From positions 1 through 64,000 of the forward strand of contig NZ_BBMP01000026.1 of NCBI RefSeq assembly GCF_000755245.1: DNA of 64,000 nt, given 5' to 3'. The position numbers were made by a program, and so were the translations under genes. The notes beneath the pieces were generated by a model. It searched no databases. It worked only from the letters and a program-made list of their open reading frames with translations, and was not told the origin of the DNA. This DNA is from Halococcus sediminicola. GTDB taxonomy: Archaea > Halobacteriota > Halobacteria > Halobacteriales > Halococcaceae. Shown piece by piece: positions 1 through 64,000 of this stretch; positions within the stretch are counted from its first letter, which is position 1; each line of letters begins with the position of its first letter.

Positions 1-64
1 GGTTTTGCTGTCGGGCGATGGCCAGTAGTGCGACATTCGGGACGTCGAGGGCTACCGCGAGCGG

Positions 65-634
65 ATGACCGACAACCAGGCCAAGGGCATGCTCGGCATC
101 TGGTCGCTGACGCCTGGACAAGTGGTGGAGGCGAACAAATCGCCGCTGCCACCCGAATCCGGACGGTGGCTCATGGATGACGGCACTCAACAAGTGGCCC
201 TCGAAAGCGATGGCGACAGGGAAGTGTACGAGGGCGACCGTGTCTCACTCGACGAGAGTGGCGACGGCTACAGCCTTCGAATTGGCGGCGACGAGCAGCA
301 CCTCGACGAAGACGAGTTGCGCGAGGAACTGTTGAACATGGTCGAATACGTTCCCAGTATGGACGACATCGTCGACTCGATGGAGCGCTTCGAGGAAGCC
401 AGAGAGGGTGGTACTGGCGCGATAGCGATGGAGCGCGCTGCCACCATCGCAATCGACGGCGTCGAAATCAGTGTGTCGAACGACCGGATGTGGGACGAGG
501 CGACCTATCAGGCCGCCATGACGCCCATTACCCTGTTCCAGGACGTCTACGAACATCGTCCGGACCAACACGACGACCTCGAAGAGTTGTACGGTACCGA
601 TGTCGTCGAGCGGGCGACGAACGTCGGAGCGTAA
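65..634 (+). CDS. Conserved hypothetical acidic protein
   Basis: A 189-residue, Asp/Glu-rich soluble protein with no signal peptide or membrane segment and no domain I recognise. The middle (about residues 50-80) is rich in short Asp/Gly turns and could be a small beta domain; residues 85-115 look helical. The ATG at 65 is the first start after a stop in the same frame at 26-28, yet the bases between that stop and the ATG (reading roughly DIRDVEGYRER) also look like haloarchaeal coding sequence, so the true N-terminus may be lost or disrupted. It lies 45 bp upstream of the AIR-synthase-like gene and could be co-transcribed with it. Function unknown. Confidence 0.6.
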   Translation: MTDNQAKGMLGIWSLTPGQVVEANKSPLPPESGRWLMDDGTQQVALESDGDREVYEGDRVSLDESGDGYSLRIGGDEQHLDEDELREELLNMVEYVPSMDDIVDSMERFEEAREGGTGAIAMERAATIAIDGVEISVSNDRMWDEATYQAAMTPITLFQDVYEHRPDQHDDLEELYGTDVVERATNVGA

Positions 635-679
635 TCCGAATCCGAACACCGTTTTTATCGCCGCGCGAGTATCGCCGCC

Positions 680-1684
680 ATGCCGAACTACGGCAAGGTC
701 GACGGAACCTTCTTCGACGAGCACATCTACCCACATCTCGGCGCGGAACGCGAAGAAATTCGAGTCGGCCCACAGCACGGCGTCGATTTCGGGGTCGTCG
801 ACATCGGCGAGCGCTCGCTGGTCGTGGCGACCGACCCGATCTCGATCCTGCCGGAACTCGGTTTCGAGCGTGCCGCCCGCTTCGCCTTCGACGTCGTCTG
901 TGCTGACGTCGCGGTCTCGGGACTTCCACCGGCGTATCTCTCGCTCGACTTCACGCTCCCGCCGGCGATGACGGACGCGGAGTTCGCCACGCTCTGGCGG
1001 GCCATCGACCGCGAAGCGAGCGAGTTGGGCGCGAGCATCGTCGCGGGTCACACCGCCCGCTACGAGGGCTGTTCGTACCCGTGGATCGGCGGCGCGACGG
1101 TGCTGGGCGTCGGTAGCGCGGACGAAATCGTTCGCCCGGACGGCGCGCGACCCGGTGATTCACTCGTTCTGACGACCGGGCCGGCCGTCGAGGCGGTCGG
1201 ATTGTTGACGACGCTGTTCGGCGACGAGATGGACCTCCCAGAAGAGACGATCGAGACGGCCCGCGAGCGCCTCGACGACGCGCGGGCCGTGTACGATGCG
1301 CTCGCGGCCGTGGCCGCCGGCCCGGTGACGGCGATGCACGACGTGACCGAGGGTGGCCTGCGGGGCGCGCTCTGTGAGATAGCCGCGAGCACGGGTGTGC
1401 GCTTCGATATCGAGCGCGAGCGCGTGCCGATGCGCCCCAGCGTCGAACCCGTCTGTGAGTACCTCGACATCGATCCGTGGGCGGCGACCAGCGCCGGTTC
1501 GCTCCTGCTCGCGGTCGATTCTGCGGGGGTCGACCCCGTTCTCGATGCGCTCGCCGACCGCGACACGACCGCCGCCGTCGTCGGGGAGGTTTCGGCGGGG
1601 AGCGGGGCGTACGTCGACGGCGAGCGGATCGAGCCGCCCCCGGCCGACCCGTCGTGGGACGTCTATGCCGAGTACACCGAGTGA
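680..1684 (+). CDS. AIR synthase (PurM/HypE-like) family protein
   Basis: 334 residues with the two-domain PurM-like fold shared by PurM, HypE, ThiL and SelD, which bind ATP and activate an oxygen or carboxamide. Family marks visible are an N-terminal nucleotide-binding half with DFGVVDIG and the VAGHTARYEG stretch, and the C-terminal motif MHDVTEGGLRGAL typical of HypE/PurM relatives. It lacks the C-terminal Cys tail that HypE uses as carbamoyl acceptor, and no hydrogenase genes are nearby, so it is not a true HypE; the substrate is unknown. Haloarchaea commonly carry such an orphan family member. The ATG at 680 follows an AT-rich stretch (tttttatcg near 651-660) that may be its promoter. 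Confidence 0.85.
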   Translation: MPNYGKVDGTFFDEHIYPHLGAEREEIRVGPQHGVDFGVVDIGERSLVVATDPISILPELGFERAARFAFDVVCADVAVSGLPPAYLSLDFTLPPAMTDAEFATLWRAIDREASELGASIVAGHTARYEGCSYPWIGGATVLGVGSADEIVRPDGARPGDSLVLTTGPAVEAVGLLTTLFGDEMDLPEETIETARERLDDARAVYDALAAVAAGPVTAMHDVTEGGLRGALCEIAASTGVRFDIERERVPMRPSVEPVCEYLDIDPWAATSAGSLLLAVDSAGVDPVLDALADRDTTAAVVGEVSAGSGAYVDGERIEPPPADPSWDVYAEYTE

Positions 1685-1814
1685 ACACCGGTGCTGACGA
1701 ATGCAGGCGACACTACTATGCACTCGTGCTTCGACGGGCAAACGAACGGTGAGCGACTGCGCGGACGAAGAGTGACGGGACGGACGACAGCGACTCACCA
1801 CACAGAATTATCAC

Positions 1815-2855
1815 ATGTCAGACACAGACCTCGAACTCGGCATCGTCGGACTCGGAAAGATCGGCGGTAACCTCGCCAAACAGGCCGTCGAAAAGGACGT
1901 TCGCGTCGTTGGTTTCGATACCCAGGAGAAACCGGAGTTACAGGACAAGGGCGTCGAAGTACACGGCGATAGCGAGTACGATACGCTCGTCGACGAACTC
2001 GACGCGCCGCGGGTGGTGTATCTCTCGCTGCCCGCCGGCCCGCTCGTCGACGAGGAACTCGACGACTTGCTGGACCATCTGGAAGAGGGCGACGTCGTGA
2101 TGGACGGCGGCAACTCATTCTGGCGCGACTCGATCCACCGCGAGGAGCGCGCGTGGGACCAGGGGATCTACTATCTCGATACGGGCACCAGCGGCGGCCC
2201 GCCGCGCGCGAGCGAAGGAGCCTGCTTCATGGTCGGCGGCAAACAGGAAGGCTTCGACATCGCCGAGCCGTACCTCGACCTGCTTTCGGTCGAGGGCGGA
2301 CTCCTCCACACTGGGCCGCCGGGCAGCGGCCACTTCACGAAACTCGTCCACAATGGTATCGAGTTCGGCATGCTTCAGTCGATCGCCGAGGGTGTCGAAC
2401 TCCTCGAAGCGGGCCAGTTCGACCTCGATATGGCCGACGTCTTCCACAACTGGTCGAACGGCGCGGTCATCGAGAGCTGGCTCGTCGAACTGATGGAGAA
2501 GGGCCTTCGCCACGAGGACCAGCAGGAGGACGCGCCGGATTTTGACGACATCCCAAACTACATCGAGGACACCGGCGAGGTCAACTGGCTCGTGAGCGAG
2601 GCGTACAAGGGCGAAACGCCCATCCCCGTCATCAGCCAGTCGGTCACCGAACTGTTCAAATCCCGTGGCAACCAACGCCACGCCTACAAGGCCATCGCGC
2701 TGATGCGCCACGGCTTCGGCGAGCATCCCTTCGGCGAGGACGAGGCCATCAGGAGCGAACGCCTGCACGGGCGGGTCGACAACGAGGCGCGCCACGACCT
2801 CCGCGACGAGGGCGACGTCGATCCTGTGGGGCCGCTCGCCGACGAGGAGGAATGA
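1815..2855 (+). CDS. gnd: 6-phosphogluconate dehydrogenase, NAD-type, decarboxylating
   Basis: 346 residues. Converts 6-phosphogluconate to ribulose 5-phosphate and CO2, the last oxidative step of the pentose phosphate pathway. Visible features are the Rossmann motif GIVGLGKIGGNLA at residues 8-20, the substrate motif DTGTSGGPPRA near 120, and HNGIEFGMLQ with its conserved Lys/Asn just upstream. It belongs to the shorter YqeC/GndA type rather than the 470-residue NADP enzyme. Family knowledge: haloarchaeal GndA works in an oxidative pentose phosphate pathway in Haloferax. Only 3 bp separate it from the ribose-5-phosphate isomerase gene, so the pair form an operon making pentose phosphates. 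Confidence 0.93.
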   Translation: MSDTDLELGIVGLGKIGGNLAKQAVEKDVRVVGFDTQEKPELQDKGVEVHGDSEYDTLVDELDAPRVVYLSLPAGPLVDEELDDLLDHLEEGDVVMDGGNSFWRDSIHREERAWDQGIYYLDTGTSGGPPRASEGACFMVGGKQEGFDIAEPYLDLLSVEGGLLHTGPPGSGHFTKLVHNGIEFGMLQSIAEGVELLEAGQFDLDMADVFHNWSNGAVIESWLVELMEKGLRHEDQQEDAPDFDDIPNYIEDTGEVNWLVSEAYKGETPIPVISQSVTELFKSRGNQRHAYKAIALMRHGFGEHPFGEDEAIRSERLHGRVDNEARHDLRDEGDVDPVGPLADEEE

Positions 2856-2858
2856 ACT

Positions 2859-3728
2859 ATGGCAAAGGAATTCACCGACGACGAGAACGACATTCACGTT
2901 TGGGCTGAAACCGAGGACGAGGTAGTCGAAAACGCCCACGAGGAACTCGACGCCGCGGGCGTCGAAATGGACGAATCGGCAATCCGTGAGCAGATAGCGG
3001 TAATTCCGTCGCCACGGCGCATCAAGAGCGGGACGGACGGCGTCTTCGACGAGCGCCGGCGGCGAGGTGGCGAGCGCACAGCACAAGAGGTCGTCGAGAG
3101 CGGGATGGACGTCGGACTCGGCACCGGCAGCACGACCGCGTGGGCAGTCGCCGAGATCGGTCGCCTGCTCCGTGCGGGCGAACTGGAGGACGTCCGTGGC
3201 GTCGCCACGTCGCTCCAGAGCCACGAACTCGCCAAAGAAGTCGGCATCCCGCTCGTCAACCTCGACGAAGTGACCGAACTCGACGTGACGATCGACGGCG
3301 CGGACCAGTATTCCGAGGAGGAGCCAACGGTGATCAAGGGTGGCGGCGGCGCGCACGCCCGCGAGAAGATCATCGACGCGATGGCGGATCGCCTAGTTAT
3401 CGCCACCGACGAGGAGAAGGCCACCGATCCGCTCGACTATCCCGTACCAGTAGAAGTGATGCCCGACGCGCGCGAAGTCGTCGCCGAGGACCTTCGAGCG
3501 GTGGGTGGTGACCCCGAACTCCGGATGGCCGAGCGCAAGGACGGGCCCCTGTTCACCGCGAACGGCAACCTCGTCATCGACTGCGACTTCGGCGGGCTCG
3601 ACGATACTGCAGGTACGGCCCGCGACATCGAGAAGATCCCCGGTGTGCTCGAACACGGCATCTTCCTCGACATGGTCGACGACGTCTATCTCGGAACCAG
3701 CGAGGACGTCGAGACGGTCTCGTTCTGA
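2859..3728 (+). CDS. rpiA: Ribose-5-phosphate isomerase A with N-terminal DUF1059-like extension
   Basis: 289 residues; interconverts ribulose 5-phosphate and ribose 5-phosphate. Residues about 60-289 are a complete RpiA: GLGTGSTTAWAV, the TIDGADQ catalytic loop, KGGGGAHAREK and the C-terminal GTARDIEKIPGVLEHGIF. The first 50 residues (from MAKEF) are extra and resemble the small DUF1059 family by the ETEDEVVENAHEEL pattern, but lack the Cys residues usual in that family. No ATG, GTG or TTG in frame exists at the expected RpiA start: the codon there is ATC (IKSGTDG) and the only nearby ATG is at residue 37 inside the extension. The fusion is therefore real at DNA level. It follows gnd by 3 bp in the same operon. 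Confidence 0.92.
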   Translation: MAKEFTDDENDIHVWAETEDEVVENAHEELDAAGVEMDESAIREQIAVIPSPRRIKSGTDGVFDERRRRGGERTAQEVVESGMDVGLGTGSTTAWAVAEIGRLLRAGELEDVRGVATSLQSHELAKEVGIPLVNLDEVTELDVTIDGADQYSEEEPTVIKGGGGAHAREKIIDAMADRLVIATDEEKATDPLDYPVPVEVMPDAREVVAEDLRAVGGDPELRMAERKDGPLFTANGNLVIDCDFGGLDDTAGTARDIEKIPGVLEHGIFLDMVDDVYLGTSEDVETVSF

Positions 3729-3729
3729 G

Positions 3730-4596
3730 CTAAACCGTCGTCACCCTGTTTTCGAGTCGACCGACGTTTTCGATCCCGATAGCGATCTCGTCGCCCTCCG
3801 CGAGCGTGAATTCCTCGGGAACCAGCGACGTGCCCGTGAGCAGGACGGCGAGTTCGGGCGTCTCGTTGTGGCGATTCAGATACGAGACCAGCTCCTCGGG
3901 CGAGCGCACGAGATTGGACGTCGAGGTGCTGTCGTCGAACATCGTTTCGCCGTCGCGTTCGATTCGCATCGAGAGTTCCACGTTCTGGGGATCGCCGACG
4001 GTTGCGGGCGAGGCGATCGCGGGCCCGATGGCACAGCAGCGGTCGTAAATCTTGGCCTGCGGGAGATACAGTGGATTATCACCCTCGATCGAGCGGCTGC
4101 TCATGTCGTTGCCGACGGTGTAGCCGACGATATCGCCGCGGTGGACGACGACGGCGAGTTCGGGTTCGGGCACGTCCCAGTCGGAATCGCCGCGGATTCC
4201 CACTTTCTCGCCCGGTCCCACCGTCCGGGATGCGGTGGCTTTGAAGAATATTTCGGGGCGGTCGCCCTCGAAGACGCCCTGATAGATCTCACCGCGGCCG
4301 CTCTCCTCCTCGCGGGCGTCGCTGCTGACCTGATAGGTGACGCCGGCGGCCCACACCTCGTCGGGGACGGCTGGCATCGCCGCGCGCGCGACGACCGATT
4401 CGGCGTCAAGCAGCGGCGCGTCGGCGGTCAGCCCCTCCACGACGCCGTCGATGCCCGTCCCGAGCACGTCGGCGACGTTCGCCAGCGCGGCGAACGAGTC
4501 GAGACCCTCGCGGGCGGCCGTGAGGTCGTAGGCTTTCTCGCCGTCGCGGGCGACGAGTCGCGCCGTGCCGTCCTCGATCGTGCGATAGTAGCGCAT
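3730..4596 (-). CDS. FAH-family 2-keto-3-deoxy-pentonate dehydratase
   Basis: 288 residues from the ATG at 4596; a GTG at 4620 would add eight residues that look unconserved. It has the fumarylacetoacetate hydrolase fold with its metal ligands in DVPEPELAVVV and GNDMSSR, and the motif VTYQVSSDAREEES. Members with this motif include archaeal 2-keto-3-deoxy-D-arabinonate/xylonate dehydratase, which makes alpha-ketoglutarate semialdehyde. The adjacent divergent gene encodes a dehydrogenase for exactly that product, which supports this reading over a generic FAH hydrolase. It faces the rpiA operon tail to tail, with one base between the stops. The substrate (arabinonate or xylonate derivative) cannot be told from sequence. 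Confidence 0.82.
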   Translation of the reverse strand: MRYYRTIEDGTARLVARDGEKAYDLTAAREGLDSFAALANVADVLGTGIDGVVEGLTADAPLLDAESVVARAAMPAVPDEVWAAGVTYQVSSDAREEESGRGEIYQGVFEGDRPEIFFKATASRTVGPGEKVGIRGDSDWDVPEPELAVVVHRGDIVGYTVGNDMSSRSIEGDNPLYLPQAKIYDRCCAIGPAIASPATVGDPQNVELSMRIERDGETMFDDSTSTSNLVRSPEELVSYLNRHNETPELAVLLTGTSLVPEEFTLAEGDEIAIGIENVGRLENRVTTV

Positions 4597-4691
4597 ACCG
4601 GACGAACGTGGGCCGCGCACAAAGTCCCACGGGGTGGGCTTGCCATCGAAGCCGAAAGAAGGGTATGTCCCGACCTCGTATCAGACTGGCG

Positions 4692-6155
4692 ATGGCAGAT
4701 ACTTACCAGAACTACGTCGACGGCGAGTGGCGTGCGAGCGAGACGGGGGAGACCTTCGAGGTGCTCAATCCGTCGGACACGACCCAGGTCGTCGCCGAGG
4801 TCCAGCAATCGAGCGAGGCCGACGCCAACGGGGCCGTCGAAGCGGCCGCGGCCGCACAGGACGAGTGGGCCGACACGCCCGGTCCCGCACGCGGCAAGTT
4901 CCTCCGCGAGACGGCAAAACGGATGGACCAGCGCCGCGACGAACTCGCCGAGACTTTGGCGAGCGAGGAGGGGAAGACGCTCTCGGAGGCCGCCGGAGAA
5001 GTGGGTCGCGCGGTCAACATCTTCTACTACTTCGCCGAGCGCGCGATGGACTACGCCGGCGAGAGCTACAACCCAAGCGCACAGGGACAGAACCTCTACA
5101 CCGTGCGCGAGCCGATGGGTGTCGCTGGACTCATCACTCCATGGAACTACCCCATCGCGATCCCTGCTTGGAAGATGGCCCCGGCGCTCGCGACGGGCAA
5201 CACGGTGGTCTGTAAGCTCTCGGGCGAGGCTCCGACGGTCTATCTGAAGGTCGTCGAGTGCATGGACGAGGCTGCCGACGCGGCCGGCGTCCCCGACGGC
5301 GTCGTCAACGTCCTCACCGGGAGCGGCGAGGAGGTCGGCCAGCCGATCGTCACCCACGAGGACGTCGATGCGGTCTCCTTTACGGGGAGCCGGCAGGTCG
5401 GCGACATGATCTACGAGCAGGCCACCAACGCGCACAAGCGCGTCCAGACCGAACTCGGCTCGAAGAACCCGACGGTCGTGACCGACAACGCCGACATCGA
5501 GCAAGCGGCCGAAATCGTCGGCAGCGGCACGTTCGGGGTCACAGGGCAGGCCTGTACGGCGACCGAGCGCGTGCTCGTCCACGAGTCGGTCGAAGACGAG
5601 TTCGTCGACGCGCTGGTCGACTACGCCGAGGGTGTCGAGATCGGTCACTCCGTCGAGGACCCCGGAATGGGACCGAAGGTCTCCGAGAGCGAACTCGAAA
5701 CCACCCTCGACTACATCGAGACCGCACAGAACGAAGGTGCAACGGTCGAGTACGGTGGCGGCCAGCCCGAGGGTAGCGAGTACGAGGACGGCCACTTCGT
5801 CGAACCAACGGTCGTGACGGGATTGGATTCGGACGCGACCGTGATGCAGGAAGAGGTTTTCGGCCCGTTTGCCGGCGTCATGACCTTCTCCGATCTGGAC
5901 GAAGCCATCGAACTCGCAAACGACGTCGAGTACGGGCTTTCGGCGGGGATCGTCACCGACGACCACTCGGAGGCAAACCGATTCGTCGACGAGGTCGACT
6001 TCGGCATCGTGAAGGTCAACGAGGCCACCACAGGATTGGAACTCCACGTGCCCTTCGGCGGGATGAACGCCTCGTCGAGCGAGACCTACCGCGAGCAGGG
6101 CGAGGAGGGGATGGACTACTTCACCATCATCAAGACCGTCTACGACAGCTACTGA
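4692..6155 (+). CDS. Aldehyde dehydrogenase, likely alpha-ketoglutarate semialdehyde dehydrogenase
   Basis: 487 residues from the ATG at 4692 (MADTYQNYVDGEW); an upstream in-frame start at 4608 would overlap the divergent promoter. NAD(P)-dependent aldehyde dehydrogenase fold with PWNYP near residue 150, FTGSRQVG, the general base Glu in QTELGSKNP, the nucleophile Cys in TGQACTATERV and EEVFGPFAG near 400. The C-terminal NEATTGLELHVPFGGMNAS is typical of ketoglutarate semialdehyde dehydrogenases of Weimberg-type pathways. It is divergent from the keto-deoxy-pentonate dehydratase gene with a 95-bp shared promoter region, so the two enzymes probably turn a pentose acid into alpha-ketoglutarate. 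Succinate semialdehyde is an alternative substrate. Confidence 0.88.
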   Translation: MADTYQNYVDGEWRASETGETFEVLNPSDTTQVVAEVQQSSEADANGAVEAAAAAQDEWADTPGPARGKFLRETAKRMDQRRDELAETLASEEGKTLSEAAGEVGRAVNIFYYFAERAMDYAGESYNPSAQGQNLYTVREPMGVAGLITPWNYPIAIPAWKMAPALATGNTVVCKLSGEAPTVYLKVVECMDEAADAAGVPDGVVNVLTGSGEEVGQPIVTHEDVDAVSFTGSRQVGDMIYEQATNAHKRVQTELGSKNPTVVTDNADIEQAAEIVGSGTFGVTGQACTATERVLVHESVEDEFVDALVDYAEGVEIGHSVEDPGMGPKVSESELETTLDYIETAQNEGATVEYGGGQPEGSEYEDGHFVEPTVVTGLDSDATVMQEEVFGPFAGVMTFSDLDEAIELANDVEYGLSAGIVTDDHSEANRFVDEVDFGIVKVNEATTGLELHVPFGGMNASSSETYREQGEEGMDYFTIIKTVYDSY

Positions 6156-6229
6156 ATCGGCGACGTTCCTCTCTCCGCTCTCGACTGAACCTCCACGGCT
6201 CACGCTTCTTTCCGTATCGTTCGCAGAAA

Positions 6230-6304
6230 TGGGCGCTGCAGGATTTGAACCCGCGACAGCTTGGTCCGAAGCCAAGTACTCTGTCCAAACTGAGCTAAGC
6301 GCCC
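6230..6304 (-). tRNA. tRNA-Arg, anticodon TCG
   Basis: A 75-nt cloverleaf read on the minus strand. The acceptor GGGCGCT at 6304-6298 pairs with AGCGCCC at 6237-6231, followed by discriminator A at 6230; CCA is not encoded. The anticodon stem CTTGG/CCAAG encloses the 7-base loop CTTCGGA, giving anticodon UCG (reads CGA). The T arm contains the GGTTCAAAT core. An AT-rich box (gatttaact on the minus strand, near 6333) lies about 25 bp upstream of the 5' end and is a plausible TATA element. No intron is visible. Confidence 0.95.
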
Positions 6305-6391
6305 GTAGCCACCGATTACGCCGAGTCGCAGTTAAATCCCCCGATCGGCGCGTTTCGCGCCCTTTATCCGCTCACCGGCGGGAGGATGGTC

Positions 6392-7231
6392 ATGTCCGGC
6401 GAGCGTGCTCGCGGCCTGCTCGAGCTCACGAGACCCGTCAACGCCGTCGCCGCGGGGATGCTCACGTTCATCGGTGCGTTCGTCGCCGGCGGTCTCGATA
6501 TGTGGGTGGCGGTCGGCGCGGCCGTCGGCGCGACCGTGCTCGCCACCGCCGCGGGCAACGCGATGAACGACTACTTCGACCGCGAGATAGACGGCATCAA
6601 CCAGCCCGATCGCCCGATTCCCCGCGGTGCGGTCGCGCCCCGGACGGCGCTCGGGTTCAGTGGGCTGCTGTTCGCCGGCGCGGTCGTGTTCGCGCTCGCT
6701 CTTCCTGTGCCTGCTATCGCCATCGCCGTCGTCAACCTCCTCGCGCTCGTTGCCTACACGGAACTGTTCAAGGGACTACCCGGCGTCGGCAACGCGGTCG
6801 TCGGCTATCTCGGCGGTAGCACGTTCCTGTTCGGCGCGGCGGCCGTCGGGCGGATCACCGCGGCGGTCGTCGTGCTGTTCGCGCTCGCGGCGCTCTCGAC
6901 GGTCGCCCGCGAGATCGTCAAGGACGTCGAGGACGTCGCGGGCGACCGTCGCGAGGGGTTGAACACCCTCCCCATCGCCATCGGCGAGCGCCCGGCGCTC
7001 TGGCTCGCCGCCGGCCTGCTCGCGGTCGCGCTGCTCGCCAGCCCGCTTCCCTACCTCCAAGAGACGTTCGGCTGGCCGTATCTCGCCGTCGTCGCGGTCG
7101 CCGACCTCGTGATGGCCGTCGCCGCCGTCGAGAGCTTTTCCGACCCGACCGCGGGTCAGGAACACCTGAGCTACGCGATGTTCCTCGCCGGCGGCGCGTT
7201 CGTCGTCGGCCGGCTCGCGGTCGCCGTGTAG
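6392..7231 (+). CDS. UbiA-family digeranylgeranylglyceryl phosphate synthase
   Basis: 279 residues, about eight or nine membrane segments. Adds the second geranylgeranyl chain to geranylgeranylglyceryl phosphate in archaeal ether-lipid synthesis. Both prenyltransferase Asp motifs are present: NAMNDYFDREID near residue 60 and DVEDVAGDRREG near 190. An ATG at 6386 is also in frame, but a strong GGAGG at 6381-6385 directly abuts it and sits 6 bp before the ATG at 6392, so the latter start is chosen. Other UbiA enzymes (heme O or menaquinone synthesis) share the motifs, but the spacing and NQPDRPIP stretch fit the lipid enzyme best. Confidence 0.88.
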   Translation: MSGERARGLLELTRPVNAVAAGMLTFIGAFVAGGLDMWVAVGAAVGATVLATAAGNAMNDYFDREIDGINQPDRPIPRGAVAPRTALGFSGLLFAGAVVFALALPVPAIAIAVVNLLALVAYTELFKGLPGVGNAVVGYLGGSTFLFGAAAVGRITAAVVVLFALAALSTVAREIVKDVEDVAGDRREGLNTLPIAIGERPALWLAAGLLAVALLASPLPYLQETFGWPYLAVVAVADLVMAVAAVESFSDPTAGQEHLSYAMFLAGGAFVVGRLAVAV

Positions 7232-7268
7232 GCGGTGTTCTTTTCATCGCTGCCGACGTACTTCGGTC

Positions 7269-7676
7269 ATGCCAGTCACTGACGACGACGAGCTTCGTGA
7301 AATCCTCGACGGCGAGACGGTGGCCGTGGTGGGCTGCTCGTCGACGCCGGGCAAGGACGCCCACGAGATCCCGCAGTACCTCCGTGAGCACGGCTACGAC
7401 GTGATTCCGGTCAATCCGTACGCCGACGAAATCCTCGACCGGCAAGCGTACGACTCGCTCGCGGACGTCGAGGAGGACGTCGACATCGTGGACGTGTTCC
7501 GGCCGAGCGACGAAGTGAGTGGAATCGTCGATGCGGCGCTCGACCGCGAGGACTCCCCGGTGATCTGGACGCAACTCGGCATCCGCGACGGTGACGCCAC
7601 CGACCGCGCCGAGGCGGACGGTCATCGGGTTGTCGAGGACCGCTGTATGAAGGTCGAACACCAGCGCCTCTGCTGA
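7269..7676 (+). CDS. CoA-binding domain protein (YccU/CoA_binding_2 type)
   Basis: 135 residues forming a single Rossmann-like CoA-binding domain. Family marks are VAVVGCSSTPGKDAHEIP at residues about 18-35, the strand-turn VIPVNPYADEIL, DIVDVFRPSDEVSGIV and the C-terminal VVEDRCMKVEHQRL with its conserved Cys and His. These stand-alone domains bind CoA or related nucleotides in bacterial homologues; the physiological role is unknown. It follows the UbiA gene by 37 bp on the same strand. Confidence 0.88.
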   Translation: MPVTDDDELREILDGETVAVVGCSSTPGKDAHEIPQYLREHGYDVIPVNPYADEILDRQAYDSLADVEEDVDIVDVFRPSDEVSGIVDAALDREDSPVIWTQLGIRDGDATDRAEADGHRVVEDRCMKVEHQRLC

Positions 7677-7693
7677 TCGGGTGTGTCCGGGCG

Positions 7694-8011
7694 CTACTCG
7701 CCCGGCGAGGCCGTCCCGTCCGTTCCGTCGGCCGGCGGTTCGGCGTCGGCGATGTCGGTGGGCTCGGCCTCCTCGATGGCCGCCTCCGCGAGTAGCGAGT
7801 CGACGTCGATGTCCTGTTCGCGCGCCAGTGCGTCGAGGACCGCGCGCTGGTCGTCGAGGTCGCGCTCGATGCGGTCGACCTTCCGGCTCGTGGTCTCGAC
7901 GTGGGCTTTGACGTCGTTGACCTGCGAGCGAAGTTCGTCGACCTTCTGGTAGAGCGTTTCGGCCATGTCGGCCACCCGCTGGAGCTTTTTCGCCGTGTTG
8001 CCGAGTCCCAT
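7694..8011 (-). CDS. Small coiled-coil protein (DUF5798-like)
   Basis: 105 residues. Residues 1-75 form a near-continuous amphipathic helix with heptads (KKLQRVADMAETLYQKVDEL and onward), predicting a coiled coil; the last 30 residues are acidic and disordered (Ala/Asp/Glu/Pro). No membrane segment. I match it from memory to a conserved haloarchaeal family of unknown function (DUF5798). It is convergent with the CoA-binding gene, 17 bp from its stop. Confidence 0.75.
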   Translation of the reverse strand: MGLGNTAKKLQRVADMAETLYQKVDELRSQVNDVKAHVETTSRKVDRIERDLDDQRAVLDALAREQDIDVDSLLAEAAIEEAEPTDIADAEPPADGTDGTASPGE

Positions 8012-8094
8012 GTTCGTGACTGCGCGCGGAGCTACGTGGCTTTTGTGTTCCGCCCGAACGGGGCGATTAAGACGCCGCCGGCCGAGGTGGAGCT

Positions 8095-8505
8095 ATGGAC
8101 GGGTCGCGGGTCGCTCCACTGGTCGGTATCGTCGGCTGTGGCCTCGTTTTGCTAACGCTTCTCGCCCCGTATCTCGGTCTCGGTGGCGGGGCGGTCGGGA
8201 CCTACTACGCGGCCGGCGCGCTCAACCCGCTCGTCGGCGGCCTGTTCGCGGCGGTGACGGTGATCGTCCTCGCCGCCGGGCGGGCGGGCCGAACCGACCC
8301 CGCGACCGCCGCCGGTGTCGCGCTCGTCTTCGGCGTCCTCGTCGTGGGCGTGTCGCTCGCGTGGAGCTTGACGGTCCCCGAGAGCATCGTCTTCCAGCTT
8401 GCGACCACGTCGCTCATCGAGATCCATCGCTGGGTGCTGGCGCTCGTTTCGCTCGTGATTCCGGTCAGCGGCGTGTGGTACGCCCGTGCACTCGCGCTCG
8501 TATAG
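8095..8505 (+). CDS. Four-helix membrane protein of unknown function
   Basis: 136 residues with four hydrophobic segments at about 9-30, 45-65, 75-95 and 110-133, short polar loops and no cofactor motif. The segment after helix 3 carries SLAWSLTVPESIVFQL. It is divergent from the coiled-coil gene with 83 bp between them and is followed directly by the SRP RNA gene. No function can be assigned. Confidence 0.7.
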   Translation: MDGSRVAPLVGIVGCGLVLLTLLAPYLGLGGGAVGTYYAAGALNPLVGGLFAAVTVIVLAAGRAGRTDPATAAGVALVFGVLVVGVSLAWSLTVPESIVFQLATTSLIEIHRWVLALVSLVIPVSGVWYARALALV

Positions 8506-8511
8506 CGAAAA

Positions 8512-8524
8512 GTCCTTATGCCGG
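8512..8524 (+). promoter_or_regulatory. Probable TATA box of the SRP RNA gene
   Basis: The only AT-rich stretch in the short gap (gtccttatgccgg) lies about 25 bp upstream of the inferred 5' end of the SRP RNA near 8540. That is the usual distance for a haloarchaeal TFB/TBP promoter. Assigned by position only. Confidence 0.45.
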
Positions 8525-8539
8525 AATTAGCTACTCAAA

Positions 8540-8864
8540 GATGGACTAGGTCGGGCAGTTAGGCCCTGCTCACTTCCCGCACTACGGTCTTCAGCGGGGA
8601 CCGAACCCCGGGTGCGTCCGGACAGACCGGCGCGGGCCCCGCAAGCCAACGTCGAAGCCTCGTCCGTCGGGGGCGGCGGTTCGCGGTCGCTCGTCTGCAG
8701 GGACGACCGACCGCGATTGATCGGCGGCAGTCCGTCAGGCGCGGAAGCGAGCAGCGGACCGCCGGACAGCCGTCGCTCGACGGGTCGCGGGGTGGAGGAG
8801 GCACGCGGGTTTCCCCGCGCCGGAACGCCGGGCGATCCCGGGCCGTCCGTCTCTCTGTTCATCG
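8540..8864 (+). ncRNA. ffs: Signal recognition particle RNA (7S RNA)
   Basis: A GC-rich, gene-sized stretch with no credible CDS. It begins with the archaeal 7S signature ggtcgggcagttaggccctg followed by ctcacttcccgc, then cttcagcggggaccgaaccc. The SRP54-binding helix 8 is visible near 8736-8758 as gtcaggcgcggaagcgagca, including the GGAA tetraloop and the AGCAG internal-loop half. The ends are approximate: gatg at 8540-8543 can pair with catc at 8860-8863 to close helix 1. The length of about 320 nt fits haloarchaeal 7S RNA of about 305 nt. It serves as the scaffold for SRP19 and SRP54 in co-translational protein targeting. Confidence 0.93.
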
Positions 8865-8941
8865 ACTGACAGCGCGACGTATCTACCGTCAAAAATTCCC
8901 CAGACAGCAGCGCAACTACCGATCCCGGAGTCGGCCGACGG

Positions 8942-9613
8942 TTATTCCCCGAGGTCGGTCTCCTCGCCGTCGACGTAGACCGAGACGTCCTCTTCGCTCT
9001 CGAAGCCCGTTATCTCGCCGGTGATGCGGTAGGCGTCGCCGCCGCCACCGAGCCGTCCGGCGACGGTCGACCCGGAGATGACGTCGAGGTCCGGGTCCTC
9101 GGTCACGTCGGCGTCGTCGATGGGGGCGCCGTAGCTCTGCCCGCGGCGCTCTATCGACCCCGTGACGCTCATGCGGTAGTTGACTTTCTCGTCCGGATCG
9201 CCGCCGACGATGACGACGTATTTCGGCTTCGGGGTCGCCGTCGCCGTTTGCGTGTCGGTCGCGGTCGGCGTCGGTGTGTCCGTCGCGGTCGGCGTTGGCG
9301 TCGCAGTCGTGGTCGGTGTGTCGGTCGTGGTCGTGGTGGCTGTCGGGGTTGCGGTCGGTGTCGCCGTCGCGGTCGGCGTCGGCGTGTTCGTCGCCGTTGC
9401 CGTTGCGGTGGTCGTGACTTGCCCTTGGACCGTTGCGGTCGGTGCTTGCGTCGCCGTCGACGCTTGTGTCGTCTCGGCCGCGCCGCTCGTGCTCGCGTTC
9501 GACTGCGCGGTGGCCGTCTGCGTCCCCTCGCCCGGGGCCGACGCGAGCTGCGAACAGCCCGCGCTCACGAGGAGCGCCACGAGCAACACGGCTATCACGG
9601 ATCGTCTGCTCAT
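8942..9613 (-). CDS. Secreted lipoprotein with Thr/Pro/Ala-rich stalk
   Basis: 223 residues. The N-terminus is a lipoprotein signal (hydrophobic stretch 6-17, lipobox VSAGC with Cys at residue 20). Residues about 30-130 are a low-complexity Thr/Ala/Pro stalk with repeated TPTATxTP-type units, likely O-glycosylated and extended. The C-terminal 90 residues (from YVVIVGGDPDEKV) form a compact beta-rich domain of unknown function, anchored outside the membrane by the stalk. Haloarchaea make many such lipoproteins; no catalytic motif or binding partner is evident. A high-complexity reading frame on the opposite strand is only a shadow of the stalk codons. Confidence 0.82.
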   Translation of the reverse strand: MSRRSVIAVLLVALLVSAGCSQLASAPGEGTQTATAQSNASTSGAAETTQASTATQAPTATVQGQVTTTATATATNTPTPTATATPTATPTATTTTTDTPTTTATPTPTATDTPTPTATDTQTATATPKPKYVVIVGGDPDEKVNYRMSVTGSIERRGQSYGAPIDDADVTEDPDLDVISGSTVAGRLGGGGDAYRITGEITGFESEEDVSVYVDGEETDLGE

Positions 9614-9732
9614 GCCTCAACCAGCCGGCGTGCGGACCATAATACCCTCGATAGTTGTTTTCAGGCGCCGACCGTTTCGTCCGCTGGGGGTCGTCCCGTA
9701 CGAATCCCGGAGGGCCATCGACGCCCCGGCTC

Positions 9733-10857
9733 TCAGTCGCCCGCCAACTCCTCGCGGACGAGGTCGGCGGCGTTCTCGATCGCGCCGACCGAGGAGAGAT
9801 AGCCTGCGCCGACAGTGGTCTTCAGCGCCTTCGCCGCTCGCCCCCGAAACACCGTCGGACCGACCTGTGCCACCGCGCCGTCACCGATGCTGACCAGCCA
9901 GCCCGGCGCGTCGAACCTGAATCGCTCCGGTCGCGGTCCGAAAACGTCACTCCCCTCGTCGTGTTCGGCGAGTTCGACGATGGTGGCCGCGACGCTGTGC
10001 GCCTCGCGGACGGCGGCCGCAGCGCTCGCGGGCACCGCCGCCCCGTCGGCGTCGGTGACCCGCCCGGCGTCGCCGACGACGAACGTGTTCCCCCCGAGCT
10101 GGAGTGTGTCAGGGACCACCGGGCGCTCGCCGGAGAGTGCGTCCGGCCCGCGGATGCCACCGGTCCAGAGGAACTGGTCGTAGTCGATTCTCCCTTGTTC
10201 GCACTCGACCGTCGTGTCGGTGGCGCGCTCGACCGTCCGTCCGGTTTCGACGACGACGTTCCGTGATTCGAGTTCCTCGCGGACCGCCTCCTGGAAGTTC
10301 GCCGGGAAGCTCGGGGCGACGCTATCGAGCCGTTCGAGCAAGAGCACCTCGCGGTCGAGACTCTCCTCGCGTGCGAGCGCGGTCAACTCGCCCGCCACCT
10401 GCACGCCCGAGAGGCCCGCACCGCCGACGACGACCCGTCCACCGGCATCGAGATTCAGGAACTCCTCGCGGATGCGGGCGGCGTCGGGCAGTCGTTTCAG
10501 GGGCGTGGCGTACTCTTCGATGCCGGGCAGGCCGTGAAAGGCCGTCTCGGCACCGAGACAGACCGCCGCGACGTCGTACTCCAGCCGGCCATCGTCGAGT
10601 TCGGCGACACCCTGCTCGTGGTCGACGTCCGTGACGCGCGCGACGCGGACGGTCGCACGGTCGAGGGCGTCGTCGAGCGCGACGGTGATCTCGTCGGCGA
10701 GCGCCGGCCGGCGAACCACCCGGTGGAGTTCGTGTTGCACGAGGTGATCCGGTCGGTCGTTGACGACGACGAGGTCGGCCGATTCCGGGAGTTTCTTCTC
10801 CAACCGACGGGCGAGCGTGAGACCGGCGTAGCCGGCCCCGAGAACGGCGATTCGCAT
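9733..10857 (-). CDS. NAD(P)/FAD-dependent oxidoreductase, type II NADH dehydrogenase-like
   Basis: 374 residues with two dinucleotide-binding folds. The FAD motif VLGAGYAGLTLARRL is at residues 4-18, the NAD(P) motif VVVGGAGLSGVQVAGEL near 145, and the second FAD contact NTFVVGDAGRV near 275. The layout matches NDH-2/sulfide:quinone reductase relatives, peripheral membrane proteins passing electrons to quinone. It lacks an obvious pair of redox Cys, arguing against sulfide:quinone reductase. It is a single gene, with the stop near an unrelated lipoprotein and a 275-bp spacer holding a dispersed repeat upstream of its start. Confidence 0.85.
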   Translation of the reverse strand: MRIAVLGAGYAGLTLARRLEKKLPESADLVVVNDRPDHLVQHELHRVVRRPALADEITVALDDALDRATVRVARVTDVDHEQGVAELDDGRLEYDVAAVCLGAETAFHGLPGIEEYATPLKRLPDAARIREEFLNLDAGGRVVVGGAGLSGVQVAGELTALAREESLDREVLLLERLDSVAPSFPANFQEAVREELESRNVVVETGRTVERATDTTVECEQGRIDYDQFLWTGGIRGPDALSGERPVVPDTLQLGGNTFVVGDAGRVTDADGAAVPASAAAAVREAHSVAATIVELAEHDEGSDVFGPRPERFRFDAPGWLVSIGDGAVAQVGPTVFRGRAAKALKTTVGAGYLSSVGAIENAADLVREELAGD

Positions 10858-11006
10858 CGCTCATCGTAGGGACCAGTCGGTTAAATGGCTTGAGAATGCG
10901 GCTCTTCGGGTTGTCGTTTCGCTCGAAGTGTATTCTCGTTCGTCGGAATCGTCTCGAATTTTGATTAGTCCGCTACAGTAGCGTCCCACACTTGCACGTT
11001 ACAAAC

Positions 11007-11111
11007 GAGAACCGCAGGCCACACCCTCCCCAGCCGATTCGCTCGCTCCCTTCGGTCACTCGCTCATCCCTCGCGCGAGTCGCGCCTACGGCGCTCCCGC
11101 GCGCCACCGCA
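11007..11111. repeat. Dispersed intergenic element, copy A
   Basis: About 105 bp lying between the stop of the phosphomevalonate decarboxylase gene and the start of the flavoprotein gene. It begins gagaaccgca and ends gcgcgccaccgca. The same ends and the same internal order (ccgattcgct, then a cactcgctcatccc-type block, then cgagtcgcg and a GC-rich arm) recur at 20464-20576. The right half is rich in short inverted repeats (for example gcgcgagtcgcgc). It has no coding capacity. It resembles the short GC-rich intergenic palindromes common in haloarchaeal genomes. Confidence 0.65.
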
Positions 11112-11133
11112 AGTACAACTCTGACTCGATAGT

Positions 11134-12105
11134 TCAGAACAGGGCTTCCGATTCGTCGAGCACGCGCGCAGGGCCACCGACTTCCCACGTTCGAGTTTCG
11201 ACGCCGCAGTCGGCGACGGCGCTCTCGACACGCTCTGCGTGTTCGACCGTGGTGTTGACGTAGACGCTCGCGCCCGTATCGGTCGAGAAGTAGGTCGGAA
11301 CGCCCGATTCTCGCAACTCGCGTACTGTCTCGAGGATTTCGAGCGTCGCGGGCTGCCAGTAGACCCAGCCGGAGGGACCGGTCATCGTGGTCGCGGCCAG
11401 CGAGAGCGAGTCGTGCTCGGCGAGTTCGAAGGTCCGCTCGAAATCACCCTTTCGGAGCGCGTCGCGCATCTCCGCGAGCTGTTCGTGAACGTGTGCGAGA
11501 CGCGCCTCGAACATGTGGCTCGCCTCGGCCTCGCGGTGGGCCTCCTCGGTTTCCTTGTACGCGGGCACGAGCGCGCTCACGATGCGCAGGTCGTCTTCCA
11601 ATCCTGTGTCGATGCGCTCGGAGCGACAGTCCGCGTCGTTCAGGCCGGCGTGCAGGTCCGAGAACCCGCCCGTGACGGCGCGTGCGGCCGAGGCCGACCC
11701 GCGCCGCGCGATCGTCGAGATCTCGGGCAGCGAGAGGTCGAGACCCGCCGCCGCACAGAGCGCCCGCGCCGCCGCTGCGAAGCCCGACGACGACGAGCCA
11801 AAGCCCACGTTCGTCGGGAAGTCGTTCTCGCTGACGAAGCGCACCGGCATGTCGATACCCGCGCGCTCGCGCACGTGTGCGACGACCGCTTCGATGCGCT
11901 CGCGGCCCCGGCCGTCGACCGTTTCGCCGTCGACGACGTACTCGTCCCCGGCGAGCGCATCGTCGAACTCCACCGTGGTAGTGGTGCTGCTCGGGGCGGT
12001 ACAGACGCTGATGGAGTCGTGATACGGAAGCCTGAGTTCGTCGTCGCGCATCCCGTGATACTTCACGAGACCCTGAATCGGGTGTGCGCGCGCGGTGGCT
12101 TTCAT
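11134..12105 (-). CDS. Phosphomevalonate decarboxylase (GHMP kinase family)
   Basis: 323 residues. Decarboxylates phosphomevalonate to isopentenyl phosphate in the haloarchaeal version of the mevalonate pathway, feeding lipid synthesis together with the UbiA gene upstream. The N-terminus KATARAHPIQGLVKYHG, the GHMP ATP loop TNVGFGSSSSGFAAAARAL near residue 100 and the GSASAARAVTGGF stretch match the decarboxylase branch. Haloferax work on this family showed phosphomevalonate rather than diphosphomevalonate as substrate. A second ATG at 12111 adds two residues; a TATA-like cttattcg on the minus strand near 12131 places transcription start close to 12105, so the mRNA is nearly leaderless. Confidence 0.9.
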   Translation of the reverse strand: MKATARAHPIQGLVKYHGMRDDELRLPYHDSISVCTAPSSTTTTVEFDDALAGDEYVVDGETVDGRGRERIEAVVAHVRERAGIDMPVRFVSENDFPTNVGFGSSSSGFAAAARALCAAAGLDLSLPEISTIARRGSASAARAVTGGFSDLHAGLNDADCRSERIDTGLEDDLRIVSALVPAYKETEEAHREAEASHMFEARLAHVHEQLAEMRDALRKGDFERTFELAEHDSLSLAATTMTGPSGWVYWQPATLEILETVRELRESGVPTYFSTDTGASVYVNTTVEHAERVESAVADCGVETRTWEVGGPARVLDESEALF

Positions 12106-12244
12106 ACCCATGCGGCGAGCGACGTGCGAATAAGCGCTGCGCTCGACGGTTGGTCACGTCTTCGTGTCCGCCACGACTGTCGGCAAGATAAACAGAACGG
12201 TCGGCGTGAAAAACCATTAAGGGGGAAGTCTGACTGGGTGCGCT

Positions 12245-13810
12245 GTGAACCTTCCTTCGCGGAACGACCCCACCGGACGGCTCGCTCTCTTTGCGCTCGC
12301 CCTTCTCGGCACGGCGGTCATCGCCAGCGCGCCGTCGCCGGCCGGGCTCTCGATTCGCGGCCAGTACGCCATCGCCACTACCTTCTTCGCGGGCACGCTC
12401 TGGGTAAGCGGTGCGCTTCCATTACCCGTGACGGCGCTCTCGATACCCGTTCTACTCACCGCCTTCGGGGTCTACGACGATATCGACCCGGCGCTCACGG
12501 GCTTTGCCGACCACCTCATCTTCCTCTTCATCGCGGGCTTCATGATCGCCAACGCCCTCCAGAAGTACAACATCGACCGCCGGATTGCGCTCTGGATGAT
12601 GGCACGCCTCGGTTCTTCGGCGCGACTCCTGATCCTCGCCATCATGCTCGCCACCGCCTTCCTCTCGATGTGGGTCTCGAACACGGCGACGACGGCCATG
12701 ATGACGCCCATCGCGCTCGGCGTGCTCGCACAGGTCATCGGCCGTGACGAGATCCAAGAACAAGACGACGCGGCGGCCGAGTTCTCGAACATGCAGATCG
12801 CCACCCTCCTGGGAACGGCCTACGGGGCGAGTGTCGGCGGCGTCGGCACGCTCATCGGGACGCCGCCGAACGCGGTGGTCGCCGCCCAGCTCGCGGCGCT
12901 GTCGAACTACAGCCTCACCTTCTTCGACTGGCTGCTCGTCGGCATGCCGGTCGTGATCGTCACGCTGCCGATCGTCTGGTACGTCCTCACGTTCGTGCTC
13001 TACCCACCGGAAGTCTCGGACGTGAGCGAGGCCAGAGCACAGGCCGAACGGTATCTCGAAGGGGAGGGTGCGCTGAGAACGCGCGGGCGGCGCGTGGCGT
13101 GGATCTTCGCGCTCACTGCCGGGCTGTGGGTCGTCGGTGGTCTCGACATCCTCTTCGAGGGTGTGCTCCCGCCGCGCGTGTTCACGACGCTATTTGGTGG
13201 TGACGGCCCGACGATATTCGGCGTTTCGGGCCATCAGGGACTGCTGTATTACGTGATGGTCGGGATGTACGCGATTCCGGCGCTCGTGCTCGCCGACACG
13301 GTCGAATGGGACGACCTCGTGGACATCGACTGGGGAACGATTCTCCTCTTTGGCGGCGGTATCTCGCTCGCGGATGCGTTCGCCGAGACCGGCGCGACCG
13401 AGTGGCTCGCCGACACCATCTTCGGTTCGCTGGCGAACCAGCCCGCCGTCCTCGTCCTCGGCGCCGTCGTCGTGCTCGTGATCTTCCTCACCGAGATGAC
13501 GAGTAACACCGCGACTTCGACGATCATCGTTCCGCTGCTCATCGGTACGGGTGGCGTGTTCGCGTCGACTTTCGGCATTTCTCCGGTCGAGACCGGTATC
13601 GTCCTCGCGGTCGGCGGGGCCATCGCGGCGAGCTTTGCCTTTGCGCTCCCGGTGGCGACGCCGCCGAACGCCATCGTCTTCGGCAGCGGCCGGATGAAAC
13701 AGTCGCACATGCTCCGGGCCGGCATGGTCCTCAACGTGTTGATGACGGCCGTTCTCACCGTCTTGATATACCTGCTGTTCCGGTTCGTCTGGCCGGTCGT
13801 GCTCTTCTGA
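12245..13810 (+). CDS. DASS/SLC13-family sodium:dicarboxylate or sulfate symporter
   Basis: 521 residues, about 11-12 membrane segments. Both signature SNT motifs that bind sodium and the substrate carboxylate in VcINDY-type transporters are present, SNTATTAMM near residue 140 and TSNTATSTII near 420, each followed by a TPPNA motif (GTPPNAVV and ATPPNAIV). Likely imports C4 or C6 dicarboxylates, or sulfate, using the sodium gradient. The start is a GTG at 12245 directly following a GC-rich leader; no better ATG precedes the first helix. It is divergent from the decarboxylase gene. Confidence 0.88.
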   Translation: MNLPSRNDPTGRLALFALALLGTAVIASAPSPAGLSIRGQYAIATTFFAGTLWVSGALPLPVTALSIPVLLTAFGVYDDIDPALTGFADHLIFLFIAGFMIANALQKYNIDRRIALWMMARLGSSARLLILAIMLATAFLSMWVSNTATTAMMTPIALGVLAQVIGRDEIQEQDDAAAEFSNMQIATLLGTAYGASVGGVGTLIGTPPNAVVAAQLAALSNYSLTFFDWLLVGMPVVIVTLPIVWYVLTFVLYPPEVSDVSEARAQAERYLEGEGALRTRGRRVAWIFALTAGLWVVGGLDILFEGVLPPRVFTTLFGGDGPTIFGVSGHQGLLYYVMVGMYAIPALVLADTVEWDDLVDIDWGTILLFGGGISLADAFAETGATEWLADTIFGSLANQPAVLVLGAVVVLVIFLTEMTSNTATSTIIVPLLIGTGGVFASTFGISPVETGIVLAVGGAIAASFAFALPVATPPNAIVFGSGRMKQSHMLRAGMVLNVLMTAVLTVLIYLLFRFVWPVVLF

Positions 13811-13871
13811 CCGCCCCGTTGTCCGCCCCGCCGACCGAACCGCTCAAAGGTCGCTCGCCCGGACGCCGCGC

Positions 13872-14558
13872 ATGGGCACGCCGCTCGACTCGCGCGAGGC
13901 ACAGGCCACCGCGGTCATCGACCGCCTCGACGCCGAGTATCCCGACGCGACCATCTCACTCGATTTCGAGGATCGGTTCGAACTGCTCGTCGCCGTCGTC
14001 CTGTCGGCACAGTGCACCGACGAGCGGGTGAACGCCACCACCGACGACCTGTTCGAGACCTACGACTCGCCCGAGGCGTTCGCGGAGGCCCCACAAGACG
14101 AACTCGCCGAACGGTTGAACTCGATCACCTACTACAACAATAAAGCGAGCTACATCCGCGAATCGGCACGAATCGTCGTCGAGGAGCACGATGGCCGGGT
14201 GCCCGATACGATGGACGACCTCACCGACCTTCCGGGTGTCGGGCGCAAGACTGCGAACGTCGTGCTCCAGCACGGCCACGACATCGTGGACGGAATCGTC
14301 GTCGACACACACGTCCAGCGATTGACGCGACGGCTCGGACTCACCGAGGAAGAACGACCCGAGAACATCGAGGAAGATTTGATGGGGTTCGTTCCCGAAG
14401 AGCGTTGGCAGGCTTTCACTCATCTGTTCATCTCACATGGAAGAGCGACCTGCACGGCTCGCAATCCCGAGTGTGGGGATTGTATCCTCGAAGACATCTG
14501 TCCGTCGTCGAAGCTCGATTCGTCCACCGATCTCGCCAGCGGCGAGGAGTGGAGTTGA
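13872..14558 (+). CDS. nth: Endonuclease III, DNA glycosylase/AP lyase
   Basis: 228 residues, the normal size. Removes oxidised pyrimidines and cleaves abasic sites in base excision repair. The helix-hairpin-helix LPGVGRKTANVVLQ carries the catalytic Lys, VDTHVQRL carries the catalytic Asp, and the C-terminal Cys set C-x6-C-x2-C-x5-C (within CTARNPECGDCILEDICPS) binds a 4Fe-4S cluster. All active-site residues are intact. It starts 61 bp after the transporter gene. Confidence 0.95.
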   Translation: MGTPLDSREAQATAVIDRLDAEYPDATISLDFEDRFELLVAVVLSAQCTDERVNATTDDLFETYDSPEAFAEAPQDELAERLNSITYYNNKASYIRESARIVVEEHDGRVPDTMDDLTDLPGVGRKTANVVLQHGHDIVDGIVVDTHVQRLTRRLGLTEEERPENIEEDLMGFVPEERWQAFTHLFISHGRATCTARNPECGDCILEDICPSSKLDSSTDLASGEEWS

Positions 14559-14713
14559 GTCGTTCTGGACGATTTCGCCCCGTTTCACCGTGAAATGGGC
14601 GAACGGTCGCCGGGGATTTTTATACAGACGTGTGTCGCCCTGCACGCAGCCGGCGGGCTGCACTGCTGCGCGTGGCATTCGCCGTCCGGCCCTCCGGCCG
14701 GGCGCTTTCGTTC

Positions 14714-15202
14714 TCAGCCGAGATACTGGCCGACGTACCGGGCGATACCCACGAGGTAGGCCAGCAGCCAGAAGATCACGTAGCCGAAGACGCCGATACG
14801 CAGTCGGGAGCGCCAGTGATCCATCCGCTCGGAGCCGATCTCGTCGAGGAGCACGTCCTCGTCGTAGTCGTGATAGAGGTTGTGTCTGCGTTTCGCCCGA
14901 AAGATGCGGATTATTCCTGTAAAGGCGAAGGCGAGCAGCGCGTAGGCCTGTAATCCGAGAAAGGCGTGAAGGGCGGACGCACCGCCGAGCTGGCCGAACA
15001 GGCGGGGCACCATCCAGAACAGGAGTGGAATCGTGGTGAGCGCGAGCCCGGTGAAGATGAACTTCAGGTGGTAGACGAGCACGCCCCACGTCACGTCCTC
15101 GGTGTCGATCATGATCCACGCACCGTAGAGAAAGAGCGGAAAACTCGCCGTGACCAACAGCGCGACGACCGTCGCCACCGTCGCGTCGGCCAGCCCGAAC
15201 AT
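14714..15202 (-). CDS. Membrane protein of the bc-complex locus (DUF7321-like)
   Basis: 162 residues with four membrane segments (about 7-30, 45-65, 80-100 and 137-158) and a basic cytoplasmic loop RIFRAKRRHNLYHDYDEDV. No heme or metal motif. It is divergent from, and 92 bp from, the first gene of the Rieske/cytochrome b operon; I recall this family (DUF7321) always near haloarchaeal bc-complex genes. A likely accessory or assembly subunit, which is inference from context only. Its downstream gap (14559-14713) holds GC-rich hairpins such as gcagccggcgggctgc. Confidence 0.75.
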   Translation of the reverse strand: MFGLADATVATVVALLVTASFPLFLYGAWIMIDTEDVTWGVLVYHLKFIFTGLALTTIPLLFWMVPRLFGQLGGASALHAFLGLQAYALLAFAFTGIIRIFRAKRRHNLYHDYDEDVLLDEIGSERMDHWRSRLRIGVFGYVIFWLLAYLVGIARYVGQYLG

Positions 15203-15294
15203 GCGAGAACTCGGCCGCGCGGGCGCTAAAGGCTGCCGAAACCCGCGCGTGGGCGGTCGGAAAGCCTAACCCGGTCGGCGGCCTACGGGACGCG

Positions 15295-16149
15295 ATGGCC
15301 GACTCCCGACCCACGGCGGACGAGGGAGACGAGCGCGCGGGGAGTGCCGACGGCGAGAGCGCGGCCGCTGGCGCGACCCCATCCGAAACGGCGGAATCGA
15401 CCGACCAGCTCCGCCGGCAGGTCGAGGAGACCTACGATTTCGACGATTTCGGGCCGGCGGACATGGCACAGATGAGCGCCGAAGAGTGGGAGGCCGCCTT
15501 CGACGCCGATTCGTGGATCACCGGCGACGAACTGCTCGCGCGCGTCGAGGCCGACCTCAGAAACCGCATCGCCGAGCGCGACGTGTTCGCCAGACTCGAA
15601 GGCGTCGAGGACGGCCTGCTCGCGTATTCGGACGAAGGGTACGCCGTGGTCCACCCCGACGGCAGCGTCGAGGGTCGCGGGACCGTCCTCAGGGACGTCA
15701 AACCGACCGTCGCGCTCTGTTCGATGGACGAATACGACGTCGCGGAGCCACCCGAGGGCGAACTGCTGCCCGAACCGGAGGCGGTCCCGGAGGGTGGCGG
15801 CGAACTCGGCAACTGGATGCTCCAGTTCGTCGCCGCCGCACAGCTTTTGGCCGGTCTCGGTCTCATCGTCGCGTGGGCGTTCTTCTCGGTCGAGACGCTG
15901 TTCGCACCGGTCGCAGGTCTCGTGTTCGTCCTCTTCGCGCTCCTCCTGTTCGTGCAGGTGGCGAACGCGCGGCTCTCCGACAAGTTCCGTTCGGAGGAGT
16001 ACCGCAATCGCCTCCGGGCGGTCGGCATCGGCTCCGACGAACGCCCCGACTTTCTGCCCGAGCGCTACCGCGAGCCGACCGGCAGTCTCGCGGCGGAAGC
16101 GGAACCCGACGAACAGGGCGAACCGGACGAGTCGACACCCTCGGCGTAG
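15295..16149 (+). CDS. bc-complex locus protein with two membrane segments (DUF7319-like)
   Basis: 284 residues. An acidic, disordered N-terminus (1-40) leads to a soluble domain (about 40-165, with FDDFGPADMAQMSAEEWEAA and a VHPDGSVEGRGTVLRDVKP stretch), then two hydrophobic segments at about 180-200 and 205-225 and an acidic C-terminal tail. No cofactor motif is seen. It heads the co-directional set leading to halocyanin, Rieske and cytochrome b, ending 57 bp before halocyanin. It resembles the DUF7319 family in my recollection. The role in the complex is unknown. Confidence 0.75.
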   Translation: MADSRPTADEGDERAGSADGESAAAGATPSETAESTDQLRRQVEETYDFDDFGPADMAQMSAEEWEAAFDADSWITGDELLARVEADLRNRIAERDVFARLEGVEDGLLAYSDEGYAVVHPDGSVEGRGTVLRDVKPTVALCSMDEYDVAEPPEGELLPEPEAVPEGGGELGNWMLQFVAAAQLLAGLGLIVAWAFFSVETLFAPVAGLVFVLFALLLFVQVANARLSDKFRSEEYRNRLRAVGIGSDERPDFLPERYREPTGSLAAEAEPDEQGEPDESTPSA

Positions 16150-16206
16150 CGCCAGATACCCGCATCCGGTGGACTTATGCGAGGGCAGTCCAGAGTGTGG
16201 ATACAC

Positions 16207-16863
16207 ATGAACAGGCGGGATTTTCTGCTGGCAGCGAGTGCCGCTGCGGGGGGTTCGGCCGCCGCCAGCGGGACCGCCGCCGCACAGCAGGGCAACGGGT
16301 CCGGCGGTGGCGGCGGGAACGCTTCCGGCGGGGGTGGCGGCAACGCCTCCGGTGGCGGTGGCAACGCGAGTGGCGGCGGTGGGAACCAGAGCGCCGGCGG
16401 TGCGGGTGGCGGGGGCGGCGGTGGCCCCACGAAGACGGTGAAAGTCGGTCCCGGCGGCGCGCTCACGTTCGAACCTGCAGAGCTCTCGCTCCCGACGGGT
16501 GGCAAAGTGAAGTTCGTCTGGGAGTCGAGCGGCCACAACGTGAGTCCGAGCAGCGGCAATTGGGGCCACCAGCCAATCGAGGACAAGGGCTTCAGCTACA
16601 CGACGCCACCGTTCCAGCAGTCCGGTGCACAGGAGTACGTCTGCACACCACACGAGTCGGCGGGGATGGTCGGGACCATCCAGGTCGGTTCGAGCGGCGG
16701 TGGTGGCGGCGAGGAGGAAGAGCCGAGCCCCGAGGAGATGGGCGTGCCGTTCCAAGCACACTTCGTCGGCATCGCCACCCTGCTAATGATGGTGTTGTCG
16801 TTGGTGTACACCTTCTTCCTCGTGAAATACGGCGAGTCGCCGAACGCGAAGGGGGGAGATTAG
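16207..16863 (+). CDS. Membrane-anchored halocyanin (blue copper protein)
   Basis: 218 residues from the ATG at 16207, which starts exactly at a Tat signal (NRRDFLLAAS); the upstream ATG at 16177 would bury that signal. After a Gly/Ser/Asn-rich linker (residues about 30-80) comes a plastocyanin-like domain with all four type 1 copper ligands: His in SSGHNVSP and Cys, His, Met in YVCTPHESAGM. A single membrane helix near 190-212 (ATLLMMVLSLVYTFFLV) anchors it. It is exported by Tat and acts on the outer face as a one-electron carrier. It abuts the next gene (stop and ATG adjacent). Likely the electron acceptor of the bc complex. Confidence 0.92.
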   Translation: MNRRDFLLAASAAAGGSAAASGTAAAQQGNGSGGGGGNASGGGGGNASGGGGNASGGGGNQSAGGAGGGGGGGPTKTVKVGPGGALTFEPAELSLPTGGKVKFVWESSGHNVSPSSGNWGHQPIEDKGFSYTTPPFQQSGAQEYVCTPHESAGMVGTIQVGSSGGGGGEEEEPSPEEMGVPFQAHFVGIATLLMMVLSLVYTFFLVKYGESPNAKGGD

Positions 16864-17253
16864 ATGTCCACGTCAGGCAGTACCTACGGCGATATTCACC
16901 GATACGAGCCGGCGAGAGAGAGCACCGCCGCGGCCGTCGCCATCGTGTTGCTCACCATCGTCGAGGTGGTGTTCGTCGGCCTGTTCGCCTTCGGGCTGAT
17001 CAACGGCTGGGGGACCGAGGAAGTCGGCAACATGTATCTTGGCACGGTGTTGGCGATAATCTTCATCGACCTCGCGTTCGTCCTCCTGCTCTACCGCAAG
17101 GAATTCCTCCCGGACGTGATGATCGTCAAGAAACGCCGGCGCAAGTGGGAAGACCTCTACATCCGCGAAGAGCAGATGGAGGGCACCAGCATGGGTGGGG
17201 CCGGCGCGTGGGACAGCGTGAAACGAGCAGTCTATCCGTACTACAAGAAATAA
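16864..17253 (+). CDS. bc-complex locus two-helix membrane protein (DUF7318-like)
   Basis: 129 residues with two membrane helices (about 22-47 and 57-77) and a basic C-terminal cytoplasmic tail including VKKRRRKWEDLY and ending KRAVYPYYKK. No cofactor ligands. It starts immediately after the halocyanin stop and ends 2 bp before the Rieske start, so it is translationally linked to both. Probably a structural or assembly subunit of the complex; the function is inferred from position. Confidence 0.78.
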   Translation: MSTSGSTYGDIHRYEPARESTAAAVAIVLLTIVEVVFVGLFAFGLINGWGTEEVGNMYLGTVLAIIFIDLAFVLLLYRKEFLPDVMIVKKRRRKWEDLYIREEQMEGTSMGGAGAWDSVKRAVYPYYKK

Positions 17254-17255
17254 CA

Positions 17256-18155
17256 ATGCCAGAAGACGAAGACAGCTATCCGGCCGAATCGGGACGCAGG
17301 CGGTTCGTCAAGGGCGTCGTCGGTGCGTCGGCGCTCGGCGCGACCGGCGTGACGGGCGCGACCGCCATCAAGTACGCCACCACCTCCTCGGGGGCCGGTG
17401 GCGGGGCGACGCAGTATTTCGGCATCGAGAACATCGCTGGACCGGCCCCGCGCGGGATGCCCCAGATCCCCATCGAGATCGATTCCGATGGGTATCTGAA
17501 GGGCGTCTGGCCGGAGGTATCGACAAAGACGGTCAACAACGAGGAGGTGAAGGTCGCACAGATGAAACTCGGTGGCATCACCTACTCGAGCGAGTGGTTC
17601 CAGTACTGTGGCGTCCAGACCTACGCCGGCATCGCGCCCGATGCCGACCAGGACAACTTCTTTCGCGTCTCGGAGTCGGCTTCGACCACCTACGACTGGA
17701 TGAGCGACCTGAGCGCCGGCGACAAACTCAAGGTCAGCGATTTCAAGGACTACGAGTCGTGGGGCAACGACATCGGCAAGTCCGGCCTTGGCAAGCCGGC
17801 GATGGGGCGGTGGCGTTCGGAGGACCTCCCGCCACAGGAGACGATGCCGATACAGGTGCTCAGAAGCACGCGCATCGAGGAGTTGGCCAAGGAGAGCGAG
17901 CACCCCGAGTGGGTCAAGGCGAGCACCAAGGACGGGTTCATCGCGTGGCTGAACAAGTGTACGCACTTCTGCTGCGTGCCGGGATTCAAGTCGTCTGCTC
18001 AGAGCGCGAAGTTCGGCGGGTCGAACGACGTCTACTGCCCCTGCCACCAGTCGGTGTACGACCCGTTCAATCCCGTCAAACTCCAGTTCACGTCGCTTCC
18101 GCGGCCGGACGACCTCGGCAGCGAGAGCAGCAGCGGCGGTGAGAGCAGCTCATGA
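17256..18155 (+). CDS. Rieske iron-sulfur protein of the cytochrome bc complex
   Basis: 299 residues. The N-terminal Tat-type signal anchor has RRRFVKGVVGASALG at about 14-28. The Rieske cluster ligands are in CTHFCCVPGF (Cys235, His237) and CPCHQSVYDPF (Cys261, His264), with Cys240 and Cys263 as the stabilising disulfide pair. The ATG at 17256 is chosen because it sits just before the Tat signal and 2 bp after the previous stop; the much longer open frame upstream is non-coding there. It oxidises quinol and passes electrons to halocyanin. It overlaps the cytochrome b start by 4 bp (ATGA). Confidence 0.94.
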   Translation: MPEDEDSYPAESGRRRFVKGVVGASALGATGVTGATAIKYATTSSGAGGGATQYFGIENIAGPAPRGMPQIPIEIDSDGYLKGVWPEVSTKTVNNEEVKVAQMKLGGITYSSEWFQYCGVQTYAGIAPDADQDNFFRVSESASTTYDWMSDLSAGDKLKVSDFKDYESWGNDIGKSGLGKPAMGRWRSEDLPPQETMPIQVLRSTRIEELAKESEHPEWVKASTKDGFIAWLNKCTHFCCVPGFKSSAQSAKFGGSNDVYCPCHQSVYDPFNPVKLQFTSLPRPDDLGSESSSGGESSS

Positions 18156-18946
18156 GCCTCGAACGCCCCGACGAACACGACCACGGCGGCTGGATGGAAC
18201 AGAAGGAGCTGACACCGGTCGAGAGCACGTATCTCACGGTGTTGATGTGGCTCGACAAGCGCCTGCGCATCGTCGACTACCTCGAAGTCCTGGAGAACCT
18301 CTACTACAAGGTCAACCTCCAGATGCCCAAGAGCCACACCGAACAGTACAATCTCGACAACAAGTTCTGGTACTGGTATCCCCTCTACGCGCTCGGGAGT
18401 TTCTCGACCATCGCCTACGTCGTCGCGGCGCTCTCGGGCGCACTGCTCGGCTTTTACTACGCGCCGTCGACCGCCGGCGACCCGTCGGCGGCCTACAACG
18501 CGCTGACGATGATTATGGTCGACCTCAACTTCGGGTTCTTCCTCCGGAGTCTCCACCGGTGGTCGGCGCAGGTGATGACTGCCGCCGTCTTCTTGCACAT
18601 GCTGCGGGTCTACTTCACCGGCGCGTACAAGGAGCCGCGTGAACTCAACTGGATCCTCGGCATCGTCCTGATCAGCCTGACGATGGTCTTCGGCTACACG
18701 GGCTACCTGCTGACGTGGGACCAGCTCGCCTACTGGGCGGGCCAGATCGGTGTCGAGATGAGCCTCTCGATCCCGCTCATCGGCGAGTGGGTCGCCCAAC
18801 TCATCTTCGGTGGGTTCGCGCTCGGACAGGCGACGCTCATGCGGATGTATCTGTTACACGTCTTCTTGTTGCCGTTCGTCGTGACGTCGCTGATCGCCGT
18901 CCACATCGGCATCGTTTGGATGCAGGGGATCGCGGAGCCACACTAA
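18152..18946 (+). CDS. Cytochrome b, N-terminal (b6-type) subunit
   Basis: 264 residues with four core membrane helices preceded by a 75-residue cytoplasmic N-terminus. The four heme-ligating His are at 135 and 149 (SLHRW ... FLHM) and 236 and 251 (LLHVF ... AVHIG), spaced 14 and 15 as in cytochrome b6. The frame overlaps the Rieske gene (ATGA) and is 4 bp before the gene for the second half, so cytochrome b is split as in b6f complexes. It forms the quinol oxidation and reduction sites with the next gene product. Confidence 0.94.
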   Translation: MSLERPDEHDHGGWMEQKELTPVESTYLTVLMWLDKRLRIVDYLEVLENLYYKVNLQMPKSHTEQYNLDNKFWYWYPLYALGSFSTIAYVVAALSGALLGFYYAPSTAGDPSAAYNALTMIMVDLNFGFFLRSLHRWSAQVMTAAVFLHMLRVYFTGAYKEPRELNWILGIVLISLTMVFGYTGYLLTWDQLAYWAGQIGVEMSLSIPLIGEWVAQLIFGGFALGQATLMRMYLLHVFLLPFVVTSLIAVHIGIVWMQGIAEPH

Positions 18947-18950
18947 GACA

Positions 18951-19733
18951 ATGACTGACACCACCGACACCGACGACACGGACGCCACCGAGGTCGCCGC
19001 CGACGGCGCGGGTATCGTCGCGCCGGACGACGAGACGCCGACGTGGCGCGAACGCAAGGAGCGCCGCCAGGGGCTCTCGCGGCTCACCTACGAGTACTTC
19101 GAGCGCTCCCGGCGCGAGGATCAGGATCTCAGAACCGAATCGAGCTACGTCGAACGCGACGTGCTCGCGTTCCCGACGTGGCCCCACGAGATGATTCGGA
19201 ATCTCTCGCTGACGAGCTTCTTCGTCGGCCTGATCCTCTTTCTGGCGGCCACGCTGCCGCCACATCTCGGCGCGCCGGCCGATCCGTCGACGACGCCGGC
19301 GATCATCCTGCCCGACTGGTATCTCTACTGGTCGTTCGGGCTGCTGAAACTCGGGCCGCTGAACCCCGAACTCGCCATCCTCGGTGGCGAGAAGCTCATG
19401 GGTGATTCGACCTACGGCGTGCTCGCGAACCTCGTCGTCGTGGGTATCATTGCCATCGTACCCTTCCTGAACAAGGGCAGCGCGCGCCGGCCCGTCGAGC
19501 AGCCGTTCTGGTCGGCCGTCGGCGTCTTCGGCGTCGTCTTCGCCGTGATGATTAGCGCACTGTCGATGAAGAACCTCGTACCGGCATGGGTAGACGTCCA
19601 CCTGCTGTTCGACATGACGCTCCTGTTGCCCTTCGTGGCCGGGTTCATCACCTACGGTATTCTGAAGGCGATGCGCGAGGGGTACATGTTCGAACTCAAC
19701 AGACGGTACTACCGGCTGCGCCCGCCGCGCTGA
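18951..19733 (+). CDS. Cytochrome b, C-terminal (subunit IV-like) protein
   Basis: 260 residues. A charged N-terminal domain of about 80 residues (Asp/Thr-rich, then ERKERRQGLSRL) precedes membrane helices at about 85-103, 150-172, 188-208 and 218-240. The quinol-site motif PDWYLYWSFGLLK corresponds to PEWY of mitochondrial cytochrome b and PDWY of b6f subunit IV. Together with the upstream gene it completes cytochrome b. Operon member, with 1 bp before the next gene. Confidence 0.92.
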   Translation: MTDTTDTDDTDATEVAADGAGIVAPDDETPTWRERKERRQGLSRLTYEYFERSRREDQDLRTESSYVERDVLAFPTWPHEMIRNLSLTSFFVGLILFLAATLPPHLGAPADPSTTPAIILPDWYLYWSFGLLKLGPLNPELAILGGEKLMGDSTYGVLANLVVVGIIAIVPFLNKGSARRPVEQPFWSAVGVFGVVFAVMISALSMKNLVPAWVDVHLLFDMTLLLPFVAGFITYGILKAMREGYMFELNRRYYRLRPPR

Positions 19734-19734
19734 C

Positions 19735-20076
19735 GTGGCCGACGACAACGAGGGGAGCGGGTCGCGCGAAATCGTCGTTCCGCTGCGCGCGTACAAGGCG
19801 ATAACGGTCTTTTCGACGCTGCTCGCGATCGTTGCGGTCATCCTCGGCTTTGGCTTTCTCGACGCTGCCACCGGCGGCGCGGGCCCGCTCTCGGTACTGT
19901 TCGAGACCATCGGGCTCGCCGACGCCGGCGGCAGTGCCTTCGCGCTCGTGAGCGCGCTCGTCGGCATCGGCTTCATCGCGCTCGGAGCCGGCATCTACGT
20001 CCTCGGCACGCGCTTTCGTACCGAAGGGATGGGAAAGGCTCAAGACGACAGCGGGGAAGATTCGAGTAATGAGTGA
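19735..20076 (+). CDS. bc-complex locus small membrane protein (DUF7315-like)
   Basis: 113 residues starting at GTG 19735, one base after the cytochrome b stop, with two membrane helices (about 22-43 and 64-90) and an acidic tail. No redox motif. It overlaps the following gene by 8 bp, showing tight translational coupling in the operon. Resembles a haloarchaea-specific family (DUF7315 from memory). Proposed accessory subunit. Confidence 0.72.
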   Translation: MADDNEGSGSREIVVPLRAYKAITVFSTLLAIVAVILGFGFLDAATGGAGPLSVLFETIGLADAGGSAFALVSALVGIGFIALGAGIYVLGTRFRTEGMGKAQDDSGEDSSNE

Positions 20077-20344
20077 CGAATTCGCCAAAGGTCTCGTCGC
20101 CCTCTGTGGCGGGCTGTTCGGCTGGATGGTCTTTTCGGGCTGGTACACCACTGAGAGCTTCGAATCGACAAATCAACTCATCGGGGAAGCCCCATCGGAC
20201 CCTGCGATCTACGGCAACATCGCACTCACCATCCGTGAGGCGCTCTTTTGGTTCGCCATCTTCGGTGCGATCACCTTCTGGGTGCTCATCCCGGCGGGCA
20301 GACAGGCCCGCGCCGCGTGGCGCGACCGGCGCTCGTCGAACTGA
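20069..20344 (+). CDS. bc-complex locus small membrane protein (DUF7314-like)
   Basis: 91 residues with two hydrophobic segments (about 8-28 and 52-75) and a basic C-terminus (RQARAAWRDRRSSN). The start overlaps the preceding gene by 8 bp. It is the last gene of the co-directional Rieske/cytochrome b set. No cofactor ligand; probably a structural subunit, by context. Confidence 0.72.
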   Translation: MSDEFAKGLVALCGGLFGWMVFSGWYTTESFESTNQLIGEAPSDPAIYGNIALTIREALFWFAIFGAITFWVLIPAGRQARAAWRDRRSSN

Positions 20345-20648
20345 ATCGGTAGCGGCCGGATTTCTCGTGAACTTCACGCCTCAACACTTTCGCGTGTCTC
20401 TCCTCTGCGCGATTCATCACCGGTCGGGTATGAGGGCAACGAGCAGCGAATCCCGATTCGACTGAGAACCGCAACCGCCCACAAACTTCTCCAACCGATT
20501 CGCTTCACTCACTCCGTTCGCTCGTTCATCCCTTCGCACGAGTCGTGCGCTTCGTGCACTCTCGCGCGCCACCGCAGCCACTCGGGACGAAAGGATGGTT
20601 CGATGGTCGTCGGAACGGCTCTCTGACGTATCGGCTGTCGTCTGGCGT
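20345..20648. other. Intergenic region with dispersed element, convergent gene ends
   Basis: About 300 bp between two convergent stop codons. No credible gene on either strand. It holds the second copy of the dispersed element (20464-20576) and otherwise only short AT-poor spacer. No strong poly-T terminator was recognised. Confidence 0.6.
20464..20576. repeat. Dispersed intergenic element, copy B
   Basis: About 113 bp, starting gagaaccgca and ending gcgcgccaccgca, matching copy A at 11007-11111 in its ends, length and block order (ccgattcgct, tcgttcatccct, cgagtcg). It contains the inverted repeat gcacga-g-tcgtgc near 20536-20548. Located between convergent genes at the end of the bc locus. 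Sequence divergence from copy A is concentrated in the central block, while the ends are conserved, suggesting a mobile or structurally constrained element. Confidence 0.65.
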
Positions 20649-21095
20649 TCAGACGATCGCGTTCCAGAGCGGGGCGACGACGAAGAAGACGCTGAGGTAG
20701 GCCGCATAGAGCACGACGAGCACCGAGGCGGCGATGGCCCCGTTGGGCCGGCCGATGGCGCGGTCGTTTCTGGCCTCGACCCGTCTGGCTTCGAGTTCGA
20801 AGAAGTCGGTGACGAACATCCCGACGACGAGCACCGACAGCACCATCCCCGAGTGGAGTTCGACGGTCCCGAGGTAGAACGAGCCGAGGATGAGGAGTAT
20901 TGTAGTGGCGATGTGTGCGGGATGCTGTTCGATGGCGTCGGCACCGTCGCGTGCCTGGTTGACGTTCGAACGGTGTGAAATCATGCGCGTGATGACGTTC
21001 GCCACGGCGAGGACGACGAGCACGTACACGATGAGCGGCGGCTCGCCGCTACCGAGCACGGCGTCGACTGGACCGAACAGCGAGAGCGGGTACAT
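20649..21095 (-). CDS. Four-helix membrane protein next to the bc locus (DUF7313-like)
   Basis: 148 residues with four hydrophobic segments (about 18-37, 63-82, 84-100 and 118-142) and a polar loop SHRSNVNQARDGADAIEQ after helix 1. No heme or metal motif. It faces the bc operon tail to tail across a repeat-bearing spacer and belongs, in my recollection, to the same group of haloarchaeal bc-neighbour families (DUF7313). Function unknown. Confidence 0.72.
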   Translation of the reverse strand: MYPLSLFGPVDAVLGSGEPPLIVYVLVVLAVANVITRMISHRSNVNQARDGADAIEQHPAHIATTILLILGSFYLGTVELHSGMVLSVLVVGMFVTDFFELEARRVEARNDRAIGRPNGAIAASVLVVLYAAYLSVFFVVAPLWNAIV

Positions 21096-21131
21096 GGGCT
21101 ACCGTCCGAAGCGACTCCATTAGAAGGTTTC

Positions 21132-21854
21132 TCATTCCCGGCCCGATTCGGGGAGCGAGGCGACCGGTAGCGTTCCCGCCCGCGTCAGCCGCACCGCCGA
21201 CTTCGGTTCGACCGTTTCGATCACCTGCCCGTCGGCCAGCAGTTCTACGTCGGCGTCGTCGCGCTCGACCGTCAGCGAGAGCTCGGTCAGCGGGAGCACC
21301 CAGTGGTCGGGATCGGTCGCGAAGGGTGAGATCGGTACCACGGCGAGAACGTCGCTGCCGGGGGCGACGACCGGCCCACCGACGGCGTGTGCGTAGCCAC
21401 GACTGCCGGCCGGCGTCGTGACGGTCACGCCGTCGGCACGGAACCGTGCGACCGACGAGCCCCCATCTCTGTCGAGCGAGAACTCCGAGATAGTGGCCGT
21501 CTCGGCGGTCGTGAGAGTGATCTCGTACAGCGCGTGAACCGATTCGCCGGCCGTCGAGACGGCCACGAGCGGACGCTCCTCGACGGTGTATCGCCCGTCG
21601 AGGATTCGCCCGATGTCCCGTAGCTCGATCTCGCCGCTGGCCGGGAAGACGGCTGTGGAGACATCGCTGGCGGCGAGGTCGGCGAGTGCGGCGCTTCCGA
21701 GCGCCACCGCGAGGTCCGCACCGCCAACGGCGTCGATGCCGGTTGCGGCGTCGCCGCCGGCAGCCCGAACCGTCTCGGCGACGTCGGCCGCCTCGCCGTC
21801 GGGCGCGAGCACCGCGACGCTCGGTCGGTCGTCTCCATCGGCCGTCTCGCTCAT
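21132..21854 (-). CDS. Divergent NAD kinase-family protein lacking the GGDGT motif
   Basis: 240 residues from the ATG at 21854 (MSETADG). The C-terminal half is clearly the NAD kinase beta-sandwich domain: FRADGVTVTTPAGSRGYAHA matches the GDGxxxxTPTGSTAY motif, and VVPISPFATDPDHWVLP follows. The N-terminal half has VAVLAPDGEAADVAETVR and AVGGADLAVALGSAALADL where true NAD kinases have the catalytic GGDGT, and that motif is missing. It may be a non-catalytic paralogue or act on another substrate. Single gene, 36 bp from the membrane protein gene in the same direction. Confidence 0.8.
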   Translation of the reverse strand: MSETADGDDRPSVAVLAPDGEAADVAETVRAAGGDAATGIDAVGGADLAVALGSAALADLAASDVSTAVFPASGEIELRDIGRILDGRYTVEERPLVAVSTAGESVHALYEITLTTAETATISEFSLDRDGGSSVARFRADGVTVTTPAGSRGYAHAVGGPVVAPGSDVLAVVPISPFATDPDHWVLPLTELSLTVERDDADVELLADGQVIETVEPKSAVRLTRAGTLPVASLPESGRE

Positions 21855-21971
21855 CGCTTCCGGTTGTGGCCGCCCGGGCAAAAGATTGCGGGCTCGTGGC
21901 AACCGTCGCGACGGTCGGTCGTTTCGTCGCCCCGGGAAACGCTTTAGCAGCCACGGCTGCCATCCCGTTGC

Positions 21972-22427
21972 ATGGGCCTTTCCGTCGAGACGCCGCCACC
22001 GCCGACGCTCGAAGCCGGCGTCGACGCCGACGCCTACGAAGACGCCGACGTGGGCGGCGACGAGTACCGCCGCGACGAACTCGAAGCGTTCCTCGAAGCA
22101 GGTGCGTGGGACGAGGCGTTCGAGCGCTGGGCCACGGAGACGGCGATGACCGACCGCGAGTTCGCCATCGTCCGCGATCTCGGCCTCGTCGACCGCTTCG
22201 ACTTCTTCTGGGACGACTTCGCCGATCGGGTGGGCTATCACGCTCCCGGATTGCCCGAAGACTGGAAGGAGCGCGAGATTCACCCCGACCTCGATTCGTG
22301 GGGGGCCGTCTCCTCGATCAACGCCGGACTCACCGAACTCGGCCAGCTCGTCTGTGAGGTGCTCAAAGACGACTACATCGATTGGGAAGCCGACTACGAG
22401 GCTCCCGACGACCTGCCCGATTTTTGA
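21972..22427 (+). CDS. Conserved hypothetical acidic protein
   Basis: 151 residues, strongly acidic and soluble, with several Trp/Phe residues (DRFDFFWDDFADRVGY) and Pro-rich ends. No known motif or signal peptide. The predicted helices around 48-85 and 110-135 suggest a compact domain. The ATG at 21972 follows an AT-rich stretch (gctttagcagcc), a possible promoter for a short leader. It starts a set of three small co-directional genes. Function unknown. Confidence 0.65.
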   Translation: MGLSVETPPPPTLEAGVDADAYEDADVGGDEYRRDELEAFLEAGAWDEAFERWATETAMTDREFAIVRDLGLVDRFDFFWDDFADRVGYHAPGLPEDWKEREIHPDLDSWGAVSSINAGLTELGQLVCEVLKDDYIDWEADYEAPDDLPDF

Positions 22428-22470
22428 GAGTCGGCCGAGCGGTTAATGTCCCCGGCACCGAACGGAGGGT

Positions 22471-22629
22471 ATGGGCGAGACGCTCACCCCACCCGCCGAG
22501 CGTGAATGCGAACTGTGTGGCCGTCGGGACGTCTGGGACGCCGACAACTGGCACGTCGTCGAGAGCGGTTCCCAACACTGCATCCACGAGTGGGACATCA
22601 ACGGCTCGTACAACCCCCTCGAGGGGTAG
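22471..22629 (+). CDS. HEWD-family zinc-ribbon-like microprotein
   Basis: 52 residues, ATG at 22471, TAG at 22627-22629. It carries a Cys pair CELCGRRD at 13-16, then NWHVVE, Cys37 and His39 in QHCIHEWDING. CxxC plus Cys/His suggests a single small zinc site, and the HEWD motif names a haloarchaeal family. Haloarchaeal mono-zinc-finger microproteins have been linked to regulation and biofilm traits in Haloferax, but for this family no role is known to me. Codon use is typical of the genome and it is well placed between two genes of the same strand. Confidence 0.78.
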   Translation: MGETLTPPAERECELCGRRDVWDADNWHVVESGSQHCIHEWDINGSYNPLEG

Positions 22630-22677
22630 TCGGGCGAACTCGCCAACAGTTAAGTCCCCGTCGGCGTACGTTCGCGT

Positions 22678-22974
22678 ATGGATGCGACGGAAGCCGAAAT
22701 CGACTCGCTCGTCGGCCGCGAGGTCTACTCGAACAACGGGAGGTTCGTCGGCGAAATCGAGGACGTCCGCCTCGATCTCGACCGCGAACTCGTCACTGGC
22801 TTGGCGGTCGGCGGGTTGAACCGTGAGTTGCTCGCCGGGCGCGCACGCGGCGCTCGCGGCGTCATCGTTCCCTTCCGCTGGGTGCGCTCGGTCGGCGATA
22901 TCGTCCTCGTCAACGAGGCCGTCGAGCGCCTGCGCGAACCCGACGAGGAGTCCGAAAGCGAAGCCACAGTCTAA
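22678..22974 (+). CDS. PRC-barrel domain protein
   Basis: 98 residues forming one PRC-barrel: VGREVYSNNGRFVGEIEDVRLDLDREL in the first strands, then VIVPFRWVRSVGDIVLVNEAVE. Stand-alone archaeal PRC-barrel proteins are linked to RNA metabolism and to cell division (CdpB family) in Haloferax; this short copy with an acidic tail could be of that kind, but which one cannot be told. It overlaps the end of the convergent RCK-DHH gene by 4 bp. Confidence 0.85.
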   Translation: MDATEAEIDSLVGREVYSNNGRFVGEIEDVRLDLDRELVTGLAVGGLNRELLAGRARGARGVIVPFRWVRSVGDIVLVNEAVERLREPDEESESEATV

Positions 22975-24410
22975 TTCCCGTTGTCGTCGACGCCGAGTGC
23001 GTCGAAGAGCTTTCGCCGGACGGCCTGTTTGGTGAGTTCGAGCAGCGTCTCGCGGTTGTCGTCGGTCGTCTCGATGCCGGTGAAGATTCCCAGTGGAATC
23101 GAGACGGTCGCGTCCGTCGAGTGGCCGACGGTCTCGCCGTGTTCCTCGAAGGCGTTTTCGAGCACGTTGCGGATGTTGATGCGGATGTCCTTCGAGCGCG
23201 CCGAAAGGGTGATCCGCTCGTCGTCGATGGCGAAGACGGCGGTCGTGCTCACGCCCTCCAGATTCAGGAGGTGCTGGGCGGCCTGTGCGAGCGCGTCGCG
23301 GTCGTGGATGTAGCCGGCGTTCGAGACGAGATACGAGCCGTTCACCTCGCGGTTGCCGATGGCCTCGGCGAGCACGTCGAGCGTCTCGGGCGACATCGAT
23401 GGCGACTCGACCTGTTCTAAGGTGTCGTGGTCGGCGAACGGGTAGAGATACGAGGCGGCGGTCAGGTCCGCCGGGGTGGTATCACGCTTGAAATCGAGTG
23501 TTTCGGCACGGATACCGTAGAGCAGCGCGGTCGCGACGGTGTCGTCGAGGCTCAGGTCGAACTCCTGGACGTATTTCGTCAGGATCGTCGACGTCGACGA
23601 GACGTTCGCGCGCACGTCCGAGAACGTCGCCTCGTAGCCCTCTTCCGGTTCGTGGTGATCGATGAGCACGTCGATGGGCCGTTCGATGGTCTCCTCCATC
23701 GATTGGGCGTGGTCGACGAGCGCGAGCGTGTCGTAATCGTCGAAATCGACGTCGGCACGCGCCTGCAGTTCGACGCCGATGAGGTTGACGAACGCGCGAT
23801 CTTCCTGATGACCGATCTCGCCCTCGTAGAGGATGTCCGCCTCGATCCCGCGCGCCTCGGCGATGGCTCTGAGTGCGACCGCGCTCGCGATCGAGTCCGG
23901 GCCGGGGTTGTCGTTAGCGAGGATGGCGAGTCTCTTCTCGGTGTCGTCGAGTACGTCCGCGAGCAGGCCGGCCTTGTGTTCGAGTTCGCCGGTTTCGAGC
24001 GCGCGCAGCGCGGCGTCGGCGATGACCTCCGAGGGGTTGACCACGGCATCGGCTCCCGCCTCGCGGAGTTCGTCGGCGGTCACCGGGTCCGAGGCACGCG
24101 CGATGACGAACTGCTCGTCGCCGCGTGCGCGGACGTTCTCGATGGCCGCCTCGTTGGCCTCGATGTCCGTCGAGAGCACGAGGAGCACATCCCTATCCGC
24201 GACCGCCTCGGGCACCCCTTCGTCCGCGATGTCGGCGGTCTTGGCGTTCATGTCCTGGTCACGCAGGGCCTCGACGCGACCCTCGTCGACGTCGACGATG
24301 AGGACGTCCTTGCCCTCGTCGACGAGTTCCTCGGCGACGGCGTAGCCCACGCTACCACAGCCTAGGATCGCATAGGTGGACATCGAGGCCATCGTGATGC
24401 CGGTGCTCAT
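22971..24410 (-). CDS. RCK_N-DHH-DHHA1 phosphoesterase
   Basis: 479 residues. Residues about 10-125 are an RCK_N/TrkA-N Rossmann domain (ILGCGSVGYAVAEEL, acidic DVD after strand 2). Residues 160-330 are a DHH phosphoesterase (NDNPGPDSIASAVAL, VDHAQS, IDHHEPE), followed by a DHHA1-type C-terminal domain. Such proteins hydrolyse small phosphodiesters or oligonucleotides; the combination with RCK_N has been proposed for archaeal cyclic di-AMP breakdown. A TATA-like element (attataag on minus, 24437-24444) lies about 27 bp upstream of 24410, supporting a near-leaderless start there; ATGs at 24392 and 24383 are alternatives. Confidence 0.87.
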   Translation of the reverse strand: MSTGITMASMSTYAILGCGSVGYAVAEELVDEGKDVLIVDVDEGRVEALRDQDMNAKTADIADEGVPEAVADRDVLLVLSTDIEANEAAIENVRARGDEQFVIARASDPVTADELREAGADAVVNPSEVIADAALRALETGELEHKAGLLADVLDDTEKRLAILANDNPGPDSIASAVALRAIAEARGIEADILYEGEIGHQEDRAFVNLIGVELQARADVDFDDYDTLALVDHAQSMEETIERPIDVLIDHHEPEEGYEATFSDVRANVSSTSTILTKYVQEFDLSLDDTVATALLYGIRAETLDFKRDTTPADLTAASYLYPFADHDTLEQVESPSMSPETLDVLAEAIGNREVNGSYLVSNAGYIHDRDALAQAAQHLLNLEGVSTTAVFAIDDERITLSARSKDIRINIRNVLENAFEEHGETVGHSTDATVSIPLGIFTGIETTDDNRETLLELTKQAVRRKLFDALGVDDNGN

Positions 24411-24425
24411 TGTCCGTCCGTTCTG

Positions 24426-24450
24426 GGACAGGGAGACTTATAATCTGTCC
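24426..24450. promoter_or_regulatory. Inverted repeat over a TATA element between divergent genes
   Basis: Arms ggacag (24426-24431) and ctgtcc (24445-24450) flank cttataat (24437-24444). A further tgtccg lies near 24412. The site overlaps the inferred core promoter of the RCK-DHH gene and lies 70-100 bp upstream of the aldolase gene, so a bound regulator could block transcription. Short arms, so moderate support only. Confidence 0.4.
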
Positions 24451-24522
24451 GTTCTCGCCGCTTTCGGGGTCGGCGGCGAGCGCTCACGCAAACTATTAGT
24501 CGCTGTCGACGGACATGGAGAT

Positions 24523-25317
24523 ATGCTCTCGCTCGAAGACTCACCGCTCGCACGCGACGGCAAGATCCTGATTCTCGCCTACGACCACGGTCTCGAACAC
24601 GGTCCCACCGATTTCACCGAGCATCCAGAACGGATGGCCCCCGAGACGGTCTTCGACGTGGCGACCCACGACGCCGTCACCTCGGTCGCCGTCCAGAAGG
24701 GCCTCGCTGAGGGGTATTATCCCTCCTACGAGGACGACGTCTCGCTGCTGACGAAACTGAATGGCACCTCGAACCTCTGGATGGGCGAACCCGACAGTTC
24801 CGTGAACTGCACGGTCGACTACGCCGCCGACATCGGTGCCGACGCCGTGGGATTCACTCTCTATGGCGGGTCGAACAACGAAATCGAGATGGCCGAGGAG
24901 TTCCGCGACGCCCAGGAGTCGGCCCGTGCCCACGACCTCCCGATGGTGATGTGGTCGTACCCCAGAGGACAGGGACTCAAGAACGACACCAGCCCCGACA
25001 CGATCGCCTACGCCGCCCGCGAGGCGCTCGAACTCGGTGCCGACGTGGCGAAGGTCAAATACCCCGGCAGCCGCGAGGCGATGGAACACACCGTCCAGGC
25101 CGCCGGCGGGGAGAACGGCGCGAAGGTCGTCATGTCCGGCGGGTCGAAGACGTCCGACGAGGACTTCCTCAAGAACGTGAAGGCCGTGATGGACGCCGGC
25201 GGTGCGGGACTCGCCGTCGGACGGAACGTCTGGCAGCGCGAGAACCCCACTCAGCTACTCGACGCGCTCGAAGCGGTCATCCACGAGGGCGCGTCCGTCG
25301 ACGCCGCGCTCTCGTGA
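24523..25317 (+). CDS. Class I fructose-bisphosphate aldolase (archaeal DhnA type)
   Basis: 264 residues from the ATG at 24523, preceded by AT-rich aaactatta at 24490-24498, which places transcription start near the ATG. Cleaves or forms fructose 1,6-bisphosphate. Motifs are [15 protein letters not shown] near the N-terminus, [12 protein letters not shown] with the Schiff-base Lys, and [15 protein letters not shown] phosphate loop near 205. The TGATG overlap with the bisphosphatase gene indicates one operon for gluconeogenesis. The related aminodideoxyheptulosonate synthase is an alternative, but the neighbour makes aldolase the better call. Confidence 0.9.
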
Positions 25318-26165
25318 TGGACACCATCGACGCGGTCTTCGCGGTGCTCGCGGAGACGGCCCCCGAAATTCGGGAGGGACTCGTCGGCCGGCGCGAATAC
25401 CAGGAGGGCGAGAACCCGAGCGGCGAGGAACAGCTCGCGGCGGACGTCCACGCCGACCAACTGCTCGAAGAACGCCTGCTCGCGGTCGACGGCGTCGGCA
25501 GCTACGCGAGCGAGGAACGCGAGGAGATCGTCGGCGACGGCTCTGGATTGTCGGTCGCGGTCGACCCGCTCGACGGTTCATCGAACATCAAGCCGAACAA
25601 CACGATGGGCACCATCGTGGGGATCTACGACGCCGCGCTCCCGGCCGGCGGGCACGACCTCGTTGGGGCAGCCTACACGCTCTACGGGCCGATCACGACG
25701 ATGATGACCGCCGTCGATGACACCGTGACCGAATCCGTCGTCGAGGACGGCGAGCGCCACACGGTGACCGAGGACGTAACGCTCCCCGACGACCCGACGG
25801 TATACGGCTTCGGCGGGCGTGTACCCGACTGGCCCGACGGGTTCACCGACTACGCCCGCGAGATCGAATCCGATTCGTCGCTCAAACTCCGCTACGGCGG
25901 CGCGATGATCGGTGACGTGAATCAGGTGCTCACCTACGGCGGTGTCTTCGCCTATCCAGCGCTCGAATCCGCTCCCGAGGGCAAGCTCCGCCTCCAGTTC
26001 GAGGGCAACCCGATCGGGTACATCGTCGAGTCGGCCGGCGGACGCTCCTCGGATGGGAATAGGTCACTGCTCGCCGTCGACCCCGACGGACTTCACGGAC
26101 GGGTGCCGGTCTACGTCGGGAACACAGGGTTGATCGACCGATTGGAAACGGCGCTCGACGAGTAG
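25317..26165 (+). CDS. fbp: Class 1 fructose-1,6-bisphosphatase
   Basis: 282 residues. Hydrolyses fructose 1,6-bisphosphate to fructose 6-phosphate, the committed gluconeogenic step. The metal-binding signature [14 protein letters not shown] is at about residues 80-93, with the upstream Glu residues in [10 protein letters not shown]-terminal [15 protein letters not shown] carries the sugar-phosphate contact. The start ATG overlaps the aldolase stop by one base (TGATG), so translation is coupled. Typical length for the archaeal enzyme, no lesion. Confidence 0.93.
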
Positions 26166-26167
26166 TG

Positions 26168-26305
26168 ATGGACGACCAAACGGACCAGCGGGGACCGTGG
26201 CTCCTTGCGCTCGGTGCGCTGGCGGTCGGCGTGGTGGCACTCGGTATCGAGACCTATCGCGCCATCCGCGGGCGCAGTCGGCGGGACGATTCCACCGACG
26301 GTTAG
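26168..26305 (+). CDS. 45-residue single-helix membrane microprotein
   Basis: ATG at 26168, TAG at 26303-26305. A charged N-terminus (DDQTDQR) is followed by one membrane helix at about 11-28 (WLLALGALAVGVVALGI) and a basic then acidic tail. It starts 2 bp after the bisphosphatase stop (TAGTGATG arrangement), consistent with coupling, and its last 4 bases overlap the end of the convergent methyltransferase gene. No known family recognised; the coding case rests on spacing, codon bias and the topology. Confidence 0.55.
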   Translation: MDDQTDQRGPWLLALGALAVGVVALGIETYRAIRGRSRRDDSTDG

Positions 26306-26922
26306 CCCTCCTCTTTTTCCACGAGGAGGAACGGAAACGAGCCACCGAACTCGTCATCGACGGTGTCACGTTCGAGCACCTCGAAACCCACCTCCGTGAG
26401 GTGGCGAACGCTCGTCTCGGTATCGGGAAAGCTCCAGCGCATCTCGACGCCGGTGTCGAGCCAGTTCGGGTTGTTGCCTTTCCACTCTTCGTTACCAACG
26501 GTGAGCAACGCCATCCCACCGGGCCGAAGCACACGAGAGAACTCCGCCGCAACGCGTGGGTGCTCGTCCAACGGGACGTGAAGCAGCGAAAAGAGCGCAC
26601 AGAGTCCACCGAAGGTGTTCGTGGCGAACGGAAGCGAACTCATGTCCCCCTGTACGGATCGTGCTCGTGGGACGTTCTCGCGGGCGCGACGGACCTGCTC
26701 GATCGAAAAATCGACACCGATCACCTCGTGTGTCTCGACTAGTCGTTTCGCCCCGGGAACGCCGCTCCCACAGCCGGCGTCGAGCACGCGCGCATCGGTA
26801 GGGAGGCGCTTCGCAAGGTCGTCGATGTGGGCGACTGCCGCTGGTTCCTCGGAGCGCTGTGCGTGATAGTCCGCGGAGACGTCGTCGTACGCCCGCCTGA
26901 TGGCGTGTTTTCGCGCCGTCAT
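26302..26922 (-). CDS. Class I SAM-dependent methyltransferase
   Basis: 206 residues. SAM-binding motif I is VLDAGCGSGVPGAKRL near residues 45-60, acidic motif II VIGVDFS, then GDMSSLPFATNTF and LRPGGMALLTVG typical of Methyltransf_11 enzymes that act on small molecules. Substrate unknown. Divergent from the acyl-CoA carboxylase gene; their 115-bp spacer contains a perfect 9-bp inverted repeat. Confidence 0.88.
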   Translation of the reverse strand: MTARKHAIRRAYDDVSADYHAQRSEEPAAVAHIDDLAKRLPTDARVLDAGCGSGVPGAKRLVETHEVIGVDFSIEQVRRARENVPRARSVQGDMSSLPFATNTFGGLCALFSLLHVPLDEHPRVAAEFSRVLRPGGMALLTVGNEEWKGNNPNWLDTGVEMRWSFPDTETSVRHLTEVGFEVLERDTVDDEFGGSFPFLLVEKEEG

Positions 26923-26957
26923 TTATCACTTCTCGGTCGGCGGACGACAAAACCGTT

Positions 26958-26986
26958 CGGACAGCACGGATCTACCCTGCTGTCCG
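26958..26986. promoter_or_regulatory. Perfect 9-bp inverted repeat, candidate operator
   Basis: Arms cggacagca (26958-26966) and tgctgtccg (26978-26986) separated by 11 bp, centre-to-centre distance 20 bp, about two DNA turns. It lies in the divergent gap 35 bp from the methyltransferase start and 52 bp before the carboxylase start, consistent with a dimeric regulator controlling one or both genes. A hairpin RNA role is possible but there is no gene end here to terminate. Confidence 0.55.
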
Positions 26987-27037
26987 TACTGCCGAGCACA
27001 TGGAAAAGTCTTTCAGCAATTATTGCGCAGTATCGGT

Positions 27038-28777
27038 ATGCAAATCCGTATCGGCGAGGGGGCGAGCGAGGAGGAGGCCCACGTCATCGGGAGCGCGCTC
27101 GCGGAACACACTGGCGAGGAGATCGAGGTGTACGTCGGCGGCGACGACGCGCCCGCGGCGACCGCCGAACCACCGGAAGACGCCGAACCGTCCGCGGCGG
27201 ACCAGCCAACCGAGTCGCCGGGGTCGGAGACCGAACTCGGACCGACCGAGCGCGAGGAGTTGCTCCGCGAGGAGATCACCGACATCGAGCAGGGCGGTCC
27301 CGAGAAGTACAAGGATCGCCTGAGCGAGCAGGGCAAACTGTTCGTCCGCGACCGCCTCGACCTCTGGTTCGACGACGGGTTCGCCTTCGAGGACGGCAAG
27401 TTCGCCAACTTCGACAGCGACGACCGGCTACCGGCCGATGGACTCCTGACTGGGGCCGCCGAGTTCGAGGGCCGCACGCTGCACGCGATGGCCAACGACT
27501 TCACGGTGAAGGCCGGATCGATGGCCGGCAAGGGCGTCGAGAAGTTCCTCCGCATGCAACAGCGCGCGCTCAAGACCGGCCGCCCGGTCCTCTATCTGAT
27601 GGACTCGTCGGGTGGCAGAATCGACCAACAGACGGGCTTTTTCGCCAACCGCGAGGGCATCGGGAAATACTACTACAACCACTCGATGCTCTCGGGGCGC
27701 GTCCCGCAAATCTGCGTGCTCTACGGGCCCTGCATCGCTGGCGCGGCCTACACGCCTGTGTTCGCCGATTTCACCGTGATGGTCGAGGGAATGTCGGCGA
27801 TGGCCATCGCCTCCCCGCGGATGGTGAAGATGGTGACCGGCGAGGAGATCGACCTCCAGGACCTCGGGGGACCACAGGTCCACGCCGCCGAATCCGGCAG
27901 TGCCGACCTCGTGGCCGAAGACGAAGAACACGCCCGCGAACTCGTTGCCCAACTCGTCACCTACCTCCCCGACAACGCCGACGAGAAACCTCCGCGAGCC
28001 GACTCGCGCCCGCCGTCGCGCTCGCCCGCCGGTATCGACTCGGTGGTGCCCGAGCGGCCGAACCGTGGCTACGACATGCACGACCTCATCGAGCGCGTCG
28101 CTGACCAAGGCTCGGTGCTCGAACTCCGCGAGCAGTACGGTCCCGAAATCGTCACGGCGTTCTCGCGGATCGACGGCCGACCGGTGGGCATCGTGGCGAA
28201 CCAGCCGGCCCACCGAGCAGGAGCGATTTTCCCCGACGCCGCCGAGAAGGCCGCCGAGTTCATCTGGACCTGCGACGCATACAACATTCCACTCCTGTAT
28301 CTCTGCGACACACCGGGATTTATGGCCGGTTCGGGGGTCGAAAAGGAGGGCATCCTCGAACAGGGCAAGAAGATGATCTACGCCACTTCCTCGGCGACAG
28401 TGCCAAAGCAGTGTGTCGTCGTCCGGAAGGCCTACGGCGCGGGTATCTACGCCATGTCCGGGCCGGCCTACGACCCCGAATCGACGCTCGCGCTCCCGTC
28501 AGGCGAGATCGCCATCATGGGTCCCGAGGCGGCCATCAACGCCGTCTATCGGAACCGGCTCGACGACATCGCAGACGACGACGAGCGCGCCGCACGCGAG
28601 GCCGAACTCCGCGAGGAGTACCGCGAGGACATCGACGCCCACCGGATGGCGAGCGAAGTCGTCATCGACGACATCGTGCCGCCGAGCGAACTGCGCGACG
28701 AACTCGCCGCTCGATTCGAGTTCTACGAGGACATCGAGAAATCGCTGCCCGACAAGAAACACGGCACGATACTCTGA
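27038..28777 (+). CDS. Acyl-CoA carboxylase carboxyltransferase subunit with PccX-like N-terminal module
   Basis: 579 residues. From about residue 100 it is a carboxyltransferase of the propionyl-/acetyl-CoA carboxylase beta type: MDSSGGRIDQQTGFF, GPCIAGAAYTPVF, LCDTPGFMAGSGVEKEG and GPEAAINAVYRNR. Residues 1-40 (MQIRIGEGASEEEAHVIGSA) resemble the small PccX/Acc-operon subunit of haloarchaeal carboxylases, joined by an Ala/Pro/Glu-rich linker (about 40-75). Transfers CO2 from carboxybiotin to an acyl-CoA, probably propionyl-CoA. No biotin carboxylase or biotin carrier gene is nearby, so partners must be encoded elsewhere. The ATG at 27038 starts the conserved module. Confidence 0.9.
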   Translation: MQIRIGEGASEEEAHVIGSALAEHTGEEIEVYVGGDDAPAATAEPPEDAEPSAADQPTESPGSETELGPTEREELLREEITDIEQGGPEKYKDRLSEQGKLFVRDRLDLWFDDGFAFEDGKFANFDSDDRLPADGLLTGAAEFEGRTLHAMANDFTVKAGSMAGKGVEKFLRMQQRALKTGRPVLYLMDSSGGRIDQQTGFFANREGIGKYYYNHSMLSGRVPQICVLYGPCIAGAAYTPVFADFTVMVEGMSAMAIASPRMVKMVTGEEIDLQDLGGPQVHAAESGSADLVAEDEEHARELVAQLVTYLPDNADEKPPRADSRPPSRSPAGIDSVVPERPNRGYDMHDLIERVADQGSVLELREQYGPEIVTAFSRIDGRPVGIVANQPAHRAGAIFPDAAEKAAEFIWTCDAYNIPLLYLCDTPGFMAGSGVEKEGILEQGKKMIYATSSATVPKQCVVVRKAYGAGIYAMSGPAYDPESTLALPSGEIAIMGPEAAINAVYRNRLDDIADDDERAAREAELREEYREDIDAHRMASEVVIDDIVPPSELRDELAARFEFYEDIEKSLPDKKHGTIL

Positions 28778-28798
28778 GCCGCCTCGCCTGCCACTCGG

Positions 28799-29230
28799 TC
28801 ACTCGTAGCCGATGTCGGCGGTGAGTTCGGCGCTGCTCTTCTGGAAGGTGCCCGAGCCACGCGCGAGTTCATTGCCTGCGTCGTCGCGGGCGACCGCCTC
28901 GGCGATCAACTGGTTCGGATTGTCGTTGACGACCCGGCCCTCGGCGTGGATCGTGCCTTCCGAAACCGGGCGTTCGAGATGGAGGTTGAAGTTCGTCGTG
29001 AGCACGAAGACGCCCTCGACCAGCGAATTGGCCGCGAAGAAGGCTGCGTCGTCGAGCGCCTTGAAGTACACCGCGCCGTGGACCGCTCCGAGCGGATGGT
29101 AGCTCTCCGGCGAGATGGGGACGTCGAGCGTCGCCGCGCCCTCGGTGACGGTGAGAGTCGTCCCCTCGTCTTCGTTGATGGGCGCGCGCCGATACATCCG
29201 CTCCAGTTTGCGAAAGTGCGTCTCGTTCAC
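28799..29230 (-). CDS. PaaI-type hotdog thioesterase
   Basis: 143 residues from a GTG at 29230 (reading VNETHFRKLERMY); an open frame continues upstream but is Arg/Ser-rich and non-conserved. The hotdog domain has HPLGAVHGAVYFKALDDAAFF with the catalytic-region Gly/His and Asp, then FNLHLERPVSEG. Hydrolyses an acyl-CoA thioester; substrate unknown. It is convergent with the carboxylase gene and followed upstream by a cupin gene on the same strand. Confidence 0.83.
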   Translation of the reverse strand: MNETHFRKLERMYRRAPINEDEGTTLTVTEGAATLDVPISPESYHPLGAVHGAVYFKALDDAAFFAANSLVEGVFVLTTNFNLHLERPVSEGTIHAEGRVVNDNPNQLIAEAVARDDAGNELARGSGTFQKSSAELTADIGYE

Positions 29231-29273
29231 GGTCGAGGACGGTTCCGACCGACGATACCGATTCCGATGGACG

Positions 29274-29591
29274 CTACGGCGCGCCGGTGATGACGAACGT
29301 GCTCTCGGTGTCGCCATTCGTGACCTGTCGGGTCGCGCCGGGCGCAACTCGGACCGCGTCACCGCTTTCGAGCGACAGCTCCTCGCCCTCGACGGTCATC
29401 GAGGCTTCGCCGTCGACGAGCAGATACACTTCCTCGTGGTCCTCGTCGTCGTGTTCGTGTTCTGGACCCTCCCAGCCCGGGTCGGCGTCGACGACGGTGA
29501 CGCCGTGGTCCTCGCAGTCGAGCGGGTCTCGGAGGAAGTGCATGCCGTACGTGGTCTCGGTCTCGTCGTAGTTCACCTTCGTGTGTGACAT
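29274..29591 (-). CDS. Cupin-domain protein
   Basis: 105 residues from the ATG at 29591. A single cupin barrel with metal-ligand motif EHEHDDEDHEEVYLLVDGEA (His, His, Glu) at about 45-65 and the second motif RVAPGATRQVTN near 88. Small stand-alone cupins of this kind can be isomerases, dioxygenases or sensors. No function can be assigned. 43 bp upstream of the thioesterase gene, probably co-transcribed. Confidence 0.85.
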   Translation of the reverse strand: MSHTKVNYDETETTYGMHFLRDPLDCEDHGVTVVDADPGWEGPEHEHDDEDHEEVYLLVDGEASMTVEGEELSLESGDAVRVAPGATRQVTNGDTESTFVITGAP

Positions 29592-29690
29592 CACCTCCGA
29601 TTGGTGGGCCGGACGGAAATACACACTGCCGGCCCATTTGCCGAAGTCGCCGTAAGCAACGTTTAGGTTCGGTCGTCACCTGCTTTACTC

Positions 29691-30443
29691 GTGCGCATCG
29701 AGAACAGCTTCGTCCCCGTGCGCGGCGTCGGTGAGAAGACCGAACGCCGACTCTGGAACGAGGGCATCACTCACTGGGACGACTTCGAGCCGTCACACGT
29801 CGGACGGGTGCAGGGCGAGAACATCGACGACTACATCGAGCGCGCCCGCGACCGCCTCGCGGCGAACGACAGTGCCTTCTTCGACCGTGCCTTCCCGTCG
29901 GGCAGTCGCTGGCGGCTCTACGAGAACTTCCGGGAGAACGCCTGCTTTTTCGATATCGAGACCACGGGACTCGACGCCCGCCACAGCGAGGTCACGACCG
30001 TGAGTTTCCACCGTGCCGGCGAGACGACGACGCTCGTCCGCGGCGAGGACCTCACGCGCGACGCCATCGCGCGCGAACTCGACGCGGCCGACCTGCTGGT
30101 CTCCTTTAATGGCAAGCGCTTCGACGTGCCCTTCCTCGAACGCTCGTTCGACCTCGATATCGGCCACCCGCATCTCGACGCCATGTACCCCTGTCGCCAA
30201 CTCGACCTGACGGGTGGGCTGAAGCCCATCGAACGGGCGCTCGGCATCGAGCGCGACCGGCCAGACATTTCCGGGCGGGACGCGGTCCGGCTCTGGCACG
30301 AGTACGAACGCGGCGACCGGGAATCGCTCGAAACGCTGGTCGCGTACAATCGTGCCGATACGGTGAACCTCAAATCGCTGCTGGACACCGTCACGCGCCG
30401 CCTTCACGAATCGGTGTTCGTCGACGGCCACGGGCCTCGATAA
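29691..30443 (+). CDS. RNase H-fold 3'-5' exonuclease (YprB-like)
   Basis: 250 residues, GTG start at 29691 after an AT-containing leader. An N-terminal helix-hairpin-type segment (about 8-50, VRGVGEKTERRLWNEGITHW) resembles the DNA-binding HhH/SAM-like fold. The exonuclease domain (about 85-240) has the DEDD residues: Asp/Glu in FFDIETTGLDARHSEV, Asp in SFNGKRFDVPFLER and Asp in AYNRADTVNLKSLL. Acts on single-stranded DNA or RNA ends; the haloarchaeal role is undetermined. All acidic residues are intact. Confidence 0.85.
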   Translation: MRIENSFVPVRGVGEKTERRLWNEGITHWDDFEPSHVGRVQGENIDDYIERARDRLAANDSAFFDRAFPSGSRWRLYENFRENACFFDIETTGLDARHSEVTTVSFHRAGETTTLVRGEDLTRDAIARELDAADLLVSFNGKRFDVPFLERSFDLDIGHPHLDAMYPCRQLDLTGGLKPIERALGIERDRPDISGRDAVRLWHEYERGDRESLETLVAYNRADTVNLKSLLDTVTRRLHESVFVDGHGPR

Positions 30444-30528
30444 ACGCGGTACGCGCCTCGAAACTCGAAGCTTCGTCGTTCGTCCGTCGCTGCGCCGATA
30501 AACCGTTCTGCGAAAGAAATCGTGGTAA

Positions 30529-31893
30529 TTAGCTGCGTCGCGTCGCGAGCAGCGCCGCGCCGAGCAGTGCGACGACTGCGACGGCGATGCCGAAGCCGGG
30601 TCCGCCCGCCTCGGTTCCCTGTCCGCTCGCGTTCGTCCCCGCACCGCCGTCGGTTCCGGCCGCGGTTTCGCCGCCGGCCGTCGTCTCACTACCAGCCGCC
30701 GTCTCGCCGCCGGTCGTCGCGGTGGCGGCGGTGCCGGTCGTCTCGGTGGCTTCGGTTATCGAGAGGGTTGCGTTGGTCGCGCCGGAGCCGTTCTCCGGGT
30801 TGACGTCCATGCCGACCTCGTACTCGCCCGCTTCGGTGGGATTGGTGATGCCACCGAAGGTGAGCGTGACGGTGTCGCCCGCCTCGACCGTTCGCGTCCC
30901 GTCGAAACTGATGAGTGCGCTTTCGCCCGCCGCACCGAGTCCGGCCGAGGTGACGTTTCCGGAGACGTTCTCGCCGGAGACGTTCGCCGCGGTGACCATG
31001 CTCGGACCGAGCGAGACGGTAGCGTTCGAGCCGGTGTAGTCGACCGAAACCGCGCTCAGATTGCCGGCCGATCCCTCGTCGACGGGGATCGTGACCGTGT
31101 AGTTCGCGCTCGCGCCCGCAGCGGCGGGCGTCGCCACGATGGAAGCGTTGCCGGCCGTCCCGTTCGCCGCCGTCCCGTTCGCCGCCGTCCCGTTCGGCGT
31201 GGCGGTCTCGGCCGTGCCGTTACCCATCTCGGTCTCGTTGGCCGTCGTTTCGTTCGCGGCGGTCGCGTTCGTCGTCTGTTCGGTGGTCTCGTTGGTCGTT
31301 TCCGTCTCGTTCGCGGCGGTCGTGGTCGTTTCCGTCTCGTTCGCGGCGGTTTCGTTGTCGGCGGTGTCGGTCGTCGCGTTCGTTTCGTTGCCCATCGCGC
31401 CTTCGTCACCCTCGCCGGTGACTTCGAGCGGGACCGTCCGCTCGGCGTCGCCGCCGACGACGCTCACGGTGAACTCGTACTCGCCGGCCGGCACGTCGCT
31501 GAAGTCCATGCCGACGATCGCCGTCCGGTCGAGGTCCTCCGTGTCGTATCCCTCGCCGTCGAAGGTGCTGTCCTCGATCTGTTCTTCACTGAGACCGGGC
31601 GTAGTGATCTCGACGTCGTATGGTCCGTCGAACGCCCCGTAGACGATGTTGAGGTTGAGCACGCCCTCGGCGACCGACTCGACGGTGTTCGCCGCGCCGT
31701 CCCTGAAGCGGACGTTCAGCGGCTCTTCGTCCGATGGACTGTAGAAGTCCCCTTCGCTCGCGCTCTCGTTGGAGGTGTTCTCGCCGGCGTCCTGTGCGGC
31801 GACCGTGCCCGCGGCGGCGACGCTGCCGATGACGGCGGCGAGCACCACCAGCGCGGCGAGACCGACGCTCCGATATGTCGTGTCCTGTGTCAT
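30529..31893 (-). CDS. Secreted PGF-CTERM surface protein, Thr/Asn-rich
   Basis: 454 residues from the ATG at 31893 (MTQDTTYRSVG), which directly precedes a Sec signal peptide (VVLAAVIGSVAAAGTVAAQ). A folded N-terminal domain (about 45-175) is followed by a low-complexity Asn/Glu/Thr stalk with many N-x-T sequons, a second beta domain (about 265-390, cohesin/BsuPI-like feel) and a C-terminal GGPGFGIAVAVVALLGAALL-type PGF-CTERM with basic tail. Family knowledge: archaeosortase removes this tail and attaches the protein to a lipid. The protein is likely a glycosylated cell-surface component. A longer Arg-rich N-terminal frame upstream is not credible. Confidence 0.87.
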   Translation of the reverse strand: MTQDTTYRSVGLAALVVLAAVIGSVAAAGTVAAQDAGENTSNESASEGDFYSPSDEEPLNVRFRDGAANTVESVAEGVLNLNIVYGAFDGPYDVEITTPGLSEEQIEDSTFDGEGYDTEDLDRTAIVGMDFSDVPAGEYEFTVSVVGGDAERTVPLEVTGEGDEGAMGNETNATTDTADNETAANETETTTTAANETETTNETTEQTTNATAANETTANETEMGNGTAETATPNGTAANGTAANGTAGNASIVATPAAAGASANYTVTIPVDEGSAGNLSAVSVDYTGSNATVSLGPSMVTAANVSGENVSGNVTSAGLGAAGESALISFDGTRTVEAGDTVTLTFGGITNPTEAGEYEVGMDVNPENGSGATNATLSITEATETTGTAATATTGGETAAGSETTAGGETAAGTDGGAGTNASGQGTEAGGPGFGIAVAVVALLGAALLATRRS

Positions 31894-32039
31894 TGTTTCT
31901 CGTATGTCGTGTGACGGGGCGGGTCGGCGGCGATTCGGTCGTCGAACCGTCCGCCGGCACCACCGCCGTCGCTCCGTTCGTCGTCGATGGATACGATACA
32001 CCAGCGTGATATATTCTTTTTGGTGCTACCGCCCCGAAC

Positions 32040-32492
32040 TCATTCCTCGGGGCGTTTCAGCGAGAGGATAGTTCTGTGGAACTCGCAGACGAGGTCGTCG
32101 TTCTGGTTGTGCGCCTCGACGTGCATCGTGACGACGCCGCGCTCACCGTCGCTGGTCTCGCGCTTTTCGACGACCGTCGAGCGCGCGCGTATCGTGTCGC
32201 CGTGGAACACGGGATTGGGGTGCTCGACGTCGTCGTACGAGAGGTTAGCGACGATGGTCCCATCGGAGGTGTCGGGAATCGTCAGCCCTACGGCCAGCGA
32301 GAGCGTGTAGAGCCCGTTGACGAGGCGCTCGCCGAACTCGGTCTCGGCGGCGAACTCGCCGTCGAGATGCAGCGGTTGCTGGTTCATCGTCATGTCACAG
32401 AAATCTTGATTGTCGCTTTCGCTTATCGTCCGTCGTTTGTCGTGGTCGATGGTCTCGCCCTCCTCGAATTCCTCGTAGTAGCGTCCGGTCAT
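32040..32492 (-). CDS. MaoC-family enoyl-CoA hydratase
   Basis: 150 residues from the ATG at 32492 (MTGRYYEEFEEG). Single hotdog domain of the MaoC/R-hydratase type: DNQDFCDMTMNQQPLHLD contains the hydratase Asp/His region (N-QPLHLD), and GERLVNGLYTLSLAVGL follows. Such single-domain MaoC proteins hydrate mesaconyl-, itaconyl- or other enoyl-CoAs. Its neighbours across the promoter are glutamate dehydrogenase and a CitE-like lyase, which favours a C5 dicarboxylyl-CoA role. It is divergent from the first glutamate dehydrogenase gene (167-bp gap). Confidence 0.86.
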   Translation of the reverse strand: MTGRYYEEFEEGETIDHDKRRTISESDNQDFCDMTMNQQPLHLDGEFAAETEFGERLVNGLYTLSLAVGLTIPDTSDGTIVANLSYDDVEHPNPVFHGDTIRARSTVVEKRETSDGERGVVTMHVEAHNQNDDLVCEFHRTILSLKRPEE

Positions 32493-32659
32493 GGACGGAC
32501 GCTCGCACGCCGGGGCCAAAAGCCATCGGTCGCGGTTCGCAAATGATGGCGACGCCGATACGGTTATAACAATACCTATAGGGCCGGGCGTGCAAACAGC
32601 ACGGCACGGTCGATGACGCTCCGTCCCGTCGCGGGGCGAGCGCCGAACATCCCATCATC

Positions 32660-33940
32660 ATGACGACGACAGCCCCAACCGAAACCGAGGACCCGCCCGA
32701 GACCGCCGCCGAGATCGCCCGCCACCAGCTCGACCGGGCGGCGTCGCATATCGACGTCGACCCCGGCGTCGTCGAGCGACTCAAACATCCCAAGTCGGTC
32801 CATCAAGTCTCCATCCCGGTCGAACGCGACAGCGGCGAGATGGAGATCTTTACTGGGTATCGCGCCCACCACGACAGCGCACGCGGGCCGTTCAAGGGTG
32901 GACTGCGCTACCACCCCGGCGTGACCCAAGAGGAGTGTGTGGGGCTCTCGATGTGGATGACGTGGAAGTGTGCGGTGATGGACATCCCCTTCGGCGGCGG
33001 CAAGGGTGGCGTCGTCGCCGACCCGAAGGGACTGAGTGAGAAGGAAAACGAACGGCTCACCCGCCGCCTCGCCGAGGAACTGCGCGACGTCATCGGGCCG
33101 ATGAGGGACATTCCAGCCCCCGACATGGGGACCAACGCCCAGACGATGGCGTGGTTCATGGACGCCTACTCGATGCAGGAGGGTGAGAGCCACCCCGGCG
33201 TCGTCACGGGCAAGCCGCCCGTCATCGGCGGGAGCTACGGCCGCGAGGAGGCTCCCGGTCGGAGCACGGCCATCATCACCCGCGAGGCGCTCGATTACTA
33301 CGGCAAGGACGTCGAGGAGACGACGGTCGCGATTCAGGGCTTCGGCAGCGTCGGCGCGAACGCCGCCCGCCTGCTCGACGAACTCGGCGCGAACGTCGTC
33401 GCCGTCGCCGACGTCGAGGGGGCCATCCGTGACCCGGACGGTCTCGACACGCGCGACGTGCTCTCCCACGAGGAGGAACCGGGCATGGTCTCGGGCTACG
33501 ACGCCCCCGACAACCTCTCGAACGCCGACCTGCTCGAACTCGACGTCGACGTCGTGATCCCCGCCGCCATCGGCAACGTTCTCACGGTCGATAACGCCGA
33601 CAACATCCAGGCGGACTTCATCGTCGAGGGCGCGAACGGCCCGACGACGACGCGCGCCGACGAGATCTTCGCCGAGCGCGAGATCCCGGTGATTCCGGAC
33701 ATCCTCGCCAACGCCGGCGGCGTCACGGTCTCGTATTTCGAGTGGCTCCAAGACATCAATCGCCGCGCGTGGACGCTCGAAGAGGTCAACGAGGAGTTGG
33801 AAGACGAGATGCTCTCGGCGTGGAACGACGTCCGCGGGGCGTACAACGCCTACGACGACGTGACGTGGCGCGAAGCGGCCTACATCGTCGGTCTGACCCG
33901 CGTCGCCAAGGCCCACGAGGTCCGCGGTCTCTGGCCGTAG
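32660..33940 (+). CDS. Glutamate dehydrogenase (copy 1)
   Basis: 426 residues. Interconverts glutamate and 2-oxoglutarate plus ammonia. The substrate region [25 protein letters not shown] with catalytic Lys, [12 protein letters not shown] with catalytic Asp, and the Rossmann [18 protein letters not shown] near 230 are all intact. Normal hexameric family-I length. The spacer upstream carries ggttataac near 32557-32566, a likely TATA box giving a leader of about 70 nt. It starts 30 bp before the CitE-like gene. Compared with copy 2 at 34870 it differs clearly in sequence, so they are not a recent duplication. Confidence 0.94.
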
Positions 33941-33970
33941 ATTCAAGCCGCCCGCCGCTTTTTGCCCGCT

Positions 33971-34813
33971 ATGGCCAGACGAAGCGTCCTCTTCACGCCC
34001 GGCGACCGGCCCGAGATGATGCGAAAAGCCCCCGACAGCGGAGCCGATGTCGTCGTGTTCGATCTCGAAGACGCGATCGCGCCCGCCAGAAAGGACGAAG
34101 CGCGCGAAGCCGTCTCCGAGGTGCTCTCGGGCGAGTTCGATCCCGACTGCGAAGTCTGTGTTCGCGTCGGTCGGGACTTCCACACGGACCTCGACGTGCT
34201 CCTCGACGGCGAACCACGCCTCGACGCGCTGATGCTCCCGAAAGCCGAGGCGAGCGAGGACGTCACCGCGCTCGCGGATTCGCTCGCCACACGCGACGCG
34301 AGCTACCCGGTGTTCGCGCTGATCGAGACGGCGCGAGGCGTGCTCAACGCCGAGGAGATCGCCGCGGCCGAGGCAACGACTGCGGTCTGTTTCGGGGCCG
34401 AGGACCTCGCGGCCGACGTCGGCGCACGGCGAACCGAGGAGGGAACGGAAGTGCTCTACGCGCGCGAACAGACGGTGCTCGCGGCAAGCGCGGCCGGCGT
34501 CGACGCCATCGACACGCTCGTGACCGACATTGAGGCGACCGAGCGGCTCCGTGACGACACCGGATTCGCCATCGAACTCGGCTACGACGGCAAACTGGCC
34601 ATCCATCCCGCACAGGTCGCGGTCATCAACGACGCCTACACGCCCGACGACGAGCGCATCGCGTGGGCCGAGCGCGTGCTCGACGCGAAAGGCGAAGCCG
34701 ACGGCGAGGAACGGGGCGTCTTCCGCGTCGACGGCGAGATGATCGATGCACCACTGATCACGCAGGCCGAGCGCGTCCTCGACCATGCCCGTGCTGGCGA
34801 TAGTTCACGATAA
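33971..34813 (+). CDS. CitE-like HpcH/HpaI-family lyase or thioesterase
   Basis: 280 residues from the ATG at 33971. TIM-barrel of the CitE/malyl-CoA lyase group: RRSVLFTPGDRPEMMRKA at the N-terminus, VVFDLEDAIAPARKDEAR, FALIETARGVLNAEEI with the metal-binding Glu, FGAEDLAADVGARR with metal-binding Asp, and GKLAIHPAQVAVIN. Candidates are beta-methylmalyl-CoA lyase, malyl-CoA thioesterase (both of the haloarchaeal methylaspartate cycle) or citramalyl-CoA lyase. It sits between two glutamate dehydrogenase genes and close to a MaoC hydratase, in keeping with glutamate/C5-dicarboxylate conversion. Confidence 0.88.
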   Translation: MARRSVLFTPGDRPEMMRKAPDSGADVVVFDLEDAIAPARKDEAREAVSEVLSGEFDPDCEVCVRVGRDFHTDLDVLLDGEPRLDALMLPKAEASEDVTALADSLATRDASYPVFALIETARGVLNAEEIAAAEATTAVCFGAEDLAADVGARRTEEGTEVLYAREQTVLAASAAGVDAIDTLVTDIEATERLRDDTGFAIELGYDGKLAIHPAQVAVINDAYTPDDERIAWAERVLDAKGEADGEERGVFRVDGEMIDAPLITQAERVLDHARAGDSSR

Positions 34814-34869
34814 ATCGACCGGAACGGTGAAATGCGACGGTCTTAACTGCCGTCTGAGTAAGTGGGGGT

Positions 34870-36123
34870 ATGTCAGAGACAGTCAACCCCTTCGAGAGCC
34901 TCCAGGCCCAACTCGACGCGGCCGCGGAATTTCTCGATATTTCGGAGGGCGAACTCGACCGGCTCAAACACCCCGAACGCGTGCTCGAAACCACTCTCTC
35001 GGTCGAGCGCGACGACGGCTCGCTGGCGACACTCGAAGCCTTCCGCTCGCAGTTCAACGGCGACCGCGGTCCCTACAAAGGGGGGATTCGCTACCACCCG
35101 AACGTCTCACGCGACGAGGTGAAGGCGCTGTCGGGCTGGATGGCCTACAAGTGTGCGCTCGTCGACGTTCCCTTCGGCGGGGGGAAGGGCGGTATCGTCA
35201 TCGACCCGCACGACTACTCCGAAACCGAACTCGAAGCCATCACGCGGGCGTACGCCGCCGAACTCCGGCCGCTGGTCGGACCCGAACGCGACGTTCCGGC
35301 ACCGGACGTCAACACCGGCCAGCGCGAGATGAACTGGATCAAGGACACCTACGAACTGCTCGAAGACACGACCGCCCCCGGCGTCGTCACCGGCAAGGCC
35401 ATCGCCGTCGGCGGCAGCGAGGGTCGCGTCGAAGCGACGGGACGATCGGTGATGCTCACCGCCCGCGAGGCATTCGAGTACTTCGACGTCGAAATGGACG
35501 GCGCGACGGTCGCCGTACAGGGCTACGGCAACGCCGGCGCGATCGCCGCCCGCCTGCTCGAAGACCGCGGCGCGACCATCGTCGCCATCTCCGACTCCAG
35601 CGGCGCGATCTACGACCCCAACGGACTCGACACCGAGGCGGTCGGCGACCACAAGACCGAGACCGGCAGTGTCACGGGCTACCCACACACCGACGACCTC
35701 ACCGACGAGGAGCTGCTGACCCTCGACGTTGACCTCCTGATTCCGGCGGCGCTCGAAAACGCCATCGACGAGGAAATCGCCGAACAGCTCGCAGCCGACT
35801 TCGTCATCGAGGCCGCCAACGGCCCGCTCACACCCGCCGCCGACGACGTGCTCGCGGAGCGCGACGTCTACGTCCTGCCCGACATCCTCGCCAACGCCGG
35901 CGGCGTCACGGTCTCCTACTTCGAATGGGTGCAGAACCGCCAGCGCTTCCACTGGTCCGAAGAACGGGTCAACGACGAACTCGAAACCGTCATCGAGGAC
36001 GCCTTCGCGGCGCTCATCGACACCTTCGAGGACCGCGACCTCCCGAGCCTGCGCACCGCCGCCTACGTCATCGCCATCCAGCGCGTGCTCGACGCCGCCG
36101 AGAAGAACGGGCGCTTCCCCTGA
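34870..36123 (+). CDS. Glutamate dehydrogenase (copy 2)
   Basis: 417 residues. Same fold and active-site residues as copy 1: [37 protein letters not shown] and the Rossmann [18 protein letters not shown], with C-terminal [12 protein letters not shown]. The cofactor loop after strand beta-B differs (VAISDSSG against VAVADVEG), so the coenzyme preference may differ. Haloarchaea often have several such enzymes, thought to serve catabolic and biosynthetic roles. It begins 56 bp after the lyase gene, and could be in the same transcript. Downstream is a palindrome-rich spacer. Confidence 0.94.
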
Positions 36124-36367
36124 AAGCCCTCGGCTCGCGCTGACGCGCTCGCTCGCCCTTTCAATGTCCACCAGGCCCGCACAGCACCACATTGCGCGCG
36201 CCGGGCGCGTGGCCCGGCACGCGCTCAAGCCCCCATCCCTCCCCGTGCGGCTGCGATGACCGTCATCGCAGCCGCGTGGCACTCCTACCGAGCAACTACC
36301 GCCCGCACCACCCGCCACCGCAACCACACCGCACAGCCACCATACTGCAAACGGCCGACAGCACCGC
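36124..36367. repeat. GC-rich, palindrome-bearing intergenic element
   Basis: 244 bp between the stop of glutamate dehydrogenase and the stop of the convergent permease gene. No coding capacity. It opens with gaaagccctcggctcgcgct and a ctcgcccttt block, holds the hairpin gccgggc-gcgtg-gcccggc (36200-36218), then the perfect 13-bp inverted repeat at 36247-36275, and ends in an Ala/His/Pro-codon-like cacc-rich stretch. Its composition is unlike coding DNA here. It may be a haloarchaeal dispersed element and could also serve as a bidirectional terminator. Confidence 0.55.
36247..36275. terminator. Perfect 13-bp inverted repeat with 3-nt loop
   Basis: Arms gcggctgcgatga (36247-36259) and tcatcgcagccgc (36263-36275) around loop ccg. 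Such a perfect stem is unlikely by chance. It lies between convergent genes. No T-run follows on either strand, so intrinsic termination is unproven; it could be the core of a mobile intergenic element. Confidence 0.5.
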
Positions 36368-37609
36368 TCAAATTCCCAATATCAGCGGCCCCATCAGCAC
36401 GCCCATCAGATGCACGCGACGCGCACCCAGTTTTGCCGGCACCAACCCGACCAGCGCGCTCGCACAGAACGCGCCAACACCGATGAATCCCGAAAAGAGG
36501 TACGCGAGCGCGAGCAGCAGGCAGAGCACGCCCACCGAGAGGAACGTGTAATCGACCCGCCCCACCGTCCGCAGATAGCGGTCGCCGACGACCGGCACGA
36601 GCACGAACCCGACACCGGCCGCGAGGACGACTCCCGACAGTAGCAACGGAAGGTCGAGCGGCACGCCGGTCGAATCGAGCGCGACCAGTACACCAGTTCG
36701 GGGCGACCCGAGCGCCACGAGTGCAAAGAGCGCGAAAATCGTATTAGAGGTGTTGACGCCGCTCGTCGCGACCAGAAACCCGCGTGCGCCATCGTCGTTC
36801 GGGACTGCGGGCAGCGTCACCGTCGCCGCGACGGCCGCCGACACGCCCGGCAGGTAGCCGACGACCGCACCCGACAGCGTGCCCGCGAGCGCCGTCAGCC
36901 CGACCGTCCGCCGGGGCGTCGTCACCGCCGCATCGGCCTGTTCCGGTACACCTGCTCCGTCGATGGCCTCGATGAGGACAGGAGCACCGAACAGTCCCGC
37001 GAACAGCGGCATCAACATCCCACCGCTTGCGAGCGGCGCGCTCGGCTCAATGTCGAGGGTGAGCCAGCCGAGTCCCGCGCTCAGAAGGAAGGCGACCAGA
37101 CCTCCGAAACGCGCCGGGTTCGAGCGCTCGGTGAGTATCAAGAAGAGCGCGACGCCACCCAACACGAGCGGCAGTCGCGCCCGCACCGCCGGATACACCG
37201 CGATCATCAGCTCCGTCATCGGGAGCGCGAGCGGCACGGCCAGCACCACGGCGAGCGCGCTCCCGAGCGCCGACAGCCGCAGCGCCTCGCGCCCGCGGCC
37301 CGCGACGACGAGCCGATGGCCCGGCAACGCCGAGGCGGCCATCGCCGCGTCCGGGACACCGAGTGCAAGCGCCGGCACGACGTCCAGAAACGTGTGCGTG
37401 ACGCCCGCGGCGAGCATCGCCGCCCCGACGAACAGCGCCGGACCCGGAACCCCCGGCGCGGCCGCCGCCAACAACAGCGCGAAGTTGTTCGCGTGCAGGC
37501 CGGGAACGAGACCGCTCACCGTTCCGAGCACGATCCCACCGAGAACGAACCCGAGCGCAACGAGTCCCGACTCCGGGGCGAACACCACGCTCTCGGTCAG
37601 CGACACCAT
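36368..37609 (-). CDS. TctA-like tripartite tricarboxylate transporter permease (DUF112)
   Basis: 413 residues, about 10-12 membrane segments. The family motif GLVPGLHANNFALLL at about 32-46 and the internal repeat GYLPGVSAAVAATVTLP near 250 match the two inverted halves of TctA/DUF112 permeases. There are no TctB or substrate-binding TctC genes nearby; archaeal members commonly stand alone. The substrate, perhaps a di- or tricarboxylate, is unknown, though adjacency to glutamate/C5 acid genes is suggestive. Confidence 0.82.
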   Translation of the reverse strand: MVSLTESVVFAPESGLVALGFVLGGIVLGTVSGLVPGLHANNFALLLAAAAPGVPGPALFVGAAMLAAGVTHTFLDVVPALALGVPDAAMAASALPGHRLVVAGRGREALRLSALGSALAVVLAVPLALPMTELMIAVYPAVRARLPLVLGGVALFLILTERSNPARFGGLVAFLLSAGLGWLTLDIEPSAPLASGGMLMPLFAGLFGAPVLIEAIDGAGVPEQADAAVTTPRRTVGLTALAGTLSGAVVGYLPGVSAAVAATVTLPAVPNDDGARGFLVATSGVNTSNTIFALFALVALGSPRTGVLVALDSTGVPLDLPLLLSGVVLAAGVGFVLVPVVGDRYLRTVGRVDYTFLSVGVLCLLLALAYLFSGFIGVGAFCASALVGLVPAKLGARRVHLMGVLMGPLILGI

Positions 37610-37702
37610 CCATCACGAGGTGGCTGCGTCATCCAACGTAAACGCTCGCACCGCTCTCCGCGAAAAATAAATCGAGAATTGGATGGGTCGGGAGGTGGCT
37701 GC

Positions 37703-38041
37703 TCAGCCGAACAGCTCGCCGAGACCCTCGCCGCCTGCGTCGTCGTCATCGTCGTCTTCTTCCTCGGCTTCCGCTTCCTCTTCGGCCTCGGCTTCGTCGG
37801 CCTCGTCCGCGCCGGTGTCGGCCTCGCCGCCGGCTGCCGCGCCGCCAGCACCGCTCGCGGGCACCGCGGCGGCCTGCTCGACGGCCTCCTCGATGTCGAC
37901 GTCTTCGAGGGCGGCCACGAGCGCCTTCACACGGGACTCCTCGACGTCCGCACCGGCCGCTTCGAGGATGTCCGTGACGTTCTCTTCGTTGATCTCTTCG
38001 CCCGTCTCGTTCAGGATGAGTGCTGCGTAAACGTATTCCAT
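37703..38041 (-). CDS. rpl12: Ribosomal protein P1 (L12 equivalent)
   Basis: 112 residues. N-terminal dimerisation helices ([20 protein letters not shown]), an Ala/Gly hinge ([15 protein letters not shown]), an acidic Glu/Asp run and the conserved tail [10 protein letters not shown] that recruits translation factors to the stalk. Ends the L1-L10-P1 operon, 30 bp after L10. Length and tail are normal for archaeal P1. Confidence 0.96.
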
Positions 38042-38071
38042 TGTTGTTGGGTTGGTAGTCGCTGATAGTCG

Positions 38072-39118
38072 TTAGCCGAACATCGCGCCGAGACCCTCGC
38101 CGCCCGCGTCGTCATCATCGTCGTCCTCGTCCTCCTTGGGTTCGGTTTCGGTCTCGGTGTCGGCCGATTGGTCGTCGTTCGATTCGTCCTCGTCGCCTGC
38201 TTCTGTGGGGACCTCGACGCCGCGGAGCTCCTCGGGCAGGGCCTCCTCGTCGTCGATGTTGGCCGCGAGCGCACGCATCTGCGCGTCCGCGCGGTTCACG
38301 AGGTCGTCGGCGAGGGCCGGGCTGGCGATGGCTGCCTCTAACCCGAGGCTCTTGGCTTCCGTACTGCCCTTGCCGAGCAGCGTCCCGGCGGTCTGTGCGG
38401 TCGGGTAGGCCGCGTTGACCGAGAGGTTCCTCCCGGCAGCGGCCGCCGCCGCGACGTCTGCGCGGTACTCGTCGATGTCGATGGCTAGCTCGTCGGGCTC
38501 GAACAGGATGCCGTCGGCGTACACGGTTCTGAGATCGAGACCCACTTCCTTGGGTTCGATTTCGAGTTCACCGAGGACGTTCGCGAGGGTCTGTGAGACC
38601 TCCTCGCCCTCCTCTAAGACTGTGGAATCCTCGGTGACGTGAATCGACCCGTCCATGATGCGCGCGGCCGCGCCGACCTGTTGGAGTTCGCCGACGAACG
38701 GACCGGGGTCGATGCCGGTGTCGCCCTCGGGAATCACGATCGGGTTCGGCGCGATCTCGCCGGCGTTGATCGGGGCCGGCGTCTTCGAGGCCTCCAACTG
38801 TCGGTAGAGACCGAACGGGTTGGCGTCGGCTCCGATGAGTCCGACCTGCCCGTCGACCTCGTCGACGAGGTCCTCAACGCCGCCGTCGGCGTCTTCGAGC
38901 GCGCGCACCAGCAGCGTGTTGCGCGCGACGCGGAGTTCAGCCGAGCCACGGAGGTCGCGACGCATCGCCTGCAACTGGCGGCTCGGAATGCCCGCGATGG
39001 AGACGACGCCGACGCTCTCGAACTCGCCGATGAGGTCCGCGAGGTCGGCGACTTCTTGTCGTTTCCACTCGGGAATCGTCTCGGTGCGATGGTCGCCGGC
39101 TTCGCCCTCGGCGGCCAT
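38072..39118 (-). CDS. rpl10: Ribosomal protein L10 (P0)
   Basis: 348 residues. RNA-binding N-terminal domain ([32 protein letters not shown]) followed by helical spine segments that bind P1 dimers (about 225-285), an acidic linker and the same [10 protein letters not shown] tail as P1. Stalk base protein of the large subunit. Its start overlaps the L1 stop by one base (TGATG), so it is translationally coupled to L1. Confidence 0.96.
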
Positions 39119-39756
39119 CAGGCCACCTCCACGGCCGGTCCCATCGTCGTCTTCACGTACACCGTGTCGATGTTGAGGGGACCTTTTTCGAGGTCGGCTT
39201 CGAGTCGCCGGACGATGACGTCGATGTTGTCGGCGATCTCGTCGGCGCTCATGTCGGCCGCCCCCACCCGCGTGTGGAAGGTCCGTCGGTCGCGGCTCCT
39301 GAGCTGCACGGTATTCTTCATCCGGTTGATGGTCTCGACGACGTCGTCGTCGGGCTGGAGCGGCGTGGGCATCTTCCCGCGCGGCCCCAGCACAGTACCA
39401 AGGTAGCGACCGATGTCCTGCATCATGCCGGCTTCGGCGATGAAGAAGTTCGTCTCGCCCGCGAGGTCCTTCGCCTCGTCGTCGTCATCGCCGAGTTCTT
39501 CGAGGTCGTCGCCGTCGAGCACGTCGTCGGCGACCTCCTCGGCGCGGAGGGCGGTCTCGCCCTCGGCGAACACGACGATACGGGTCTCTTGGCCCGTGCC
39601 GGCTGGAAGAACGATGCTTTCGTCGACGCGGTTCGATGGGTCGTTGAGGTCGAGATCGCGCAGGTTGACCGCGAGGTCCACCGTCTCACCGAAGTTTCGC
39701 GGTGGGGCCTCGTCGAGTGCGCGTGTCACGGCCTCCTCTATGTCCTGATCTGCCAT
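39118..39756 (-). CDS. rpl1: Ribosomal protein L1
   Basis: 212 residues from the ATG at 39756 ([16 protein letters not shown]); the longer frame upstream is non-coding leader. Signature [22 protein letters not shown] is at about 110-130, preceded by [17 protein letters not shown]. Binds 23S rRNA at the L1 stalk and, by family knowledge, represses its own mRNA. First gene of L1-L10-P1; its leader carries an L1-type hairpin. Confidence 0.96.
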
Positions 39757-39819
39757 TATCCACCTCCGTAGTACGCCTTCGCGGCTGCTACGGCGTGAAA
39801 CAGGCGACGCCTGTCTCGG
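39757..39819 (-). promoter_or_regulatory. L1 operon leader with candidate autoregulatory hairpin
   Basis: Between a TATA-like gtttaaac (39841-39848 on plus) and the L1 ATG. The minus-strand RNA can form a stem CCGUAG/CUACGG (39793-39788 with 39771-39766) containing an inner GCC/GGC stem, followed by AGGUGG next to the start, similar to the L1 site of 23S rRNA. A second stem-loop, acaggc/gcctgt, is at 39800-39814. The L1 operon of Halobacterium has been described with an L1-like site in its leader. Confidence 0.6.
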
Positions 39820-39865
39820 CCTAAAACCACCGCCGTGTGTGTTTAAACCCGTCGAAGCGAACCGA

Positions 39866-40129
39866 CTACTCGACGAGGTCGCGCTCGCTGTCTTGGCGGT
39901 CCCACTCCAACTCGAACTCGACGCTTCGCTCGGTCGAGCCGAATCGCGACGACTCCTCCTCGACCTCGACTTCGAACTCGCAAGGGTCGGTCGGGTCGAT
40001 GTAGACGTGCTCGCCGCCGACCGCGAGGGTGAGTTCACCCTCGCTGCGCAGCTCCTCGGCGAAACTCTCGAAGACGTCGGCGATCGCCGCACGGCTCAAC
40101 TCCTGTTCGCTCTCGTATTCTTCGGACAT
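39866..40129 (-). CDS. Amphi-Trp domain protein
   Basis: 87 residues from the ATG at 40129 (MSEEYESEQ). An N-terminal helical part ([15 protein letters not shown]) leads to a two-strand amphipathic segment ending VEFELEWDR, with the Trp that names the amphi-Trp domain. Acidic and soluble, of unknown function. It lies between L11 and L1 on the same strand, with its own upstream AT-rich box (gtttaggg on minus, near 40160). It is therefore probably transcribed independently. Confidence 0.78.
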
Positions 40130-40214
40130 GCCAACGGGGCTACTCCGGAGCAATCCCTAAACCTACCGGTACCGTTCGATAGTGTGATACGCCGTCGAGA
40201 ACCGGTTAACCGCT

Positions 40215-40703
40215 CTACGCGGCGGCTTCCTCGGCGAGCACGTCGTCGTACTGACCGTCGTCGACGCGCTCGCCGAAGGTGCGCGCGTCCTCGCCATCGA
40301 TGGTCACGCCGAGGGTCACACAGGTGCCGGCGACCTCCTTGGCGGCGTTTTTCGTGTCGTAGGCGAGCAGGTCGGGACCTTTCTGTTCGGCGACCTGTTT
40401 GACCTCCTCGACCGTGATATCGGCGACGAAGTCCTTCTGTGGCTCGCCGCTGCCCGTCTCGAAGCCCGCGGTGTCCTTGACGAGTGCCGCGGTCGGCGGT
40501 ACACCAACGGAGATGGAGAACGCGCCGTCGTCGTCGTATTCGACTGTGACGGGGACTTCCATCCCGTCGAAGGCTTCGGTCTGGTCGTTGATCTCGGCGA
40601 CGACCTCCTGGACGTTCACCGGCGTCGGGCCGAGTTCCGGGCCGAGCGGCGGACCGGGGTCCGCCTCCCCGCCGGGAACGAGTGCTTCGATGGTTCCAGC
40701 CAT
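40215..40703 (-). CDS. rpl11: Ribosomal protein L11
   Basis: 162 residues from the ATG at 40703 (MAGTIEALVPGG); the frame continues upstream without conservation. PGPPLGPELGPTPVNVQEV is the conserved N-terminal Pro-rich loop, and GTCVTLGVTIDGEDAR is in the rRNA-binding C-terminal domain. Component of the GTPase-associated centre. Transcribed apart from L1 in known haloarchaeal clusters, which the spacing here supports. Confidence 0.96.
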   Translation of the reverse strand: MAGTIEALVPGGEADPGPPLGPELGPTPVNVQEVVAEINDQTEAFDGMEVPVTVEYDDDGAFSISVGVPPTAALVKDTAGFETGSGEPQKDFVADITVEEVKQVAEQKGPDLLAYDTKNAAKEVAGTCVTLGVTIDGEDARTFGERVDDGQYDDVLAEEAAA

Positions 40704-40891
40704 GAAATGGCAAATCGTCGCCGCGAGGTTAAGGATTACTTTTCTACTGTCGGTCGGCAGTATCTCCCACTCTGCTGCGCGAGCGTTTCGCTGTCTCTCG
40801 GTTGTCGTGAAAGTGCCACGCGAGTTCCGACCGCCAGTATCAGCGAGTGGATGTGAAGGACTTTTCGACGCCCACCTCTCACACTCACCCG

Positions 40892-42001
40892 ATGGGGCTT
40901 GAAGACGAAATCGAAGACCTCCGCGAGGAGATAGCGGAGACGCCATACAACAAGTCCACGGAGGCCCACATCGGCCGACTGAAGTCGAAACTCGCCGAGA
41001 AGAAAGAGAAACTCGAAAACCAGTCCTCCGCCGGCGGCGGTCAGGGCTACTCGGTCGAACAGACCGGCGACGCGACCGTGGCGCTCGTGGGGATGCCGAG
41101 TGCGGGGAAATCCACACTCCTCAACGCCCTCACGAACGCCGAAAGCGAGGTCGGTTCCTACGAGTTCACGACGCTCGACGTCAATCCCGGCATGCTCAAA
41201 CACAAGGGGGCGAACATCCAACTGCTCGACGTCCCTGGCCTGATCGAAGGTGCGGCGGGCGGGCGCGGTGGCGGGCGAGAGGTGCTCTCGGTGATTCGGA
41301 CCGCTGACCTCGTGGTGTTCGTGCTCTCGGTGTTCGAAATCGATAAGTACGAACCGCTCGCGCGGGAACTCTACGAGAACAAGGTCCGCCTCGATACCGA
41401 ACCCCCGAAGGTCCGCATCACGCCCAAAGGAAAGGGCGGTATCGACGTCACGACCGGTCCCGAGGTCGACCTCGAAGACGACACGGTTCGGCAGGTGCTT
41501 CGCGAGCGCGGCTACGTCAACGCCGACGTCGCCATCACCGAGTCGGTGGACCTCGACGGACTCCTCGACGGGATTCTCGACAACCGGGTGTATCTGCCGT
41601 CGCTCGTCACCGTGAACAAGGCCGACCTCATCGAGCGCGACTATCTCGATACCGTCAACGAGGATCTCCGCGAGCAGGACATCGACCCCGAGAGGGCGAT
41701 CTTCATCAGTGCCGAAGTGGAGAAGGGTCTCGACGCGCTCACCGACCGTATCTGGGAGGAGCTCGAACTCATCCGCATCTACATGGACAAACCCGGTCGT
41801 GGCACCGACTACGAGGAGCCGCTGATGCTTCGGGCAGGTCAAACCGTGGGCGACGCCTGCGAGAAACTCGGCGGGGAGTTGGAAGACCGATTCCGCTTCG
41901 CCCGTGTGTCGGGTCCGAGCGCGAAACACGACGACCAACAGGTGGGCAAGGACCACCAGCTCCGCGACGAGGACGTGCTCCGTATCGTCGCGCGCCGGTG
42001 A
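40892..42001 (+). CDS. DRG/OBG-family GTP-binding protein
   Basis: 369 residues from the ATG at 40892; a GTG at 40847 adds 15 non-conserved residues. An N-terminal helix-turn-helix coiled segment (LEDEIEDLREEIAETPYN) precedes the GTPase domain: P-loop GMPSAGKSTLLNAL near 70, DVPGLIEGAAGGRGGG, and NKAD. The C-terminal TGS domain (about 290-369) has DYEEPLMLRAGQTVGDACEK. Ribosome-associated translation GTPase, conserved from archaea to eukaryotes (DRG1/2). It overlaps the next gene by one base. Confidence 0.94.
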   Translation: MGLEDEIEDLREEIAETPYNKSTEAHIGRLKSKLAEKKEKLENQSSAGGGQGYSVEQTGDATVALVGMPSAGKSTLLNALTNAESEVGSYEFTTLDVNPGMLKHKGANIQLLDVPGLIEGAAGGRGGGREVLSVIRTADLVVFVLSVFEIDKYEPLARELYENKVRLDTEPPKVRITPKGKGGIDVTTGPEVDLEDDTVRQVLRERGYVNADVAITESVDLDGLLDGILDNRVYLPSLVTVNKADLIERDYLDTVNEDLREQDIDPERAIFISAEVEKGLDALTDRIWEELELIRIYMDKPGRGTDYEEPLMLRAGQTVGDACEKLGGELEDRFRFARVSGPSAKHDDQQVGKDHQLRDEDVLRIVARR

Positions 42002-42438
42002 TGAGGGGTCTCTCGGTCCGGCGACGGCTGCTCGCCGTTCTCGTGCTGGCACTCGTGCCGTGGACGCTCCTCTCCGGGGGTGTACTCACGCTCGTCTTCC
42101 CGTTCGGTCTCGTGAACACGACGCCGTTGCATCTCACACCGCTCGTCGATTACCTCCGCTACACCGGCGGGTTCGCCGCACTCCCGAGTTTCCTGCAGGC
42201 GTGGCCGACGAGCGTGTTGCTCTATCTCGGCGCGCTCGGCAGCGCGTTCGGGGGTGTGATGGGTCGCGAGGACCGGCGTGTGACCGGTGGACTGCTCGTG
42301 CTCGCCGGCCTCGCCCACGCGGGTCTCGCGGTCGGCTTCCTCCGCATGGGTCGGCTGGCGGTTCCGCTCGGGTCGCTGTTCGCGTTCGCGCTCGCGTGGT
42401 GGCTGTACTGGCCGGCCATCCGCCGGACGGTTCCGTAG
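42001..42438 (+). CDS. Membrane protein (TIGR04206-like)
   Basis: 145 residues with four membrane segments (about 9-31, 56-76, 85-103 and 113-133) and Arg-rich ends. It begins inside the DRG stop (TGATG), so is likely coupled to it. I recall the family TIGR04206 as near-universal in haloarchaea. Function unknown; no cofactor motif. Confidence 0.72.
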   Translation: MRGLSVRRRLLAVLVLALVPWTLLSGGVLTLVFPFGLVNTTPLHLTPLVDYLRYTGGFAALPSFLQAWPTSVLLYLGALGSAFGGVMGREDRRVTGGLLVLAGLAHAGLAVGFLRMGRLAVPLGSLFAFALAWWLYWPAIRRTVP

Positions 42439-42468
42439 GCTTTTGCTCCCGGACGGAGTACGACGGGT

Positions 42469-43236
42469 ATGGACGCGACGCTCGACCACACGATGATGCG
42501 TGTCGAGGATCTGGACGAGGCGACCGAGTGGTACGCAGACCACCTCGACTACGAGGAGAAAGGGCGCATGGAGGCCGATAGCTTCACGAACGTCTTCATG
42601 GGTCCCGAGGGGATTCACGACGAGGGCGCGCTGCTCGAACTCACCTACAACCACGACGGGCGCTCCTACGAGATGGGCGATGCGTGGGGCCACATCGCCG
42701 TTCGAGTCCCCGAGGGCGAACTCGAAGCCGCCTACGACGAACTGATGGACGAGGGTGTCGAGGACTATCGCGACCCCGAATCCTGCGGCGGGCGCTACGC
42801 CTTCGTGAAGGACCCCGACGGCCACGAGATCGAGATCGTCCAGCGCGACCACGGCGCGCGCTGGAGCATCGACCACACGATGATGCGTGTCACCGACGCC
42901 GACGCGCACATCGGCTTCTGGACCCGGAAGTTCGAGTACGACGAACGCCCCGCGGGCCGCTGGGAATCGGACGACTTCGCGAACTACTTCGTCGAGCCAA
43001 GCGGCGCTGCCGACGAGGCGATGAGCGTCGAACTCACCTACAACTACGACGACCGCTCGTACGACCTGGGCGACGCGTGGGGCCACGTCGCGGTTCGGTG
43101 TTCTGACCTCGACGAGGCGTGGGACACTCTGATGACCCGCGGCGCTGCGGACTACCGCGACCCCGAATCCTGCGACCATCAGTACGCCTTCACGAAAGAC
43201 CCCGACGGTCACGAGATAGAGGTCGTGACGCGGTAG
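42469..43236 (+). CDS. Two-domain VOC (glyoxalase I-type) protein
   Basis: 255 residues composed of two tandem glyoxalase-type domains (1-125 and 131-255) that are clearly related (shared DAWGH, YRDPESC and KDPDGHEIE). Each has a complete metal site: His in DHTMMRV, Glu in ELTYN, His in AWGH and Glu in HEIE. Typical glyoxalase I isomerises the hemithioacetal of methylglyoxal and a thiol. Haloarchaea use gamma-glutamylcysteine instead of glutathione, and the gene for its synthesis follows 231 bp downstream. The protein may therefore be a gamma-glutamylcysteine-dependent glyoxalase. Confidence 0.9.
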   Translation: MDATLDHTMMRVEDLDEATEWYADHLDYEEKGRMEADSFTNVFMGPEGIHDEGALLELTYNHDGRSYEMGDAWGHIAVRVPEGELEAAYDELMDEGVEDYRDPESCGGRYAFVKDPDGHEIEIVQRDHGARWSIDHTMMRVTDADAHIGFWTRKFEYDERPAGRWESDDFANYFVEPSGAADEAMSVELTYNYDDRSYDLGDAWGHVAVRCSDLDEAWDTLMTRGAADYRDPESCDHQYAFTKDPDGHEIEVVTR

Positions 43237-43436
43237 CTCGCTTTTCACTTCGGGAGAGTTTGAAAACCTCCGTCGGGGATTTTCGCCTTCACGGGACGGT
43301 TTCGCCGTCTCGAACGACATCGCGCGCGGACAGCAGTCACTCGCCGCGACCGCACCGCCGAAGCCCGGCCACTCCGCAGCCTCGCCCTTCGTCCATCGGG
43401 ACCCACCGCCGGTCACGGCCGGCGCAAACCTGTGGG

Positions 43437-43443
43437 TTTTAAT
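43437..43443 (+). promoter_or_regulatory. TATA box of gshA
   Basis: The element ttttaat lies 25-31 bp upstream of the gshA ATG at 43468, so transcription should begin at or next to the start codon, giving a leaderless mRNA. The 231-bp spacer before it otherwise holds GC-rich short palindromes such as cgccgg-tcacgg-ccggcg near 43412-43424. Confidence 0.5.
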
Positions 43444-43467
43444 CGCGCGAGCGGGTATCGCGGCGCA

Positions 43468-44568
43468 ATGGACGTGGGTTCGGCCGACAGCTTCACGCGG
43501 ATGGGCACTCTCGGAGTGGAGGAGGAGTTTTACGTCGTCGACGACGCGGGCCGGCCCACGGCGGGTACCGACGAACTCGTCTACGAGACCGATCCACCCG
43601 AAATCCTCGACGAGCGACTCGACCACGAACTGTTCAAGTTCATCATCGAGACGCAGACGCCCGTCTGCGAGGGATTGGCGGAGGCCCGCGAGCAGTTCGT
43701 CGCCGTCCGCGAGGCGCTTGCCGACCACGCCGCCGTCCACGGCTACGGTATCGCGGCGGCCGGTCTCCATCCCGCCGCCCGGTGGCGCGAACTCGAACAT
43801 GCCGAGAAGCCACGGTACCGTTCCCAACTCGACCGTATTCGGTATCCACAGCATCGGAACACGACCGCGGGGATTCACGTCCACGTCGGCGTCGACGACG
43901 CCGAGAAAGCGACGTGGATAGCGAACGAACTCCGCTGGTTTCTGCCCATCCTGCTCGCACTGTCGGCGAACTCACCCTTCTGGAACGGGTTCGACACCGA
44001 ACTCGCCTCCGCGCGCGCGAAAATATTCGAGAACCTCCCCAACACGGGGATGCCGACGGCGTTCGGTGGCTTCGACGAGTTCCGGCGCTTCGAGCGGCGG
44101 ATGGTTGAGTTGGACTCCATCGACGACCGCGGCGCGCTCTGGTACGACGTGCGCCCACACACCGGTCACGGCACCGTCGAGGTGCGCGCGCCCGACGGTC
44201 AGTCGAATCCTGACTACGTGTTCGCGTTCGTCGAGTATGTCCACGCGCTCGTGATGGATTTCGCCGAGCGCTACGAGGAGCGCTCGGAGCCGTGGGCGGC
44301 GTATCGCTCCGGACAGGGGGATGGACTGCGCCGGGAGTTCCTCGACGAGAACAAGTGGCGCGCGCTCAGGTATGGCCACGAGGCGTCGTTCATCGACCGC
44401 GAGGGCACCGACACGATCGAACTGATGGAGGTCGTCGAACGTGAGTGCGAGCGCCTCGGTATCGAGGGGATCCGTGCGGTCGCGGATGCAGAGAGCGGTG
44501 CGACCCGGCAGCGCCGCCTGCTTCGGGAGGAGGGTCTCGACGCGCTCTGTGCGGCGCTCGTGCTGTGA
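43468..44568 (+). CDS. gshA: Glutamate-cysteine ligase (GshA)
   Basis: 366 residues from the ATG at 43468. ATP-dependent joining of glutamate and cysteine to gamma-glutamylcysteine, the main thiol of haloarchaea. Motifs are [16 protein letters not shown] near 20, [15 protein letters not shown] near 145, [13 protein letters not shown] and [15 protein letters not shown], as in GCS2/YbdK-type ligases. No gshB is seen, in agreement with haloarchaea stopping at gamma-glutamylcysteine. The tandem VOC gene precedes it. Confidence 0.92.
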
Positions 44569-44597
44569 GGAAGGCTTTTGCCCGGCGACCGATTGGT

Positions 44598-45047
44598 ATG
44601 GATATGGACGACGCCGACGATGTCGAACCGGCCGACGTGCGCGAGGAACTCGACCGCCAGCGAGCGGACGCCGGGGACGAGCCGATGGACGGTGGTCTCG
44701 TCGACCTGCTCTCACGGGCGCTCGACACCGACACGCGCACGCGGGTGTACGTCTTCCTCCGCCGCCGACCGCACTCGACCGTCGAGGAGATCGCGGAAGG
44801 AACGGGGCTGTATCCGGGTGCCGTCCGTCGGGTTCTCGACGACCTCCACGACGAGCGGGTCGTCGAGCGCCGCGGCACGGACGACCCGACGTACACCGCC
44901 GCACGACCGGACGAACTCCTCGACATCGCCAGCGGGCGACTGCGCGACGAACTCGAAGAGATGTTCAGCCCGCGTCGCCACACCGGCCGGTCGTCCCGGG
45001 GCGAGCGCACCGAACCGGTGACGATACCCGTCGAGGAAGAACGATAA
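44598..45047 (+). CDS. Winged-helix transcriptional regulator
   Basis: 149 residues from the ATG at 44598. Residues about 35-100 form a helix-turn-helix with wing (RVYVFLRRRPHSTVEEIAEG, then TGLYPGAVRRVLDDLHDERVV), as in TrmB/ArsR-type haloarchaeal regulators; N- and C-termini are acidic and then Arg-rich. DNA targets unknown, perhaps the nearby gshA or its own promoter. It is 29 bp after gshA and 47 bp before coaD. Confidence 0.82.
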   Translation: MDMDDADDVEPADVREELDRQRADAGDEPMDGGLVDLLSRALDTDTRTRVYVFLRRRPHSTVEEIAEGTGLYPGAVRRVLDDLHDERVVERRGTDDPTYTAARPDELLDIASGRLRDELEEMFSPRRHTGRSSRGERTEPVTIPVEEER

Positions 45048-45094
45048 CGGCTGCGGAGCGACACCACTAAGCCACGGGCGGGTCTGTGGCGGGT

Positions 45095-45583
45095 ATGAAG
45101 GTCGCGCTCGGCGGCACGTTCGATCCGATTCACGACGGCCATCGACGGCTGTTCGAACGTGCTTTCGAGCGCGGCGACGTCACCGTGGGGCTGACGAGCG
45201 ATTCCTTGGCACAGGAGACCAGACACGAGGAGCGCTACGTCCGCCCGTTCGCGGAGCGCCGGGCGGACCTCGACGGCGAACTCGCAACCCTCGCCGAGGA
45301 ATACGACCGCGAGTACGAGATCCGTGAACTCACGGAACCGACCGGCATCGCTGCCGAGGAGGATTTCGACGTCCTCGTCGTTTCACCCGAGACCGAAAAC
45401 GGCGGCCAGCGGGTGAACGAGCGCCGCCGCGAGCGCGATCTCGACCCGCTCGACATCGAGGTCGTCGACCACCTCACCGCGGCCGACGGCGGCATCGTCT
45501 CCAGTACGCGCATCGTCAACGGCGAGATCGACGAACACGGCAATCTCACGCCCGAACGCGAGGGTCGCCCGCATCCGGAGTGA
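45095..45583 (+). CDS. coaD: Phosphopantetheine adenylyltransferase (archaeal CoaD)
   Basis: 162 residues from the ATG at 45095; the GTG at 45086 adds three residues. Nucleotidyltransferase motif GGTFDPIHDGHRRLFERAF with the HxxH-type DGH, DFDVLVVSPET, and ISSTRIVNG-type tail (GIVSSTRIVNGEIDEHG). Forms dephospho-CoA from phosphopantetheine and ATP. Archaeal-type COG1019 length. Its stop directly abuts the stop of the convergent TFB-like gene. Confidence 0.92.
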   Translation: MKVALGGTFDPIHDGHRRLFERAFERGDVTVGLTSDSLAQETRHEERYVRPFAERRADLDGELATLAEEYDREYEIRELTEPTGIAAEEDFDVLVVSPETENGGQRVNERRRERDLDPLDIEVVDHLTAADGGIVSSTRIVNGEIDEHGNLTPEREGRPHPE

Positions 45584-45892
45584 TCACCACGCCGGCGGTT
45601 CGAGACCTGCTTCTTCGAGCGCGTCCCGCCACCGATTCTGGACCGTGAGTCGGGCGACGCCGACCGCCTCGGCGACCGCCGACTGGGAGCGCCGGTCGCC
45701 GGCGATGAGCGCGCCGGCGTACAGACTCGCCGCGAGCGCCGCCCGCTTCGAGCGCTCCTCGTCGGGGACCGTCGAGAGGAACAGGTCGGCCGCGCGCTCG
45801 CGCGCCGCCGCGTCGAGGGCGAGGTCCGTGGCTGCCGCTTCGAGTTCGGCGAGCCACTCCTCGTTCGCGAATTCGTCGCGCGCCCGGTACAC
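45584..45892 (-). CDS. TFB-like protein with a single cyclin repeat
   Basis: 102 residues starting at a GTG (45892). Its C-terminal part SAVAEAVGVARLTVQNRWRDALEEAGL closely follows the last helices of a TFB cyclin repeat, including the recognition-type helix, and the preceding RAALAASLYAGALIAG matches the core helix. There is no zinc ribbon, B-finger or second repeat. Whether it is a functional mini-factor, a regulator or a decayed TFB is unclear; codon use is normal and there is no internal stop. Convergent with coaD with no spacer. Confidence 0.7.
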   Translation of the reverse strand: MYRARDEFANEEWLAELEAAATDLALDAAARERAADLFLSTVPDEERSKRAALAASLYAGALIAGDRRSQSAVAEAVGVARLTVQNRWRDALEEAGLEPPAW

Positions 45893-45929
45893 GACCGTCC
45901 GGACGGACGGCGTGAACTAAACGTTGGCG

Positions 45930-47261
45930 TCAGCCCGGAACGGCGCTGGCGCTTCCGCGACCCATCCGCCAGAGCAGCGCGAGGATGGGCACGAAGAGCA
46001 GCCCCGCGACGACGAACGGCGACCAGTAGGCGACCGCCACGTAGAGGAGTCCGGCGGCGGCCGGGCCGAACGTCCGCGCGAGACTGCCCGCCGACTGGGT
46101 GAGCCCGAAGGCCCCGCCCTGTGCGTCCGCATCGGCGTTCAACGAGACCAGCGCGTTCAGCGAAACGTTCGTGAACGCGTTGCCGAGTGCGAGCGGCGTC
46201 GCAACGAGCGCCAGTCCCACCGTCCCCGACCCGATTGGTCCAAGAGAGGGCACGAACGACCACGAAATCGAGAACGGGACGAGCGCCAGCGTGACGAGCT
46301 GGATGGCCGCGCCGGCCAGCGCGAGGCGGTGCTCGCCGAAGCGATCGGTCAGCGGGCCGATGAGACCACCCTGCACGACCGCGATGACGACGCCGATGTA
46401 CGTGAGGAGGACGGCGTTGCCGGCGGTGCCCAGCCCGAGTCGGTCGTTGGTGAGGAAGATGAACTCGCTCTCGAACGCCGAGAAGGCAAAGGAGGCGAGG
46501 AAGAAGGCGACGACGAGCGGTCCGATGGCCGGCGACGTGACCGCCTCGTACAGCCCGCGCAGCCGCGAACCGGCGGTCGCTTCCGTGGTTGTCTTGCGGC
46601 GCGATGGTTCGGGGAGGACGACGAACGCGAGTCCGAGATTCAAAAGCGAGAGGACGGCCGCGGCGAAGGAGGGCATCGTGAACTGCGAGACCGGCACGAA
46701 CGCCGGGAGCACACCCTCGAAAAACGACAGCGCGAACGAACTCGACATCACGCCCGAGATGGCCGGGCCGAAGACGAACCCGAGACCGAACGCCGCGCCA
46801 AGAATCCCGATGCCGCGGGCACGGTCTTCGGGCGGCGTGATGTCCGCGATGTAGGCGTTGGCGGTGGCGATGTTGCCGCCCATCGCGCCGGCGAACGCCC
46901 GCGCGACGAACAGCACGACGAGTCCGTTCGCCGCGCCGAGCAGCGGCCCGAGTTCGCCCGCGACGCCGAACAGCGTCCACGCGACGACGCTTCCGAGCAG
47001 CGAGAGCAGGAGAATCGGCCGCCGCCCGTGGTCGTCGGAGAGTCGTCCGAGGACTGGCGCGCCGACGAACTGAAACAGCGAGTAGGTGGCGATGAGCAGG
47101 CTGCCGATGAACTCGTTGGCTCCGAAGAATTTGGCGTACAGCGGGATGACCGGGATGAGGATGCCGAAGCCAAGCAGGTCGATGAAGACGACGAGAAACA
47201 GCGTGGCGATGGCCCGTCGCCGATCGATGCTACCCGATTCGCCGTCGGTTTCGTCGGCCAT
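45930..47261 (-). CDS. MFS multidrug/tetracycline-type exporter
   Basis: 443 residues with 12 membrane helices. Motif A is GRLSDDHGRRPILLLS near residue 70, motif C-like GFGLGFVFGPAISG near 150, and RDRF-type second motif A (GPLTDRFGEHRLAL) near 300. This matches TetA/Bmr-like proton antiporters. Substrate unknown. It starts 6 bp after the end of the antibiotic-biosynthesis-type monooxygenase gene, so the two probably share a transcript. Confidence 0.88.
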   Translation of the reverse strand: MADETDGESGSIDRRRAIATLFLVVFIDLLGFGILIPVIPLYAKFFGANEFIGSLLIATYSLFQFVGAPVLGRLSDDHGRRPILLLSLLGSVVAWTLFGVAGELGPLLGAANGLVVLFVARAFAGAMGGNIATANAYIADITPPEDRARGIGILGAAFGLGFVFGPAISGVMSSSFALSFFEGVLPAFVPVSQFTMPSFAAAVLSLLNLGLAFVVLPEPSRRKTTTEATAGSRLRGLYEAVTSPAIGPLVVAFFLASFAFSAFESEFIFLTNDRLGLGTAGNAVLLTYIGVVIAVVQGGLIGPLTDRFGEHRLALAGAAIQLVTLALVPFSISWSFVPSLGPIGSGTVGLALVATPLALGNAFTNVSLNALVSLNADADAQGGAFGLTQSAGSLARTFGPAAAGLLYVAVAYWSPFVVAGLLFVPILALLWRMGRGSASAVPG

Positions 47262-47267
47262 GCCCGC

Positions 47268-47570
47268 TCACTCGTGGGTGATGGCCGTCTCGTAGGTTTC
47301 GAGGGTCGGGTGGCCCTCGAACATCTCCGTCGGCGCGTCGCCGCCGTGGGCGTTCCGGAACTGCTCGCTGTCGGTCCACGCCTCGAAGTCGTCTTCCGAT
47401 TCCCAGTAGGTCTGTGCGACGTAGATGTTGCCGTCCTCGGGCGGCACGAGGAAGTCGAACCGGACGAACCCCGGCTGTTCGGCGATGTCCTCGGAACTCT
47501 CGGTGAAGCGCTCGACGAGTTCGTCTCCGTAGCCGTCCGCGACCGTGAATCGGTTCGCTGCAACGAACAT
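47268..47570 (-). CDS. ABM-domain monooxygenase, IsdG/HmoA-like
   Basis: 100 residues forming a dimeric alpha/beta ferredoxin-like ABM domain. Asn6 (AANRF), Trp65 (DFEAW) and His75 (FRNAH) correspond in order and spacing to the Asn7-Trp67-His77 triad of heme-degrading IsdG. That suggests heme oxygenase-like activity, though related enzymes act on quinones. Its stop is 6 bp before the MFS start, giving a likely operon. An AT-rich leader (ataagcctatcgcaaaaa) covers the upstream gap. Confidence 0.82.
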   Translation of the reverse strand: MFVAANRFTVADGYGDELVERFTESSEDIAEQPGFVRFDFLVPPEDGNIYVAQTYWESEDDFEAWTDSEQFRNAHGGDAPTEMFEGHPTLETYETAITHE

Positions 47571-47638
47571 ACCACCCCTTGTCCCGCAACCAGTATAAGC
47601 CTATCGCAAAAATGGACGACGTGATAATCTGAAATGGA

Positions 47639-48268
47639 TTATAGATTCAGCTCGACGCGGTTCGGGGGTCGGTGGGTAACGTCGGCATCGAGGTAGGTTG
47701 CGAGCCGTTCGAGGACGCCGTCGTCGGCTTCGGTGCCGTGGGGGAGTCGGACGGGAATCGTCTCCACCTCCCCGATGACGGGGTCGTCGGCCATCGCGAC
47801 GGCGAACAGTTCTTCGGGGGTCACGGGCGTGTCCGAGCGGATGCGGTCGGCGGTATCGGCCACGGAGGTCCCGTACTCGGCGCGAACGTCGAAATCGACG
47901 GCGACCTCGGCGGTGCTGCCGAGCGTGTCGGCGGCGTGGACTTCCTCGGCACGGCGCACGGCGGGGACGAGCACGCGCTCGAAGTCCATTCCGCTCTCCT
48001 TCAGGCCGAGATAGGTAAACGAGAGCATCGAGAGCACGCCGTCGACGAATGCCGGGTCGTCGACGGTGTCGAAGATCCCCGCTCTGTCTTTCGGTTTGAG
48101 CGCATGGACGAGCAGCGTGAAGTCCTGGATGGCGTTGACGACGCGCTTGCGGATGCGTGCCTCGGCGTTCCGGCGCGACTGGTCGTGTGTCATCTCGGTC
48201 TCGCCGCGGAGGAACGCCCGATCAGCCGGCGAGAGGACGCCACGAGGTCTATCGGCGTCGTGGTCCAT
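47639..48268 (-). CDS. Conserved haloarchaeal protein of unknown function
   Basis: 209 residues. The N-terminus (RGVLSPADRAFLRGETE, then SRRNAEARIRKRVVNAIQDF) matches a conserved haloarchaeal block I recall from several uncharacterised proteins, with a short helical domain after it (TLLVHALKPKDRAGIFD). The C-terminal half is acidic and mixed. No enzyme motif, signal peptide or membrane segment. A single-gene unit near the MOSC gene. Confidence 0.75.
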   Translation of the reverse strand: MDHDADRPRGVLSPADRAFLRGETEMTHDQSRRNAEARIRKRVVNAIQDFTLLVHALKPKDRAGIFDTVDDPAFVDGVLSMLSFTYLGLKESGMDFERVLVPAVRRAEEVHAADTLGSTAEVAVDFDVRAEYGTSVADTADRIRSDTPVTPEELFAVAMADDPVIGEVETIPVRLPHGTEADDGVLERLATYLDADVTHRPPNRVELNL

Positions 48269-48390
48269 ACTACGCCTTGGACGCCCGGCGACAAAGGGGT
48301 TCGCGGTCCGCCCTCGATGCGATCGACGCCGAACTCAACCACCAGGGTACGGAGCCGAAGGATTATCCAGCGCGCTCGCCAACCCGAGGC

Positions 48391-48906
48391 ATGGCTGCCG
48401 TCGAGACGATATACACCACGCCGGAGGGGTCAGCGCCGATGGAGACCGTCGAGGGGATCGAGGCGGTCGAACGCCAAGGCCTGCGCGGCGACCGCTACAT
48501 GAAGGGCACGGGCTACTACTCGGGCATGGACGAGTGCGAGGTGACGCTCATCGAGAGCGAGGCCATCGAGGAGATTCGAGACGACTACGACATCGATCTC
48601 TCGGACGGTCGCCACCGGCGCAACATCGTCACGCGCGGCGTCTCGGTCCAGGACCTGCTCGACCAGGAGTTCCGCATCGGCGAGGCGACCTTCGAGGGAA
48701 CGCGCCCGCGCCCGCCGTGTGCCCACGTCGAGCAGGTCGCCGACGAGTCGGGCGTCGCCCGCGCACTCAAAAATCACCGTGGTGGCATCTGCGTCAGCGT
48801 CGTCGGGGGTGGCGAACTCCGCGTCGGCGACGAACTCGAAGTGCTCGGCGAGACCGACGGCGAAGACGTGGCCGACGCCATCAAGAGCCGGCTGACGGGC
48901 CAGTAA
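48391..48906 (+). CDS. MOSC-domain protein
   Basis: 171 residues from the ATG at 48391. A MOSC beta-barrel as in the molybdenum cofactor sulfurase C-terminus: LRGDRYMKGTGYYSG near 40, ECEVTLIESEAIEEI, and the conserved Cys in RPRPPCAHVEQV. Family members transfer sulfur or bind Mo cofactor, for example reducing N-hydroxylated substrates (YiiM, mARC). A true function cannot be fixed. It ends 40 bp before the tRNA-Leu gene. Confidence 0.88.
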   Translation: MAAVETIYTTPEGSAPMETVEGIEAVERQGLRGDRYMKGTGYYSGMDECEVTLIESEAIEEIRDDYDIDLSDGRHRRNIVTRGVSVQDLLDQEFRIGEATFEGTRPRPPCAHVEQVADESGVARALKNHRGGICVSVVGGGELRVGDELEVLGETDGEDVADAIKSRLTGQ

Positions 48907-48945
48907 ACGACAGGTTCTTTTTCGACTCGCCGGAAGTCAGGCCGC

Positions 48946-49029
48946 GCGCGGGTAGCCAAGCTTGGAAACGGCGCAGCGCTTAGGACGCTGTCCCGTAGGG
49001 GTCCGCCGGTTCAAATCCGGTCCCGCGCA
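48946..49029 (+). tRNA. tRNA-Leu, anticodon TAG
   Basis: 84-nt class II tRNA. The acceptor GCGCGGG (48946-48952) pairs with CCCGCGC (49022-49028), followed by discriminator A at 49029. The anticodon stem cagcg/cgctg encloses cttagga, giving UAG. The long variable arm (tcccgtaggggtcc) and the T-loop GGTTCAAAT fit tRNA-Leu. CCA is not encoded. No intron. Confidence 0.96.
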
Positions 49030-49034
49030 TCCAC

Positions 49035-49039
49035 TTTTT
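49035..49039 (+). terminator. T5 run after tRNA-Leu
   Basis: ttttt begins 6 bp after the tRNA 3' end, typical for archaeal stable-RNA termination. The rest of the gap to 49249 (about 210 bp) has GC-rich blocks such as ccgctcactcgctgcgctcg resembling haloarchaeal intergenic repeats, and no gene. Confidence 0.55.
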
Positions 49040-49249
49040 GCTGCGCTCAGTCGCTTCGCCCCCGCTTGCAAAAACGTGGGGAAAAAGCCGGCGTCACCCC
49101 TCCGGGGTTCCTTGGCCCGCTCACTCGCTGCGCTCGTTCGCGGTTCTGTAAACTCACCCGCAAACAGCCACCCGCGTGCAGCAGGCCATCGAAATCGGCA
49201 CGAAATCGCTCAGCGTAAGCTACTTGTTATCGTAGTAAAATTCGTTCGT

Positions 49250-49666
49250 ATGAAGCGGCGCTGGTTCCTGATACTTGGCTTCGGAATCATCGTGAGCAAT
49301 CTGGGATTTCTCTTCGCTTTCGATACGACGGTTCTCGACAACCCAGCGACCGCTGCGATGAACAGTGTGCTCGTTCTCGGTGGTGTCCTGATGGCCATCG
49401 GCGGCGCGGGCGTGCAGCCACAGGGTAGATGGTATCAGTTCGTCGGCGCTGGTGACGTCTTGATCGGTCTCGGGATGACCGCCTCGTACTTGCTGCCGAT
49501 TGTGTACGGAACATCGCCCTACGGCAGCACCGAAGGCATTCTTCTCGTCATCTGTGCCGTGGCCGGCGGCGGGTCGCTCGCGTTCATGGGATTCGACTGG
49601 ATCCGCGGTGGGAAACATTTCGATCTCTCGACGTTCGAGCGGGGTCCAATTCTCGCCTCGAAATAG
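49250..49666 (+). CDS. Four-helix membrane protein, unknown function
   Basis: 138 residues from the ATG at 49250 (MKRRWFLILGF). Membrane segments at about 4-24, 37-58, 67-87 and 100-120, with a cytoplasmic C-terminus. It starts in the spacer after tRNA-Leu, where AT content rises (taagctacttgttatcgtag). It looks less GC-rich at the start than neighbours, a possible sign of transfer next to a tRNA gene, but no att repeat or integrase was found. Confidence 0.65.
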   Translation: MKRRWFLILGFGIIVSNLGFLFAFDTTVLDNPATAAMNSVLVLGGVLMAIGGAGVQPQGRWYQFVGAGDVLIGLGMTASYLLPIVYGTSPYGSTEGILLVICAVAGGGSLAFMGFDWIRGGKHFDLSTFERGPILASK

Positions 49667-49726
49667 ACTTAAAAACCCCTGTCACGCCGTCACGACGGTT
49701 ATGCTTCGGGAGTCGTAGGGAGGATT

Positions 49727-50236
49727 ATGAGCATCCGGACACGGATGAGCGGGCGCGTCGAAACGGCCAGAGTCACCGTCGAGGAACGCATCGAGGCGCT
49801 CGCGGGCACCATCGACGAGAAGGCGCTCTACGCCGGTATCGCCGCCACGTTTCTGGTAGGCTTACTCTCGCTGGTCGTCCCCATCATCCCGTTTTTCGGA
49901 TTTATCACCGGTGGTGTCGTCGGCGGGTTCATCGCGGCCTACGCCGCCGGCGGGTTGGTGCGCGGGACCGTCCACGGCGTCGTCGCGGCGGTCATCGGTG
50001 GGGTCGTCCTCGCCGGTCTGGGCGTGGGGCAGGCACTCCTCTTGGGGTTCGTCTTCATCGAGACGCCGACGATAATCGGGCAGTTCACACCCCCGATCTC
50101 GGCGGTGTTCTCGCGCCAACCGCTGCTCGTGCTCGTTGCTACCGTTGTGATTCTTCCGGCGCTCGTGGGCTTCGACGGCGCTATCGGCGGTGTGGTCGGC
50201 AGCGCACTCCGCTGGGTACGCAATCGCCTCGCCTGA
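49727..50236 (+). CDS. Gly-rich membrane protein (DUF5518-like)
   Basis: 169 residues: a 30-residue polar helix, then four hydrophobic segments (about 37-62, 65-85, 88-110 and 130-150) rich in Gly/Ala/Val. Similar Gly-rich DUF5518 proteins are common in haloarchaea and uncharacterised. The AT-rich gacttaaaaaccc at about 49668-49680 is a likely promoter box; a 40-nt leader follows. Confidence 0.65.
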   Translation: MSIRTRMSGRVETARVTVEERIEALAGTIDEKALYAGIAATFLVGLLSLVVPIIPFFGFITGGVVGGFIAAYAAGGLVRGTVHGVVAAVIGGVVLAGLGVGQALLLGFVFIETPTIIGQFTPPISAVFSRQPLLVLVATVVILPALVGFDGAIGGVVGSALRWVRNRLA

Positions 50237-50824
50237 TCATCCTGTGGAGTTTTCGAGAATCAGCCCGTAGACCAGTCCCATCGCCCCGCCGTAGAGCGCC
50301 CACGCCACGACGCCGACGACGCCACCGACCGTCAGGTAGGGGACGGGTACCGACAGCCCCATCACGAACCGCAGCCAGACCGGCAGGGCGACGAGTTGGA
50401 AGAGCACGCCGACGCCCACTCCGTACAGTTGGCCCACCCCGGCACAGGTGACGCCGAGCGCCGAGCGCTTGAGCAGCGGCACGAGCAGTTTCTGGAGCGC
50501 CGAACTCCGCGACGAGAGCATGATGACCGTGTTCGCAAAGGAGTTGATGGAGCCGGAGACGAACGCGACGAACGGGATCCCGAAGAGGATCCCGAGCGCC
50601 AACAGGACGTACCAGCCGCCGTTGAGCGAGTAGAGACCGACGATACCGCCGATCTCGTAGACCATCTCCGTTCGATAGAGACTCATGACGAGACCGGCCT
50701 GCAGCGCGCCGAACAGTCCGCCGATGACGACGCCCTCGACCGCGGTCATGTCGATGCTCGGCGAGAGCCGCGAGCCGAGCGCGGCGAGGCGCGAACGGGC
50801 AGCCATACTCGATGACCCAGTCAT
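50237..50824 (-). CDS. Multi-helix membrane protein, unknown function
   Basis: 195 residues from the ATG at 50824; 50806 is an alternative. An upstream ATG at 50851 lies only about 10 bp from the TATA box at 50861-50867, so it would fall before the transcription start and is rejected. Four or five hydrophobic segments (about 28-52, 62-90, 115-140 and 155-185). No motif. Convergent with the preceding membrane-protein gene, directly abutting it. Confidence 0.65.
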   Translation of the reverse strand: MTGSSSMAARSRLAALGSRLSPSIDMTAVEGVVIGGLFGALQAGLVMSLYRTEMVYEIGGIVGLYSLNGGWYVLLALGILFGIPFVAFVSGSINSFANTVIMLSSRSSALQKLLVPLLKRSALGVTCAGVGQLYGVGVGVLFQLVALPVWLRFVMGLSVPVPYLTVGGVVGVVAWALYGGAMGLVYGLILENSTG

Positions 50825-50860
50825 CGAGCCAAAAGCCTTCGGCGGGGTCATCGCGGCCCC

Positions 50861-50867
50861 TTATATA
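50861..50867 (-). promoter_or_regulatory. TATA box ttatata upstream of membrane-protein gene
   Basis: A clear, near-symmetrical ttatata at 50861-50867; transcription on the minus strand would begin near 50838-50840, leaving a leader of about 15 to 33 nt depending on the start chosen. It decides against the longest possible reading of the gene downstream. Confidence 0.55.
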
Positions 50868-50973
50868 GGGATTAGTAAAATTTCTCGGAATTGTCCTTTT
50901 GGAAACGAGGGCGCAGAATTAACCGACACGGAGAATATATGGATACTTTTGCTACTCCCTATCCTACTCCGAT

Positions 50974-51435
50974 TCAGGTCGTGCCGGCGAACGGGTCGAC
51001 CTCCGAGGAGCGCTGGTCGATGAGGACGAGCTGATACTGTGCGACCTTCGAGGGGGCTGTTTCGAGCGCCTGTGCGTCGAACTTCCAGGTCTGGCCCACC
51101 TCGAAGTTGCTCTCGCTGTCGGAGGCGTGACCGATGTCGGTGCCAGAGCGGTCGAAAAACCGGGCGTACGCCGCGATGAAGTCGAGGTCCACATCGCCGC
51201 GGTTCGCGGCGCGACCACGGACGCCGCCCGACCCGCTTCGGTAGAACTCGTGGTCGAGCAGGCGGAGTCCCTGACTCGTCGGCGGGTCGCCGGCGGTATC
51301 GATCCCGCCCGAGCCGTTCGGGGTTCCGTTGACCGCGATGCGGCGTGCATATTTTCCCTCGCCAGCGCCGAGACAGCCGGCCAAAAGTCCCACGCAGCCG
51401 CTGCCCACGCCGGCGAGCACTCGGCGTCGTTGCAT
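50974..51435 (-). CDS. Tat lipoprotein with FxLYD-like domain
   Basis: 153 residues. Tat-type signal (QRRRVLAGVGSGCVG) ending in a lipobox LLAGC with Cys21. The mature part has the pattern typical of FxLYD/DUF3426 domains: VRGRAANRGDVDLDFIAAYARFFDRSG, followed by WKFDAQAL, a small beta sandwich. Exported and anchored to the outer membrane face; binding target unknown. Confidence 0.82.
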   Translation of the reverse strand: MQRRRVLAGVGSGCVGLLAGCLGAGEGKYARRIAVNGTPNGSGGIDTAGDPPTSQGLRLLDHEFYRSGSGGVRGRAANRGDVDLDFIAAYARFFDRSGTDIGHASDSESNFEVGQTWKFDAQALETAPSKVAQYQLVLIDQRSSEVDPFAGTT

Positions 51436-51579
51436 GCCCCGAACTCACACGCGGCGCTCAAAAGCCTGTGGACGATGGTGAAAATTGGCAGGCACGGCGG
51501 CTGCTCGGACTAGTGATAGGCGAGACGAACGCCGGTGTCACAACCTTTTTGCGGTCCGGGAGAGCGCTATCGAGTACGA

Positions 51580-52392
51580 ATGGCGAACGTACGCGGGCTT
51601 GTCGGCGAACTCGTCGAAGGGATCGAGACGGTGGTGTTGTTCTCGCCGAGCGCGGCCTACTACGAGCGCTGCAAAGACATCAAGGACGTCTCGGTGGTCG
51701 TCTGTGCGCCGACGAACGGTATCGGCGCGGAGCGGTTCGTCGAACTCCCGCTCGAGTTCGTCGACGCCAAAGAGCGCATTCGCTTCGGCGTCGAGGGCGC
51801 GGCCGAGGAGGGGTTCGTCGCCGAGGGTGACGAAGTGGTCTGTGCGCTGAAACTGTTCGACGACGTCATCGACGGCGTCTGTCGGGTGCGGGTGGGTGAA
51901 CTCAATCACTCCGGCGTGTACGACCTCTTTACGGCCTCCAGGGCCGACCCGGAGGTCATCAGCGCCGTCGTCGACGTGGCGGTCGAACTCGGCCAGAAGG
52001 GCCAGAAGGGCAAACCGGTCGGCGCGCTGTTCGTCGTCGGTGACGCCGGCAAGGTGATGAACAAGTCCCGACCGCTCTCCTACAATCCCTTCGAGAAATC
52101 ACACGTCCACGTCGGCGACCCCATCGTGAACGTGATGCTGAAGGAGTTCTCCAGACTCGACGGAGCCTTCGTCATCAGTGACTCGGGCAAGATCGTCTCG
52201 GCCTACCGGTATCTCGAACCGAACGCCGAGGGCGTCGACATCCCCAAGGGTCTCGGCACCCGCCACATGGCCGCGGCGTCAGTGACCCGAGATACGAACG
52301 CGACGGCGGTCGTACTGAGCGAGAGCGACAGGCTGGTGCGGGCGTTCAAGGGCGGCGAGCTGATCCTCGAACTCGATCCGGAGGAATACTGA
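51580..52392 (+). CDS. dacZ: Diadenylate cyclase (DacZ)
   Basis: 270 residues from the ATG at 51580. An N-terminal pyruvate-kinase-like/regulatory domain (about 1-110) precedes a DAC domain (about 125-265) with the catalytic DGA (Asp194-Gly195-Ala196, in SRLDGAFVIS) and the Arg/His-containing loop GLGTRHMAA (about 224-231). Makes cyclic di-AMP from two ATP; DacZ is essential in Haloferax. A TATA-like acctttttg near 51543-51551 lies about 29-37 bp upstream of the ATG. Its stop overlaps the next start by one base (TGATG), coupling it to a mechanosensitive channel. Confidence 0.93.
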   Translation: MANVRGLVGELVEGIETVVLFSPSAAYYERCKDIKDVSVVVCAPTNGIGAERFVELPLEFVDAKERIRFGVEGAAEEGFVAEGDEVVCALKLFDDVIDGVCRVRVGELNHSGVYDLFTASRADPEVISAVVDVAVELGQKGQKGKPVGALFVVGDAGKVMNKSRPLSYNPFEKSHVHVGDPIVNVMLKEFSRLDGAFVISDSGKIVSAYRYLEPNAEGVDIPKGLGTRHMAAASVTRDTNATAVVLSESDRLVRAFKGGELILELDPEEY

Positions 52393-53174
52393 TGGCCGAC
52401 CTCGGTACGCTCGTTCGCGGTCTTCTGAGCGGTCGACTCGACCTCGTGTTGGTCCTCGTCGTGCTGATCGTCGGCGTGCTGGTGGGCTATCTCGTCGTGC
52501 GGGTGGGCAAACGGACGCTCACGGCCGCCGGCGTCGGCGAGGCCGTCGAGGGCACCACGTTCGAGCGCGCGGCCGGACGACTCGGCAGTTCGACGGTGTC
52601 GGTGCTCGCGGGGCTGTTCGGGCTGTTCGTCGTGTTGGTGTTCGTCGTGCTCGCGCTCACCGTCGCCGCCGTGCTCGACGCGCGGCTGTATCTCCGTCAG
52701 TTCATCAACTTCCTTCCGCAACTGTTCGTCGCCGCGCTGGTCGTCGTCTTCGGTCTGGTCGTCGCCGACAAGGCCGAACTGCTCGTCTCCGAGCGCCTGC
52801 GAAGCGTCAAACTCCCCGAGATCGGGCTGCTCGCGCTACTGGTGAAATACAGCATCATCTACGTCGCGGTGTTGCTCGCGCTCGGCCAGCTCGGCGTGGC
52901 GAACGTCGCCCTCCTCATTCTGCTCGCGGCCTACGCATTCGCCGTCGTCTTCCTCGGTGGGCTCGCCTGCCGGGATCTCCTCTCGGCGAGCGCCGCCGGG
53001 TTCTATCTCCTGCTCGCCGAACCCATCGCCATCGGCGACGAGGTCCGTATCGACGGGCGTGCGGGCATCGTCCAGGAGGTCGACGTCCTCGTCACCCACG
53101 TCGAGGACGACGGCGAGGAGTTCATCGTCCCGAACGACCGCGTCTTCCGGTCGGGCATCGTGCGCATCCGATAG
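52392..53174 (+). CDS. MscS-family mechanosensitive channel
   Basis: 260 residues with membrane segments (about 18-38, 70-95, 115-135, 150-175 and 178-200) and an MscS beta domain (about 200-250, IGDEVRIDGRAGIVQEVDVL, then EEFIVPNDRVF). The pore-helix equivalent lies around 178-205. It lacks the long C-terminal cage of E. coli MscS, as in many short archaeal members. Coupled to dacZ (TGATG), so osmotic adaptation and c-di-AMP synthesis are probably co-regulated. Confidence 0.87.
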   Translation: MADLGTLVRGLLSGRLDLVLVLVVLIVGVLVGYLVVRVGKRTLTAAGVGEAVEGTTFERAAGRLGSSTVSVLAGLFGLFVVLVFVVLALTVAAVLDARLYLRQFINFLPQLFVAALVVVFGLVVADKAELLVSERLRSVKLPEIGLLALLVKYSIIYVAVLLALGQLGVANVALLILLAAYAFAVVFLGGLACRDLLSASAAGFYLLLAEPIAIGDEVRIDGRAGIVQEVDVLVTHVEDDGEEFIVPNDRVFRSGIVRIR

Positions 53175-53236
53175 CTCCGCTAGTCCTCGTGTCTGTTGGG
53201 CGAACCGCCTTTGGGGGTGCCGCCCGTACGTCGAGT

Positions 53237-53512
53237 ATGCACTGGAAACTGTTTGCCACGCTCGCCGAGACGGCCGGCGAGCGCGAGGTCGACATCGACG
53301 TCGAACCGAACGCGACCCTCGACGACGCGCTTGCGGCGCTGTTCGAGCGCCACCCCGCCCTCGAAGACGAGATCGTTCGGGATGGGGACGTGCGCGAGCA
53401 CATCAACCTCCTGAGAAACGGCGAGGACCCCTTCACCGTCGGCGACGGGTTCGATACGGAACTCGACGCGGACGACGAACTCGCTGCGTTTCCACCCGTG
53501 AGCGGTGGTTGA
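53237..53512 (+). CDS. samp1: Ubiquitin-like small archaeal modifier protein SAMP1
   Basis: 91 residues from the ATG at 53237 (MHWKLFATLAE). A beta-grasp MoaD/ThiS fold with C-terminal FPPVSGG that is activated by the E1-like UbaA. Family knowledge: Haloferax SAMP1 both modifies proteins through its Gly-Gly end and supplies sulfur for molybdopterin. The closest-to-end and start sequences resemble Haloferax SAMP1. No UbaA gene is in the window. Confidence 0.93.
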   Translation: MHWKLFATLAETAGEREVDIDVEPNATLDDALAALFERHPALEDEIVRDGDVREHINLLRNGEDPFTVGDGFDTELDADDELAAFPPVSGG

Positions 53513-53521
53513 GCGGCCGAT

Positions 53522-54247
53522 TCAGAGGTCGGTGGTTGCATCGAGCGCGATGGCGATGGCGCGCTCGACGTTGTCCTTTGCCTTTGCGGGGAGTTCCTCG
53601 CCGTCGGTTTCGCCCTTCTGTGTCCCGGCGACGAGGTTGCCGTCCACCGTACAGAGCGCGCCCGCACGGAGACCCTTCCGGCGAGCAAGCGTGAAGATGG
53701 CCGCGGCCTCCATTTCGACGGCGAGCACGCCCGCCCGCTCCCACGCCTCGATGTACTCGTCGGTTTCGGCGTAGAAGGCGTCGTCCGAGGCGATCGCACC
53801 AACATGAACGGGTTCCTCGCGGGATTCGGCCGCCTCGACGAGTCCCGAGAGCACGTCGTAGTCGGGCACCGCAGGAAGGGTGTCGCGCTCGTATCTTCCG
53901 GTGGTCCCCTCGTCTTTGGCGGCTCCCGTGGCCACGACCACGTCGCCGACCTCGATGTCCTGCTGGAGCGCGCCCGTGGTTCCGACGCGGATGAGACTCT
54001 CGACGCCCACGTTCGAGAGTTCCTCGACGGCGATGGCGGCCGACGGACAGCCGATGCCCGTCGAGCAGATGGTCACGGGAGTACCCTCGTAAGTCGCGTT
54101 GACGATCTTGTATTCGCGGTTTTCGGCCACCGTCGTGGGGTTCTCGCAGTGGCCCGCGATGCGGTCGACGCGACCGGGGTCGCCCGGCAGCAGGGCAACG
54201 TCGTTCAGGTCGCCCGGTTCGACGAGCAAGTGTGGCTGTTTGGCCAT
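53522..54247 (-). CDS. udp: Nucleoside phosphorylase (uridine phosphorylase type)
   Basis: 241 residues. Phosphate-binding LLPGDPGRVDRIA near 20, VNATYEGTPVTICSTGIG, LIRVGTTGALQ and the catalytic VEMEAAAIFTLAR near 175 all match nucleoside phosphorylase family 1, uridine type. Cleaves nucleosides to base plus ribose 1-phosphate for salvage or for feeding the pentose bisphosphate pathway. Convergent with SAMP1. Confidence 0.9.
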   Translation of the reverse strand: MAKQPHLLVEPGDLNDVALLPGDPGRVDRIAGHCENPTTVAENREYKIVNATYEGTPVTICSTGIGCPSAAIAVEELSNVGVESLIRVGTTGALQQDIEVGDVVVATGAAKDEGTTGRYERDTLPAVPDYDVLSGLVEAAESREEPVHVGAIASDDAFYAETDEYIEAWERAGVLAVEMEAAAIFTLARRKGLRAGALCTVDGNLVAGTQKGETDGEELPAKAKDNVERAIAIALDATTDL

Positions 54248-54333
54248 ATCAGGCGGTCGACGGCCGGCATGAAAAGTCGGTCCATCCGTTCTCCTGACCG
54301 TATCGTTATCATGTCTGCTGTTGTAGCCAAGCC

Positions 54334-55404
54334 ATGCGAATCGAACCGTTCGAACTCGAACGCTGGTTCGGAAAGTACGAACACGACGCCGACATCATGC
54401 TCGCCGAGAGCGGCATCCGGAGCCTGCCCGCCTCGCGCTTCGACACCGACCCCGGAAAACTGGGCTACGTGATCCCGACCGACGGCGACCCCGACTTTCG
54501 AGAGGGGGTGGCCGAACGCTACGACCGCTCGGCCGAGGAGGTGGTGTTCACCTGTGGTACCCAGGAGGCGAACCTACTGGCGATGCTCGCAACCCTCGGC
54601 GACGAGAGCCACGCGGTCGTCGTCACACCGACCTACCAGTCGCTGCACGCGCTGCCCCGGTCGATCGCGGACGTCTCGACGGTCGAACTCGATTCTCCTG
54701 ATTGGGCTCTCGACGTGGATGCCGTCGCCGATGCCATCCGACCCGAAACGGAACTGATCGTGTTGAACAACCCGAACAACCCCACCGGGAACTACCACTC
54801 CGCGGAGAGCGTTGCGGCGCTCTACGATCTCGCGGCCGACAACGACGCCTACCTGCTCTGTGACGAGGTGTATCGCCTGCTCGCCGACGACCCCATCCCG
54901 CCGGTGGCGAGCATGGGATCACGAGGAATCAGCACGACGAGTCTGACGAAAGCCCACGGGCTGGCGGGCCTGCGCTTCGGCTGGCTCGCTGGCCCGCCCG
55001 AAATCGTCGACGCTGCCCGCCGCTGGAAGGACTATACGACGATCTCGCCGTCGATCTTCGGCCAACACGTCGCCAGACAAGCCCTCGCCGACGAGGAGAC
55101 GATTCTCGACGAGAACCGGGCGCTCGCGCGCGACCACCGCGAGCGCGTTGGCGAGTTCCTCGAAGAACACGGACTCGATTGGCACGAACCAGTCGGCGTG
55201 AACGCCTTTCCGACGATTCCCGAGAGCTTCGATGGCTCGAAGGAGTTCTGTCGCACGGTCGTCGAGGAGGAGTCGGTGGTGCTCGCGCCCGGCGACCTGT
55301 TCGGCTTCGACGACCGCTTCCGGCTGGGCTTCGGTTTGCCGACCGACGAGTTGGTAGAGGGACTGGAGCGGGTCGGGCGCGTCATCGACGCACACGCAGA
55401 CTGA
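54334..55404 (+). CDS. PLP-dependent class I/II aminotransferase
   Basis: 356 residues. PLP contacts: FTCGTQEANLLAML near 72, NNPNNPTGNYHS near 150, LLCDEVYRLL, the Schiff-base Lys in TTSLTKAHGLAGLRFGW near 207. Normal fold-type I length. Acceptor/donor specificity is unknown. It stands 63 bp ahead of eIF5A, but the latter has its own promoter. Confidence 0.9.
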   Translation: MRIEPFELERWFGKYEHDADIMLAESGIRSLPASRFDTDPGKLGYVIPTDGDPDFREGVAERYDRSAEEVVFTCGTQEANLLAMLATLGDESHAVVVTPTYQSLHALPRSIADVSTVELDSPDWALDVDAVADAIRPETELIVLNNPNNPTGNYHSAESVAALYDLAADNDAYLLCDEVYRLLADDPIPPVASMGSRGISTTSLTKAHGLAGLRFGWLAGPPEIVDAARRWKDYTTISPSIFGQHVARQALADEETILDENRALARDHRERVGEFLEEHGLDWHEPVGVNAFPTIPESFDGSKEFCRTVVEEESVVLAPGDLFGFDDRFRLGFGLPTDELVEGLERVGRVIDAHAD

Positions 55405-55438
55405 CGAGTGTCCGATAGGTCCCGCGATTTCCAAACCG

Positions 55439-55445
55439 TTTATAC
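55439..55445 (+). promoter_or_regulatory. TATA box of the eIF5A operon
   Basis: The element tttatac lies 23-29 bp upstream of the eIF5A ATG at 55468. Transcription start would coincide with the ATG, so the mRNA is probably leaderless, as is frequent for haloarchaeal translation genes. It also overlaps the spacer after the aminotransferase stop. Confidence 0.6.
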
Positions 55446-55467
55446 AGCCCCGTCAGCAATCGCGCAT

Positions 55468-55845
55468 ATGGCCAGACAGCAGAATCAAGTCCGCGACCTC
55501 GACGAGGGGAGTTACGTGATGATCGACGACGCACCGTGCAAGATCACCGCCTACAGCACGGCGAAACCGGGAAAACACGGCAGCGCGAAGGCCCGCGTCG
55601 AGGGCAAGGGCGTCTTCGACGACAACAAGCGCAACTTCACCCAACCCGTCGACGCCAAGGTCTGGGTACCCATCATCCAGCGCAAACAGGGCCAAGTCGT
55701 CAGCGTCGAGAGCGAGGACGTCGCACAGGTGATGGACCTCGACACCTACCAGACGTTCACCATCAAGACGCCCGACGGCGAGGGGCTGTCGCCCGACGAC
55801 GAGATCGAGTATCTGGAGATGGACGAGCAGCGAAAGATCGTTTGA
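55468..55845 (+). CDS. eif5a: Translation factor aIF5A
   Basis: 125 residues from the ATG at 55468 with a TATA box 23-29 bp upstream. The hypusine loop has Lys36 in [11 protein letters not shown] and is followed by an OB-fold domain. The Lys is modified to deoxyhypusine/hypusine, needed to rescue stalled ribosomes at poly-Pro. In Haloferax the modification uses agmatine-derived intermediates. The stop abuts the agmatinase ATG with no gap, an operon that puts the target and a polyamine-route enzyme together. Confidence 0.96.
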
Positions 55846-56655
55846 ATGGGCTTTCCCGGCGCGAACGAGGCGCGTGAAACGGCCGACTACGTTCTTCTCG
55901 GTGCGCCGCTCGACGTCTCGACGAGCTTTCAGCCCGGCACGCGCTTCGGGCCCCGCGAGGTGCGCCACCACGCCCACACCTTCGACGACTACGACCGCCG
56001 CACGGGCAAGGAATTCACCGATATCGGCGTTCACGACGCCGGCGACCTCGACGGCTGGGAGGACGCCGCCGAGTACCTCGAATTTCTTTCGGGGATGGTT
56101 TCGGATATTCTCGACGAGGAAAGCGTGCCGCTGCTCGTCGGCGGCGAACACACCGTCAGCGCCGCGGGTGTGCGTGCAACCGACCCCGATGTCTTCGTCT
56201 GTCTCGATGCCCACCTCGACCTCCGCGAGGAATATGCAGGAAACGAACTGAGCCACGCGACCGTCACCCGGCGCACCCTCGACGTCGTCGACGAGGCGAT
56301 AATCCTCGGCGCACGCACTGGCAGCAAGGAGGAGTGGGAGCGTGCCGACCGCGACGACGTCACGGTGGTGCCGCCCGCGGACGTACCGGATTGGAACCCC
56401 GAATTCGACGGTGATGTGTATCTGAGCGTCGACATCGACGCCGCTGACCCCGGATTCGCCCCGGGTACAGGGACGATGGAGCCGTTCGGGCTGACCCCCC
56501 GCGAGATACGCCGCGTTGTCCAGGCGGTCGCTCCCCGCTCGACGGGGTTTGACGTCGTGGAGGTCAACGACCGCGACGACGGCCAGGCCGCCGCGCTCGC
56601 GGGAAAACTGCTCCGAGAGTTCGTCTACAGCCACGCCGTGCGAGCCGCCGACTGA
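55846..56655 (+). CDS. speB: Agmatinase (ureohydrolase family)
   Basis: 269 residues. Removes urea from agmatine or agmatinylated intermediates. Mn-binding residues are intact: His in GGEHTVSAAGV, DAHLDLRE (Asp-x-His-x-Asp) and SVDIDAADPGFAPGTG. Other signatures are SFQPGTRFGPREVR at the N-terminus and FDVVEVNDRDDGQAAALAGK at the C-terminus. It immediately follows aIF5A, and in Haloferax the enzyme is essential for hypusination. A decayed copy of its 3' end lies downstream. Confidence 0.93.
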   Translation: MGFPGANEARETADYVLLGAPLDVSTSFQPGTRFGPREVRHHAHTFDDYDRRTGKEFTDIGVHDAGDLDGWEDAAEYLEFLSGMVSDILDEESVPLLVGGEHTVSAAGVRATDPDVFVCLDAHLDLREEYAGNELSHATVTRRTLDVVDEAIILGARTGSKEEWERADRDDVTVVPPADVPDWNPEFDGDVYLSVDIDAADPGFAPGTGTMEPFGLTPREIRRVVQAVAPRSTGFDVVEVNDRDDGQAAALAGKLLREFVYSHAVRAAD

Positions 56656-56669
56656 ATCGCGCGAGCGCG

Positions 56670-56780
56670 TTATTTCTTCGAGTCGCGTTTGAGCGTTCGT
56701 TTCGCCTTGCGCTTGATGCGTCGCTGTGCCTTGTGCGGCAGCTTTCGCCACGCCTTTCTGACCTTTTTGAGTTTGCCCAT
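56670..56780 (-). CDS. 36-residue extremely basic protein
   Basis: ATG at 56778-56780, TAA at 56670-56672. 20 of 36 residues are Lys or Arg (MGKLKKVRKAWRKLPHKAQR and onward), plus one Trp; there is a single Asp and no Glu. It has a good Shine-Dalgarno (gaggtgac on the minus strand, ending about 6 nt before the ATG) and a putative TATA gttaagg further upstream near 56835. An upstream hairpin gtgcc-atcgc-ggcac may control it. Such a pI is unusual for the acidic haloarchaeal proteome; it may bind nucleic acid or the ribosome. Convergent to agmatinase. Too short for homology by eye. Confidence 0.6.
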   Translation of the reverse strand: MGKLKKVRKAWRKLPHKAQRRIKRKAKRTLKRDSKK

Positions 56781-56866
56781 TGGTGTCACCTCGTGTGCCG
56801 CGATGGCACAACGAGATTTCTGGTCACACGTCCTTAACCGTGGCGACGAAATGTAGCGTACGAATT

Positions 56867-56991
56867 CCCGTCTTTGCCGAGCGCTTCGACGTCGTGGGGG
56901 TCAACGACCGCGACGACAGTCGGGCCGCTGCGCTCGCCGGCAAAATCTTTCGGGAGTTTTCTCCAGCCATGCCACGGAGACGACCGACTGA
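56867..56991 (+). pseudogene. Decayed second copy of the agmatinase 3' end
   Basis: DNA from about 56885 to 56991 aligns along its length with the last 110 bp of the agmatinase gene (roughly 80% identical by eye). The frame keeps FDVVGVNDRDDSRAAALAGK, against FDVVEVNDRDDGQAAALAGK upstream, then a single-base loss shifts the reading and the original ending cgactga survives at 56985-56991 out of frame. No 5' part is present. It is a remnant of a tandem or second agmatinase gene and is not expected to be expressed as an enzyme. Confidence 0.75.
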
Positions 56992-57041
56992 GCGCTCGAA
57001 CTGATTTTCCCCGGCGGGCTATCGACGGCTTCATTCGTCCG

Positions 57042-58091
57042 ATGGCTGAAGGGCCGCCGATGGTACTCGGCGGCATCCTTCCGGACACACCGGTCGTCCA
57101 TGGTCTCGTGATCGTCGCGGCGACCGGCTTCATCTGGCTCGGCAGCGGCTGGCTGGAGGAGTCGGCCGAACGGCTGGCCGCCCACTACGGTCTGCCCGCG
57201 GTGGTCCAAGGCTCGGTCGTCGTCGCGGTCGGGTCGAGTTTTCCCGAACTCTCGAGTGTGGTGTTCACGGCGCTCGCCGGCGTCTTCGACATGGGCGTCG
57301 GGGCCATCGTCGGCTCGGCGGTGTTCAACGTGCTGATGATCCCCGCGCTGTCGGGCATCGCTGTCGATACCGACCTCGACGCGAATCGCGAAATCGTCTA
57401 CAAGGAGGCTCAGTTCTACATGCTCGCGGTCGCCACGCTCGTCGTCACGTTCTCGCTCGCGGTCATCTACGCTCCGATTGCAGGAGAGACGCTCGTCGGC
57501 CGCATCACGCGCCCGCTCGCGGCGATTCCACTCCTCCTCTACGGGCTCTACCTGTTCATCCAGTGGCAGGACGTGAGCGACCACGACGCCACCATCGAGA
57601 GGGAGGCCGACATCGGGCGCGCGTGGGGCAAACTCGCCGCCGGGCTGGCCGTCATCCTCGTGACCGTCGAGCAGCTCGTCGGCAGCGTCGAGGCGCTCGG
57701 GGCGACCTTCGGCGTGCCCGAATTTCTCGCCGGCGTCACCGTCATCGCGGCGGCGACGAGCCTGCCCGACCTGCTCGTGAGCGTGCGCGCGGCCCGTGCG
57801 GGCAACTCGACCACGAGCCTCGGCAACGTACTCGGCTCGAACACGTTCGACCTGCTGGTGGCGATTCCGGTCGGCGTCCTCATCGTCGGCAGCGTGCCCA
57901 TCGATTTCGCCGTCGCCGTGCCGATGCTGGGCGTGCTCACGCTGGCGACAGTCCTCCTCTTCACCGTCCTCCGGACCGGACTCTCGCTCACTACGCTCGA
58001 ATCGTACGTGTTGCTTGCCGGCTACGGGTTGTTCGTCGCGTGGGTCGTCGCCGAGACCGCCGGCGTGACACACCTGCTCCGCGGTTCGTGA
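57042..58091 (+). CDS. CaCA-family sodium/calcium antiporter-like transporter
   Basis: 349 residues from the ATG at 57042 (57060 possible), about 10 membrane segments. The two inverted alpha-repeats are visible: GSSFPELSSVVFTALAG with GAIVGSAVFNVLMIP, and ATSLPDLLVSVRAARAG with GNVLGSNTFDLLVAIP. The first repeat has Glu in the usual position while the second has Asp, which may alter cation choice. Exchanges Na+ or K+ for Ca2+ or another divalent ion. A central acidic loop (SDHDATIEREADIGR) separates the halves. Confidence 0.9.
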   Translation: MAEGPPMVLGGILPDTPVVHGLVIVAATGFIWLGSGWLEESAERLAAHYGLPAVVQGSVVVAVGSSFPELSSVVFTALAGVFDMGVGAIVGSAVFNVLMIPALSGIAVDTDLDANREIVYKEAQFYMLAVATLVVTFSLAVIYAPIAGETLVGRITRPLAAIPLLLYGLYLFIQWQDVSDHDATIEREADIGRAWGKLAAGLAVILVTVEQLVGSVEALGATFGVPEFLAGVTVIAAATSLPDLLVSVRAARAGNSTTSLGNVLGSNTFDLLVAIPVGVLIVGSVPIDFAVAVPMLGVLTLATVLLFTVLRTGLSLTTLESYVLLAGYGLFVAWVVAETAGVTHLLRGS

Positions 58092-58109
58092 ACGTGATCG
58101 CTGGCCGAA

Positions 58110-59447
58110 TCAAGCGAGCGGCCGGAGCTCGGCGCTGAAATGGCGGAGTTCGGCCATCGTGGGTTCGTCGACGATCTCGTAGCCCGACAGCGCTTCACGC
58201 CGGTCGGCGACCGCCGCAAACGTCTCGGCGACGTGTTCGAGGTGGTCGCGGAAGTACGTTCGTCGGGGAAGACAGAGCCGGACGAGTTGGGGGCGTTCGG
58301 TCCCCGGAAAGGCGAGTTCGCCGAGTTCGACGGCGCGCACGCCGCCCTCGCGGTAGAGCGCACAGACGAGCGCCTGGCCCGGGAACTCCTCGCGGGGAAT
58401 CGACGGCAGGAACTCGCCGGCGTCGACGTAGACCGCGTGGCCGCCGGTCGGCGTGCGAATCGGGACGCCGACCTCCTGAAGGAGCGCGCCGAGTTCGGCG
58501 ACCTGTTCGACGCGCGATTCGATGTAGTGCTCCTCGACCGCCTCGCCCAACCCGACCGCCATCGCTTCGAGGTCGCGGCCAGCCATCCCACCGTAGGTGG
58601 TGAAACCCTCGAACAGGATGGCGCGCTGGCGAGCCTGCTCGTAGAGTTCGTCGTCACCCTCCCGGATGCCGACGAACCCACCGACGTTGACGAGGCCGTC
58701 CTTCTTCCCGCTCATCACGACGGCGTCGGCCATCGAGAGCTGTTCGCGGGCGACGGCGGCGACGCTCTCGCCCTCGAACTCCGCCTCGCGCTGGGCGACG
58801 AAATAGGCGTTCTCGGCGAAGCGGCAGGCGTCGATCACGAGCCGTGCATCGAGGTCGTCTGCAACCGTGCGCGCCGCCCGGAGGTTCTCGATGCTGACGG
58901 GCTGACCGGCCAAGGAGTTGTTCGTGATCGTGACGACGACGGCCGGAATCCGCTCCGCGCCGACTTCTTCGGCGAGGTCACGGACCGCATCGACGTCGAG
59001 ATTCCCTTGGAATGGGTCGTCGGGACCGCTCTCGACCGGGCAATCGACCGGTTCGCCGCCGGCGTTGACGACGTGCGCCCGCGTCGTGTCGAAGTGGGTG
59101 TTGTTCGGGACGTACTCGCCCTCGGCGACGAGCGCGCCGTAGAGGACGTTCTCCGCGCCGCGGCCCTGATGGGCAGGGACGATGCGGGAAAAACCCATCA
59201 CCTCCTCGACTGTGGCTTCGAGATTCCGGAAACTCTCGCTGCCGGCGTAGGACTCGTCGCCGCAGTGGAGCGCCGCCCACTGTTCGTCGCTCATCGCGCC
59301 GGTTCCGCTGTCGGTCAGCAGGTCGATGAACACCGCGCTCGCGTCGAGGTTGAACACGTTGTGACCCGCCTCGCGGAGGTGGCGCTCGCGCGCCGCCCGG
59401 TCGGGGAGTTCGATGCGCTTGACCGACTTCGCCTTGTACGCTCGCAT
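58110..59447 (-). CDS. tnaA: Tryptophanase (beta-eliminating lyase)
   Basis: 445 residues. PLP fold-type I enzyme cleaving tryptophan to indole, pyruvate and ammonia. The Schiff-base Lys is in VMSGKKDGLVNVGG near 250; FDTTRAHV, TITNNSLAGQPVSIENL and the GGHAVYVDAG C-terminal region fit the tryptophanase/tyrosine phenol-lyase group, with the start AYKAKSVKRIELP conserved. Tryptophanase is the common haloarchaeal annotation. It is divergent from a nitrilase gene across a 189-bp region with inverted repeats. Confidence 0.88.
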   Translation of the reverse strand: MRAYKAKSVKRIELPDRAARERHLREAGHNVFNLDASAVFIDLLTDSGTGAMSDEQWAALHCGDESYAGSESFRNLEATVEEVMGFSRIVPAHQGRGAENVLYGALVAEGEYVPNNTHFDTTRAHVVNAGGEPVDCPVESGPDDPFQGNLDVDAVRDLAEEVGAERIPAVVVTITNNSLAGQPVSIENLRAARTVADDLDARLVIDACRFAENAYFVAQREAEFEGESVAAVAREQLSMADAVVMSGKKDGLVNVGGFVGIREGDDELYEQARQRAILFEGFTTYGGMAGRDLEAMAVGLGEAVEEHYIESRVEQVAELGALLQEVGVPIRTPTGGHAVYVDAGEFLPSIPREEFPGQALVCALYREGGVRAVELGELAFPGTERPQLVRLCLPRRTYFRDHLEHVAETFAAVADRREALSGYEIVDEPTMAELRHFSAELRPLA

Positions 59448-59567
59448 GGCTCCGCATCGGCCGAGCGCGTGAAAACGCTAGCTGCCCACACGAGCGGACG
59501 AATGACCCATTTCGGTCGGCGGCGTCCATCTCCGAACATCGGTGTGGGTTCGCTGCCACGTGATCGG

Positions 59568-59597
59568 CGTGGGATATGATTGTTATTCGTTCCCACG
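59568..59597. promoter_or_regulatory. Inverted repeat in tnaA-nitrilase promoter region
   Basis: Arms cgtggga (59568-59574) and tcccacg (59591-59597), 16-bp spacer. Overlapping it are ccacgtg (59556-59562) and the fully symmetrical ccacgtgg (59593-59600). It ends about 12 bp before the nitrilase TATA element tttata (59609-59614), which in turn sits 23-28 bp before the ATG at 59637, so nitrilase is leaderless. A regulator binding here could affect both divergent genes. Confidence 0.5.
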
Positions 59598-59636
59598 TGG
59601 CGAAGCGGTTTATACGGCCGGCCGCTATCGCTCCGC

Positions 59637-60761
59637 ATGTCGGCCGAATCGTTCACGCTCGCGGCGGCACAGGCGGAACCGGTCTATCACGACAAGGAGG
59701 CGACGCTCGACAAGACGTGTCGCTGGATACGGCGGGCAGGGAAGAAGGGCGCGGACCTCGTCGTCTTCCCGGAGACGTACTTTCCGGGCTATCCGTACTG
59801 GCGCGGCAGCGTTTCGATCCCGCGCTGGACCGAACTGATGGTCGACCTCCAGAAGAACAGCCTTCACGTCGCCGACGACGCGATCGACGTGCTCGGGGAC
59901 GCGATCGCCGACGCGGACGTCCACGTGGTGCTCGGCACCAACGAGATGAGCGACCGCGCGGGCAGCGAGACCCTCTACAACTCGCTGTTTTACTTCGACC
60001 GTTCGGGCGACCTCGTTGGCCGCCACCGCAAGCTCATGCCGACCCACGAGGAGCGCGCCGTCTGGGGCCGGGGCGACCCGGAGAGCCTGCGGACCTACGG
60101 GTCGGACATCGGCCGGCTCGGCGGGCTGATCTGCTACGAGAACCACATGACGCTCTCGAAGGCCGCGCTGACGGCGAGGGGCGAGGAGATCCATGCCGCG
60201 GTCTGGCCCGGTTTCTGGGAACAAAACGGCCATCCGGGCGATAAAACTCGCGCCGCGGACGCGAGTGCGACCGAGACCTGTGACATCTATCCCGCGGTGC
60301 GCGAGTACGCCTTCGAGACCCAATCGTTCGTCGCCTCCTGTTCGGCCTACATGAGCGACGACGTCATCGAGTCGTTCGGCGCGGACGAACTCGGCTTCAA
60401 CGTCGCCGCCGGCGGCAGCATGCTCGTCAACCCGGCGGGCGTCGTCAAGGCCGGCCCGGCAATCGGCGAGGAGACGTTACTCACGGCGGAGTTCGAGCGC
60501 GACGAGCGCCGGGCCACGAAGGCCTACTTCGACGCGATGGGCCACTACACCCGCTGGGATGCGGTGCATCTGGAGCTACACGACGGACGATACGAGCCGG
60601 CTCGTACCCACGACCACGACCGACAGAGCACCACGGACACGGAGCGGACGGTTCGCGCGCCGTCGGCAGCGGAACTCGGCGCGATTGCCGACGAGCACGA
60701 CGTCCCGGTCGAGACCGTCGAGGCGGTCGCCGATGCCGTTCGAGGGCAGCGGGAGGAATGA
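59637..60761 (+). CDS. Nitrilase (carbon-nitrogen hydrolase)
   Basis: 374 residues from the ATG at 59637, which the TATA box position supports; an upstream ATG at 59580 adds 19 non-conserved residues. Catalytic triad Glu46 (FPETYFPGYPYW), Lys132 (HRKLMPTHEER) and Cys166 (GGLICYENHMTL). The CxENxxT-type Cys motif is that of true nitrilases/cyanide-type enzymes, not amidases. Converts a nitrile to acid and ammonia. The C-terminal 35 residues form an extra helical tail (SAAELGAIADEHDVPVE). Substrate unknown. Confidence 0.9.
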   Translation: MSAESFTLAAAQAEPVYHDKEATLDKTCRWIRRAGKKGADLVVFPETYFPGYPYWRGSVSIPRWTELMVDLQKNSLHVADDAIDVLGDAIADADVHVVLGTNEMSDRAGSETLYNSLFYFDRSGDLVGRHRKLMPTHEERAVWGRGDPESLRTYGSDIGRLGGLICYENHMTLSKAALTARGEEIHAAVWPGFWEQNGHPGDKTRAADASATETCDIYPAVREYAFETQSFVASCSAYMSDDVIESFGADELGFNVAAGGSMLVNPAGVVKAGPAIGEETLLTAEFERDERRATKAYFDAMGHYTRWDAVHLELHDGRYEPARTHDHDRQSTTDTERTVRAPSAAELGAIADEHDVPVETVEAVADAVRGQREE

Positions 60762-60775
60762 AGACAGGACTGGAT

Positions 60776-61231
60776 CTACGTCGCCACGCCGAACGACTCG
60801 ACCATCGCGGCCGCGGTCGGCGCGAAGGCGATGGCGTCGTGCCAGTCGATACCGAGCGTGTAGCCGGCGTCGGTCGTGGTCACGAACAGGTAGCACAGCC
60901 GCCAGCGCTCGCCGGCGTCGTCGAGGTAGGTACATTCGAGCAGCCGTCCCGACTCGTCGCTCGCCACCCGTACGGTCCCGTCACCGAGCACGTCGAGTTC
61001 GGTGACGTACGCGTCGGCATCGAGTTCGTCGCGGAAGGCCGCCACGGCGGCCGCGGTGGTTTGGCCACCCCGTTCGACGAACACGGCCGCGCCGACGTCG
61101 CTGTCGGGGGCCTCGAACGTTGCGCCGTCGGCGTCGGCGTCGACCGACCAGTGAGCGGGGTAGGCGAGGCGATAACCGTGCTCCTCGTCCTCGTAGGCTT
61201 CCAATGTCGGCTCGGCTGTGGCGTGTGTCAT
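60776..61231 (-). CDS. PsbP-like/DUF1795-type small protein
   Basis: 151 residues from the ATG at 61231 (MTHATAEPTLEAYEDEE); a much longer frame upstream is Arg-rich shadow. The N-terminal part (about 13-60, YRLAYPAHWSVDADADGATFEAPDS) has the strand pattern of PsbP-fold proteins, with an extended middle (VYVDGE-free, ECTYLDDAGERWRLCYLFVTT). No signal peptide is visible, so it appears cytoplasmic. Function unknown. It is convergent with the nitrilase gene. Confidence 0.7.
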   Translation of the reverse strand: MTHATAEPTLEAYEDEEHGYRLAYPAHWSVDADADGATFEAPDSDVGAAVFVERGGQTTAAAVAAFRDELDADAYVTELDVLGDGTVRVASDESGRLLECTYLDDAGERWRLCYLFVTTTDAGYTLGIDWHDAIAFAPTAAAMVESFGVAT

Positions 61232-61332
61232 CGTTCGCTGTCGGGGTGTGCTCGTCGACGCGCTCGCCGCCGTCGATGGGCGTTCGCGCCGCGGCTGGCT
61301 GTTCGTGGTGCGCTGCGGGGATCGGGAGGGAG

Positions 61333-61767
61333 TTACGCCAGCCGGTCGGCGATCTTCGCGGCGATGGGCATCCTGACGGCGTCGCCCTGGTAGGCTTTGA
61401 CCATCATGTACACCCACGCGGCGAAACTGCCGACGGCGACGACGAGCCAGACCAGTCCGAGGATCAGCCCGAAGAGGCTGCCCGCGAGGAACATTCCGGA
61501 GCTCCCGCTGAACGTCGCCATCGAGACGACCGTTCCGAGGAACGTCAGCGCGATGTAGGCGACGGCGAGCAGGCCGGTGAAGGCCATGCTCTGGGCGGCG
61601 TGCCAGCGGACGAACCGGTCGTCGCGCTCGATGAGATAGAACAGCAGCCCCGAGACGAACCCGAACAGATACGACAGCGCCCCCGCGGTGGTGCTGTCGA
61701 GTCCGGAGCTGCTCTCGGCGGCCGGTGATTCCTGTTCGATACCGATGTCTTGTGTGCTGCTTGCCAT
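61333..61767 (-). CDS. DUF4870 membrane protein
   Basis: 144 residues. A polar Ser/Glu-rich N-terminus (1-22) followed by three or four membrane segments (about 28-46, 62-85, 92-120) and the family motif FYLIERDDRFVRWHAAQSMAF near 45-65 of DUF4870/Tic20-like proteins. Function unknown. Shares a promoter region with the divergent AIM24 gene. Confidence 0.85.
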   Translation of the reverse strand: MASSTQDIGIEQESPAAESSSGLDSTTAGALSYLFGFVSGLLFYLIERDDRFVRWHAAQSMAFTGLLAVAYIALTFLGTVVSMATFSGSSGMFLAGSLFGLILGLVWLVVAVGSFAAWVYMMVKAYQGDAVRMPIAAKIADRLA

Positions 61768-61862
61768 CTGTGGTCTCCTGTGGTTTCGTTTCCGTTCGTC
61801 CGCACGAACGCCGGCGGCGGCCCCGCCAACGTCCTGAGAGAGGCACGAACGCAGGTTATAGC

Positions 61863-61918
61863 CATCGCGTGGGTTCGTCGCATGGTGTGGGACGGTTTCA
61901 CGATATGGGACGATTGCA
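61863..61918. repeat. Three imperfect 18-20 bp direct repeats
   Basis: Units catcgcgtgggttcgtcg (61863-61880), catggtgtgggacggtttca (61881-61900) and cgatatgggacgattgca (61901-61918) share a tgggxcgxtt core and lie in phase about two helical turns apart, between DUF4870 and AIM24. They could be stacked regulator sites. Each repeat matches only partly. Confidence 0.4.
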
Positions 61919-61984
61919 CACGGTGGCTATATTCTCCCCGCCGGCCTCTCTGGGGTCGAGTCACTCGGTGGCTCGGAGTACACA

Positions 61985-62707
61985 ATGGATTTCGACGAAT
62001 TCGTCCGGTCGCACGGACCCGAAGAGAACACGGAAGCGTTCGAACGCGAAAGCTCGAAGATGCTCGACATCTCCCTCGACGGGAGTATCATGGCCAAAGC
62101 CGGCTCGATGATCGGCTACACTGGCGACATCTCCTTCGAGCGCAAGTCCTCCGGCGGGCTGAAGGGGATGCTCAAAAAGCGCGTGACCGGCGAGGGGACC
62201 GTAATGATGCGTGCCTCCGGCAACGGCCACCTCTATCTCGCCGACGCCGGCAAGGAGGTGCAGATCCTCGAACTCGACGCCGACGACGAGGTGAGTGTGA
62301 ACGGTAACGACGTCCTCGCCTTGGAGGAATCGGTGAACTGGGACATCAAGATGATGAGCTCCATCGCCGGGTCCGCCTCGGGCGGCCTGTTCAACGTCTA
62401 TCTGAAGGGGCCGGGCCACATCGCCATCACCACCCACGGCGAGCCGCTGGTGCTCCCGACGCCGGTCCGGACCGACCCGAACGCGACCGTCGCCTGGAGC
62501 GCGAACGTCTCGCCGAGCGCGAAGCGCGACCTGAACATCAAGAGCTTCATCGGGCGGTCGTCCGGCGAGAGCTTCCAGCTCGAATTCGCCGGCCAGGACG
62601 GGTTCGTCATCGTCCAGCCCTACGAGGAGATCAACCCCGACGGGGGCGATGCGGGCGGCGAGAGCAGTAGTGCCGGTCAGGGCGTCAGCGTGAGCGACTT
62701 CCTCTGA
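61985..62707 (+). CDS. AIM24-family protein
   Basis: 240 residues. The beta-rich AIM24 fold (Ala/Gly-rich strands such as AKAGSMIGYTGDISFER, HLYLADAGKEVQIL, SAGQG) is seen in bacterial, archaeal and mitochondrial proteins of undetermined function, often linked to stress response. The C-terminal tail is Gly/Ser-rich. A TATA-like ggctatatt near 61923-61931 gives a leader of about 30 nt. Confidence 0.85.
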   Translation: MDFDEFVRSHGPEENTEAFERESSKMLDISLDGSIMAKAGSMIGYTGDISFERKSSGGLKGMLKKRVTGEGTVMMRASGNGHLYLADAGKEVQILELDADDEVSVNGNDVLALEESVNWDIKMMSSIAGSASGGLFNVYLKGPGHIAITTHGEPLVLPTPVRTDPNATVAWSANVSPSAKRDLNIKSFIGRSSGESFQLEFAGQDGFVIVQPYEEINPDGGDAGGESSSAGQGVSVSDFL

Positions 62708-62799
62708 ACACCCGCTGACGCCGCGGAGCCTCCCCCTCCCTTATCGCAGCTAACGGACCGATTGACACCGCTTATTCGTCCGCCGCACGCAGTCGTCGT

Positions 62800-63825
62800 G
62801 TGGAGCTATCGATAGTCGATCTGGCACCAGTACCCGAGGACGGGTCGGCGACCGAGGCGTTCGAGAATACGGTCGAGCGCGCCCAGCACGCCGAGGAACT
62901 CGGCTACTCGCGCTTCTGGGTGGCCGAACATCACGACTTCACCGACCGGCTGGCGAGCACCACGCCCGAGGTGCTCATCGCGCATCTCGCGGCCAACACG
63001 TCGAGCATTCGTGTCGGCTCCGGCACAGTGTTGCTCAATCACTACAGCCCGTACAAGGTGGCCGAAACCTTCGGGGTACTCGACGCGCTCGCGCCCGATC
63101 GCATCGATCTCGGACTCGGCCGGGCGACCGGCAACCCGGTTGGCGACTACGCCCTCCAAGCCGACCGCAGCCAGCGCCGCCGCAGCGACGACCACGCCGA
63201 GAAGATCAACGAGACCGCCGCCCACCTCCACGACGGCTTCCCCGACGACCACCAGTTCAGCCAGTTGGACATCGCCCGCTCGGCAGAGTCGGTCCCCGAG
63301 GTGTGGGTGCTCGGGTCGAGTCCGTCGAGTGCGGCCATCGCCGGCGAACTGGGACTGCCTTACTGTTTCGCGTCGTTCATCAGGCCCGGACCAGCGGTTG
63401 AAGCGTTCGAGACCTACCGCGAGCGCTTCCAGCCGTCGTCGTTCGGTGCCGGCCCCGACAGTCCGGAAGGGATGCTCGCGGTGAACGTCACCTGCGCGGA
63501 AACCGACGAGAAGGCCGCACGACTGCGCGCGACGACCGAAGCCTCACGCCAGCGACTGGAGCGCGGTCTCGCCGACGCGCCGCCGATCCGTTCGACCGAG
63601 GAGGCGATCGAGGAACTCGGCGGCGTGCCGGAGCCGACCGAGCGGCCGCTCGAACCCGGCGAGTGGCCGCGCCAGATTTCGGGCAGTCCCGCAACCGCTC
63701 GCGACCTGCTGGAGGAGATGACCGCACAGGCCGGCGTCGAGCGGGTCATGGTCCAGAGCCAACTCGCCGACCCCGACGACGTGCTTCGCTCGCACGAACT
63801 GCTCGCCGACGCGTTCGACCTCTAA
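62800..63825 (+). CDS. LLM-class flavin-dependent oxidoreductase
   Basis: 341 residues from GTG 62800. Bacterial luciferase-like TIM barrel; WVAEHHDFTDRLASTTPEVL near 45 and DLGLGRATGNP near 105 mark the group (MsnO8-type), with VPEVWVLGSSPSSAAIAGE in the middle. Uses FMN or F420; no F420-specific motif can be called by eye. Substrate unknown. Its stop abuts the end of the convergent universal stress gene. Confidence 0.86.
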   Translation: MELSIVDLAPVPEDGSATEAFENTVERAQHAEELGYSRFWVAEHHDFTDRLASTTPEVLIAHLAANTSSIRVGSGTVLLNHYSPYKVAETFGVLDALAPDRIDLGLGRATGNPVGDYALQADRSQRRRSDDHAEKINETAAHLHDGFPDDHQFSQLDIARSAESVPEVWVLGSSPSSAAIAGELGLPYCFASFIRPGPAVEAFETYRERFQPSSFGAGPDSPEGMLAVNVTCAETDEKAARLRATTEASRQRLERGLADAPPIRSTEEAIEELGGVPEPTERPLEPGEWPRQISGSPATARDLLEEMTAQAGVERVMVQSQLADPDDVLRSHELLADAFDL

Positions 63826-64000
63826 CTAGCGGACGACCGTCACGGGAACCGGCGAACGCCGCACCACCCGCTCGGCGACGCTGCCGAGCAGGATGCGCGT
63901 GAGGTCCGAGCGGTTGTGGCTGCCGATGACCACGTGGTCGATATCGCCCTCCTCGACGTAGCGGAGGATGCGCCGTGCGGGGTCACCGACCGCGATCTCG
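63826..64000 (-). CDS. Universal stress protein, C-terminal part (cut by window edge)
   Basis: Only the last 57 residues are inside the window; the gene continues beyond 64000. The ATP-binding signature G-x2-x9-GS is visible in VIGSHNRSDLTRILLGSVAE, and the ending VVRRSPVPVTVVR is typical of UspA domains. Stop TAG at 63828-63826. Likely an ATP-binding stress protein. Confidence 0.9.
   Translation of the reverse strand, partial: EIAVGDPARRILRYVEEGDIDHVVIGSHNRSDLTRILLGSVAERVVRRSPVPVTVVR

Follow-up and report, generated by a model that had tools for sequence, protein, structure and literature searches.

A haloarchaeal Rieske/cytochrome b locus that appears to encode a heme-c-free quinol:halocyanin oxidoreductase

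The stretch of DNA analyzed here is a 64,000-nucleotide window of the Halococcus sediminicola genome (contig NZ_BBMP01000026.1). Positions 14714–21095 carry ten genes, encoding a halocyanin, a Rieske protein, a cytochrome b split into two halves, and six membrane proteins; a check of the open reading frames found all ten where a preliminary description of this DNA had placed them. The six membrane proteins belong to the Pfam families DUF7321, DUF7319, DUF7318, DUF7315, DUF7314, and DUF7313, each scoring far over the cut-off, and Pfam also finds Copper-bind, Cytochrome_B, and Cytochrom_B_C domains among the proteins of the locus. From halocyanin to DUF7314, seven genes lie tightly packed, with spacings of −8 to +4 bp. 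The gene order is kept across Halobacteria, in 80 named loci and 30 others, and because it recurs in the named loci, the arrangement is not due to chance. In Haloferax volcanii, an eight-gene transcript starts at HVO_0845 (PMC6490895), and petB and petD are HVO_0842 and HVO_0841 (PMC8305020), so that the transcript fits the Haloferax order of the locus.

The halocyanin (16207–16863, plus strand, ATG start; PF00127, E = 1e-11) consists of a Tat-type N-terminus (RRDFLLA), a Gly-rich linker, a blue copper domain, and a C-terminal transmembrane anchor (16756–16830, plus strand). The type-1 ligand set His ... Cys-x2-His-x4-Met is present, the last part as CTPHESAGM; CxxHxxxxM is found in 74 of 79 loci and CxxHxxxM in two more. 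In nearly every locus the halocyanin gene, complete with copper ligands and C-terminal anchor, occupies the slot of cytochrome c1/f. A related non-haloarchaeal locus, L144, known from one draft genome that is 73% complete, has in precisely this slot an anchored cytochrome c with a single heme (PF00034, E = 1.3e-12; QcrC model, E = 1.1e-7), followed by the same genes as in the haloarchaeal locus: DUF7318 (E = 2.8e-10), Rieske, cytochrome b, and petD. The anchors themselves are similar, although modestly so: in a small set, a profile of the halocyanin anchor matches the L144 cytochrome c at E = 9e-4, the second-best match having E = 1.7. Given this cytochrome c where haloarchaea have halocyanin and the shared genes behind it, blue copper appears to have taken the place of heme c in the haloarchaeal complex. 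The proposal that an anchored halocyanin stands in for cytochrome c1/f thereby gains strong comparative support.

The N-terminal half of cytochrome b, PetB (18152–18946, plus strand; PF00033, E = 1.8e-44), has cytochrome b6 as its best PDB match (E = 7.9e-45), and its four heme-ligand histidines form pairs 14 and 15 residues apart in 110 of 110 haloarchaeal PetB sequences. It is 48% identical to the L144 cytochrome b. The site that holds the heme-ci cysteine in b6f, and that is Cys in both L144 and b6, is Ala80 in the window protein (18389–18391, plus strand), and haloarchaeal PetB as a whole has Ala there in 76 cases, Thr in 25, Ser in 9, and Cys in none (n = 110). The C-terminal half, PetD (18951–19733, plus strand; PF00032, E = 4.2e-10), carries the Qo-site motif PDWY (19311–19322, plus strand) in all 110 loci, where b6f complexes have PEWY. 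Two His pairs, both [2Fe-2S] boxes, and PxWY in the C-terminal half identify the locus as one of the Rieske/cytochrome b (bc) type, and the ligands of the [2Fe-2S] cluster, the two b hemes, and the type-1 copper are all intact.

The Rieske [2Fe-2S] protein PetA (17256–18155, plus strand, ATG start) has a Tat-type N-terminal anchor. The Pfam Rieske model matches it only at E = 0.077, yet both cluster boxes are present and conserved, as CTHFCC (17958–17975, plus strand) and CPCHQS (18036–18053, plus strand). In the canonical order, the Pro-loop strands with their GPAPR motif follow box 2, an order from which haloarchaeal PetA departs. The block GPAPRGMPQIPIEIDSDGYLKG...WFQYCGV (17439–17618, plus strand) contains this motif, which is C-terminal in nar-type Rieske proteins, and it lies ahead of box 1 in 58 of 60 PetA sequences and behind box 2 in none of the 60; a separate genome search placed it ahead of box 1 in 14 of 14. 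In L144, whose Rieske protein has the normal order, the equivalent block is C-terminal, and BLASTP matches it through WxxYCGV to the N-terminal block of PetA, in swapped order (E = 7e-5). Judged from these sequences, the haloarchaeal Rieske protein is circularly permuted, with the C-terminal GPAPR...YCGV block preceding the cluster motifs. A literature search for a permuted Rieske protein found no paper, although this check of priority is incomplete.

The gene before petA encodes DUF7318 (16864–17253, plus strand; PF24002), which has two transmembrane helices and a conserved cytoplasmic tail and is modeled by AlphaFold2 as two long helices. The N-terminus of the QcrA model NF050121 is matched by 43 of 45 DUF7318 members, with a best E of 3.2e-5 that does not reach the model's own cut-off; the window protein aligns to model positions 19–100, but such matches are weak per sequence, and membrane helices can mislead. 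The family also aligns to the C-terminus of nar ORF1 (hhalign probability 94.2, E = 1.2e-7), while the nar ORF1 proteins gave no match to the QcrA model. A PDB sequence search with DUF7318 returned only a QcrA chain at E = 1.4, and a fold search returned only generic helical hairpins. DUF7318 thus probably corresponds to the N-terminal membrane hairpin of a Rieske protein of the actinobacterial (QcrA) type, detached from the rest of the chain. In actinobacterial Rieske proteins, helices 1 and 2 are handled by Sec and helix 3 by Tat (PMC5449189). DUF7318 and PetA together would make up one such three-helix protein, with the first two helices coming from DUF7318, and the Tat-targeted third helix and the head from PetA.

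Among the remaining membrane proteins, the divergent DUF7321 (14714–15202, minus strand, 162 aa; PF24007, E = 2.8e-79) has four predicted transmembrane helices and conserved H45 and H79, which probably lie on opposite sides of the membrane because they are near the starts of consecutive helices. Its AlphaFold2 model is a four-helix bundle (pLDDT 87.7, pTM 0.82). A b561-like role as a heme protein, suggested by the two histidines, gains little from this placement or from the fold matches, which are generic four-helix bundles, mostly of soluble proteins (best Z 12.0; b561 9.4, oxidase subunit III 9.6). DUF7319 (15295–16149, plus strand; PF24003, E = 1.1e-97) has a soluble N-terminal part and a hydrophobic C-terminal region; the preliminary description was right in counting six membrane proteins, but at 284 aa and with a large soluble part, this one is hardly small. 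DUF7315 (19735–20076, plus strand; PF23997) and DUF7314 (20069–20344, plus strand; PF23996, and by synteny) follow petD, and DUF7313 (20649–21095, minus strand; PF23995) varies in orientation and place among genomes, lying far from petB in several. DUF7315, DUF7314, and DUF7319 were looked for in L144 and not detected; a short hydrophobic ORF behind the L144 petD is a positional analogue only. DUF7318, DUF7315, and DUF7313 occur in all 17 genomes with petB, and DUF7321 and DUF7319 in 16 each, whereas each of these five is found in 0 of 24 genomes without it (Fisher 6.6e-12 for 17/17 and 1.6e-10 for 16/17, uncorrected for kinship). The association holds where DUF7313 or PetA lies far off, and across petB-positive and petB-negative genera of one family.

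Baymann et al. reportedly described a haloarchaeal petABD Rieske/cytochrome b complex in 2012. No haloarchaeal complex of this subunit composition is known to us in purified form. A reported Natronomonas "cytochrome bc" had subunits of 18 and 14 kDa, but protein sequencing of the heme-bearing one pointed to SdhD (PMC8305020). The petABD complex, which is the same complex as that of the window, has been described as having a b6f-like split cytochrome b, as absent from about one third of haloarchaea, and as having halocyanin as its proposed carrier (PMC8305020). A b6f-like petABD complex with halocyanin as probable carrier is thus already published; what would be new here is the exchange of cytochrome c for halocyanin, the permuted Rieske protein, the identity of DUF7318, and the loss of heme ci. 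The label "b6f-like" is apt for the cytochrome b in two genes, the 14/15 His spacing, and the b6 match of PetB, but not for the missing cytochrome f and heme-ci cysteine, the permuted Rieske, PDWY, and the QcrA-like DUF7318. The actinobacterial bcc complex QcrC-QcrA-QcrB shares the succession of redox subunit, Rieske hairpin, Rieske head, and cytochrome b, and its QcrA model is matched by PetA and, weakly, by DUF7318, its QcrC model by the L144 cytochrome c. The haloarchaeal locus differs in splitting cytochrome b and QcrA, so that hairpin (DUF7318) and head (PetA) come from two genes instead of one three-helix chain, and in having halocyanin instead of the di-heme QcrC. In the nar-linked Rieske/cytochrome b complex of haloarchaea, ORF1-NarB-NarC (PMC2483277), a DUF7318-like hairpin likewise lies directly upstream of the Rieske protein, but cytochrome b is in one piece, the Rieske is in normal order, and ORF1 has no copper or heme domain.

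We read the locus as encoding a quinol oxidase of the Rieske/cytochrome b type from which heme c has been lost, that is, a putative heme-c-free quinol:halocyanin oxidoreductase, and assign this reading a probability of roughly 0.78. No CxxCH motif occurs in ORFs of at least 60 aa between 8 and 27 kb of the window, which bears out the earlier observation that the locus has no heme-c protein; it contains neither the CxxCH cytochrome f of b6f nor the cytochrome c1 of bc1. The whole genome gives a more mixed picture, with no member of the cytochrome c1 family (PF02167), but with a di-heme cytochrome c and ccm genes, both on contig C9. A heme-c subunit from another part of the genome, maybe with non-standard attachment, might then complete the complex and leave halocyanin merely downstream, an idea to which the "haloarchaea paradox" of heme-stained proteins without matching genes (PMC4429474) lends some weight. 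We regard this as very unlikely, given that c1 is absent and that the di-heme protein resembles that of a SoxA/TDH-type cluster (PMC4429474) and lies on another contig (C9). Somewhat less improbable, though still unlikely, is that the halocyanin of the locus acts as a tethered carrier for several donors and acceptors, such as terminal oxidases or NirK, and is placed in the operon only for co-expression while the complex reduces other, free halocyanins directly. Haloarchaea do have several halocyanins, one of them reportedly fused to a terminal oxidase subunit (PMC8305020), but the anchored protein keeps its slot and its C-terminal anchor throughout the class, which suggests the position of a subunit, as does the L144 cytochrome c with its similar anchor in the same slot.

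The permutation of PetA could be only apparent if the N-terminal block were a chance look-alike of the GPAPR motif and the short ...LPRP tail behind box 2 a worn-down normal Pro loop. This is highly improbable, since the block is conserved, matches the L144 C-terminus in swapped order, and yields higher QcrA-model scores once it is placed after box 2 (47.8 against 36.2 bits, and 44.8 against 33.2 bits, in one stretch), with little gain if the tail is retained. The Pfam Rieske model does not tell native and rearranged PetA apart, because its match ends before the moved block. The roles of the DUF proteins are more evenly balanced. Co-occurrence supports their being components of the complex, as had been suggested, but as bound subunits they are candidates only; those other than DUF7318 would act in this complex specifically, either as accessory subunits or as assembly factors. 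That DUF7321, DUF7319, DUF7315, DUF7314, and DUF7313 are biogenesis factors for Rieske, copper, or heme b insertion rather than subunits is a serious contender, falling just short of an even chance: in some genomes the genes for DUF7321 and DUF7313 have a divergent orientation or lie at another place, and the deep-branching genome G021 has no match to DUF7319 or DUF7321, whereas DUF7315 and DUF7314 stay close behind petD in nearly all loci, as structural subunits often do.

In textbook bc complexes, a c-type heme takes up the high-potential electron from the Rieske cluster. In the heme-c-free oxidoreductase favored here, menaquinol would be oxidized at the PDWY Qo site, with one electron returning to quinone by way of hemes bL and bH, and the other passing from the Rieske cluster to the adjacent blue copper domain, held by its C-terminal helix, and onward to either a terminal oxidase or a free halocyanin. 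The fuller picture, which we hold to be somewhat better than an even bet, is a haloarchaeal respiratory bc complex without covalent heme, in which the heme-c domain of the cytochrome subunit has been swapped for blue copper on a like anchor, heme ci has been lost, the Rieske head is circularly permuted so that the Pro loop comes directly after the flexible hinge, and DUF7318 is a true Rieske half-subunit.

A permuted Rieske protein with an intact cluster would offer a natural test of hinge attachment against head movement in the Q-cycle. If our reading is true, a natural complex with copper in the place of heme c would show that this heme is replaceable, and it would address why no heme-c partner of a haloarchaeal bc complex could ever be identified. 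Several Pfam DUF families would, in that case, gain testable roles as subunits.

The ten ORFs at 14714-21095 are real and have the coordinates originally assigned to them. Their membrane proteins, called unknown in the preliminary description, are indeed without known function, but each already matches its own DUF family in Pfam, with E values from 1.3e-34 (DUF7315) to 1.1e-97 (DUF7319). The sequence is of haloarchaeal type, and the closest named loci are those of Halococcus thailandensis and H. morrhuae (PetB 98% identical). Across 110 Halobacteria loci (80 with names), the common order is <DUF7321 >DUF7319 >halocyanin >DUF7318 >(Rieske) >petB >petD >DUF7315 >DUF7314 DUF7313, except that in a Haloferax/Halobellus-type group the Rieske protein is encoded elsewhere in the genome. 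In the window, intergenic spacings from halocyanin to DUF7314 are −8 to +4 bp. An eight-ORF transcript of "conserved hypothetical" genes starting at HVO_0845 has been reported in Haloferax volcanii (Laass et al., PMC6490895), where petB and petD are HVO_0842 and HVO_0841 (PMC8305020). From these two locus tags and the Haloferax gene order seen here, we infer which gene each tag denotes, so that the transcript would comprise DUF7319, halocyanin, DUF7318, petB, petD, DUF7315, DUF7314, and DUF7313.

Five of the DUF proteins also follow petB between genomes. In a comparison of 17 petB-positive with 24 petB-negative genomes, DUF7318, DUF7315, and DUF7313 each occur in 17/17 of the former, DUF7321 and DUF7319 each in 16/17, and every one of them in 0/24 of the latter, which for DUF7313 holds even with the gene tens to hundreds of kb away. 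Since one family includes both kinds of genome, the pattern is not a single-clade effect. The sole petB-positive genome with no match to DUF7321 or DUF7319 is deep-branching, and retains halocyanin-DUF7318-petB-petD-DUF7315-DUF7314. PetA was present in 13/13 petB-positive and 0/6 petB-negative genomes searched.

As previously noted, the locus lacks a CxxCH heme-c protein, with none among ORFs of at least 60 aa at 8-27 kb of the window. Elsewhere in the same genome (contig C9, locus L121, 12128-13591), a di-heme cytochrome c (CANCH, CASCH) resembling the SoxA/TDH-type cluster known from some haloarchaea adjoins ccm genes, so the organism is capable of making c-type cytochromes. At the pet locus, a Cys-x2-His-x4-Met ORF lies immediately 5' of DUF7318 in 74/79 loci (an x3 variant in two more), with a hydrophobic C-terminal helix in 73 and a Tat-like motif in 70 of the 74. 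This halocyanin, whose relatives of solved structure are pseudoazurins and plastocyanins, has the same layout as cytochromes c1 and f, namely signal, outside redox domain, and C-terminal helix. One compared locus (L094, 8219-8742) has its halocyanin apparently split into two overlapping frames, by frameshift or draft sequencing error.

A phylum-wide search gave only one clear DUF7318 match beyond Halobacteria, in outgroup locus L144 (contig 117 of a 73% complete genome, G340). Here a cytochrome c (4437-5006), bearing a single CVSCH and a C-terminal helix, precedes DUF7318 (5009-5410), Rieske (5412-6128), cytochrome b (6128-7090; 48% identical to that of the window), and PetD (7096-8067), all on a single contig, making the finding independent of binning. 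At its C-terminus this PetD carries a 4Fe-4S dicluster ferredoxin-like domain, matched by Fer4 families at E values as low as 1.3e-10. The cytochrome c matches Cytochrom_C (E 1.3e-12) and, at its N-terminus, the actinobacterial QcrC model (E 1.1e-7). A profile made from the anchors of 73 halocyanins has its top hit in the anchor region of this cytochrome c (E 9e-4, against 1.7 for the second hit). By gene order, the slot of this cytochrome c is that of halocyanin in Halobacteria; from this one outgroup we infer that the exchange ran from heme to copper.

PetB Ala80 of the window aligns with the cysteine to which heme ci is attached in b6f (for heme ci itself see PMC9162462). In the alignment made here, 110 haloarchaeal PetB have Ala (76), Thr (25), or Ser (9) at this site, and Cys in 0, whereas L144 cytochrome b has Cys. 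With neither cytochrome c nor this cysteine, no product of the locus is predicted to carry covalently attached heme.

The actinobacterial Rieske (QcrA) model is matched by 43/45 DUF7318 members (best E 3.2e-5). That of the window, modeled by AlphaFold2 as two long helices, aligns to the N-terminal helix pair (19-100), and haloarchaeal PetA and the nar-operon Rieske NarB match the remainder. In Streptomyces Rieske, helices 1-2 are inserted by Sec and helix 3 by Tat (PMC5449189); in haloarchaea these modules appear to be two distinct genes. The ORF 5' of narB has a C-terminus related to DUF7318 (hhalign 94.2%, E 1.2e-7). In the nar-linked complexes (L111-L116, L118) this ORF reads TM, outside segment, TM, DUF7318-like hairpin; its first part may be the leftover of a QcrC-like subunit after redox-domain loss.

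PetA itself is permuted. The Pro-loop strand motif (GPAPRxLPQLPI...DGYL) lies C-terminal to cluster motif box 2 in standard Rieske proteins, and likewise in nar-linked ones bearing it; in PetA it is about 170 residues ahead of box 1 in 58/60 and past box 2 in 0/60, and it precedes box 1 in 14/14 PetA of a separate genome search, relocated copies included. One Haloferax-type genome has two permuted PetA genes (L128, L137). BLASTP aligns PetA to the L144 Rieske in two segments of exchanged order, 224-270 to 139-181 (E 3e-7) and 53-120 to 193-235 (E 7e-5, extending across WxxYCGV), as does the PetA profile. Moving the GPAPR...YCGV block in silico to after box 2 made the QcrA match one stretch (36.2 to 47.8 bits; 33.2 to 44.8 in a second PetA), and other Rieske models reached into the block or matched for the first time; with the ...LPRP tail left in, little was gained. 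Three invariant Gly between anchor and block could possibly form a hinge running directly into the Pro loop. PetA also has further invariant cysteines, namely C118 of YCGV and the CC pair of box 1 (window 17607-17609, 17970-17975); the L144 Rieske shares them, and they possibly form an additional disulfide.

Baymann et al. reportedly analyzed haloarchaeal complexes in 2012, and may already have made some of these points. The resemblance of the pet genes to b6f, their absence from about a third of haloarchaea, and halocyanin as the probable carrier have been described (Pfeiffer and Dyall-Smith, PMC8305020), as have the missing cytochrome c genes (Kletzin et al., PMC4429474). The function, electron path, and subunit content of the complex are predicted. 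The complex itself is established and its make-up has so far been without explanation; the results here stand at the level of sequence, namely the exchange of heme for copper, the permutation of the Rieske protein, the loss of heme ci, and an identity for DUF7318.
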